This document shows positions 1 through 36,891 of a DNA stretch of 36,891 bases, piece by piece. This DNA comes from Acidobacteriota bacterium. Its GTDB lineage: Bacteria; Acidobacteriota; Terriglobia; Terriglobales; Acidobacteriaceae. The translations under genes were made by a program, and so were the position numbers. The notes below the pieces were generated by a model. That model saw only the letters and a program-made list of their open reading frames with translations. It searched no databases and was not told where the DNA came from. The stretch's first letter is position 1. Each line of letters starts with the position of its first letter. The DNA lies in assembly GCA_019241535.1 (NCBI GenBank), contig JAFAWX010000050.1, positions 1-36,891 on the forward strand, written 5' to 3'.

Positions 1-2
1 GG

Positions 3-101
3 GCTCCGGCGGTACAGGTGAACTACGATTTTCACGAGAACCTGACCGCGGAGAAGATGGACAGAGTTTTAGAGGAGTACAGGAGGAAAGCAGCACAATA
101 G
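3..101 (+). CDS. nuoE: NADH-quinone oxidoreductase subunit E, C-terminal end (partial)
   Basis: Only the last 32 codons are inside the window; the gene is cut by the left edge. The readable peptide begins APAVQVNYDFHENLT and ends RRKAAQ before TAG at 99-101. The NYDFHENLT stretch followed by a charged helix is typical of the end of the 24-kDa thioredoxin-fold subunit NuoE, which carries the [2Fe-2S] cluster N1a beside NuoF. The cluster cysteines lie outside the window, so the call rests on this tail and on its place 51 bp before nuoF in the usual nuoE-nuoF order. Confidence 0.75.
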   Translation, partial: APAVQVNYDFHENLTAEKMDRVLEEYRRKAAQ

Positions 102-152
102 ACGTCCGGTTCCATCCGGACGGCGCGCTGTGGGCTGCATAATCGAAGGCGA

Positions 153-1472
153 ATGGCGGAACTTGTTTCCCATCCCGACGAGGTACGCATCGTCTCCCGG
201 CGCTTTGGCCAGGGAGCAACGAACATCGACCGTTATCTCGAGCTGGAGGGCTACAAAGCCGTTCAGAAGGCACTCACCATGCAGCCCGAGGCGATCATTA
301 ATGAGGTGAAGAACTCGGGACTGCGCGGTCGGGGCGGGGCGGGTTTCAACACCGGCTTGAAGTGGTCGTTTGTTCCCAAGCAGTCGGCAAAACCGAAATA
401 CATCCTGTGCAACGGCGACGAGAGCGAGCCCGGCACCTGTAAGGACCGGCTGATCTTCGAGCAGGATCCGCACTCAGTCATAGAGGGTGTCATCATCGCC
501 GGCCTGGCCGTAGGCGCGCACGTCGGCTACATCTATATTCGCGGCGAATACCGCTATCTCTCCGAGATCATGCTGCGGGCGATTGGCGACGCTTACGCCC
601 GGGGCTTGCTGGGTAAAAACATCTTCGGCAGCGGCTACAACTTTGACATTTACTGGCATGGCGGCGCCGGCGCGTACGAGGTGGGCGAAGAATCGGCGCT
701 GATGGAATCGCTCGAGGGCAAGCGGGGTGTCCCCCGCATTCGTCCTCCCTTCCCCGCCGTGGTTGGGCTTTGGGGGGGGCCCACGGTGATCAACAATGCC
801 GAGACCCTGGCCAGCGTCCCTCCCATCATTCTGCAGGGCGCCGAGTGGTATGCCCATCTGGGCACGCCCAAAAACGGCGGCACCCGGCTGTTTTGCCTTG
901 CCGGTCATGTCGCTAAGCCAGGGGTTTACGAGCTCCCCATGGGATATAACTTGCGCAAGATGATTTACGACGTCGGTGGCGGAATTCCCAATGGGCGCAA
1001 ACTGAAGGCGGTGGTACCGGGCGGCTCAAGCTGCCCGTTGCTGACGGCTGAGGAAATTGACGTGCCCATGGACTTTGACTCTCTGATGAAAATCGGCAGC
1101 ATGCTGGGCTCCGGGGGAGTGGTGATCGTTGATGACGCAACCTGCATGGTGAAGTTTGCCCTGCGCATTATGAAGTTCTACCAGCACGAGAGTTGCGGCT
1201 GGTGCATTCCCTGTCGCGAAGGCACCGATTGGCTCAAGAAGACTTTGACGCGGTTTCATTTGGGAGCCGGGTTGCGCAAGGACATCGATAATATTCAATA
1301 CCTATCGGAGAACATGCTTGGCCGGACCTTCTGCCCTCTGGGCGATGCCGCGGCGCTGCCCACGATCTCCATTGTGAAGAAGTTTCGCACAGAGTTTGAA
1401 GACCACCTGGACGGGCGCCCCTGCCCGTTTTTGAAAAGCGGGGCCATAGTAGAGCTACCAGTTTTAGCCTAG
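153..1472 (+). CDS. nuoF: NADH-quinone oxidoreductase subunit F (NADH/FMN-binding)
   Basis: NuoF is the 51-kDa entry subunit of complex I: it oxidises NADH with FMN and passes electrons to [4Fe-4S] cluster N3, on the cytoplasmic arm. The 439-residue length is normal. The glycine-rich GRGGAGF motif at residues 59-65 and CNGDESEPGT at 86-95 form the FMN/NADH site. N3 ligands are visible as C348-x2-C351-x2-C354 (SCGWCIPCREG) and C394 (FCPLG). The ATG start gives a normal N terminus; only a weak AAGG-type ribosome site precedes it. It sits between nuoE and nuoG in one transcription unit, 14 bp before the nuoG ATG. No defect is seen. Confidence 0.97.
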   Translation: MAELVSHPDEVRIVSRRFGQGATNIDRYLELEGYKAVQKALTMQPEAIINEVKNSGLRGRGGAGFNTGLKWSFVPKQSAKPKYILCNGDESEPGTCKDRLIFEQDPHSVIEGVIIAGLAVGAHVGYIYIRGEYRYLSEIMLRAIGDAYARGLLGKNIFGSGYNFDIYWHGGAGAYEVGEESALMESLEGKRGVPRIRPPFPAVVGLWGGPTVINNAETLASVPPIILQGAEWYAHLGTPKNGGTRLFCLAGHVAKPGVYELPMGYNLRKMIYDVGGGIPNGRKLKAVVPGGSSCPLLTAEEIDVPMDFDSLMKIGSMLGSGGVVIVDDATCMVKFALRIMKFYQHESCGWCIPCREGTDWLKKTLTRFHLGAGLRKDIDNIQYLSENMLGRTFCPLGDAAALPTISIVKKFRTEFEDHLDGRPCPFLKSGAIVELPVLA

Positions 1473-1486
1473 AGCGAGGAGTTTTG

Positions 1487-3838
1487 ATGGCGGATGCGCC
1501 CAAACTCGTTACCCTCACCGTGGATGGAAGAAAGGTTACTGCTCCTGCCGGCACTCTCCTGATCGAGGCCTGCAAAGCAGTCGCGGTTGAAATTCCCTCA
1601 TTCTGCTATTACCCGAATCTGTCGCTGCAAGGCGCCTGCCGCATGTGCCTGGTACGCATTGAAAAGATGCCCAAGCTGCAAACCGCCTGCACCACGCCGG
1701 TGAGCGAGGGCATGATGGTGGTGTCCGACTCGGACGAGATCCGCCAGGCCCGCAAGGCGATGGTCGAGCTGCTGCTGGGGAATCATCCCCTGGATTGTCC
1801 GGTATGCGACGCGGGCGGAGAGTGCGAACTGCAGGATATGACCTTCTCGTACGGGGCGGCGGAGTCGAAATTCATTGAACTGAAACAACACCGCGACGAG
1901 CAGCAATGGTCGCCGGTGGTCTACTTCGACCGCCCGCGTTGTATTCTGTGCTACCGCTGCGTGCGCATCTGCGGGGAAGGCATGGATGTATGGGCGCTCG
2001 GCGTAGATAACCGCGGTGCGATCTCAACCATTGTGCCCAATAGGCGCGACTACCTGGAGTGTGAAGAATGCGGGATGTGCATCGATATTTGCCCGGTGGG
2101 AGCGCTTACCTCGGGTGCCTACCGCTATAAGACACGGCCTTGGGAGATGAAGCACGTCGCTACCACCTGCACTCATTGCAGCGACGGGTGCAAGACCACG
2201 CTGGGGGTGCGCCGGTCTGAAAGCGGAATGGAGATCGTGCGCGGCGACAATCGCGATAAGGGTGGTATCAACGGGGACTTTCTCTGTATTAAAGGACGCT
2301 ACGCCTTTGACTTCGCTTCTAACGAGGAGCGCCTTGACCAGCCTCTGCTCAGAAAAAACGGCCGCTTGACTGCTGTGAGCTGGGAGGACGCATTCCGCCG
2401 TATCGGGGAGCGCTTTGCGGAAATTTGTCGCCAGAACGGCGGGCATGCCATCGGTGTAATCGGCTCTACCCGCACCAGCAACGAAGAAAACTACCTGCTG
2501 CAGAAGTTTGCCCGCATTGTGCTGAAGACCAATAACATCGATCATCACCGCACCTCAGATCTGCCGGCACTTGCGGCCGCCTTGAGCGGTAGGTCCGACT
2601 CGACGGCCACGATGAGAGACCTCTACCGAGCACCGGCGATTCTTCTCATTGGGAACGATCCGACCGAGCAGCACCCGCTCCTCGCCTGGCAGATTCGCAA
2701 TAATGTTCGCCTGCACCAGGCACAGCTTTATGTCGCCAACGCGGACGCCATCAAACTCACACGCCAGGCCCAGGCGGTCGTGGAAGTACCGGCCGGCGCC
2801 TACAACGAGTTCGCAGCATTTCTTGCCGGCGCCAGCCCGCAGCTCTCCCCGCCACAGACCTGGCATGATCTTCGCGAGAAGCTCCGCGGGCTTGAAAACC
2901 TGGTCATCGTCTTCGGGTCGGAGGTTTTCGGCGACGGGGTCGAAAGCCTCGCCCGGTTTGCCTGCGCGATCTCCGGAGCAAAGCTTGTCTCGCTCTCGGA
3001 CTACGCGAACTCGCGAGGGGCCGCCGACATGGGCCTGTATCCCGATCTGCTGCCCGGCTATCTCCCGGCGCAGTCAGGGGAAAAGTTCCGCCAGGAATGG
3101 GGTTATCTGCCGGAGCAGCCCGGTCTCGATATTCCCGGCATGTTTGATGCCGCAAAAGCGGGAACTCTGCAAGCCCTATACGTCGTGGGTGCAAATCCCG
3201 TCGGACGTCTACAGGTGGGCGCCTCCACACTGCGCAACACCTTCCTGGTGGTTCAGGAGATGTTCCTGACCGAGACCGCAGCTCTGGCCGAAGTTGTCCT
3301 GCCGACAGCCAATGCTTACGAGAAATCCGGGACCTTCACCAACACCTGCGGCGACATTCAGCTGCTGAAAAAGGCCGGCGAGGTTTCAACCACGAAGACG
3401 GATTTCGAGATGATCATCCGCATCGCCGATGCCATGGGCTTTGATGTGCACAAGCTGGTGCCCTTCGGCCGCGGGGTACGTTCGGACATGGGCCAATCAC
3501 GCGGAGCTCAGTCGGGCGAAGCCGACCAGCACAGCGTCTGGCTTGAGGCGCGCGGGCTGGAGCCGAAGACGAGTCCCCTTGACCCAATGGCCACGCTCGA
3601 TGAGATTCAACGCCTGGTGCCCGGCTATGATGTCTCCCGGGTCGAATTGCTGGCGGGAAATGATCAGCACACCTCGATCTGGACGATGGGACCGGGCGCT
3701 AGACATAACCCAGCCCTGATCGCTCCCGCGGGCAACAATCTCTTCAGCTCCGGAACTCTGGGACGCTACTCGCGGACGTTAGCTGGCGTCCTCGAAAACA
3801 GGAATCTTAGACCCGCCGAAGAGGTCCCGGCGGATTAG
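1487..3838 (+). CDS. nuoG: NADH-quinone oxidoreductase subunit G, ferredoxin-extended type
   Basis: NuoG is the large Fe-S subunit of the complex I peripheral arm (783 residues). The N-terminal [2Fe-2S] domain has C40, C51, C54 and C68. The N5 ligands are H100-x3-C104-x2-C107-x5-C113. Two complete CxxCxxCxxxC motifs follow, C152/155/158/162 and C192/195/198/202, so this is the form with a full 2[4Fe-4S] ferredoxin-like segment rather than the single N4 cluster of E. coli NuoG. N7-type cysteines C228, C231, C235 and C267 are kept, with 31 residues before the last one (27 in E. coli). A molybdopterin-oxidoreductase-like domain fills the rest. The ATG at 1487 is chosen because AGGAG lies 5 nt upstream; a TTG one codon earlier is the alternative. 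Confidence 0.95.
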   Translation: MADAPKLVTLTVDGRKVTAPAGTLLIEACKAVAVEIPSFCYYPNLSLQGACRMCLVRIEKMPKLQTACTTPVSEGMMVVSDSDEIRQARKAMVELLLGNHPLDCPVCDAGGECELQDMTFSYGAAESKFIELKQHRDEQQWSPVVYFDRPRCILCYRCVRICGEGMDVWALGVDNRGAISTIVPNRRDYLECEECGMCIDICPVGALTSGAYRYKTRPWEMKHVATTCTHCSDGCKTTLGVRRSESGMEIVRGDNRDKGGINGDFLCIKGRYAFDFASNEERLDQPLLRKNGRLTAVSWEDAFRRIGERFAEICRQNGGHAIGVIGSTRTSNEENYLLQKFARIVLKTNNIDHHRTSDLPALAAALSGRSDSTATMRDLYRAPAILLIGNDPTEQHPLLAWQIRNNVRLHQAQLYVANADAIKLTRQAQAVVEVPAGAYNEFAAFLAGASPQLSPPQTWHDLREKLRGLENLVIVFGSEVFGDGVESLARFACAISGAKLVSLSDYANSRGAADMGLYPDLLPGYLPAQSGEKFRQEWGYLPEQPGLDIPGMFDAAKAGTLQALYVVGANPVGRLQVGASTLRNTFLVVQEMFLTETAALAEVVLPTANAYEKSGTFTNTCGDIQLLKKAGEVSTTKTDFEMIIRIADAMGFDVHKLVPFGRGVRSDMGQSRGAQSGEADQHSVWLEARGLEPKTSPLDPMATLDEIQRLVPGYDVSRVELLAGNDQHTSIWTMGPGARHNPALIAPAGNNLFSSGTLGRYSRTLAGVLENRNLRPAEEVPAD

Positions 3839-3926
3839 TGGACACGTCGAAAGACAACAAAGAAGCGCCAGGCCGCGTATTTCCTGCGCACGCCTGCCGC
3901 TCAGAACTAGGCAGGGCGGGATCGCT

Positions 3927-4997
3927 TTGAGCATCTTAACTTTCATTCTCGTGTCGGTCGTCAAGATCGCCCTGGTGCTTTTCGTTCTCCTTACCGCGGT
4001 TGCTTATACGGTGTGGCTGGAGCGCAAAGTTGTGGGTCATATGCAGAACCGCTGGGGTCCGACGCGGGTAGGTCCTTTTGGGCTGCTGCAGCCGGCGGCC
4101 GACGGAATCAAGTTCCTGTTCAAGGAAGATTTGACGCCGCCACACGTTAACCGGCCGCTGTACATTGCGGCGCCCATAATCGCCGTAATATTTGCCCTGA
4201 CCTCGATCGCCGTCATCCCCTTCGGAAACTCGGTGACCATCGGCAGGATTCAAACTCCCCTTCAGATCACGGACGTGAATATAGGATTGCTGGTAGTGCT
4301 CGGCATTACTTCGCTCGGGGTATATGGGGTGGCTCTGTCGGGCTGGTCCTCAAACAACAAATACTCGCTGCTCGGCGGCCTGCGGGCGAGCGCGCAAATG
4401 GTAAGTTATGAGATTGCCCTGGGCCTGTCGCTCATCGGCGTGCTGATTCTGGCGGGCACCTTCAGCCTTAGGGGTATCGTGGATGCCCAGGCGGGACATT
4501 TCGTCAGCGGCATTGCTTTTCTCGATCATTACGTTTTGCGTTTTGTCCCGCGCTGGTTCTTCTTCCGCGGCCAGTTTGTGGCTTTCTTCATCTATTTGAC
4601 GGCTGCCTACGCGGAAACCAACCGCATACCTTTTGATCTGCCCGAGGCGGAGACGGAACTGGTGGCCGGCTATCACACCGAATATAGTGCCATGAAATTT
4701 GCCATGTTTTTCATGGCCGAATACGCGAACATGATTACCGTTGCCTGTCTGGCCTCGCTGCTTTTTTGGGGAGGCTGGAGGGGGCCGCTCTTCGGGCCCG
4801 AGTGGTTCCAGGAGATTCTGCCTTTGCTGTGGTTCGTGCTGCGGGTCTTCGTCTTTATCTTTGTTTATATTTGGGTGCGCGGCACCTTGCCTCGATTTCG
4901 TTACGACCAGCTCATGGCCTTTGGCTGGAAATTTCTGCTGCCTTTGGCGATCTTGAATCTGGTAGTGACGGCGTTGGTTGTAGCCTTGCGGGCCTGA
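3927..4997 (+). CDS. nuoH: NADH-quinone oxidoreductase subunit H (membrane, quinone-site subunit)
   Basis: NuoH (ND1) is the membrane subunit that joins the two arms of complex I and helps form the quinone chamber. The 356-residue product is hydrophobic throughout. It carries the family signatures WLERKVVGHMQNRWGP near residues 31-46, then QPAADGIKFLFKED, and ETNRIPFDLPEAETELVAGY in the fifth cytoplasmic loop region. The start is TTG, followed directly by a hydrophobic first helix; no ATG fits in frame nearby and the ribosome site is poor (GGCGGG). An 88-bp gap separates it from nuoG. In most nuo operons nuoI comes next, but here nuoJ follows after 60 bp. Confidence 0.95.
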   Translation: MSILTFILVSVVKIALVLFVLLTAVAYTVWLERKVVGHMQNRWGPTRVGPFGLLQPAADGIKFLFKEDLTPPHVNRPLYIAAPIIAVIFALTSIAVIPFGNSVTIGRIQTPLQITDVNIGLLVVLGITSLGVYGVALSGWSSNNKYSLLGGLRASAQMVSYEIALGLSLIGVLILAGTFSLRGIVDAQAGHFVSGIAFLDHYVLRFVPRWFFFRGQFVAFFIYLTAAYAETNRIPFDLPEAETELVAGYHTEYSAMKFAMFFMAEYANMITVACLASLLFWGGWRGPLFGPEWFQEILPLLWFVLRVFVFIFVYIWVRGTLPRFRYDQLMAFGWKFLLPLAILNLVVTALVVALRA

Positions 4998-5057
4998 GTC
5001 ATGCCGGTCGGCGCTCCTCGCGGCTGATCAGCGGAGCAGCGAACGAAAGGAATTTCC

Positions 5058-5579
5058 ATGCTTCACATGATTCTTTTTCTGGCTTTCGCCGTGCTCTCGG
5101 TGGCTGGGGCGGTGAACCTGCTCATTCAGCGTCACCCCATCAGTAGCGCCTTGTCGCTCGTCGTGGTCATGGGTTCGCTGGCGGTTGAATACCTGCTGCT
5201 CGGCGCCGAGTTTGTGGCCGCTGTCCAGGTGATCGTTTACGCCGGCGCCATCATGGTGCTGTTTGTGTTTGTCATCATGTTGCTCAACGCGGGTGAAGAA
5301 GAACGCACGCATGGCAGCCGGGTAGCTTGGCTGCTGGGAATTCCCGGGGTCCTCGCCCTAACCGTGATCATCTGCTGGGCGCTGGTTGAACATTCAATGG
5401 CCGGCGTCGCCGCCATCGGCGCCCTCCCCGGACCTCCCGCGGATATTGCCGAATTGCTGTTTCACGAGTTCCTGCTGCCGTTTGAGGTCACTTCCATTCT
5501 CGTGCTGATCGCCATTATGGGAGCCGTGGTGCTTGCGGCCCGCCCGGAATCAGTCGAGCAGACAAAGAAGGAGAGCTGA
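5058..5579 (+). CDS. nuoJ: NADH-quinone oxidoreductase subunit J
   Basis: NuoJ (ND6) is a small membrane subunit of complex I whose third helix takes part in coupling quinone reduction to proton pumping. The 173-residue product has five hydrophobic segments. It contains the family stretch EYLLLGAEFVAAVQVIVYAG, followed by AIMVLFVFVIMLLN. AAAGGAA lies about 6 nt before the ATG. The TGA stop is followed at once by the GTG start of nuoK. Length and pattern are ordinary. Confidence 0.94.
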   Translation: MLHMILFLAFAVLSVAGAVNLLIQRHPISSALSLVVVMGSLAVEYLLLGAEFVAAVQVIVYAGAIMVLFVFVIMLLNAGEEERTHGSRVAWLLGIPGVLALTVIICWALVEHSMAGVAAIGALPGPPADIAELLFHEFLLPFEVTSILVLIAIMGAVVLAARPESVEQTKKES

Positions 5580-5882
5580 GTGGTTCCGCTGTCCTATTAC
5601 CTGATTCTCAGTGCCATTCTGTTCGCCTGCGGAGTCACCGGCTTCCTCATTAAGCGCAATATCATCACGATATTCATGTCCATAGAACTGATGCTCAACG
5701 GTGTGAACCTTTCCTTTGTGGCCTTTGCCGTTCGCTGGCACAACCTTAGCGGCCAGGTATTTGTCTTTTTCGTCATGGTGGTGGCAGCGGCCGAAGCCGC
5801 CGTCGGCCTGGCCATCATCATTGCGGTGTTCCGTACGCGTGAGACCTTGAACATTGATCAGGTTAACCTGCTGAAGTTATGA
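5580..5882 (+). CDS. nuoK: NADH-quinone oxidoreductase subunit K
   Basis: NuoK (ND4L) is a three-helix membrane subunit of complex I. The 100-residue product reads through [20 protein letters not shown] and then [13 protein letters not shown]. The glutamates in SIEL and in [11 protein letters not shown] match the conserved membrane-embedded carboxylates used in proton transfer. It starts with GTG directly after the nuoJ stop, inside GAGAGCTGAGTG. Its stop overlaps the nuoL start in ATGA, which suggests translational coupling. Confidence 0.95.
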
Positions 5883-7999
5883 CGCCCAATCTCCATCTCT
5901 GGCTGCTTCCCGTTCTGCCTCTGGTGGGTGCGGCGATCAACGGCCTTTTCGGCAAACGGTTCAACCGGCGCGCGGTCGCTGCCGTCGCCCTCATCTTCAG
6001 CGGGTCGGCATTTTTGATCGCGCTTTGGGTTGCGTCCCAGTTGCCCAAGATGTCCTCCCTGCCCCACGTGGAAACGGTGGCGGGCTGGCTGCGCGCGGGC
6101 ACTTTCCGCGCCGACTTTTCTTTTTATCTCGACCAGCTTTCCGTGGTGATGCTTCTCGTCGTCACCGGTGTCGGATTCCTGATCCATGTCTATTCTGTCG
6201 GGTACATGTGGGAAGAGGGCGGCTATTATCGCTTTTTTTCCTATTTGAACCTTTTCATGTTCTTCATGCTGGTGCTGGTTCTTGCCGGCAATTATCTCCT
6301 CCTGTTTGTCGGCTGGGAAGGCGTTGGTCTGGCTTCGTACCTGCTGATTGGATTTTTCTTTCTGCGTGATTCGGCGGCGGCCGCGGGCAAGAAGGCGTTC
6401 ATTGTGAACCGCGTGGGCGATTTTGGCTTCTTGCTGGCGCTGTTTTTGATCATCCAACACTTCGGAACGCTTGATTTTGACAAAGTCTTTGCCGCCGTCG
6501 AGCCCTACCAGGGTGAGACCGCAGGCTTCGGCTTTCTCACTGCTATTGCACTTCTGCTGACCATGGGCGCCTGCGGCAAATCGGCGCAGATCCCTTTGTA
6601 CGTGTGGCTGCCCGATGCCATGGAAGGACCAACACCGGTCTCGGCGCTGATTCATGCCGCCACCATGGTAACCGCCGGCGTGTACATGGTGGCGCGCTCA
6701 CACGTGATTTTTGAGCGCGCACCCAGCGCCCTGATGGTGGTCGCCATCATCGGAGCGCTGACGGCCTTCTTTGCCGCAACTATCGGCATTGCCCAGACCG
6801 ATATAAAAAAAGTCCTTGCCTATTCCACGATTTCGCAGCTGGGATACATGTTTCTGGCCTGCGGAGTGGCGGCGTTTTCTGCAGGGATTTTTCATTTGAT
6901 GACTCACGCCTTCTTCAAAGGCCTGCTGTTTCTGGCGGCAGGTTCCGTTATTCATTCGATCGGCGGCGAGCAGGACATGCGCAAAATGGGCGGCTTGCGA
7001 ACTCGTATTCCGGGGACATTCTGGACGATGACGGTTGCGACCTTTGCCATCGCCGGCATTCCCCCGTTCGCCGGATTCTTCAGCAAAGACGAAATTCTGT
7101 GGCGCGCCTACCAGGCGAGCTGGGCATACTGGCTGGTCGGTTTGTTGACCGCTTTCATCACCTCCTTCTACATGTTTCGGCTTTGGTTCCTGACATTTTT
7201 TGGCCAGTATCGCGGTTCGGCCGTTGCTTCGCATAGTCATGTCCAGCCTGCCCCAGGGGTAATCGAAGTTGCCAATCAGCGCCCCAGGGTCGGGGAAGCG
7301 GAGAATGCCCAGGCTCGAGGGCTCTCCGGAACGCCTGTGCAAGAGAGCCGAGGTCACGAGCACGGCGGCATTCACGAGAGCCCCACAGTGATGCTGGTTC
7401 CTCTTGCCATCCTGGCGGTGCTTTCGCTCGTAGGCGGCTGGATTGGCGTTCCCGGCTCGCTCGGGGGCAGCAACCGTTTCGATAAGTTTCTCGGGCCCGT
7501 ATTCCGCTCGACGACCCCCGCGTTGACCCAGGAACACGAGCGTCCGGCGGAATCCGTTCCCCCGGAGCGAGAAACCGAGGGCGCGGAGCCCCAGACCGGG
7601 CATGGCACAGAATTAGTCTTTACGGCGATCTCCGTCATCACCGCCTTCGCGGGATTCGGTCTGGCCTTCCTGCTTTACTGGAAGCGCCCCGAACTGCCGG
7701 ATCAGATCGCCGCTTCCTTCCACGGTATCTATCAAGCCGTGGCCAACAAGTACTGGATCGACGAGGTCTATGCCGTCATCTTCGTTAAACCTCTAATTTC
7801 CGTTTCCGCACTTGTCTTCTGGCGGGGAATCGATCAGGGCGTTATTGACGCCACCATTGACGGCAGCGCCGAAGGCGCGCGCGAGCTCTCGGATAATTTG
7901 CGGCACATGCAGTCGGGCAACCTGCGTTCCTACGCCGGATGGGTGGCGATCGGGGCCACGGGCGTGATTGCATACATGCTTTGGGTGGGAATGAGATGA
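5879..7999 (+). CDS. nuoL: NADH-quinone oxidoreductase subunit L, with two hydrophilic insertions
   Basis: NuoL (ND5) is the distal antiporter-like proton-pumping subunit of complex I. At 706 residues it is longer than E. coli NuoL (613). Core motifs are present: [39 protein letters not shown], and [15 protein letters not shown]. The extra length lies mostly in two polar, His/Glu/Pro-rich stretches at about residues 445-502 and 531-578, between the C-terminal membrane helices and before the last transmembrane part. The lateral-helix/anchor end ([17 protein letters not shown]) follows. The start overlaps nuoK by 4 nt and the stop overlaps the nuoM start (ATGA). The family is certain; the role of the insertions is unknown. 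Confidence 0.96.
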
Positions 8000-9504
8000 A
8001 CGGACTTGACTCGGCAATTTTGACCCTGATCACGTTCGTGCCCGCGGCAGGAGCACTGCTCCTTGTGCTCGTCCCGCGACGCGATCGGGACATCCGAGTA
8101 TTCGCGCTGGGCATTTCCCTACTGGCGCTGGCATTGTCTCTTCACTTGCCCGATCATTTTCACCGCGATCAGGCGGGATTTCAGTTTGAGCAGAATGTGC
8201 CCTGGATTCCAGCTCCTAACATTCACTATCACATGGGCATCGACGGAATCTCTCTGTGGCTGGTGCTCTTAACCACCTTTCTTACGCCCCTGTGCGTGCT
8301 GATCTCCTGGCGCTCGATTCACGAGCGGGTCAAGGAGTTTTTCATTCTGCTGCTGCTGCTCGAAACCGGGCTGATCGGAGTCTTTGTCGCGCTCGACCTC
8401 TTCCTGTTTTACTTCTTCTGGGAAGCAACGCTGATACCAATGGCCCTGCTGATCGGCGTTTTCGGGCACGAGCGGCGGGTGTACGCGGCCGTCAAATTTT
8501 TCCTCTATACCATGATTGCTTCGGTTTTTATGCTGGCCGCAATCCTTTGGTTATATGCGAAAACCGGAAGCTTCGATTTCACGACCGTGCAGACGGCGAT
8601 CCGCGGCGGCGGAGTTGAAGGAATGGCGGCAGCCGCGCCGTGGTTGTTTTTAGGATTCTTCATTGCCTTTGCCGTGAAGGTTCCGCTCTTCCCCGTGCAC
8701 ACCTGGCTGCCCGACGCCCACGTCGAGGCTCCTACGGCGGGCTCCGTACTGCTGGCCGGCGTGCTCCTGAAGATGGGTACCTACGGCATGCTCCGTTTCA
8801 ATCTGGGATTGTTTCCGGAGCAGTCGCGGCTGAATGCTCCCTGGATTGCGATTCTGGCGATGGTTGGGATTATTTACGGCGCGCTCGTGGCCATGGTGCA
8901 GCCGAATCTGAAAAAGCTGATCGCCTACTCATCCATCAGCCACCTGGGATTTGTTGTGCTCGGCATCTTCAGCTTTACCTCCGCTGGGCTGAATGGCGCA
9001 ATGTTCATCATGCTCGCTCACGGAGTTTCAACGGGTGCGCTTTTTATGCTGGCGGGAGTCATTTACGAGCGGCGACACACATATCAAATTTCCCAGTTTG
9101 GCGGCCTGGCCACTCCGATGCCGGCCTACTCCACCTTCTTTCTATTTATCGTTCTCGCCTCTCTGGGCCTCCCATTGCTGAACGGCTTTATCGGCGAGTT
9201 CCTGGTCCTGAGCGGAGCTTTCCAGGCAAGGACCTGGTGGGGCGTCATCGCAACCACCGGAGTCATCTGGAGCGCCTGTTACCTGCTCTGGATGTACCAG
9301 CGGGTGTTCTTTGGCGCGGTCACGCACGCCGAGAACCTCAGCTTGCGCGACCTGGACTTGCATGAGCGCGTAGCGCTGTGGCCGACTGCGGTGATGGCCC
9401 TAGCTATGGGGGTCGCGCCGCTGCTATGGCTGAACGCCATCGCTCCGGCCGTTGACAGCACACTTGCGCCGTTTACCCAACTTGCCCGCCGGGTGGCACG
9501 CTGA
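7996..9504 (+). CDS. nuoM: NADH-quinone oxidoreductase subunit M
   Basis: NuoM (ND4) is the second antiporter-like proton-pumping subunit of complex I. The product is 502 residues from the ATG at 7996, which overlaps the nuoL stop in ATGA. An in-frame ATG at 7939 lies inside nuoL and would add 19 polar residues that do not belong to the family, so it is rejected. Recognisable blocks are FYFFWEATLIPMALLIGVFG, FPVHTWLPDAHVEAPTAGSV and LKKLIAYSSISHLGFV. The membrane-embedded Glu and Lys positions expected for this family are present in these blocks. It ends in TGATG, sharing one base with nuoN. Confidence 0.96.
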   Translation: MNGLDSAILTLITFVPAAGALLLVLVPRRDRDIRVFALGISLLALALSLHLPDHFHRDQAGFQFEQNVPWIPAPNIHYHMGIDGISLWLVLLTTFLTPLCVLISWRSIHERVKEFFILLLLLETGLIGVFVALDLFLFYFFWEATLIPMALLIGVFGHERRVYAAVKFFLYTMIASVFMLAAILWLYAKTGSFDFTTVQTAIRGGGVEGMAAAAPWLFLGFFIAFAVKVPLFPVHTWLPDAHVEAPTAGSVLLAGVLLKMGTYGMLRFNLGLFPEQSRLNAPWIAILAMVGIIYGALVAMVQPNLKKLIAYSSISHLGFVVLGIFSFTSAGLNGAMFIMLAHGVSTGALFMLAGVIYERRHTYQISQFGGLATPMPAYSTFFLFIVLASLGLPLLNGFIGEFLVLSGAFQARTWWGVIATTGVIWSACYLLWMYQRVFFGAVTHAENLSLRDLDLHERVALWPTAVMALAMGVAPLLWLNAIAPAVDSTLAPFTQLARRVAR

Positions 9505-10982
9505 TGACCCTGATTCAGACAACTGCGGCCTTGCCAGCTGCGCCCGATTATGTGCGCATCCTGCCGGAGATCGTGCTCTCAATTTTCGGTATGGCAATCA
9601 TGCTGCTTGACCCACTCATCGATGAGCGACGCGGGCAGCGACTGCTGGGCGGGGTCGCCCTGGCTGGGTCCCTGGTGGCGGTCGTCGCGACTTTGTTTCA
9701 GGCGCAACAACAGTTCTGGGGCTCGGGCTTTTGGGACATGGTGAAAGTCGACGCCTTCAGCATCTTCTTTCATTTCGTAGTTGCCGCCGTCTTACTGCTG
9801 GTAATTCTCAGCTCTTATGAGTATATGGAGGTGCAGCAGATTCGAGCTGGCGAGTACTACGGATTGCTGCTGTTTGGTGCCGTAGGCATGGACCTGATGT
9901 CCTCGGCCGTAGAGCTGGTGCTGATCTTTATAGCTCTCGAGATCTCTTCGATTTCCACTTACATCCTGGCGGGATTCCGGCGACGGTCGGCGATCAGCAC
10001 CGAATCTTCGGTGAAATACTTTCTCCTGGGATCGTTTGCAACGGCCTTCTTCCTTTACGGTGTTGCCTTGATCTTCGGCGCTACGGGGTCGACCAGCATC
10101 CCTAGAATCAGTGCGGCGCTGACGGAATACATCTCGGGCGGAGGCGGGCCGCTTTTGGCGTATTTGGGTATCGCGCTGATGTTCGTCGGCCTGGGGTTCA
10201 AAGTCGCAGCCGCGCCTTTTCACATCTGGACCCCCGATGTTTATGAGGGCGCCCCGTCACCCGTGGTGGGATTCATGTCCACGGCTCCGAAGGCAGCAGT
10301 TTTTGCCGTGCTCCTGCGCATCATGTTTCAGATCGAGGCGCCCGGCCGCATCTGGCTGATCTGGATTGCTGCCGCGCTCTCGATGACCCTGGGAAATATC
10401 GCCGCTCTGGTGCAGGACAATGTGAAGCGACTGCTGGCCTATTCCTCGATTGCTCATGCCGGCTATCTTCTGGTGGCATTTGCCAGCCTGCCAGAGAATG
10501 GCATACCCGCGGCCATGTTTTATACCGCCTCCTACGCCGCCATGAATGTTGGGGCGTTCGCCGTGGTAGGGCATTTCGCGAGCGCCGGTGAGCGTTACGT
10601 CACGCTCGAAGACTACTCCGGGCTGGGACGGCGCTCGCCCGTTCTGGCCGCCATTCTGACCATTTTTCTGCTCTCGCTGATTGGAATCCCAATTACCGGC
10701 GGGTTCTTTGCTAAGTTCTACGTCTTCAGCGCCGCTCTCCAAGCCAACCTGGTAGGTTTAGCCATTATTGCAGTGGTCAACAGCGCAGTCGCCGCGTACT
10801 ACTACCTGCGCCTGATGGTAGTCATGTACATGCGCGAACCCCGCGATGAATCTCCGGTCCCGGCCATTCCTTCCCGCCTCGGGATTGCGCTCGGCCTCAG
10901 CTTGGCGGCAACGATTTATCTCGGCATCCTGCCCGGTCGCATTCTCGAGTATGCCGCCCGCTCGGTTGCCCTGCTGCGTTGA
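9504..10982 (+). CDS. nuoN: NADH-quinone oxidoreductase subunit N
   Basis: NuoN (ND2) is the third antiporter-like membrane subunit of complex I and the last gene of this operon. The 492-residue product has the family blocks FIALEISSISTYILAGF, FKVAAAPFHIWTPDVYEGAP and VKRLLAYSSIAHAGYLLVAF, and it ends with hydrophobic helices after a short Arg/Glu loop. The ATG overlaps the nuoM stop by one base. No clear intrinsic terminator was found in the bases just after the stop. Confidence 0.96.
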   Translation: MTLIQTTAALPAAPDYVRILPEIVLSIFGMAIMLLDPLIDERRGQRLLGGVALAGSLVAVVATLFQAQQQFWGSGFWDMVKVDAFSIFFHFVVAAVLLLVILSSYEYMEVQQIRAGEYYGLLLFGAVGMDLMSSAVELVLIFIALEISSISTYILAGFRRRSAISTESSVKYFLLGSFATAFFLYGVALIFGATGSTSIPRISAALTEYISGGGGPLLAYLGIALMFVGLGFKVAAAPFHIWTPDVYEGAPSPVVGFMSTAPKAAVFAVLLRIMFQIEAPGRIWLIWIAAALSMTLGNIAALVQDNVKRLLAYSSIAHAGYLLVAFASLPENGIPAAMFYTASYAAMNVGAFAVVGHFASAGERYVTLEDYSGLGRRSPVLAAILTIFLLSLIGIPITGGFFAKFYVFSAALQANLVGLAIIAVVNSAVAAYYYLRLMVVMYMREPRDESPVPAIPSRLGIALGLSLAATIYLGILPGRILEYAARSVALLR

Positions 10983-11406
10983 GCCCAAGCTGAAGACGGG
11001 AAAAGCTTTGCTCACGGTCTGCCGGGTGGTTCAATGTTCATCGAACGCTGACAATCGGGGGACGCCTGTGAGATTTGAAGCTCTTCATAAACCAGCGCAC
11101 TGGTGATGTGACTCTCGCAGGGCGTGACGGGAAGTTGTTGTTGGTTTAGGAGGAATCGAACAAACCCTACCACCGCACTTCTGAAGCTCCACACAGGCAT
11201 CCGTCGCTTTGGAATCCAACCGCGTATCCCTGTTTTCAAGATGCGACGGGGAAATCCTGATTTGATTTACAAACTTCGTCGAAGACATCTGGCCTGTCGA
11301 AAGGCAGAGGGAACGATGCCCTGATCCTTGCTTGACTCGGCTTTCCCGCCCGGTGCGCTGCTTTCAGCTTCGCCTTGAATTGTTTCAGAATTTTGATTGC
11401 AGTTCT
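10983..11406. other. Intergenic gap after the nuo operon, no gene recognised
   Basis: These 424 bp separate the plus-strand nuo operon from the minus-strand propeller gene. Short open frames exist on both strands (for example a 75-codon frame at 11012-11239, minus). None has a ribosome site, a recognisable motif or a neighbour that supports it. A T-loop-like GGAATCGAAC on the plus strand near 11152-11161 does not fold with its surroundings into a tRNA. The gap must hold the 3' ends of two convergent transcripts, but no hairpin with a T-run was seen. Confidence 0.5.
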
Positions 11407-12408
11407 TTACTGCACTTCTTTAAGCGGGATTCGCAAAAGCAACCCTCGCTTGTAATCGGTAATCCAGAGCGAACCGAAGCCGATCCGGAGAGAATCTCCA
11501 CCCTTGCCGATCCACTGTCTCACGACCGTGTCCGTGTTCGCGTCAATTCGAGTCAGCGGAACTTCAAAGACTGAAGTCCAGACGGAACCAGCGCCGTAGG
11601 CGATGTCGCCGCCAGTGCCGGGAATGCCCAATTGAACCGTAGCCGTAAGTTTCCGGCTTTTTTCGTCAACGCGGCTGACCGTCCCGTCCCCTTGGTTTAA
11701 CGTCCAAATTGAACCTGCACCCGCGGTGACAAAACGCGGCTTCGATCCCACAGGTATTGACTCTAGTACCCTTCCCGAAGTGGCATCGACAGGCGTAAGA
11801 ACATTGCTTTCGCTTCCGGTGATCCAAACTGTCTCGTCACTAAAGACCGGATTGAAGGAACCGGCAGGAATGTGAAGTTTTTCTTGTACGCTGTTTGTGG
11901 ACGGGTCAACTCGGACTAGGGTTCCATTCTTGTCGGTTACCATCCAGACGCTATCGCCACTTACAACAATGCCGCCTTCGGCGCCTGCTGGTGCGAGCGG
12001 AAGAGTTGCGCTGACCGCGTTTTTTTTGGCGTCGATCCGAACCAGCGCAGGTCTGCTGCCGCAGATTGGAACCCAGATGCTCTCGAAACCGAAAGCAAGA
12101 CCAGAACAAGCCTCGCCGGAGATTCTCACTCGGGCAACAATCTTGTTGCTCTGAGGATCGACTCGGAGCAGGGCGTCCGGTCTCGTGCCCGCGACCCATA
12201 CAGCGCTTTCCGCCACCAGAACCCAGTCCGCTGTCCCCCCGATCTTAATCGTAGCCGAGGGCTTTACCGAAGAATAAGGAACCTGAACTGCTTTGATGCC
12301 CGGTTTGGCCGGGCTCTCAGTCCCTGAGGTTGGTGCGAGCGGGATTGTGAGTGATGCGAGCAGAGGGATTAAGTATTTGCGAGCGTTCGAGATCACAATT
12401 TTGCGCAA
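11407..12408 (-). CDS. Exported YncE/Vgb-like beta-propeller protein
   Basis: This 333-residue product starts with a basic n-region and a hydrophobic segment (YLIPLLASLTIPLAP), consistent with a signal peptide and a periplasmic or surface location. The rest consists of repeated blades of the type SVWV...RVDP-(S/T)-x-x-V, such as AVWVAGTRP...LLRVDPQSNKIV, then SIWVP...VRIDAKKN and SVWMV...VRVDPSTN. These are typical of YncE, virginiamycin B lyase-like and other seven-bladed propellers. The blades give a fold, not a function: no catalytic residue can be assigned. The TTG at 12408 gives the full frame; a GTG four codons inside is equally possible, and neither has a good ribosome site. It lies 77 bp after the mscS-like gene on the same strand. 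Confidence 0.7.
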   Translation of the reverse strand: MRKIVISNARKYLIPLLASLTIPLAPTSGTESPAKPGIKAVQVPYSSVKPSATIKIGGTADWVLVAESAVWVAGTRPDALLRVDPQSNKIVARVRISGEACSGLAFGFESIWVPICGSRPALVRIDAKKNAVSATLPLAPAGAEGGIVVSGDSVWMVTDKNGTLVRVDPSTNSVQEKLHIPAGSFNPVFSDETVWITGSESNVLTPVDATSGRVLESIPVGSKPRFVTAGAGSIWTLNQGDGTVSRVDEKSRKLTATVQLGIPGTGGDIAYGAGSVWTSVFEVPLTRIDANTDTVVRQWIGKGGDSLRIGFGSLWITDYKRGLLLRIPLKEVQ

Positions 12409-12485
12409 TTAAGGTCAAACTCGAGCGGCGGAATTCGGCAACTCCCACCCGGCACGATCCCATTCCTCTGCTCCTCTGAGAAACT

Positions 12486-14405
12486 TCAGCTGTTTGCAAC
12501 CGTCGCCGGCATCTCCGCACTCACCAGCTTCAGCTTCGGCTCGCGCTCAAAGGCCGACATAAGCTCCTTCATCAGCAGGTCGTCCATGTCACTCGCCTTC
12601 TCGAGCTCGACGGGAAAGCGCACGCTGACCTCGATGCCGGAAGCGGTGTAGTGCAGGCGTATCTTGGCGCGCAGCTCGGCCGGGGAAACGGTCAGATTTC
12701 TTTCCATCATCAGGCGTTGCGCCTCGAGGCCCTCGCGGGATTCGGCAAGCGCCCGGTCGACGGAGTGGTTGATCCGCTCCTTCGCCGCATGGTAGTCGGT
12801 GTCGGCGGCCAGAGTCAGTTTGACTTCGTGCCAGATGAAATTCGTGCCTGGAATCTGTTTAAAGACGCCCGCCGTGGGCTGGAAGACGATGGAATTCGAA
12901 AAGGCCACGATGCGGCCGGTCGGCTGGCCATCCCCCGGACCGCTGAGTTCCATGAGATGGATCCGCAGCAGGCCGATGTCAACAACTTCACCCGCCACTC
13001 CCGCAATCTGCACGCGATCCCCAACTCGGATCCCATACTTGCCAATTAAAAAGAAATAGGCGACGGCCGAGAGGATGACGTTCTGCAGAGCCACGGCCAC
13101 CCCGGCCGTGATCAGGCCGGCGAAGGTCACTGCCGATCCCAGCTGTGAGGCGAAAGTTAGCAGAATAATGACGCCCACAGCGAGCCACATCACCACGCGG
13201 CGGAGCAGGAGAAATTGATAACGGCGCCGCACATCGCGCACATAACGAAAGGTTGTCTTTCGCCAGACCTCGCCAATCACCAGAATCACCACGATCAGGG
13301 CGAGCAGTAATCCAACCCGCAGCAGCAGCTGGCGCAGTTCCTCGTGAATCTCGTCCGTGACCGATTCCCGCCAGCTATTGAGCGTGCGTTGATAGATATC
13401 GACCAGAACCAGGATCTTGCTGAGTGGCAGCAGGTCGGCGGAGTTCTGCTTGAACTGCGCCGTAAGCGCGTCCAACTGTTTTTTTTCTTCAACCAGCTGC
13501 GCGGCCGCAGCCGTGTCGGCGGCGGCAAACAGCCGGTCACCCTGGTGGACCAGGTTCTGAAGATAGCCGACCAGTGGGGCGCGCAGCCCCTGCGCGCTCG
13601 AGCTCAATTCCTGCGTGGCGCCGATTTCATCCTCCAGGCTGTGCTTCTTGCCCGAAAGCTGGATCAGGTCGGCCGTCAGCCCCCAGATGCCGGAGGGCTG
13701 CGGCTTCTTTGAAACCGCGTTGTTGGGAGAAGCAACGGTTTGCGCGCTAATTTCCCCCTGGTTGGTTCCAGCAGGCCGGCTCAATGTGGTCGGGACCGAA
13801 CGCGCCAGCTCCTCGATTTGGGCACGCAGCCCCATTCCTCCGGTGCCCGACTGGCTGGTACTCATGAATTCGGCCATGGTTTGAAGAGCGTCGCGTCGTG
13901 CTTGGAGCAGGCCCAGTTCACTCTCGAGTTCTGCGGCCTGCGCCGCCAGCGCCTTTTTTTTCCCGGGAGAAGCGCTCCCGAGCTTTGCCCGAGCGCCTTC
14001 AAGTTCCGTTTCGGTGTCCTGAATCTGTTGTTCTGCCTGCTGTACGAGGCGCGTGAGGCCCACAGTTTGCCCGTTATTCGCCGAAGATGGCTGCAGTGTC
14101 CGCTGCTTTGCTCGCTGCTCGGCTTGCGCCCGCGCATAGTCAAATGCGAGCGGTACGACCTGATCGGCTACCCGGCGATTTTCATCGAAAAAGGTCAAAT
14201 CAGAGGGCTCGGTCGCGAGCTGCTGCTCGACGGCACGCTGCCGGTACCAGGTGATGGTTTGACTCAGGAAATGAACGATCTGGGCGGGCTCGGCACTGGG
14301 AGGACTCAACGGCGATGCCGGACTCGTTTGGGCCGGCCCCCCCGATTCGAGGGCGGAAATCGTCAGAAAAATAGCAATTATTTGAGCTGCTTTCTTAAAG
14401 CGCAT
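12486..14405 (-). CDS. MscS-family mechanosensitive channel with long periplasmic coiled-coil region
   Basis: The 639-residue product begins with a signal-peptide-like segment (KKAAQIIAIFLTISAL). About 300 residues of Gln/Glu/Ala-rich, probably helical periplasmic sequence follow. Transmembrane helices (VGLLLALIVVILVIGEVW; MWLAVGVIILLTFASQLG) lead to the pore helix and beta domain of MscS: GLITAGVAVALQNVILSAVA, then KYGIRVGDRVQIAGVAGEVV, around residues 425-475. MscS channels open under membrane tension and release solutes during osmotic downshock. The large N-terminal extension recalls MscK or YbdG-type relatives more than the small E. coli MscS. ATG at 14405 lacks a strong ribosome site. 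A perfect 18-bp palindrome lies 27 bp upstream, and a PhoU-like gene is divergent. Confidence 0.85.
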   Translation of the reverse strand: MRFKKAAQIIAIFLTISALESGGPAQTSPASPLSPPSAEPAQIVHFLSQTITWYRQRAVEQQLATEPSDLTFFDENRRVADQVVPLAFDYARAQAEQRAKQRTLQPSSANNGQTVGLTRLVQQAEQQIQDTETELEGARAKLGSASPGKKKALAAQAAELESELGLLQARRDALQTMAEFMSTSQSGTGGMGLRAQIEELARSVPTTLSRPAGTNQGEISAQTVASPNNAVSKKPQPSGIWGLTADLIQLSGKKHSLEDEIGATQELSSSAQGLRAPLVGYLQNLVHQGDRLFAAADTAAAAQLVEEKKQLDALTAQFKQNSADLLPLSKILVLVDIYQRTLNSWRESVTDEIHEELRQLLLRVGLLLALIVVILVIGEVWRKTTFRYVRDVRRRYQFLLLRRVVMWLAVGVIILLTFASQLGSAVTFAGLITAGVAVALQNVILSAVAYFFLIGKYGIRVGDRVQIAGVAGEVVDIGLLRIHLMELSGPGDGQPTGRIVAFSNSIVFQPTAGVFKQIPGTNFIWHEVKLTLAADTDYHAAKERINHSVDRALAESREGLEAQRLMMERNLTVSPAELRAKIRLHYTASGIEVSVRFPVELEKASDMDDLLMKELMSAFEREPKLKLVSAEMPATVANS

Positions 14406-14431
14406 ATATGGGCGTCTTCATGCTTGATTTT

Positions 14432-14449
14432 CTCCAGTTTAAACTGGAG
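14432..14449. promoter_or_regulatory. Perfect 18-bp palindrome, probable operator
   Basis: The sequence CTCCAGTTTAAACTGGAG is its own reverse complement over 9+9 bases with no spacer. It lies in the divergent gap, 27 bp before the mscS-like start and 177 bp before the PhoU-like start. The placement fits a dimeric repressor site that controls the minus-strand gene, or both genes. It is not followed by a T-run, so it is not an intrinsic terminator, and a hairpin with no loop is unlikely in RNA. No cognate regulator is encoded next to it. Confidence 0.5.
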
Positions 14450-14625
14450 CACCGGAAGAGTTGCCAGCCGCAGAAACCGGGGTCTAAAGCGGTATCGAGG
14501 CGAACGATTCTTCTATTTTTTGCATTATTAACAGAATTAAGGTTAGCTTGAAAGTTACCGGAGGACTTCCCGGCCGGGACGGCGCGTGCCCCGGCCTTTG
14601 GCTCAGTGCTCGTCGGCAGGTTTGG

Positions 14626-15345
14626 ATGACGAATAATAGCTTCAGCGAGAGCGACTCACTCGTGGTGCTGACCAGGCGCGCCTACGGGGTGGCCAGCGCC
14701 GCCGCCCAGACCGCCGCTGATCTTATTTTGGGTGCAAATTCGGGCCTCGAGCAGATTGCAGCGTACGAGCGCCAGCTGGACGAACTGGACCGGGAAATCG
14801 ACGAGCGCCTGGCGACCGAGATTGCCGACGCGCCGCTCCCGCAGGTTCGGGAGAAACTTGCCTGCCTCAAGTGCATGATCGATCTTGAGCGGGTTGGGGA
14901 TCTGCTTCTGTCATTTTCAACCCGCGCCGACACCGTGCGCTCCCGCCTCGACATGCAGGACCTGCGAGACCTCGGCGACATGCTTGCCATTCTTTCCCGC
15001 ATGCTGAGTGACACCGATGCAGCGTTTTCATCACGCGACCATGCCCGCGCACTCGAAGTGCTGCGCGCAGACTGGGAGGTCGATCGCCTGCACAACTTGA
15101 TCGTGATGCGCCACCTGGAGCCGCAATCAGCCTTCGGGGGACCGCACAGCGTGCATGTGATCGGCATGGCCCAGGCGGTCGAACGGGCTGCCGACCACGT
15201 CAAGAACACGGCGGAAGAGGTCTGTCACTTGGTCAGCGGCCATACCGTCCGACACCTGCTGCGATTAAAGGAAAAATCCGCCGAGCAGCTCTATCTGGAG
15301 CACCTTCACCAGCAACATCTCGGGGGCGGAACCCGCGCGGAATGA
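14626..15345 (+). CDS. PhoU-domain protein (second PhoU paralogue)
   Basis: This 239-residue soluble protein has two PhoU-type three-helix repeats. E/DxxLxRVGD-like motifs are seen in MIDLERVGDLLLSFSTRAD and, in the second half, in AQAVERAADHVKNTAEEV. PhoU proteins bind metal clusters through these acidic residues and restrain the Pst transporter and PhoR kinase. Upstream in-frame TTG codons would add a Gly/Arg-rich leader unlike the family, so the ATG at 14626, with GCAGG 5 nt before it, is preferred. A PhoU-like protein outside the pst transcription unit could have a separate role, for example with an unlinked transporter. It stands 94 bp before pstS. A true phoU is present downstream at 19265. 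Confidence 0.82.
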   Translation: MTNNSFSESDSLVVLTRRAYGVASAAAQTAADLILGANSGLEQIAAYERQLDELDREIDERLATEIADAPLPQVREKLACLKCMIDLERVGDLLLSFSTRADTVRSRLDMQDLRDLGDMLAILSRMLSDTDAAFSSRDHARALEVLRADWEVDRLHNLIVMRHLEPQSAFGGPHSVHVIGMAQAVERAADHVKNTAEEVCHLVSGHTVRHLLRLKEKSAEQLYLEHLHQQHLGGGTRAE

Positions 15346-15372
15346 CGAATTTCCGCAATTGTTAATCCCGGT

Positions 15373-15388
15373 TTCATCGTCCTTTAAC
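15373..15388 (+). promoter_or_regulatory. Pho-box-like element upstream of pstS
   Basis: TTCATCGTCCTTTAAC lies 52 bp before the pstS start codon and recurs with two changes before pstC. Read with two more bases on the left, it matches the E. coli Pho-box pattern (two CTGTCAT half-sites 11 bp apart) at about 10 of 18 positions. That is weak on its own; the repetition before two pst genes and the nearby PhoB-type regulator make a regulatory role plausible. Whether PhoB binds is inference. Confidence 0.35.
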
Positions 15389-15439
15389 CGCCGGCGCTTT
15401 CTAATCGGGCTGAGCCATGCTCATCGAGGAGAACACATT

Positions 15440-16444
15440 TTGAAGAGGTTCCCCGTCTTACTCGTGCTCGTTCTCGCCGTGCTCCCGTCATCGGCTCAGA
15501 TGAAGTTGAACGGTGCCGGCGCCACATTTCCTTATCCGATCTATTCGAAGTGGTTCAGTCAGTACCACCAGCAACATCCCGATATCGAGATCAACTACCA
15601 GTCAATCGGGAGTGGGGGAGGAATTCGCCAAGTGACGGCCGGAACCGTCGACTTTGGCGCCAGCGACGGCCCCATGACCGATCAGCAGCTCAAAGACGCC
15701 AAGCTCAAGATCATCCACCTGCCCACCGTGCTTGGCGCCGTGGTTCCCGCCTACAACATTCCGGGAATTAAGGGTGAGTTAAGGTTCACCTCCGATATCC
15801 TGGCGGGGATCTATCTGGGCAAGATTACCTCCTGGAACGACTCCGCCATTGCTCGGGTTAACTCCGGAGTCTCTCTGCCCAACCAGCCGATCGTGGTGGT
15901 GCACCGATCCGACGGCAGCGGAACGACCTACATTTGGACGGATTACCTGTCGAAAGTAAGCTCCGATTGGAACAGCCAAATAGGAAAAGGGACCTCCGTG
16001 AGGTGGCCCGTAGGTCTTGGTGCCAAGGGGAACGAAGGTGTGGCGGGCATGATCCGCCAGATGGACGGCGCCTTCGGATATATCGAGCTGATTTACGCTC
16101 TTTCCAACAACATTGCGTTTGGATCGGTGAAGAATGCGGCAGGAGATTTCGTCAAGGCCACCCTTGAGTCGACCACCGCGGCCGCCGCGTCGGTAAAGGC
16201 CATGCCGCCGGATTTTCGCGTGTCCATCACCAACGCTCCCGGCAAGAACGCCTACCCCATCTCAAGCTTCACCTGGCTGCTGATTCCTGCCGACTGGAAG
16301 GACAAGAGCAAAGAGAAGGTCATGGTGGATTTCTTGAACTGGATGCTCGATGAAGGCCAGACGATGACCTCACAATTGAACTATGCGCCTCTTCCCGAGG
16401 CTGTCAAGGAGAAGGAGCACGACGCCATAAAGACCATACGTTAG
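15440..16444 (+). CDS. pstS: Phosphate ABC transporter, periplasmic phosphate-binding protein
   Basis: PstS captures phosphate in the periplasm and delivers it to PstCA. The 334-residue product begins with a signal peptide (KRFPVLLVLVLAVLPSSAQ). The mature PstS core follows: LNGAGATFPYPIYSKWF, YQSIGSGGGIRQVTAGTVDF, GASDGPMTD and HRSDGSGTTYIWTDYL. The serines, threonine, aspartate and arginine in these blocks are the usual phosphate ligands. A TTG start at 15440 is chosen because GAGGAG lies 8 nt upstream and the signal peptide begins there; an earlier in-frame TTG would add 27 non-family residues. No lipobox cysteine is seen. A stem-loop follows the stop before pstC. Confidence 0.95.
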   Translation: MKRFPVLLVLVLAVLPSSAQMKLNGAGATFPYPIYSKWFSQYHQQHPDIEINYQSIGSGGGIRQVTAGTVDFGASDGPMTDQQLKDAKLKIIHLPTVLGAVVPAYNIPGIKGELRFTSDILAGIYLGKITSWNDSAIARVNSGVSLPNQPIVVVHRSDGSGTTYIWTDYLSKVSSDWNSQIGKGTSVRWPVGLGAKGNEGVAGMIRQMDGAFGYIELIYALSNNIAFGSVKNAAGDFVKATLESTTAAAASVKAMPPDFRVSITNAPGKNAYPISSFTWLLIPADWKDKSKEKVMVDFLNWMLDEGQTMTSQLNYAPLPEAVKEKEHDAIKTIR

Positions 16445-16476
16445 AGCGGAAAAAGCCGGTACGCGACCGGAGCTCT
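16443..16476 (+). promoter_or_regulatory. Stem-loop in the pstS-pstC gap
   Basis: Two nested arms are visible: AGAGC (16443-16447) with GCTCT (16472-16476), and CCGGT (16456-16460) with ACCGG (16466-16470) around a 5-base loop. The two stems are separated by an internal loop. No T-run follows, so this is not a classic terminator. It begins at the last base pair of the pstS stop codon. A 3'-end hairpin that stabilises pstS mRNA or lowers readthrough into pstC would explain the large excess of binding protein usual in pst operons; this is inference. Confidence 0.35.
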
Positions 16477-16495
16477 TGCCCGCTCACCCGCTGCG

Positions 16496-16511
16496 TTCAT
16501 CATCTTTTAAC
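16496..16511 (+). promoter_or_regulatory. Second copy of the Pho-box-like element, upstream of pstC
   Basis: TTCATCATCTTTTAAC differs from the copy before pstS (15373-15388) at two of 16 positions. It lies 78 bp before the pstC start codon and just after the pstS stem-loop. The place and the similarity suggest that pstCAB-phoU has its own regulated promoter in addition to readthrough from pstS. The match to the E. coli Pho box is partial, so the regulator is inferred only from the neighbouring phoB-like gene. Confidence 0.35.
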
Positions 16512-16588
16512 AAAGGCGTTGCTAACGTGGAGAGTTACCCGATTACCCTGCCTCCAGCATCGCTGACGGGCAATGGGGGAGCAGGTAC

Positions 16589-17665
16589 ATGGGAGCCGCA
16601 CCCGAGAAGCATCTTTCACTTCAAGATCCGCAGGCACCCGGTCTGGGCGGCGGCCGGCGATCCCGGCAAACAATGGATACCTCGGAATCCAAACTGTCGC
16701 TGGTGACAAAGGCAGAGAAAGTTCCTGCCTGGCACAGGTCGGGTTTGAATCTGGATTTTGGCTTCCACGGGTTACTGCTTGCCGCCGCGCTGGCTGTCCT
16801 CGGCATCGTCGCGTTGATCGTCGCGGAACTGATTGTGCGTTCCACTCTAGCCTGGCAGAAGTTCGGACTGCACTTTCTTGCCGGAAGTGAGTGGGACCCG
16901 GTATCAGGCATGTTCGGAGCTCTGCCGTTTATCTATGGGACGCTGGTCTCTTCGGTCATCGCGCTGGTCATTGCCGTGCCGCTGGCGGTCTCAGTCGCCG
17001 TATTCGTAACCGAAATGTGTCCGAAGCTGCTGCGCAAGCCGATTGCCTACGCCACCGAGCTGCTGGCAGCAATTCCCAGCGTGATCTACGGCCTGTGGGC
17101 GATTTTCGTGCTGGTACCGATTTTGCGTGTGTACGTGGATGCTTGGCTAAGGAGGTATTTTGCCTGGACGGGCCTATTCTCCGGTCCCGCCTACGGTGTG
17201 GGAATGCTCGCAGCGGGCACTGTACTGGCCATCATGATCATTCCTATCATCTCTTCAATCACACGCGAGGTGCTGGCGGCCGTGCCACAGCACCAGCGGG
17301 AGGCGGCTCTGGCCTTGGGCGCCACTCGCTGGGAGATGATACGCGTGGCAGTGCTGCGCAACGCCCGCGCAGGCATCACTGGGGCCGTGATTCTTGGCCT
17401 GGGGCGGGCGCTCGGTGAAACCATGGCCGTAACCATGGTGATTGGCAACCGGCCGGAGATCGCAAGATCGCTGTTCGCGCCGGGATATACCATGGCCAGC
17501 GTAATAGCCAATGAGTTCGCCGAGGCTGCCGACGACCTCTACCTGAGCGCCCTGATGGAGGTCGGCCTGGCGCTTTTTCTCGTCACCATCGTGGTGAATA
17601 TTCTTGCCCGGCTGATGATTTGGACGGTCACGCGCGGCCTTCCGGTGAGGGCGCATGCCCAATAA
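16589..17665 (+). CDS. pstC: Phosphate ABC transporter permease PstC
   Basis: PstC pairs with PstA to form the inner-membrane phosphate channel. The 358-residue product has six transmembrane helices, the first near residues 58-83. It carries LLAAIPSVIYGLWAIFVL and the cytoplasmic EAA loop REAALALGATRWEMIRVAVL, which contacts PstB, followed by GRALGETMAVTMVIGN. The ATG at 16589 has GGAG 7 nt upstream. A second ATG at 16673 would shorten a polar leader of 28 residues but has no ribosome site, so the start is somewhat uncertain. The 3' end overlaps pstA by 11 nt. Confidence 0.94.
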   Translation: MGAAPEKHLSLQDPQAPGLGGGRRSRQTMDTSESKLSLVTKAEKVPAWHRSGLNLDFGFHGLLLAAALAVLGIVALIVAELIVRSTLAWQKFGLHFLAGSEWDPVSGMFGALPFIYGTLVSSVIALVIAVPLAVSVAVFVTEMCPKLLRKPIAYATELLAAIPSVIYGLWAIFVLVPILRVYVDAWLRRYFAWTGLFSGPAYGVGMLAAGTVLAIMIIPIISSITREVLAAVPQHQREAALALGATRWEMIRVAVLRNARAGITGAVILGLGRALGETMAVTMVIGNRPEIARSLFAPGYTMASVIANEFAEAADDLYLSALMEVGLALFLVTIVVNILARLMIWTVTRGLPVRAHAQ

Positions 17666-18512
17666 ATACCGGAAACTTCGTCGCCAACTGATGGATTATT
17701 TCTTCACCGGGCTCGCGGGCAGCTTGTCGGTGGTGGTGGTGGGAGCCCTGGTGGCCATTTTCGCCTACCTGGTTATCCGGGGTGCGGGAGCGCTGAACTT
17801 TTCATTCTTCACCGAGCCTCCCCGGCCGGTAGGCGAGGCTGGCGGAGGCATGGCCAATGGAATCCTAGGCTCGCTGATGATTCTGGCTATCGCTAGCGTG
17901 TTTGGCGTTCCCGTGGGAATTGCGGCGGGAGTATACCTTGCCGAATTCGGGCGCCATCGTTTGGCAAAACTGGTTCGCTTTACCGCCGATGTGCTTAACG
18001 GAGTGCCTTCGATCGTCATTGGGCTGGTCGCTTACGGGCTGGTAGTGATCGAGCAAAGACACTTTTCCGCCTTCGCGGGAGGAGTCGGTCTGGCCATCAT
18101 GATGATCCCGACCGTGACGCGCTCGACGGAGGAAATGCTCCTGCTGGTACCCCAAGCCGTGCGGGAAGCGGCGCTCGGGTTAGGCATTCCGCAATGGCGT
18201 ACTACTGTTTCGATCATCCTGGCTACGGCCCGCTCCGGGATCATTACCGGGGTAATGCTGGCGTTCGCGCGGGTTGCCGGTGAAACGGCTCCGCTGCTTT
18301 TTACCGCCTTCGGCAACCAGTTCTGGAGCTTCAGCCCAGGCCAGCCGATTGCCGCCCTTCCTCTGCAGATTTTTACCTATGCTATTTCGCCCTTTGACGA
18401 GTGGCACCGGCAGGCTTGGGCGGGCGCCCTGGTGCTTGTCATTCTTATTGTGGGGACGACTACAGCCGTGCGCTTCCTGTTCCTCAGGAGTACGCTCGGA
18501 GGAGCCCGCTAG
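17655..18512 (+). CDS. pstA: Phosphate ABC transporter permease PstA
   Basis: PstA is the second membrane half of the phosphate importer. The 285-residue product shows the first helix near residues 20-40, VLNGVPSIVIGLVAYGLVV, the EAA loop REAALGLGIPQWRTTVSIIL, and ARVAGETAPLLFTAFGN, all expected in PstA. The ATG lies within the end of pstC with GGTGAGG just before it, so translation is probably coupled. The TAG stop is followed immediately by the pstB ATG. No anomalies are seen. Confidence 0.95.
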   Translation: MPNKYRKLRRQLMDYFFTGLAGSLSVVVVGALVAIFAYLVIRGAGALNFSFFTEPPRPVGEAGGGMANGILGSLMILAIASVFGVPVGIAAGVYLAEFGRHRLAKLVRFTADVLNGVPSIVIGLVAYGLVVIEQRHFSAFAGGVGLAIMMIPTVTRSTEEMLLLVPQAVREAALGLGIPQWRTTVSIILATARSGIITGVMLAFARVAGETAPLLFTAFGNQFWSFSPGQPIAALPLQIFTYAISPFDEWHRQAWAGALVLVILIVGTTTAVRFLFLRSTLGGAR

Positions 18513-19268
18513 ATGAGCACCGCCGTTGAGGTGCGCAATCTCAAAGCCTGGTTCGGCCCGACCGAGGCGCTGCACGGTATCGACATGTCCATTGCCTCGA
18601 CTCACGCTACGGCCGTGATCGGGCCCTCCGGATGTGGCAAGTCCACCTTTATTCGCTGCCTCAATCGTATGCACGAAACCAATCCGGAGGCTCGGGCCGA
18701 AGGCGAAGTCAAGATCGGGGGCATGGACATTTATGGTGTGCCGGCTGTTGACGTGCGGCGGCGGGTAGGGATGGTGTTTCAGAAAGCGAATCCATTTCCC
18801 ACCATGTCCATCTATGACAATGTAGCCGCCGGTCTGAAGCTGAACGGGATGCGCGATCGCCGGGTGCTCGATGAGGTTGTCGAGCACTCGCTGCAGCAGG
18901 CGGCGCTGTGGGAAGAAGTCAAGGATGTGCTCAAGAAGAAATCTGGAGCGAGCCTTTCCGGTGGTCAGCAGCAGCGCCTGTGCATTGCGCGCTCCCTGGC
19001 AGTAGATCCGGAGGTGCTGCTGATGGACGAACCGGCTTCGGCTCTCGATCCCATCTCCACCGCCAAAATCGAGGACCTGATCTTCGAGCTGAAACAGAAG
19101 CTCACCATCGTTATTGTGACTCATAATATGCAGCAGGCGTCTCGGGTGGCTGAATTCACGGGATTTTTCCTGATGGGCAGCCTGGTTGAGTTCGATCGCA
19201 CAGAAAAAATCTTCACTAATCCGTCGGACAAGCGAACAGAGGATTACATTACGGGCAGGTTTGGATGA
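18513..19268 (+). CDS. pstB: Phosphate ABC transporter ATP-binding protein PstB
   Basis: PstB hydrolyses ATP to drive phosphate import through PstCA. At 251 residues it is the normal size. The Walker A motif GPSGCGKS is at residues 37-44, the Q-loop in [20 protein letters not shown], the signature LSGGQQQR starts at residue 148, the Walker B segment VLLMDE ends at D172-E173, and the switch histidine is in [11 protein letters not shown]. The ATG directly abuts the pstA stop. The stop overlaps the phoU start in ATGA. The PstB-specific [12 protein letters not shown] stretch separates it from other ABC ATPases. Confidence 0.97.
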
Positions 19269-19942
19269 CACGCATTCGCTTCCATCAGGAACTGGAGGAA
19301 CTAAAGCACCGAATTCTGGCCATGGCGGGAATGGCGGAGCAAGCGGTGGACCTCGCGGTTGAAGCCTACACCGAGCGCGATTTAGGGCTTTGTCAGCGCG
19401 TGCTCACGAACGAAGCGGCCATTAACCGTGCCGAGCGCGAGGTGGACGAGTTTGCCATCGATCTGCTGGCCATGCAGCAGCCGATGGCCATCGACCTTCG
19501 CTTTATTCTCGCCGTCATCAAGATCAATGCCGATCTCGAGCGGGTAGGAGACCAGGCAGTCAACATCGTGCAACGCGTAATGAACATGATCGAACTGGCG
19601 CCGGCTGAGTTGCCGGTGGACATTCCCGCGATGGCGGCGCGGGCACGCGCCATGGTCAGGGACGCGCTGCGGGCCTTCATTGAAGGCGACCCGGAGCTCG
19701 CCCGGCACGTTCTGGTGGCCGACGACGAGATCGACCGCATGAACAAAGAAGCCTTTGCCGCCCTGTCCGCCTGCATGCAGTCTAAGCCCGATTGGGCCGC
19801 GCAGGCTCTCGACGCCCTGTCGATTGCGCGCAACCTGGAACGGGTCGCGGACCATGCTACCAACATTGCCGAGGACGTCATTTTCTGGATCCGCGGGGCT
19901 GACGTTCGCCACGGCGCAGGGCAGAGCCTGGCGGGGAGCTGA
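19265..19942 (+). CDS. phoU: Phosphate signalling regulator PhoU
   Basis: PhoU links the Pst transporter to the PhoR kinase and lowers Pho signalling when phosphate is ample. The 225-residue, all-helical product has two repeats, with [18 protein letters not shown] in the first and [20 protein letters not shown] in the second. The acidic residues in these E/DxxxD motifs bind metal. It starts within ATGA at the pstB stop and is followed after 8 bp by the phoB-like gene. The N terminus [20 protein letters not shown] is typical. This is the canonical phoU of the locus, distinct from the paralogue at 14626. Confidence 0.94.
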
Positions 19943-19950
19943 CAAAGGGC

Positions 19951-20655
19951 ATGCCGCAGGCCTTGAGCCCGACAATTTTCATTCTGGAAGATGATCCCGA
20001 TATTGCAGGACTGCTGAAGCATCATCTCCAGCCTGCAGGTTATGGCGTCTCCTGGTTTCCAACGAGTGCGGGATTTCTTGACGAAATGCACGCCCGCCGG
20101 CCGGCTCTTGTGATCCTGGACATCATGGTTCCAGGCAGCAGCGGGCTGGATGTTGCTAAATCGATTCGCAGCAACTCGGCGCTGGCCGGCATTCCCCTGG
20201 TGTTTGTGACCGCCCGCACGGCAGAATCCGACCGCCTGCGGGGCTTTGAAATCGGTGCCGACGACTACATCACCAAGCCGTTCAGCCCCAAGGAAGTGGT
20301 GGCCCGGGTCAAGGCGGTCCTGCGCCGCTTCGAACCACCGCTCAAGAAAGAAATCGTGCGCGCCGGCGATCTTATGATCGACACCGCTGCCATGCGCCTG
20401 ACCGTGCGCACGGAAGCAGTGGTGACCACCGCGACCGAATTCCGCCTCATTGAATTTCTTGCCTCCCATCCCGGCCGTGTCTTCACGCGCAAGAGCCTCC
20501 TCGACGCGGTTTGGCATGACACTGCCTTTGTTACCCCTCGGATTGTAGATGTGTATATTCGCCGTCTGCGAGAGAAAATAGAACGTGACCCGGAAAAACC
20601 GCGTCATATACATACCGTGCGCGGCGCCGGCTACATGTTCGAGGTTCGTAAGTGA
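19951..20655 (+). CDS. phoB: PhoB/PhoP-type response regulator (OmpR family)
   Basis: The 234-residue protein has an N-terminal receiver and a C-terminal winged-helix DNA-binding domain. The receiver has the acidic pair in EDD (residues 13-15), the phosphate-accepting D57 in VILDIMVPG, T88, and K109 in YITKPF. The C-terminal part has RLIEFLASHPGRVFTRKSLL and VDVYIRRLREKIE, the recognition-helix region of OmpR-type regulators. It probably activates phosphate-starvation genes, including the pst genes before it. The start ATG lies 8 bp after phoU; its ribosome site is unclear, since AAAGGG is very close and GGGGAG is 14 nt away. The stop overlaps phoR (GTGA). The PhoB name rests mainly on context. 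Confidence 0.88.
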   Translation: MPQALSPTIFILEDDPDIAGLLKHHLQPAGYGVSWFPTSAGFLDEMHARRPALVILDIMVPGSSGLDVAKSIRSNSALAGIPLVFVTARTAESDRLRGFEIGADDYITKPFSPKEVVARVKAVLRRFEPPLKKEIVRAGDLMIDTAAMRLTVRTEAVVTTATEFRLIEFLASHPGRVFTRKSLLDAVWHDTAFVTPRIVDVYIRRLREKIERDPEKPRHIHTVRGAGYMFEVRK

Positions 20656-22412
20656 GACAGCGGATTTTCCTGAAGCTTCTTATTCTGATCGTCGTGGTCG
20701 TAGGGGTCTCGACCGCCGCTTTGGACCTCCTCGTGCGAAGGAGCTGGGAGGGTTCGCTGTCGGCCGAGCTTGACCAGAGTCTGCGAGACAAGGCGGAAAT
20801 GTTTGCCGCCGCGGCAAATCGCGATGCAGGGCGGATTCCCTTTCCCCAATTGGCGCAACAGGTCGCGGTCGCGGCCCGCGCGCGGGCTACCATCATCGAT
20901 CGTTCCGGCAGAGTGCTGGCCGATTCCGAGGCGCAGGCTGGCGAGATGGAGAATCATGCCACCCGCCCGGAATTCCGCGCCGCCCTGGCCGGACGTCTGG
21001 GAACGAATACCCGCCTCAGCCGGACGCTGGGAATCGAATTTCACTATGTCGCCGTGCCCACCGACTTTGGCGCCGTGCGGCTTGCCTACCCGCTATCCTC
21101 GATCCGGGCCGAAGGGGCTAAGGCGCGCAAAGAATTGCTGCTCGCTTCGGCGGCGGCGCTTCTGGTCGGTCTCGCCCTAGCCCTGATCGGAGCCGAAAGC
21201 ATAGCCCGGCGGCTGCGCAGGATAGTGGCCTTTGCCCAGGAGATTTCGCGCGGTAACCTGTCCGCCCGCCTGCCCGAATCGGGAGGAGACGAGATCGGCA
21301 TGCTGGCAATGACGCTCGACAAGACTGCGCGGCAGCTAGAGACGAACTTCCGCAATTTGGAAAGCAGCCGCCAGCAGCTTGAGACCCTGCTCAACAGCAT
21401 GGAGGACGCGGTGGTGGCGGTCTCGCCTAAACGCGAGGTGGCGTGGTTCAACGGTGCCATGCAGCGTCTGGCCGTGAGTTCCATTTCCGTAGGGACGCCA
21501 CTCATTCGCGCCGTGCGCGACCCGGATCTGCTGCGCGTCGTCGGAGAGGTGCTAACCGGCCGGGAGGCGCAAACCGTCTCGCTTTACTCGCTCGCTCCGG
21601 GCCGCAGCTTCAGCATGACTTCCGCTCCATTGCCTAACGGAGGAGCGGTTTGCGTGCTGCGTGACAGCACGGAAATTGCACGCGTTGAGCGTACGCGACG
21701 CGACTTCATCGCCAACGTCTCCCACGAGCTGCGCACACCCCTGACCTCCCTACTGGGCTATACGGAAACATTGCTCGACGAAGTTGCGGACACAAAAACA
21801 CGCGAGTTTTTGGAAATCATCCGCCGCAACGCTCAGCGCATGAGCCGCCTGACGGAGGATTTACTGATACTGGCGCGGGTAGAATCTGGCGAGTACCCGC
21901 TCGCGCAGGCTTCCGTACCCGCCCCGGAATTGCTCAAGGAAGCGCAACTTTCGTTCACCGACGTTGTCAAAAGCAGAGGGCTGACAATCACGGTGGCCGG
22001 ATCACCCGATCTCGAGGTGTTTGCCGATCGGGACGCTATCCATCAGGTGTTTGCCAATCTGATTGACAACGCCTTAAAGTACGCAACCGGCACCGGAAGA
22101 ATCGAGATCGGTGCCCGTGAAAGACTCCGCAACGTCGAGTTTTACGTACGCGATTTCGGTCCGGGAATTGCCTCCGAGCATCTGACGCGCCTGTTTGAAC
22201 GTTTTTACCGCGTGGACAAGGCGCGATCGCGCGAGGCGGGAGGTACCGGGCTGGGGCTGGCGATTGTGAAACATATCGTTCTCAATCACGGAGGGGAGAC
22301 GGGAGTAACCAGCGAGCTTGGCCATGGCTCGGTCTTTTGGTTCAGGCTGCCGGTTTCAGAAGTCAAGGCGGAGGCAGGGCCGGAAACCGCCATCCACGAA
22401 ACGCGCACTTAG
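20652..22412 (+). CDS. phoR: PhoR-type sensor histidine kinase
   Basis: The 586-residue kinase has a first transmembrane helix at about residues 5-25, an extracytoplasmic segment of roughly 135 residues, a second helix at about 160-182, a HAMP linker, and a PAS-like domain (VVAVSPKREVAWFNGAMQRL). The HisKA domain carries phospho-acceptor H358 in SHELRTPLTSLLGY. The ATPase domain has the N-box NLIDNALKYA, then DFGPGI and GTGLGLAIVKHI. E. coli PhoR lacks a large periplasmic domain, so this kinase is of the longer type seen in Bacillus PhoR. It starts with GTG overlapping the phoB stop, so the pair is translationally coupled. Its convergent neighbour ends 51 bp away. Confidence 0.9.
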   Translation: MRQRIFLKLLILIVVVVGVSTAALDLLVRRSWEGSLSAELDQSLRDKAEMFAAAANRDAGRIPFPQLAQQVAVAARARATIIDRSGRVLADSEAQAGEMENHATRPEFRAALAGRLGTNTRLSRTLGIEFHYVAVPTDFGAVRLAYPLSSIRAEGAKARKELLLASAAALLVGLALALIGAESIARRLRRIVAFAQEISRGNLSARLPESGGDEIGMLAMTLDKTARQLETNFRNLESSRQQLETLLNSMEDAVVAVSPKREVAWFNGAMQRLAVSSISVGTPLIRAVRDPDLLRVVGEVLTGREAQTVSLYSLAPGRSFSMTSAPLPNGGAVCVLRDSTEIARVERTRRDFIANVSHELRTPLTSLLGYTETLLDEVADTKTREFLEIIRRNAQRMSRLTEDLLILARVESGEYPLAQASVPAPELLKEAQLSFTDVVKSRGLTITVAGSPDLEVFADRDAIHQVFANLIDNALKYATGTGRIEIGARERLRNVEFYVRDFGPGIASEHLTRLFERFYRVDKARSREAGGTGLGLAIVKHIVLNHGGETGVTSELGHGSVFWFRLPVSEVKAEAGPETAIHETRT

Positions 22413-22463
22413 TCCATTGGCTACGCTTGACCCCCAGCCAAAATTGGATGTCTGTGTATGAGC

Positions 22464-24050
22464 CTATCGCCAGTGCTTAACCCGCGGCCAGAGGTCTTTC
22501 AGCGATGAAAATTTCTTACCCCGGCAGATGAAAACATCAATATTCTTTTCCAGGGCGTACGGATTGTCGGCCGAGGTTCCCACGTACTCCACTTGGGTCC
22601 ACAGCCGCTCGAGTGTTTCCCGGGTGTCGTCGAGAACTATCAGGCAATCACCCGAGTAGTTGCCGGGACCCCAAAGATACCATGTCTGGTGCCCGCTTAG
22701 CGCCCGGGGCATACCGTAGCGCCGACCGAAAAAGTCGATTGCTCCTGCTTGACCGTAGTCTTGAGCGAAGATGCCGCAGTCGCTGCGCTCGTCGGGTTTG
22801 AGTTGGTTCCAGGCAAGGGCGGTTTCGGCGACAATTTCTTCCCAGCCGAACTGGTCGGAATACCACTGCGGCAGCACCGCCCGTGTGTGCGAATGCTCCA
22901 TGACCGGCAGCTTCATCGGCAGGTATCTCATATAGGCGATGAAGGAGTCTGGTGACAAGATTGGCGCTGCCACTGGAGCGAGGTACAGGCCGCTGGTCAC
23001 CAGGATAGCGATGATCGTTGCTTTCAGTCGTCTTCGGCCGGCACTCCCGAGGAAGTGTTCGATCCTGACCGCGCCGGCTGCGAGCAGCATGGGGTAGACG
23101 GGAGAAAGATAGTAGTTCTTGCCATGCAGTAAAAAAAAGACACCATAACAAACCACATAGCTCCAGCCGAGAACGCGGTAGCGTCGGAGCGGCGCCCACA
23201 GGAATAGGGCAATCAGACCGGCGATCCAGATCGGAGCGGTCAGCGGGTGAACGAGCAGCGTTTGTTGGAGAAAATACTGCCCGGCGGGAAGTATTACGTC
23301 TCGCCCTTCGGCACGGATGTTGTGCATCAGCTGCAGGAAAGGCCAGCGGCGGTGGGTGTTCCAGAGGAAATTGGGAAGAAAAATGAGGAACGCCGCCAGA
23401 GCCCCGAGCCAGACCCATTGAGTGCGCAACACCCGGCGCTCGTCGGTGAGGATTACGCCAACGACAATAGCCAACCCAAACAGCGCGATCGAGTACTTCT
23501 CCTCCAGCCCAAGGCCGGCGATCACGCCCGCCCACAGCCAGTAACGCGGGTCAGCGCGCTTTATGGCCAGAATCACCGAATACGCGCAGCCCATCCACAA
23601 GTTCGGCTCCAGGCAATTGGTTCCAAGAAGACTGCCATTGGAAAGGTACTGCGGGGCGATTGCTATGGTGACGGCACTGAGGACGAGCGCAAAACGCCTG
23701 CCCCCAAATTCGCGGGCAATGAGGGCAGTCTGCACCACCAGAAAAGAAGATGCCAGAGCCGGAACGAACCGAATGCTGCGCAGGGAATCGCCTAGGAGCG
23801 CGCGGCAGATGTGGATCAGGAAAGGAATCAGCGGCGGCTGGTCAACATATCCCCAGGCCAGGTGCTCGCCGCAGGACATATAGTCAAATTCGTCGCGAAA
23901 ATAGCCGTAGCCCTTATTGAAATAGATGTGAAAGAGAAATTTTACAGTGGCAATGGCCACTACGATAGCCATGCCGCTGGCTCGCAGGCGCAAGTCGTTG
24001 TCCTCTCGGAGTTCAATCGTGCGAGCACTGGTTACAATCTGCGATTCCAT
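22464..24050 (-). CDS. ArnT/PMT-like membrane glycosyltransferase
   Basis: The 528-residue polytopic protein has about ten hydrophobic segments and a first periplasmic loop with the family acidic motif: GYFRDEFDYMSCGEHLAWG, then YVDQPPLIPFL. This pattern belongs to the GT-C fold dolichyl/undecaprenyl-phosphate-sugar transferases (PMT_2, ArnT-like). They move a sugar from a lipid carrier to lipid A, glycans or proteins on the periplasmic side. The C-terminal 120 residues form a soluble domain. The ATG at 24050 is chosen because the hydrophobic core begins soon after and GGAA lies upstream. The frame is open further upstream to 24401, but that part encodes a helicase fragment and is not family sequence. 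The acceptor cannot be inferred. Confidence 0.83.
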   Translation of the reverse strand: MESQIVTSARTIELREDNDLRLRASGMAIVVAIATVKFLFHIYFNKGYGYFRDEFDYMSCGEHLAWGYVDQPPLIPFLIHICRALLGDSLRSIRFVPALASSFLVVQTALIAREFGGRRFALVLSAVTIAIAPQYLSNGSLLGTNCLEPNLWMGCAYSVILAIKRADPRYWLWAGVIAGLGLEEKYSIALFGLAIVVGVILTDERRVLRTQWVWLGALAAFLIFLPNFLWNTHRRWPFLQLMHNIRAEGRDVILPAGQYFLQQTLLVHPLTAPIWIAGLIALFLWAPLRRYRVLGWSYVVCYGVFFLLHGKNYYLSPVYPMLLAAGAVRIEHFLGSAGRRRLKATIIAILVTSGLYLAPVAAPILSPDSFIAYMRYLPMKLPVMEHSHTRAVLPQWYSDQFGWEEIVAETALAWNQLKPDERSDCGIFAQDYGQAGAIDFFGRRYGMPRALSGHQTWYLWGPGNYSGDCLIVLDDTRETLERLWTQVEYVGTSADNPYALEKNIDVFICRGKKFSSLKDLWPRVKHWR

Positions 24051-24131
24051 CGAGCAGTTCCGACATTGTATCGGACGCCGCCTGCAAAAATCGCGACCAG
24101 GCGCAGGATGTAATTTCTTTGGCGCTTCAGG

Positions 24132-24401
24132 TGCGATTCTGTCTGCTACTATCACGACCTTATCCACGCGTCGCCGGGTGGCCGTGAAGCCGATCAGGTA
24201 ACGGGAACCATGAGCTTCGAAGAGGTCGAAGTGATCGAAGATGCGCCGATAGCTGGGAGCGACTGCGTGCTGTGCTTCATCAACAACCACGATCGAAAAC
24301 TCATGCGGCTGAAGCCGTGACAAGCATGCGCCGTCGCGGGACAGGGTTCGAACCGAAGCATTGACAACCTGCCGGTACCCGTCGGTAATGAACTCGGCCG
24401 G
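24132..24401 (-). pseudogene. Relic of a superfamily II (DEAD/DEAH-type) helicase
   Basis: This minus-strand segment opens after a TAG (24402-24404) and reads through VNASVRTLSRDG, then FSIVVVDEAQHAVAPSYRRI and LIGFTATRRRVDK. These match the motif II (DEAH/DEAQ) and motif III (TAT) region of SF2 helicases that have the VVVDEAHHA and GFTATP pattern. Walker A (motif I) and the whole C-terminal RecA-like half are absent. After the TAT motif the sequence soon loses similarity and runs, without a stop, into the glycosyltransferase frame. It is probably the remains of a deleted gene, not a working chimera. There is no convincing ribosome site for it. Confidence 0.7.
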
Positions 24402-24865
24402 CTATGTAAGCGTCTTTAATTGTTGTTAACGCTTCGCTCTAGTACGGGCGGAGACTCGAGGTGGTGAGAGTCTGCGTGTTGCTCATGGCCTAGGAACTAC
24501 TTTATGGAAATCAGCAACTGCCGAGCCGCCCGGTGTGGCAACGCAGGGTTCTGATTGCTGCAGCTCGGAGATGGCCTTGCCATCATCTCGCCCGTCCGGC
24601 GAGCATTAGTAGGCTTACCCCTGTCCGCCGCGTGTTGGGGGCCAGCCGCTTGATGGCCGAGGGGGGACCACAGCACTGAAATCCGGATCCTTCCGCTGAG
24701 CTTGGATAGAGGCCTGCCGAAGGCCACCCCAGAGCGCGCGAGGCCTGCTGCATAACAAATCTCGGGCTCTTGTAACCTTTGTCGGGTTTTCGAATCACAC
24801 TCTGGTTAGCCTTTCTTCGGAAACAGTGTATGGAACGCCGCATCGACAGCCGGGGATTCAGACTT
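24402..24865. other. Intergenic gap with no recognised gene
   Basis: These 464 bp lie between the helicase relic and the molybdoenzyme gene. Open frames on the minus strand (24497-24727 and 24583-24987) have Ser/Arg/Pro-rich products without motifs. A TGTAACCTTT block at 24771-24780 is 86 bp before the molybdoenzyme start and looks like a -35 element of an ECF-dependent promoter. No matching -10 element at 16-17 bp was found. The sequence next to the relic could hold more of the deleted gene, but no Walker A-like motif was seen. Confidence 0.45.
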
Positions 24866-25549
24866 ATGAATCGGCGTGAACTGCTGAAATTCACGCCGCT
24901 CCTCGCATTTGGGGCATTGGCTGTTCCGAAACTCCAGAAGCCGTTCTTGAAAGCAGGTCTGGGATTGAGCGACTGGGTTTCAGCCAAGCTTTACCGCTCC
25001 CATCATCTTGCGACCACGTTTTCGGACTCTGAACTAACTCCGCTCGATAAGTTCCCGGTCAACGACTACGACGTTGACGATCCGGATCTCGATCTCGATA
25101 GTTGGACGCTTGCCGTCGGAGGTGCAGTCGAGAGGCCCGGAGAGTACAGGCTGGGCGACATTCAAGCCCTTCCGCTGTACCGGCAGAACACGCGCCACGT
25201 TTGTGTGGAGGGTTGGGACGTGATCGGGCGCTTTGGCGGGGCGCGCCTCTCTGACTTCCTGAAAACTGTCGGTGCGCAGCCGGGGGCACGTTTTGTCACG
25301 GTCGAATGTGCTGATGACTATTACGAGTCCCTTGACATGGCCACAGCACTACATCCCCAGACTCTGCTTTGCTACGAAATGTACGATCGGCCGCTGACGC
25401 GCGAACACGGGGCGCCTTTGCGTCTACAAATTCCCACCAAAATTGGATACAAGCAGGCCAAATACCTGACCAAGTTGAAACTCACACATGTGCTCGAGCG
25501 GGTTGGTTACTGGGAAGATCAGGGTTACTCGAAGTTTTACGGGCTCTAG
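24866..25549 (+). CDS. Molybdopterin-dependent oxidoreductase (sulfite oxidase / MsrP-like fold)
   Basis: This 227-residue protein has the sulfite-oxidase-type molybdopterin fold. TRHVCVEGWDVIGRFGG contains the expected cysteine ligand to molybdenum (C113), followed by GARLSDFLKTVG and, later, HGAPLRLQIPTKIGYKQAK. The N terminus MNRRELLKFTPLLAFGALAV has a twin-arginine pattern (NRRELLK) and a hydrophobic stretch, so Tat export to the periplasm is likely. ATG 24866 puts the RR at residues 3-4; ATG 24830 is a possible earlier start, and both lack a good ribosome site. The protein is shorter than E. coli MsrP (334). The cytochrome b gene follows after 15 bp, as for enzymes that exchange electrons with quinone. 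The substrate is unknown; sulfoxides, sulfite or others are all possible. Confidence 0.82.
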   Translation: MNRRELLKFTPLLAFGALAVPKLQKPFLKAGLGLSDWVSAKLYRSHHLATTFSDSELTPLDKFPVNDYDVDDPDLDLDSWTLAVGGAVERPGEYRLGDIQALPLYRQNTRHVCVEGWDVIGRFGGARLSDFLKTVGAQPGARFVTVECADDYYESLDMATALHPQTLLCYEMYDRPLTREHGAPLRLQIPTKIGYKQAKYLTKLKLTHVLERVGYWEDQGYSKFYGL

Positions 25550-25564
25550 GAGGGCGGTGTCGGC

Positions 25565-26260
25565 ATGTCGGCGAAGGAAGTCACGATCGAGAACAGAAAA
25601 ACCGGCGAGATTACCGACGCTGTCTATGAGCACCCTCTGATCATTCGCTACTGCCACTGGCTCAATGCGGTGGCATTGTTCGTTCTCGCCGGAAGCGGCC
25701 TCCAAATCTTTCGCGCCTTTCCGAGCTTCGGAGCGAAAATCCCGCAGAAGGTGCTCATCAATTGGCCGCCCTCGCTTGCAATCGGGGGCTGGCTCGGAGG
25801 CGCTCTCCAGTGGCATCTCACCTTTGCCTGGATCTACATCGGCACGGGCCTTCTCTACCTTGCCTACCAGGTTTTAAGCGGAAACTATAAACAGGTGCTG
25901 TTTGTGAGCCGCGATCTCCCGGGAGTTTGGCCCATGGTGCGCCACTACTTCCTCTTCGGTCCTAGGCCAGCGCCCCGGGAAGCCTATAACGCCTTGCAGA
26001 AGCATGCCTATACGTCGGTCTTCGTCTTAGGCGTACTATCGGTCGGGACGGGTTTTGTCTTGTGGAAGCCGGTTCAGTTTTCCTGGCTGGCGTGGATGAT
26101 GGGCGGTTTTCACTGGGCGCGGCTCTGGCATTTCCTTATCTTGTGGGCGATGGTGGCTTTCGTGTTCGGCCATCTGGTGATGGTGGTTGTGCACGGGTGG
26201 AATAACTTTGTCTCAATGTTGACGGGATGGAAGAAGGATCCGGAATACATTCGGAGGTAG
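25565..26260 (+). CDS. Cytochrome b561-type membrane protein, partner of the molybdoenzyme
   Basis: The 231-residue protein has four to five transmembrane helices. Histidines placed to bind two b hemes are H31 (RYCHWLNA), H84 (LQWHLTFAW), and others in the last helices (LWHFLILWAM; FGHLVMVVVHGW). This is the pattern of the bacterial cytochrome b561 / Ni-hydrogenase b-type subunit family, which carries electrons between quinol and a periplasmic enzyme. AGGAGGG spans the molybdoenzyme stop, about 10 nt before the ATG. The tight spacing argues for one transcript and a two-subunit complex. It is not the six-helix MsrQ family judging by its motifs, so this is not a standard MsrPQ pair. Confidence 0.82.
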   Translation: MSAKEVTIENRKTGEITDAVYEHPLIIRYCHWLNAVALFVLAGSGLQIFRAFPSFGAKIPQKVLINWPPSLAIGGWLGGALQWHLTFAWIYIGTGLLYLAYQVLSGNYKQVLFVSRDLPGVWPMVRHYFLFGPRPAPREAYNALQKHAYTSVFVLGVLSVGTGFVLWKPVQFSWLAWMMGGFHWARLWHFLILWAMVAFVFGHLVMVVVHGWNNFVSMLTGWKKDPEYIRR

Positions 26261-26311
26261 CAGGCCTTCCCGAGAGTAGTGGTCCTGCCGTTTACGGTGA
26301 GGAGGTAGGTG

Positions 26312-26950
26312 GTGACCCGGCTGGAGGAGGCGCATCAAATCGAGGAGGAACGCCTCATCCAGCGCGTGAGGGACGGCGAGAGTGAGATTTTTTATGAGCT
26401 GGTCCGTCCTCACGAACGCCGTATCTATGCCGCGGCTTTTGCCATCCTCCGCAACCAGGCCGATGCCGAGGATGCGGCTCAGGAAGCCGTATTCAAGGCC
26501 TTCAAACACATCCGCCAGTTCCGCCGTGAAGCGAAGTTCAGTACCTGGCTTATTCAAATCGTGGTGAATGAGGCACGCATGCGGAGAAGAAAAGACCGCG
26601 CCGAGCTTATGGAGGCGATCGACAAGCATGGAGAAGACGACCGTTACACGCCTCGCGATTTTGCCGACTGGCGCGAAATTCCTTCGGACGTTCTCGAACG
26701 GCGGGAAGTACGGGAGAAGCTGGCGCAAGCACTGGCTTCGCTCGGGCCGATCTACCGGGAAGTCTTCGTGTTGCGCGACATGGAACAATTGAGTATCGAG
26801 GAGACGGCGAAGGCGCTGGAAATTTCTTCGTCTGCGGTGAAGACGCGGCTGCTTCGGGCGCGGCTAATGCTGCGCGACCTGCTCGCGCCCGGACTGGGGG
26901 CACCGTGGAGCAGCCGGTTGTCTTTTTCACAGGGGACAAAGCCATGGTAG
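26312..26950 (+). CDS. ECF-type RNA polymerase sigma factor
   Basis: This 212-residue sigma-70-family protein has region 2 (YELVRPHERRIYAAAFAILR, then ADAEDAAQEAVFKAFKHI and FSTWLIQIVVNEARMRRR). A linker leads to region 4 (LGPIYREVFVLRDMEQLSIE, then ETAKALEISSSAVKTRLLRA). Regions 1 and 3 are missing, as in ECF factors. Two GTG codons can start it; the second, at 26312, is chosen because GGAGG lies 6 nt before it. The 3' end overlaps the anti-sigma gene by 7 nt, the usual arrangement for an ECF sigma and its inhibitor. The two upstream redox genes are on the same strand 52 bp away, so they may be in one operon or be its targets. Confidence 0.93.
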   Translation: MTRLEEAHQIEEERLIQRVRDGESEIFYELVRPHERRIYAAAFAILRNQADAEDAAQEAVFKAFKHIRQFRREAKFSTWLIQIVVNEARMRRRKDRAELMEAIDKHGEDDRYTPRDFADWREIPSDVLERREVREKLAQALASLGPIYREVFVLRDMEQLSIEETAKALEISSSAVKTRLLRARLMLRDLLAPGLGAPWSSRLSFSQGTKPW

Positions 26951-27534
26951 TCAGCTGCGAGCAGGTATGGCAGGAAGTGTCAAATTATCTCGATGCCGAG
27001 GTCGAGCCGGAGCTGCGCGCCGCCATCGATCAGCATGTGCGCGGCTGCAGGTGCTGCGCTGCGGTGATGGACGGCGTCCGTAACGTTATGCAACTCTACG
27101 CTGACGAACGCATGCTCGAGCTGCCGCTCGGATTCAGCCGCCGTCTGCACCGCCGATTGGAAGGCGAGTTGGGGGGTACGAGAAGAAGCTTTTTCGGCTG
27201 GATGGCTGCCGCTGCCGTCTCCGTCCTGGCCGCAGGGGCCTTCGAAGCGGCGCGCTCGTCCGTCTTTAGCCGCCCTGGTCTGCGTTCACAACACGCTCGA
27301 GCTTCGGGCCACGTGCCTCCTGACATGCTGGTCGTAGTAGCCGAGAATGGAAAGACCTTTCATGTCAGTGGCTGCCGGTTCATTCACGACCAAAGGAGCT
27401 TGCGCACGATTCCCGCCCGCGAGGCAATCGAGGAAGGATACGTTCCCTGCGTGCGTTGCATGAAGAAATATCTTGAATCTGGCGCACGCCTGGGCGCCGT
27501 CGATCCCGCTCCGCCCGACCTCGCCCGCTCCTGA
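26944..27534 (+). CDS. Zinc-finger anti-sigma factor with C-terminal Ada-like Cys/His module
   Basis: The N-terminal 50 residues form a ZAS-type anti-sigma domain: C5 and H31-x3-C35-x2-C38 (QHVRGCRCC) probably bind zinc and hold the ECF sigma factor. A transmembrane segment follows at about residues 83-103. The extracytoplasmic C terminus (residues 129-177) has H140, C144, H148 and C169-x2-C172, arranged as FHVSGCRFIH...GYVPCVRC. This resembles the small zinc-binding fold of the Ada N-terminal domain and similar treble-clef modules. It could sense thiol, metal or alkylating stress, but that is inference. ATG 26944 has AGGGGA 7 nt upstream; a GTG at 26905 is the alternative. Confidence 0.78.
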   Translation: MVVSCEQVWQEVSNYLDAEVEPELRAAIDQHVRGCRCCAAVMDGVRNVMQLYADERMLELPLGFSRRLHRRLEGELGGTRRSFFGWMAAAAVSVLAAGAFEAARSSVFSRPGLRSQHARASGHVPPDMLVVVAENGKTFHVSGCRFIHDQRSLRTIPAREAIEEGYVPCVRCMKKYLESGARLGAVDPAPPDLARS

Positions 27535-27864
27535 TCTGACGGTACTAGGGCTGCCCCACCGGTAGTTTACTAGTTCTCTTTCCATGAATAGGGTGCAATC
27601 AGCTCTCTCCTCCGTCCTCAAGCCTCGCGGCGCAGGTCAGGCGGTTAACCGGGGTCCCATGGCGCTCGTGTGCCGGTAGTTCGATGAACCAGGCCTCGTA
27701 CTCGATTTCTTCGTTCAGGATTCCGCGATGCCACGTCCTAGGTACGCACTGCCGCAATCCACGTACATCGCGCCTTTCTCGATCATGGTCAAAGGGCGGG
27801 CGAAGCATTCTTCGGCGGACGGCTTGAGGACTGTTTTTCCGGAGATTAAAGAGAGGCAGCGAAT
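27535..27864. other. Gap with possible frameshifted small gene
   Basis: No intact gene is assigned in these 330 bp. On the minus strand, sequence right after the SpoIIE-phosphatase stop stays open and reads GKTVLKPSAEECFARPLTMI, then EKGAMYVDCGSAYLGRGIAE, before a TGA. A second frame (ATG 27808, stop 27599, 69 codons) then contains NEEIEYEAWFIELPAHERHG. Both stretches read like natural protein, which hints at one small gene with a frameshift. No family was recognised, so this stays tentative. Confidence 0.35.
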
Positions 27865-29547
27865 TTAGTCCCCGGAAAACATCATCTCGACAACGGTGCA
27901 GTCGTCGCTAAGCGGGGTGCTGCCGCAAAACTGGGAGACGGCTTTGAAGATCTCCTGCAGACTTCCTTGCTTCGCGGCAGCTTCGAGCCGTTCGTTGTCG
28001 AAGAACTCGCCTTCCGCGTTTTCCGCCTCCGTGACCCCGTCGGTAACCAGCACCAGGCGATCTCCGGGGTGGAGGCTGTAGCGATCGCTCGCGTAGGTGG
28101 CATGGGGCAGAAGGCCCACCGGCAGGTTGCCGTGCGAGGGACGAATCACTTCCCTGCCACAGATCAGCAGGGGAGGAACGTGCCCGCAATTAACGTACTC
28201 CAGGTCGCCATCGCGCCTGAGCCGGGCGATGATTACAGTCGCGTACTTCTCGCCGATATGTTTGCTGGTCAGATAGCGGTTGGCCGCAGCAACAATGTCG
28301 GTCAGGGGCGTATGGGCCACCAGTTGCGAATAGATCATTCCCTGCAAGGTGGAAGCGAGCAGGGCCGCCGACACCCCCTTGCCGGCCACATCGGCCAGAA
28401 CCACGGCCAGGCCGTCGTCGGTGTTGATGGCGTCGTAAAAATCTCCCCCGATCTCTTTGCAGGAAAGATTTTTTCCGTCCACTCGGGCAAACGGCACCTC
28501 GGGAATGGTGACTGCCATGAGCCGCTGCTGAATGGAGGCCGCGATCGCAAGTTCCTGCTGATAGCGACGTGCTTCTTCTTCGGCCTGCACCAGCCGGGCA
28601 TTCTCAATCAGGGAGGCGGCTTCGGTGGCAACCACGTGGAGAATGTCTCCGCTCACTTTAGAAATGTCACGGGAAGCAAAACGCGAATCTACATAAAGCG
28701 CTCCCATGGCCTCGCCCGCGGTGCTTTCCCCCGTTGCCCGTCCGCGCGTCTGAACCTGCAGCTTGCGCAGGGGAATGCAGATGACGGTGCGCAGATCGTA
28801 GGCTACGATGCTCTGCCTACCGGAGATATCGAGCGATCGGCTTGTGTCAGTCAATACAAATTCGGAGTTGGAACGTAGGGCATCTTCCAGTATGGAATGG
28901 GAGATGGTCTTGTCATCGAGCAGCAGTTCTCCCCTGGCATTTCGACCTGCCGCGAGGCGCAGCTGGCCGTCCTCTGTCTTTAGAAAGACGTAGCCCCGCT
29001 CGGCCCCCGTCAGCTTCAAGGTGACGTCGAGCAGGGTCACCAGAATTTCATCCAGCACGCCGGTGGTATTCAGCTTGCGCGCCGCCTCGAGAAATATAGT
29101 GAGTTTTTCAAGGTCGGTGACCTCGTTTGAGATCTGGATCCCGGAGATCTGGCTGAGGAAGTCCCGAGCCGTGTTGGTGGTCACGTGCTGAGGATGAAAT
29201 ACGGCGTAGATGCTGTCGCGAGCGCCAAATTCCAGGCGGTCGTTCCGTTCGAGCGCCCTGCGCTGCACGCGCTCTCCGTTGACAAACGTACCGTGCTTAC
29301 TTCCCTGGTCCTCGACAAAAAACTTGCCGTTTTCGGAAACGATTAGGGCGTGATCGCGCGAGACCCGGGGATCGGCGATCGCCAGGTCCTTTTCCATTTT
29401 GCGCCCGATGGTAAACGGGGTATGGTCAAGATATAGGGTGCGTTGTTCGCTGGCCTGCACGAAGATCAAGCTGGGGAAAACACCGGAACCCGAGCCGGCA
29501 ATGGGTGTGATCACGCTGGATCCAGCCATGTCTATGCTCTTGTCCAT
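27865..29547 (-). CDS. FHA-GAF-SpoIIE (PP2C-type) serine phosphatase
   Basis: The 560-residue protein has an FHA domain (about residues 38-120, with TIGRKMEKDLAIADPRVSRD and SKHGTFVNGERV) that binds phosphothreonine peptides. A GAF domain follows (about 150-320), then a short coiled coil (QELAIAASIQQRLMAVTIPE). The SpoIIE/RsbU-type PP2C phosphatase domain at the C terminus has the metal-ligand motifs CKEIGGDFYDA, VLADVAGKGVSAAL and VLVTDGVTEAEN, then DDCTVVEM. Such proteins control partner-switching or kinase signalling by dephosphorylating anti-sigma antagonists or other targets. The catalytic aspartates are present. No partner kinase or antagonist is encoded nearby. ATG at 29547 has only AAGG directly next to it, and an in-frame ATG 6 codons later is an alternative. 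Confidence 0.88.
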   Translation of the reverse strand: MDKSIDMAGSSVITPIAGSGSGVFPSLIFVQASEQRTLYLDHTPFTIGRKMEKDLAIADPRVSRDHALIVSENGKFFVEDQGSKHGTFVNGERVQRRALERNDRLEFGARDSIYAVFHPQHVTTNTARDFLSQISGIQISNEVTDLEKLTIFLEAARKLNTTGVLDEILVTLLDVTLKLTGAERGYVFLKTEDGQLRLAAGRNARGELLLDDKTISHSILEDALRSNSEFVLTDTSRSLDISGRQSIVAYDLRTVICIPLRKLQVQTRGRATGESTAGEAMGALYVDSRFASRDISKVSGDILHVVATEAASLIENARLVQAEEEARRYQQELAIAASIQQRLMAVTIPEVPFARVDGKNLSCKEIGGDFYDAINTDDGLAVVLADVAGKGVSAALLASTLQGMIYSQLVAHTPLTDIVAAANRYLTSKHIGEKYATVIIARLRRDGDLEYVNCGHVPPLLICGREVIRPSHGNLPVGLLPHATYASDRYSLHPGDRLVLVTDGVTEAENAEGEFFDNERLEAAAKQGSLQEIFKAVSQFCGSTPLSDDCTVVEMMFSGD

Positions 29548-29765
29548 CCTTCGGCGGGTCGAGCCTTATCTCCGCCCCGCGGCCGTAGCGATGATTCCAC
29601 GGTGGTGAATAAAAGGCATAAATCGGAGAAGGCCATAAACCGTTCTTAGCTCACCCGCCCATATTCAGAGTGAAAGCCTCATCAATGGTATTACAAATCG
29701 GCAAAAATGTGCCTGGTTCATACCAGCCTCGGCAGGCGCCCGGCGAACTCATTCCTCGGTGCCGG

Positions 29766-29787
29766 AACGGCCCGCAATTGGGCCGTT
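29766..29787. other. Perfect 8-bp inverted repeat (hairpin)
   Basis: AACGGCCC (29766-29773) pairs fully with GGGCCGTT (29780-29787) around the 6-base loop GCAATT. No T-run follows on either strand beyond a short TTT on the plus strand. It lies 19 bp beyond the T-run of the stronger terminator at 29807-29836, so it may be a secondary termination or RNA-end structure of the PRC-barrel transcript. Confidence 0.4.
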
Positions 29788-29806
29788 TGTCACGCAGCGG
29801 AAGGCC

Positions 29807-29836
29807 AAAAAAAGCGCCTTCTGGTTTGGAAGGCGC
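29807..29836 (-). terminator. Intrinsic terminator of the PRC-barrel gene
   Basis: On the minus strand, GCGCCTTC pairs with GAAGGCGC (8 bp, positions 29836-29829 and 29821-29814) around a 7-base loop and is followed directly by seven T residues (29813-29807). It begins 22 bp after the stop codon of the PRC-barrel gene. GC-rich stem plus T-run is the standard intrinsic terminator form. Confidence 0.85.
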
Positions 29837-29857
29837 GAGACGAGGGTTCAGGACCGC

Positions 29858-30538
29858 TTAACTTACTTTTCTTTGTGGTTCTACGCGTTCTGCGGAACGA
29901 TCCGCGGCCGGGCTGCTGGCGCAGGTCGTGCAGGCACGGGTGATATCGTGGCGACGTTGGCGCAGCCGCTGTTCAAATGTGAGCCAGCGTGAGCCGATAC
30001 CGGTTCCACTGGACTGAATGGTTACCTCATTCGCCGTCGCGGGAATGATGCGCGAGTTTATTTCCGCACGCTCGCTCGGGCTTAGTTCCTGACCGATCGA
30101 TCCCGGTTCGGGGGGAAATTCATCCGGCGTCGGAGTGATGTCGCGATCCGAGCCTTTGCGATGCTGCACTGGTCCGGAATGCCAGGCCGCGTCATATTGT
30201 TTTTCGTAATTCCCCCATGTCTCCTCCGATTCGAGATCGGATTCGTTGTAACGGGGGAGACTTTCAATCTGTTGTTTATCTAAGTTGATGGCAAAATGGT
30301 TTTCGTGCTTAGCCGAGCTATGCAGCCGATGAGCCGGCACCAGGAACTTCTTGCTGGAAAACCAGCCTCCAGTATCGACTACGACATAGCGAATGGCTCC
30401 GCTGGAGTGGTCAAAGACCACATCGTCGATGGTGCCCAGTTTGTCGTCGTCGCGGCCGTATACGTTTGAACCTCGAATGTCGTCCGCCGTACCCAGATCG
30501 TCGAAGCGAAACTCTCGCAACAGGCCGTAATGTGCCAT
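29858..30538 (-). CDS. PRC-barrel domain protein
   Basis: The 226-residue soluble protein has a PRC-barrel-like domain at about residues 18-95: DIRGSNVYGRDDDKLGTIDD, then VFDHSSGAIRYVVVDTGGWF and KKFLVPAHRL. The rest is polar and probably disordered, ending with a short CTTC motif and a charged tail. PRC-barrel proteins are small beta-barrels first known in photosynthetic reaction centre H subunits and RimM; stand-alone forms are often stress-induced, but no function can be assigned here. The ATG at 30538 has GGAGG 4 nt upstream. An in-frame upstream ATG would overlap the divergent tolQ promoter region and adds non-family sequence. An 8-bp inverted repeat lies just before the ribosome site and an intrinsic terminator just after the stop, so it is probably a single-gene transcript. 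Confidence 0.82.
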   Translation of the reverse strand: MAHYGLLREFRFDDLGTADDIRGSNVYGRDDDKLGTIDDVVFDHSSGAIRYVVVDTGGWFSSKKFLVPAHRLHSSAKHENHFAINLDKQQIESLPRYNESDLESEETWGNYEKQYDAAWHSGPVQHRKGSDRDITPTPDEFPPEPGSIGQELSPSERAEINSRIIPATANEVTIQSSGTGIGSRWLTFEQRLRQRRHDITRACTTCASSPAADRSAERVEPQRKVS

Positions 30539-30551
30539 AAATCCTCCAGGC

Positions 30552-30574
30552 AGGAACTTAGATTGCAAGTTCCT
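30552..30574. promoter_or_regulatory. 8-bp inverted repeat in the PRC-barrel leader
   Basis: AGGAACTT (30552-30559) and AAGTTCCT (30567-30574) are reverse complements with 7 bases between them. The repeat ends a few bases before the GGAGG ribosome site of the minus-strand gene. It could be a protein operator or a leader hairpin that affects translation. The GGAACTT half resembles the -35 of envelope-stress ECF promoters, but no -10 fits, so promoter use is not claimed. Confidence 0.35.
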
Positions 30575-30684
30575 TTTCGGTTTGCGTTCCAAAACTAAGA
30601 TGCGCCAAGCCGCGCCGAGGAGCGCATGTGGACTACAAGTTGATGGATTGAATACGTCCAGGGAGGCTGCGGAAAACATTCGTC

Positions 30685-30690
30685 TATAAT
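30685..30690 (+). promoter_or_regulatory. Candidate -10 element for the tol operon
   Basis: A perfect TATAAT lies 28 bp before the tolQ ATG, in the divergent gap with the PRC-barrel gene. It would place the transcript start about 20 nt before the gene. No recognisable TTGACA-like -35 is found 16-18 bp upstream (the bases there are GGAGG-like), so this rests on the -10 alone. Confidence 0.35.
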
Positions 30691-30717
30691 CGGGTTCTGG
30701 CGCTTTCCTGAACACAA

Positions 30718-31431
30718 ATGCATTTCCATCTCTTCCCTGCTTTCTTTATCGGCGGCGAGATCGTCGACTTGGTGCGTGAAACCGGCGTGGTTGCTCAGGC
30801 CGTGCTGTTGCTTCTCCTGGTCTTCAGCTTGATTTCCTGGGCCATTATTCTTTCCAAATGGAGCCTGCTCGGGCGCGCTCGCGGGCAGAGCGGCCGGTTT
30901 CTACGGGCGTTCCGCCGGGCGCAACGGCTGCAGGATATTCACGCCGTCAGCGATCAATTTCGCCCCAGTCCGCTCGTGGGAGTGTTTCGTTCGGGATTCC
31001 GGGAATTCGAGCGGCAGGTGGGCTCATCGGGAATGCTGAGGAACCCACTGGCGGTGCAGCGGGCAATGCAGATCGCCTCTTCGGAGGAGATGACGCGCTT
31101 CGAGCGCAACCTGCCCTGGCTGGCGATTACCGGCGCTGTGACCCCGTTCGTCGGTTTATTCGGAACCGTCTGGGGAATCATTGATGCCTTTCACGGCCTC
31201 GGTACCACCGGCGCCGCTACCCTGCGGGCCGTGGCCCCGGGCATCTCGGAGGCTCTGATTACGACCGCCGCCGGCCTGGCGGCCGCCATCCCTGCCGTGA
31301 TCGCCTATAACCTGATTGGCGGCTCTATTCGCGACTTCGCTGCGCGCTGCGACGATTTCTCGCTCGAGATGCTGAATGCGGTCGAGCGCCAGCCTGCGAT
31401 GTCGCGGCTCGCGGAGGAGGTTCGGCGGTAA
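30718..31431 (+). CDS. tolQ: TolQ / MotA-ExbB family proton channel protein
   Basis: TolQ and TolR form an inner-membrane proton-driven motor that powers the Tol-Pal system. The 237-residue product has a first helix at about residues 22-45 (AVLLLLLVFSLISWAIILSK), a large cytoplasmic loop, and two C-terminal helices (LAITGAVTPFVGLFGTVWGI; PGISEALITTAAGLAAAIPA). These carry the TolQ/ExbB/MotA signature. It is named TolQ rather than ExbB because tolR, tolB and pal follow. ATG 30718 has no clear ribosome site. The stop overlaps tolR in TAATG. Confidence 0.9.
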   Translation: MHFHLFPAFFIGGEIVDLVRETGVVAQAVLLLLLVFSLISWAIILSKWSLLGRARGQSGRFLRAFRRAQRLQDIHAVSDQFRPSPLVGVFRSGFREFERQVGSSGMLRNPLAVQRAMQIASSEEMTRFERNLPWLAITGAVTPFVGLFGTVWGIIDAFHGLGTTGAATLRAVAPGISEALITTAAGLAAAIPAVIAYNLIGGSIRDFAARCDDFSLEMLNAVERQPAMSRLAEEVRR

Positions 31432-31856
31432 TGGCCTTCACCGCTCCCAGCGGCCGCACCCAAGTCTCTCTCGCCGACATCAATATTACCCCTCTGGTCG
31501 ATGTGGTTCTTGTGCTACTCATCATCTTTATGGTTACAGCACCGGTGTTGCAGTCGGGCATCGAAGTCGCAGTGCCCAAGACGCGAACCGTGAAGGAGAT
31601 TACGGAAGAAAGGCTGGTGGTCACGATCGATAAGCAGCAGCGCGTGTTTCTGGGCAGCGATCCCATCAATATCAACGAGATCGCGAGCAAACTGCGCCAG
31701 AAGGTGCGCGACCCCCGCCATCAGGCAATTTTTCTGCGCGCCGATGAGGATGTCCCCTTCGGCGCCTTTGCCACGGTGATGGATGCGGTCAAGCAGTCGG
31801 GCATCAGCAACGTAAGCATCGTCACCCAGCCGCTGGAATCACATGGACAGCGGTGA
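31431..31856 (+). CDS. tolR: TolR / ExbD family protein
   Basis: TolR partners with TolQ in the proton-conducting motor. The 141-residue product has a short N terminus, one transmembrane helix (VDVVLVLLIIFMVTAPVLQ) with the essential aspartate in ITPLVDVVLVL, and a periplasmic domain of about 90 residues (RLVVTIDKQQRVFLG; FLRADEDVPFGAFATVMDAV). It overlaps tolQ by one base and the next gene by 14 nt. Family assignment is certain; TolR rather than ExbD follows from context. Confidence 0.91.
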   Translation: MAFTAPSGRTQVSLADINITPLVDVVLVLLIIFMVTAPVLQSGIEVAVPKTRTVKEITEERLVVTIDKQQRVFLGSDPININEIASKLRQKVRDPRHQAIFLRADEDVPFGAFATVMDAVKQSGISNVSIVTQPLESHGQR

Positions 31857-32628
31857 AATTTTCTTCGAGCACGAGCGCTGGGGACGCAACCTGGCGTGGT
31901 CGGCTGCCCTGCATGTGGGGTTTAGCCTGGCCGTTGCCGTTTATGCCTGGCTTGGTGGAGCACCCCATGGCTCAAATTGGGGGGCCGGCGGAGGCGGAAG
32001 CGCCATGGGGGTGACCCTGGTAAGCAATATTCCCTTGCCCGCAAATCCGGTCGAGACCAAGAACGTCCTGGCGACCGAATCCAAGGGATTATCGCAATCG
32101 AAGCCTGAGACCCGCGTTGAGGAGCCCGAGGCCATTCCCATCCCGCAGAAGAGTGCTCCCAAGAAACCCGCCCCTCAGCCAACCGCCAGTGAGCGCAAGC
32201 CACGGCCCCAACCTGTCGAAGAGGCCAACAATGTGGTTCCTTTTGGAGAGGGCGGTCCGGTCAGCGGTCCTTATGCGATGTTCAGCACGGCCGGGACGAA
32301 GGGTGGTTTCTCATTTACCGGAGGTGGCGGGGACTTCGGGTCACGCTACGCCTGGTACGTGCGGGTCGTTAACCAGAAGGTCTCGGAAAACTGGCTGAAA
32401 TATGAAATCGATCCCCGAATTCGTGACGCCAACCGCGTGTATCTCACCTTCGACATCGATCGCAGCGGGCGACCTCAGCACGTTGCCGTAGAGCAATCGA
32501 GCGGGGTGCCGTCGCTCGACCAGTCGGCCATGCGAGCCCTGGAGCGGATCGATACCTTTGGCCCCCTTCCGCCGGATTATCCCGGAAGCCGGGTCAGCGT
32601 GGAGTTCTGGTTCGATTACAAACGATAA
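31843..32628 (+). CDS. TolA/TonB-like energy transducer with TonB C-terminal domain
   Basis: The 261-residue protein stands where tolA normally is. It has a cytoplasmic N terminus, one transmembrane helix (about residues 18-38), a Pro/Lys/Glu-rich periplasmic spacer (PIPQKSAPKKPAPQPTASER), a Gly-rich stretch, and a C-terminal TonB-type domain (about residues 165-261: ENWLKYEIDPRI, VYLTFDIDRSGRPQHVAVEQ, SLDQSAMRALER). The long alpha-helical domain II of E. coli TolA is absent. It probably links the TolQR motor to TolB or Pal, but service to TonB-dependent receptors cannot be excluded. The start overlaps tolR by 14 nt, so expression is coupled. Confidence 0.82.
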   Translation: MDSGEIFFEHERWGRNLAWSAALHVGFSLAVAVYAWLGGAPHGSNWGAGGGGSAMGVTLVSNIPLPANPVETKNVLATESKGLSQSKPETRVEEPEAIPIPQKSAPKKPAPQPTASERKPRPQPVEEANNVVPFGEGGPVSGPYAMFSTAGTKGGFSFTGGGGDFGSRYAWYVRVVNQKVSENWLKYEIDPRIRDANRVYLTFDIDRSGRPQHVAVEQSSGVPSLDQSAMRALERIDTFGPLPPDYPGSRVSVEFWFDYKR

Positions 32629-32665
32629 ACCACCCCGGAATCAAATTCCTACACAGGAGAGTTTC

Positions 32666-34060
32666 TTGAACCTGGTGTTTCGTCGTAATACGATTCGTTC
32701 TATTCACCCTATGATTCGTTTTTCCCGACTTTACTTTCATCCCGCTTCCCTCCTCGGAGCGCTGCTGTTTCTGAGCGCATTGCCTGGCTTGGCGCAGGAC
32801 TGGATCAAGACCGGTACCGGCCTGGGTGTTGAAAGAGTACGCATCGCGGTGCCCGAATTCAAGGCGGCGAATGCTGACCCCAGGAATGGTGAGCTCCTGA
32901 AAACATTCAACGACACCCTGTGGAACGATCTGGCGAACGCCGGCATCTTCGACCTGGTCTCAAAAAGTTTTTATCCGCTCGGCCAGGTCGGCTCGCCTTC
33001 GGACGTAAAGTTTGAAACCTGGAATGCGCCGCCGCCCAACGCCGCCATGCTTGCCTTCGGAAATCTCGGCGCAGCCGCGAACAATGTGACCGTCCAAGGC
33101 TGGCTGGACGACGTGAAGAACGTCAGCTCCCCGCAGGTCCTCGCCAAACAATACAGCGACAGCGCCACCACGCAGGCGGCACGGACCATTGCTCATAAAT
33201 TTGCCGATGAGATCATCTTTCGCCTGGGTGGCGGCATTAACGGCATTGCCGAAACCCAGATCTTTTATGTCAGCGCCCGCGGTGGCCGCAAAGAAATCTG
33301 GGCGATGGACTATGACGGAGCCAGTCAGCACCCGGTAACCACCCTGGGAACCATCTCTTTGTCTCCTCACATCTCCCCCGATGGCTCGCGCCTGGCTTTC
33401 AGCTCCTTTACCGGATCGGGGTGGGAAATTCGCATGTTTTCCTTCGACTTAAATCGCCTGGTCTCTTTCCCGCGCTTCGGAGCCAGCAACCTTTCCCCTT
33501 CCTGGGCCCCGGACGGCTCCCGGCTGGCGCTCTCATCCTCGCGCTCCGGCGATCCGGAAATCTACATTGTCGACCAGTCGGGTGCCAACCTGCGGCGAAT
33601 TACAAATTCCCGCGGTCCGGATGTTTCGCCTGTGTGGAACCGGAAGACCGCATCGGAAATCGCCTGGGTCAGTGGGCGCAGCGGGCTGCCACAGATTTAC
33701 ATCATGGGCAGCGACGGCACGAACGTTCAGGCTATGACCGATCAGGGCTACGCGGTTTCCCCAGCCTGGTCCCCCAACGGGCAATTCCTGGTGTTTTCCT
33801 GGATGCGTCACTACGGGCCCGGGGCTCCGGGAGCACAGGACATCTACATCATGGACGTGGCCAGCAAACAATGGGTGCAGCTCACGCACGACGGCGGGCG
33901 CAACGATTTCCCTTCGTGGGCACCCGATAACCGGCACATCGTTTTCCAGTCGAACCGATCGGGATCCTTGCAGATCTGGAGCATGCTGGCCGACGGCAGC
34001 AATCAGAAACAGCTGACTACATCGGGCAGCAATTCCGAGCCCGACTGGAGCTGGAAATAG
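32666..34060 (+). CDS. tolB: Tol-Pal system translocation protein TolB
   Basis: TolB is the periplasmic beta-propeller that cycles between Pal and the TolQRA motor. The 464-residue product has a signal peptide (PASLLGALLFLSALPGLAQ), an N-terminal alpha/beta domain (RIAVPEFKAANADPRNGELL) and a propeller of WD40-like PD40 repeats, such as SPHISPDGSRLAFSSFTGSG, SWAPDGSRLALSSSRSGDPE and SPAWSPNGQFLVFSW. TTG 32666 is chosen because AGGAGA lies 5 nt before it, although it makes a long n-region. ATG 32711 would give a textbook signal peptide but has no ribosome site. It follows the tolA/tonB-like gene by 37 bp. Confidence 0.93.
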   Translation: MNLVFRRNTIRSIHPMIRFSRLYFHPASLLGALLFLSALPGLAQDWIKTGTGLGVERVRIAVPEFKAANADPRNGELLKTFNDTLWNDLANAGIFDLVSKSFYPLGQVGSPSDVKFETWNAPPPNAAMLAFGNLGAAANNVTVQGWLDDVKNVSSPQVLAKQYSDSATTQAARTIAHKFADEIIFRLGGGINGIAETQIFYVSARGGRKEIWAMDYDGASQHPVTTLGTISLSPHISPDGSRLAFSSFTGSGWEIRMFSFDLNRLVSFPRFGASNLSPSWAPDGSRLALSSSRSGDPEIYIVDQSGANLRRITNSRGPDVSPVWNRKTASEIAWVSGRSGLPQIYIMGSDGTNVQAMTDQGYAVSPAWSPNGQFLVFSWMRHYGPGAPGAQDIYIMDVASKQWVQLTHDGGRNDFPSWAPDNRHIVFQSNRSGSLQIWSMLADGSNQKQLTTSGSNSEPDWSWK

Positions 34061-34169
34061 ATTTCTCGTTTGAGGTTGTTGTGGGTTCCGGATACCTCTG
34101 GGGAGGAGCAAGAGTCCCGACCAGAATGAACCGCGTGTCTGCGGACGCGCAAACGATGGGAGGAGGAAA

Positions 34170-34907
34170 TTGAAGCAGCTAAAACTGAGATGTTTCGCCC
34201 TTGTATTCGCGCTGGGTGCGATTCTCGTCCTCGGCGCGTGCCACAAAAAGACGCCACCACCGCCACCGCCGCCGCCGCCAGCTGCAAGCGCACCGACGGC
34301 CTCTCTCACGGCGAATCCCGAGACCATTGATCGGGGCCAGTCTTCGACTCTGACCTGGCAGACGGCAAATGCCACCGACGTCAGCATTGAGGGCGTAGGG
34401 GCGGTCCAGGCCAGCGGCTCGCAGTCGGTCACCCCGACCGAGTCGACAACCTATACCCTTAGCGCTCATGGTCCGGGCGGAACCCAGAGCGCGACGGCGC
34501 GCGTCACGGTAAACGCACCGCCTCCCCCGACACCGACGCCGCAGACCAACCTGACCGAAGAGCAGATGTTCGCGCAAAATGTCAAAGACATCTACTTTGA
34601 TTATGATAAGGCCGACATCCGCCCCGATCAGCAGGCTTCTCTGCAGGCGGACGCAGCTTTCCTGCAGCAGCATCCGACCATGCCCTTGACCATCGAGGGA
34701 CACTGTGATGAAAGGGGCTCGACGGAATACAACCTCGCACTGGGCGACAACCGCGCCAGCGCGGTGAAGAATGCTTTGGCGGCGGCAGGGGTTTCCGGCG
34801 ACCGCATGAAGACGGTGAGCTACGGCAAAGAAAAGCCGTTCTGCACCGAGTCGACGGAAGCCTGCTGGCAGCAGAACCGGCGCGGGCATTTCGTCTATTC
34901 TAAGTAA
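34170..34907 (+). CDS. pal: Peptidoglycan-associated lipoprotein Pal with an inserted Ig-like domain
   Basis: Pal anchors the outer membrane to peptidoglycan. The 245-residue product has a lipoprotein signal (VFALGAILVLGAC, lipidated C24), then nine prolines in a row. An Ig-like beta-rich domain (about residues 43-115: GQSSTLTWQTANATDVSIEG, TYTLSAHGPGGTQSATARV) comes next, then a second Pro/Thr linker, and finally the OmpA-C peptidoglycan-binding domain (DIYFDYDKADIRPDQQASL, LTIEGHCDERGSTEYNLALG, SAVKNALAAAGVSGDRM). The usual Pal has no Ig-like module, so the lipoprotein is long. Start is TTG with AGGAGG 3 nt before it. A strong terminator follows. Confidence 0.93.
   Translation: MKQLKLRCFALVFALGAILVLGACHKKTPPPPPPPPPAASAPTASLTANPETIDRGQSSTLTWQTANATDVSIEGVGAVQASGSQSVTPTESTTYTLSAHGPGGTQSATARVTVNAPPPPTPTPQTNLTEEQMFAQNVKDIYFDYDKADIRPDQQASLQADAAFLQQHPTMPLTIEGHCDERGSTEYNLALGDNRASAVKNALAAAGVSGDRMKTVSYGKEKPFCTESTEACWQQNRRGHFVYSK
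34254..34280 (+). repeat. CCN triplet run encoding nine prolines in Pal
   Basis: Nine consecutive proline codons (CCA/CCG) form a short GC-rich triplet tract just after the lipidation cysteine. Such tracts can slip during replication and change linker length. In the protein it forms a stiff spacer between the membrane anchor and the Ig-like domain. Confidence 0.75.
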
Positions 34908-34945
34908 CCGACCTCCTCAAGGCGAGGCGTCCGACGGTTCATCAG

Positions 34946-34975
34946 AGAGGCGGCAGGGTCTGCCGCCTCTTTTCT
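34946..34975 (+). terminator. Intrinsic terminator after the tol-pal operon
   Basis: AGAGGCGGCAG (34946-34956) pairs perfectly over 11 bp with CTGCCGCCTCT (34960-34970) around a 3-base GGT loop, followed by TTTTCT. It starts 38 bp after the pal stop codon and separates the tol-pal operon from dnaE. Confidence 0.9.
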
Positions 34976-35113
34976 CCGCAGCCCGCTTCCGGGTGCATCC
35001 TCGTCCGGCGTCTGCCTATTTAGCCCCGCCAAAAGGGACGCGGTTTTCCAATATTCGGAGGGTTTTTCCACTTTGGCGCCCAATCAGCAGCACAGTAAAA
35101 TTAAGGCAAGCGC

Positions 35114-36891
35114 ATGCCGGAATTTGTTCACCTTCATCTCCACACCGACTACTCCATGCTCGACGGTGCTTGCGATCTGGAGAAGCTCTGTCAGCGCGTA
35201 AAAGAGCTGGGCATGCCGGCCGTGGCTATGACCGACCACGGCAATATTTTTGGCGCCGTGCACTTTGTGAACGCCGCAAAGGCTGCCGGCATCAAGCCGA
35301 TCATCGGATGTGAGCTTTATGTCTGCAAGAAGCCGGATCACCGCATCGAGCGCATGCCTGCGGACGGCGACACGTATAACCATTTGTTGGTGCTCGCTGA
35401 AAACGAGGAAGGTTACCGCAATCTGGTAAAAATCACCTCCGAAGCTTCTCTCCACGGCGTCTATTACAAGCCCCGAGTCAGCAAGCGCTTTTTGTCCGAG
35501 CATGCGCGCGGATTGATTGCCCTTTCCGGATGCCTGAAGGGCGAGGTCGCCGAATGCCTGACTGAGCCCAACTACTCGGCCGCCCGCCGGGCGGCGGCTG
35601 AGTATGCGGACATTTTCGGGCCGCAAAATTTCTTTCTCGAGATTCAGGACCAGGGCTTGGAGATGGAGCAACGCATCCACGCCGATCTGTTCCGCCTGGA
35701 GAAGGATCTTGGCCTGCCTGTGGTTGCAACCAACGACAGCCATTATCTGACCGCCGACGACGCCTACGCCCAAGACGTCATGGTCTGTATCCAGACTGGC
35801 AAGAGCATTCAGGATCCGAACCGCATGAAGTTTCCCGGTTCTGGGTTTTATGTCAAGAGTGGCGGGGAAATGTACCAGGTATTCAAGGACGATCCCCGCG
35901 TGCTGTCGCGGACCATGGAGATCGCCGACCGCTGCCACGTGCATCTTGAGAAAATTAGTAATCCCTTTCCCCATTTCGATGTCCCCGGCTCTTACACCCT
36001 GGACACCTATCTGGAGCACATTACCCGGCAGGGGTTTGCGCGCCGCCTGGAGACGATTCGGCCGGCCGCATCGGCCGGCGCCCTGAAGCACGCAATCGCC
36101 GAGTATGAGCAGCGGTTGCGACAGGAAATAGCCATCATCCAACAAATGAAGTTTTCCGGTTATTTCCTTATTGTTTGGGACTTTATTCGCTACGCCAAGG
36201 AGCACGATATTCCCGTCGGCCCGGGCCGCGGCTCGGCCGCCGGTTCTCTGGTTTCCTACGCTCTCGGTATCACCGATATCGACCCCCTCGAGCATGAACT
36301 GCTCTTCGAACGCTTCCTCAATCCGGAACGCATTTCCATGCCTGACATCGACATCGATTTCTGCATGAACCGGCGGGGGGAGGTGATTGATTACGTCACT
36401 CGCAAATACGGACGCGAAAACGTTGCCCAGATCATTACCTTCGGCACCATGCAGGCCAAGGCGGCGATCAAGGACGTGGGGCGGGCCATGGACATCCCTT
36501 ACAGCGACGTCGACCGCATCGCCAAGATGGTGCCCGCCACGCTCAACATCAAGCTGGAGACGGCGGTGAAGGAATCGCCGGCGCTCGCGCAGGCGTACGA
36601 AAGCGACCGGCAGGTACGACAGCTGATTGACATTGCCAAGAAACTGGAGGGACTGGTTCGAAACGCAGGCATGCATGCGGCCGGGGTGGTGATCTCGCCC
36701 CGGCCCTTGAACGAACTCGTTCCCCTGCACAAAACCAAGAACAACGAAATCGTCACCGCGTTCGACATGGTGGCCATCGAGAAAATGGGTCTACTCAAGA
36801 TGGATTTTCTCGGGCTGACCGCGCTCACCATTCTCGACGACACCCTCAAGCTGATACGACAGACACGAAACGAGCGGGTAGAACTGAACGC
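35114..36891 (+). CDS. dnaE: DNA polymerase III alpha subunit, N-terminal half (partial)
   Basis: DnaE is the replicative polymerase subunit. The first 592 codons are present; the right edge cuts the gene, which is about 1160 residues in E. coli. The N-terminal PHP domain keeps its metal-binding signature (HLHLHTDYSMLDG; MTDHGNIFGAVHF), so it is probably not degenerate. The palm has GPGRGSAAGS at residues 369-378 and the catalytic aspartates in PDIDIDF at 410-416 (D411, D413, D415 region). NAGMHAAGVVIS follows. ATG 35114 has AAGG upstream. The gene lies beyond the pal terminator; its own promoter is probably in the gap after 34976. A 548-codon open frame on the opposite strand is a shadow of it. 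Confidence 0.95.
   Translation, partial: MPEFVHLHLHTDYSMLDGACDLEKLCQRVKELGMPAVAMTDHGNIFGAVHFVNAAKAAGIKPIIGCELYVCKKPDHRIERMPADGDTYNHLLVLAENEEGYRNLVKITSEASLHGVYYKPRVSKRFLSEHARGLIALSGCLKGEVAECLTEPNYSAARRAAAEYADIFGPQNFFLEIQDQGLEMEQRIHADLFRLEKDLGLPVVATNDSHYLTADDAYAQDVMVCIQTGKSIQDPNRMKFPGSGFYVKSGGEMYQVFKDDPRVLSRTMEIADRCHVHLEKISNPFPHFDVPGSYTLDTYLEHITRQGFARRLETIRPAASAGALKHAIAEYEQRLRQEIAIIQQMKFSGYFLIVWDFIRYAKEHDIPVGPGRGSAAGSLVSYALGITDIDPLEHELLFERFLNPERISMPDIDIDFCMNRRGEVIDYVTRKYGRENVAQIITFGTMQAKAAIKDVGRAMDIPYSDVDRIAKMVPATLNIKLETAVKESPALAQAYESDRQVRQLIDIAKKLEGLVRNAGMHAAGVVISPRPLNELVPLHKTKNNEIVTAFDMVAIEKMGLLKMDFLGLTALTILDDTLKLIRQTRNERVELN

Follow-up and report, generated by a model that had tools for sequence, protein, structure and literature searches.

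Genes for a complete complex I distributed over three loci in a soil member of the Acidobacteriota, with nuoI and nuoB outside the main nuo operon

The usual 14-gene nuo order of respiratory complex I holds both nuoB and nuoI within the operon, NuoB being the carrier of cluster N2 and NuoI that of clusters N6a and N6b. The nuo operon studied here passes from nuoH to nuoJ over a short spacer at the usual site of nuoI, which raises the question of where this gene is and whether the bacterium has a complete complex I. The window, meaning the whole stretch of DNA analysed (36,891 nucleotides), is contig C32 of a soil Acidobacteriota genome (G000), a 425-contig draft of 4.95 Mb that is 96% complete.

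Profile matches revealed an intact run of nuoF-G-H-J-K-L-M-N in the window (Table 1). Inspection of the 60 bases between nuoH and nuoJ detected no Fe-S open reading frame, and a consensus scan of the same bases found neither a terminator-like nor a promoter-like site, the sole feature being GAAAGGA, similar to a ribosome-binding site, 5' of the nuoJ ATG. The absence of nuoI between these two genes, pointed out in the preliminary description of this DNA, thus stands. The same description called the operon otherwise collinear, which holds for the run from nuoF to nuoN and fails at nuoB, also gone from its position between nuoA and nuoC. The bulk of nuoE lies on another contig, C403, the end of which is the same as the start of the window over 48 identical bases and carries nuoA, nuoC, nuoD and most of nuoE, with nuoC directly adjoining nuoA. 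This overlap gives an operon of the form nuoA-C-D-E-F-G-H-J-K-L-M-N. The displacement of nuoB could not be seen earlier because the window starts inside nuoE. Considering the clusters carried by NuoB and NuoI, the displaced genes encode the carriers of the final three clusters ahead of quinone.

Table 1. Coordinates of the nuo genes of the window and of related features in this and other genomes.
Feature	Position	Strand	Basis
nuoE 3' end (last 32 codons and stop)	3..101	+	PF01257 on both pieces (window and C403)
nuoF	153..1472	+	PF01512, PF10589
nuoG	1484..3838	+	PF13510, PF10588, PF22117, PF00384
nuoH	3927..4997	+	PF00146, 414.9 bits; only nuoH of the genome
nuoH-nuoJ spacer, 60 bases, usual nuoI site	4998..5057	+	sequence and consensus scan
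nuoJ	5058..5579	+	PF00499; ATG start at 5058
nuoK	5580..5882	+	PF00420
nuoL	5879..7999	+	PF00361, PF00662
nuoM	7996..9504	+	PF00361, PF01059
nuoN	9504..10982	+	PF00361; order and alignment with relatives
nuoI with same-strand metH or homocysteine S-methyltransferase/MTHFR gene	L006:3618-7866 (G000:C65), L210:6100-8505, L211, L220, L221, L222, L227		
Hairpin 3' of nuoI	L006:4177-4200 (G000:C65)		
Extra nuo operon	L157 (G119:C1:1423000-1442999)		
Second complex I type	L158 (G032:C1:1560000-1579999)		
Second complex I type	L161 (G019:C7)		
nuoB-nuoI-nuoB triple	L236:3643-5117 (G215:C23:82142-83616)		

A profile search of the whole genome gave a single NuoI match above the cut-off, on contig C65 (TIGR01971, 130.7 bits against 113.05), and the same protein also passes NF004537 (171.9 bits against a cut-off of 163). 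This NuoI is full-length and conserved across the family, and a motif search run over all NuoI loci collected found in it both CxxCxxCxxxC motifs for [4Fe-4S] clusters (CVACFLCAANC and CIFCGYCVEAC), with all eight cysteines. Its best solved relative is Nqo9 of Thermus (1e-42), and among the matches listed its nearest relatives carry the names Acidobacteriaceae, Acidobacteriales, Terriglobales, Terriglobia or Acidobacteria. A position within the nuo cluster, with nuoH and nuoJ on either side, is typical of nuoI without defining it; here the gene starts at about position 3618 on C65, between a divergently oriented gene for a tagatose-bisphosphate-type aldolase and, downstream on its own strand, metH, which encodes a cobalamin-dependent methionine synthase. 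It had been proposed that nuoI either lies elsewhere in the genome or is replaced by another Fe-S protein; one intact nuoI elsewhere is what we detected, and a replacement is neither needed nor supported.

The only nuoB of the genome is found by itself on C164 (238.9 bits; cut-off, 142.7). The segments GLACCAIEMM, GACATSGG and VPGCPPRPE of its product align with those of Thermus Nqo6, its best solved relative (5e-70), and the N2 cysteines are in place. All 14 subunit genes were found, with nuoA, nuoC, nuoD and most of nuoE on C403, the rest of nuoE, nuoF to nuoH and nuoJ to nuoN in the window, nuoB on C164 and nuoI on C65. Profile searches returned a single copy each of nuoA, nuoB, nuoD and nuoH, so that the genome holds one complete complex I. 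The second nuo cluster that the preliminary description suggested looking for is ruled out by these single copies, and its concern that the complex should not work without nuoI is lifted by the presence of each of the 14 genes. Judged from sequence, the complex I of this bacterium very probably lacks no subunit and functions in the ordinary way, gene order alone being unusual.

The short passage from nuoH to nuoJ recurs in independently assembled relatives, with about 83 bp in a member of the same genus (G027), 54, 75 and 39 bp in the closed genomes G017, G119 and G032, respectively, and 9 bp in G001. The gap is thus not an assembly deletion. In the genus mate, an assembly of 20 contigs, nuoA-C-D-E-F-G-H-J-K-L-M-N forms one stretch, with nuoB on a second contig and nuoI on a third, while closed G017 has nuoA at 2,415,676, nuoH at 2,422,756, nuoI at 2,127,729 and nuoB at 711,971. 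We sampled 150 family genomes, and for 140 of the 150 nuoI genes listed no nuoH lies within 4 kb. The other ten, each in a different genome, represent a distinct nuoI with a higher score, located beside a second nuoH, and these genomes have also kept the lone type. Where exactly one nuoI and one nuoH were found (38 genomes of the sample), the two genes either sit on separate contigs or are separated by at least 11 kb. Among the matches listed for the family sample, nuoB is near a nuoH in two genomes, G019 and G124, and the one in G019 belongs to a second, different type of complex I.

Additional complex I loci were observed in some of these genomes. The extra nuo operon of G119 has nuoI in its usual place and is of the type present in ten family genomes; its NuoI (CVACNLCAVACPVDC type) belongs to a separate, well supported clade in the NuoI tree, and the extra operon of the ten genomes was possibly acquired by horizontal transfer. 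The second complex I type of G019 has two tandem nuoM and a nuoI upstream of nuoH. Another second complex I type, in G032, is encoded on the strand opposite to the gapped operon, at a distance of about 18 kb.

The separation of nuoI from nuoH extends to single-copy genomes of other families, i.e., G184, G228, G247, G256 and G280 (f20), G249 (f23), G180 (f25), and G152 and G192 (f4). Since some lone calls at the phylum level overlook nuoH genes of lower score, the phylum-level claim is restricted to genomes for which every nuoH was listed; other counts hold among the matches listed or are minimum values. In a NuoI tree of 65 sequences, 27 off-operon genes form one clade (support 99/87) that spans 11 families (f1, f6, f14, f20, f23, f31, f32, f45, f57, f59 and f61), and no nuoI adjacent to nuoH falls inside it. 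The move of nuoI is thus older than the family, and the simplest reading is that the relocation would have preceded the split of the 11 families. Three off-operon nuoI genes of f4 and f25 were placed in another clade and the root of the tree is not fixed, so that a single move may not suffice. Both the tree and the counts within the family exclude that nuoI became isolated only recently, in this genome or its genus. Overall, as judged from these comparisons, the layout is old and common to nearly all family relatives and, for nuoI, to much of the phylum.

The history of nuoB appears to be another one. In several lineages with a displaced nuoI (G228, G249, G266, G272 and G172), nuoB is kept with nuoA and nuoH, which points to a later or separate departure of nuoB. 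On the other hand, nuoI and nuoB form a pair away from nuoH in G234, G277, G243, G252, G167, G269 and G215. We considered such a pair as the precursor state of the layout in the window and found it unsupported, as the paired genes belong to a different NuoI clade and nuoB is still in the operon in those displaced-nuoI lineages. In G215, a same-strand nuoB-nuoI-nuoB triple was also observed, in which an off-operon nuoI is flanked by two nuoB genes.

The surroundings of the off-operon nuoI are conserved as well. Among 80 named Terriglobia loci, metH is found 3' of nuoI in 65 and three more end at the end of a contig; in 12 of the 77 testable loci, metH does not adjoin nuoI. In another branch of the clade (G249, G266, G199, G258, G274 and G175), nuoI is followed by a gene for a bifunctional homocysteine S-methyltransferase/MTHFR, which has only the homocysteine methyltransferase domain in common with MetH. 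The plain reading of this adjacency is an inherited neighbourhood, and a functional tie of nuoI to the homocysteine-methyltransferase genes is unproven.

A hairpin was detected about 24 to 43 bases past the nuoI stop in 56 of 79 named Terriglobia loci (L071-L150), and also on C65. Its stem is near-constant (CGCCGGTCC ... GG[G/A]CCGGCG) around a variable loop, and some other loci have a variant with swapped, compensating pairs. Terriglobia spacers between nuoI and metH contain a terminator-like hairpin in 31 of 66 cases against 1.0 expected from shuffles, while an Rfam search of the nuoI-metH spacer returned no RNA family at E values up to 1. The motif is not a general repeat, as its frequency in the genome overall is not above that of a reversed control. 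It is also present 3' of a nuoI that has no metH (L150), which indicates an association with nuoI itself; its most probable role is that of terminator or 3' end of this gene. With such a role, and with metH missing next to nuoI in the 12 loci mentioned above, it becomes less likely that a nuoI-metH operon caused the move.

Considering all of this, we conclude that the complex I (NDH-1) of this bacterium is almost certainly of the ordinary kind with 14 subunits, its genes being distributed over three loci, i.e., the main operon, nuoI on C65 and nuoB on C164. NuoI and NuoB would each be expressed from a separate locus and assemble in trans with the other subunits, and the electron wire N6a-N6b-N2 would lead to quinone as in any other complex I. 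On this account, a single departure of nuoI from the operon may have taken place in the ancestor of the NuoI clade, which now spans at least 11 families of the Acidobacteriota; nuoB would have departed later or separately. The assignment of the contigs to the genome comes from the binning of a draft in 425 contigs, and the genus mate and several closed genomes share the layout. The fragmentation of this draft would also be what favours an artefact of assembly or binning, by which a nuoI truly located between nuoH and nuoJ was lost; yet relatives assembled independently, including three closed genomes, have the same junction of 9 to 83 bp, and C65 carries an intact nuoI whose neighbour gene recurs beside nuoI in 65 of 80 named relatives, which makes this explanation so improbable that it can practically be set aside. 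Equally improbable is that another Fe-S protein replaces NuoI, or that the complex works without N6a and N6b. Other 2[4Fe-4S] proteins are indeed encoded in the genome, with weaker matches on C19, C222 and C303, but these reach at most 36.7 bits, under the NuoI cut-off, and the genome has a full-length NuoI, conserved throughout the family, that retains all eight cysteines.

The position of nuoI upstream of metH in the Terriglobia, or of the gene for the bifunctional homocysteine methyltransferase/MTHFR in the other branch, could suggest that the C65 gene serves another system, e.g., a hydrogenase or a ferredoxin role in methionine synthesis. We consider this very unlikely, since the genome encodes exactly one complex I and no other NuoI above the cut-off, genomes with a single nuoH and a single nuoI are common, and the hairpin between nuoI and metH in most loci argues against an obligate shared transcript. 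A complex I with dispersed genes could also be read as a regulatory arrangement, in which NuoI and NuoB would be under separate control and limit the assembly of the quinone module (e.g., under iron or sulfur shortage), the link of nuoI to homocysteine-methyltransferase genes reflecting a shared regulatory or redox need; this extension is improbable, if somewhat less so than a role in another system.

The arrangement provides a natural case, old and fixed, of a complex I built from subunits encoded at three loci, and it cautions that the operon alone is a poor ground for calling complex I incomplete. The loss from the operon of exactly the carriers of N2 and N6a/N6b raises a testable question, namely whether the assembly of the quinone module is under separate control in these abundant soil bacteria. 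A 250-bp distance rule has been described for clustering nuo genes (PMC12361115), and short-distance clustering of this kind would break the complex I of this genome into pieces.

The dispersal of complex I genes is already known, and a study by Oppermann et al. (2022), by its title, reportedly deals with the coli complex I. In the part of the literature searched, we found no description of a displacement of nuoI and nuoB; new here are that nuoB is displaced too and that the layout is old and general in the group. Compared with the complex I of Thermus thermophilus (Nqo1-14), of which Nqo9 and Nqo6 are the best solved relatives of the NuoI and NuoB described here, the Fe-S ligands are the same, and the difference from the usual 14-gene order is that nuoB and nuoI each have a locus of their own. 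Within the phylum, Acidobacterium capsulatum 161 has been reported to express 'nuoAC' and 'nuoE-N' of NDH-I, and to have a second complex I with a duplicated nuoM (PMC11636273). The accessible text of this transcriptome study uses the term nuoA-N operon and does not mention the location of nuoB or nuoI, and its 'nuoAC' naming without nuoB fits an operon of the type described here (PMC11636273). Other families of the Acidobacteriota have an off-operon nuoI-nuoB pair, in contrast to the separate loci and the different NuoI clade of the family of the window. Beyond the phylum, Nitrospina gracilis has nuoN outside its nuoA-M cluster, on the opposite strand (PMC3578206), and is thus similar in having a complete complex I with a subunit gene apart from the main cluster. 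However, N. gracilis displaces a membrane pump subunit, whereas the bacterium studied here displaces the carriers of the terminal Fe-S clusters, a state fixed family-wide.
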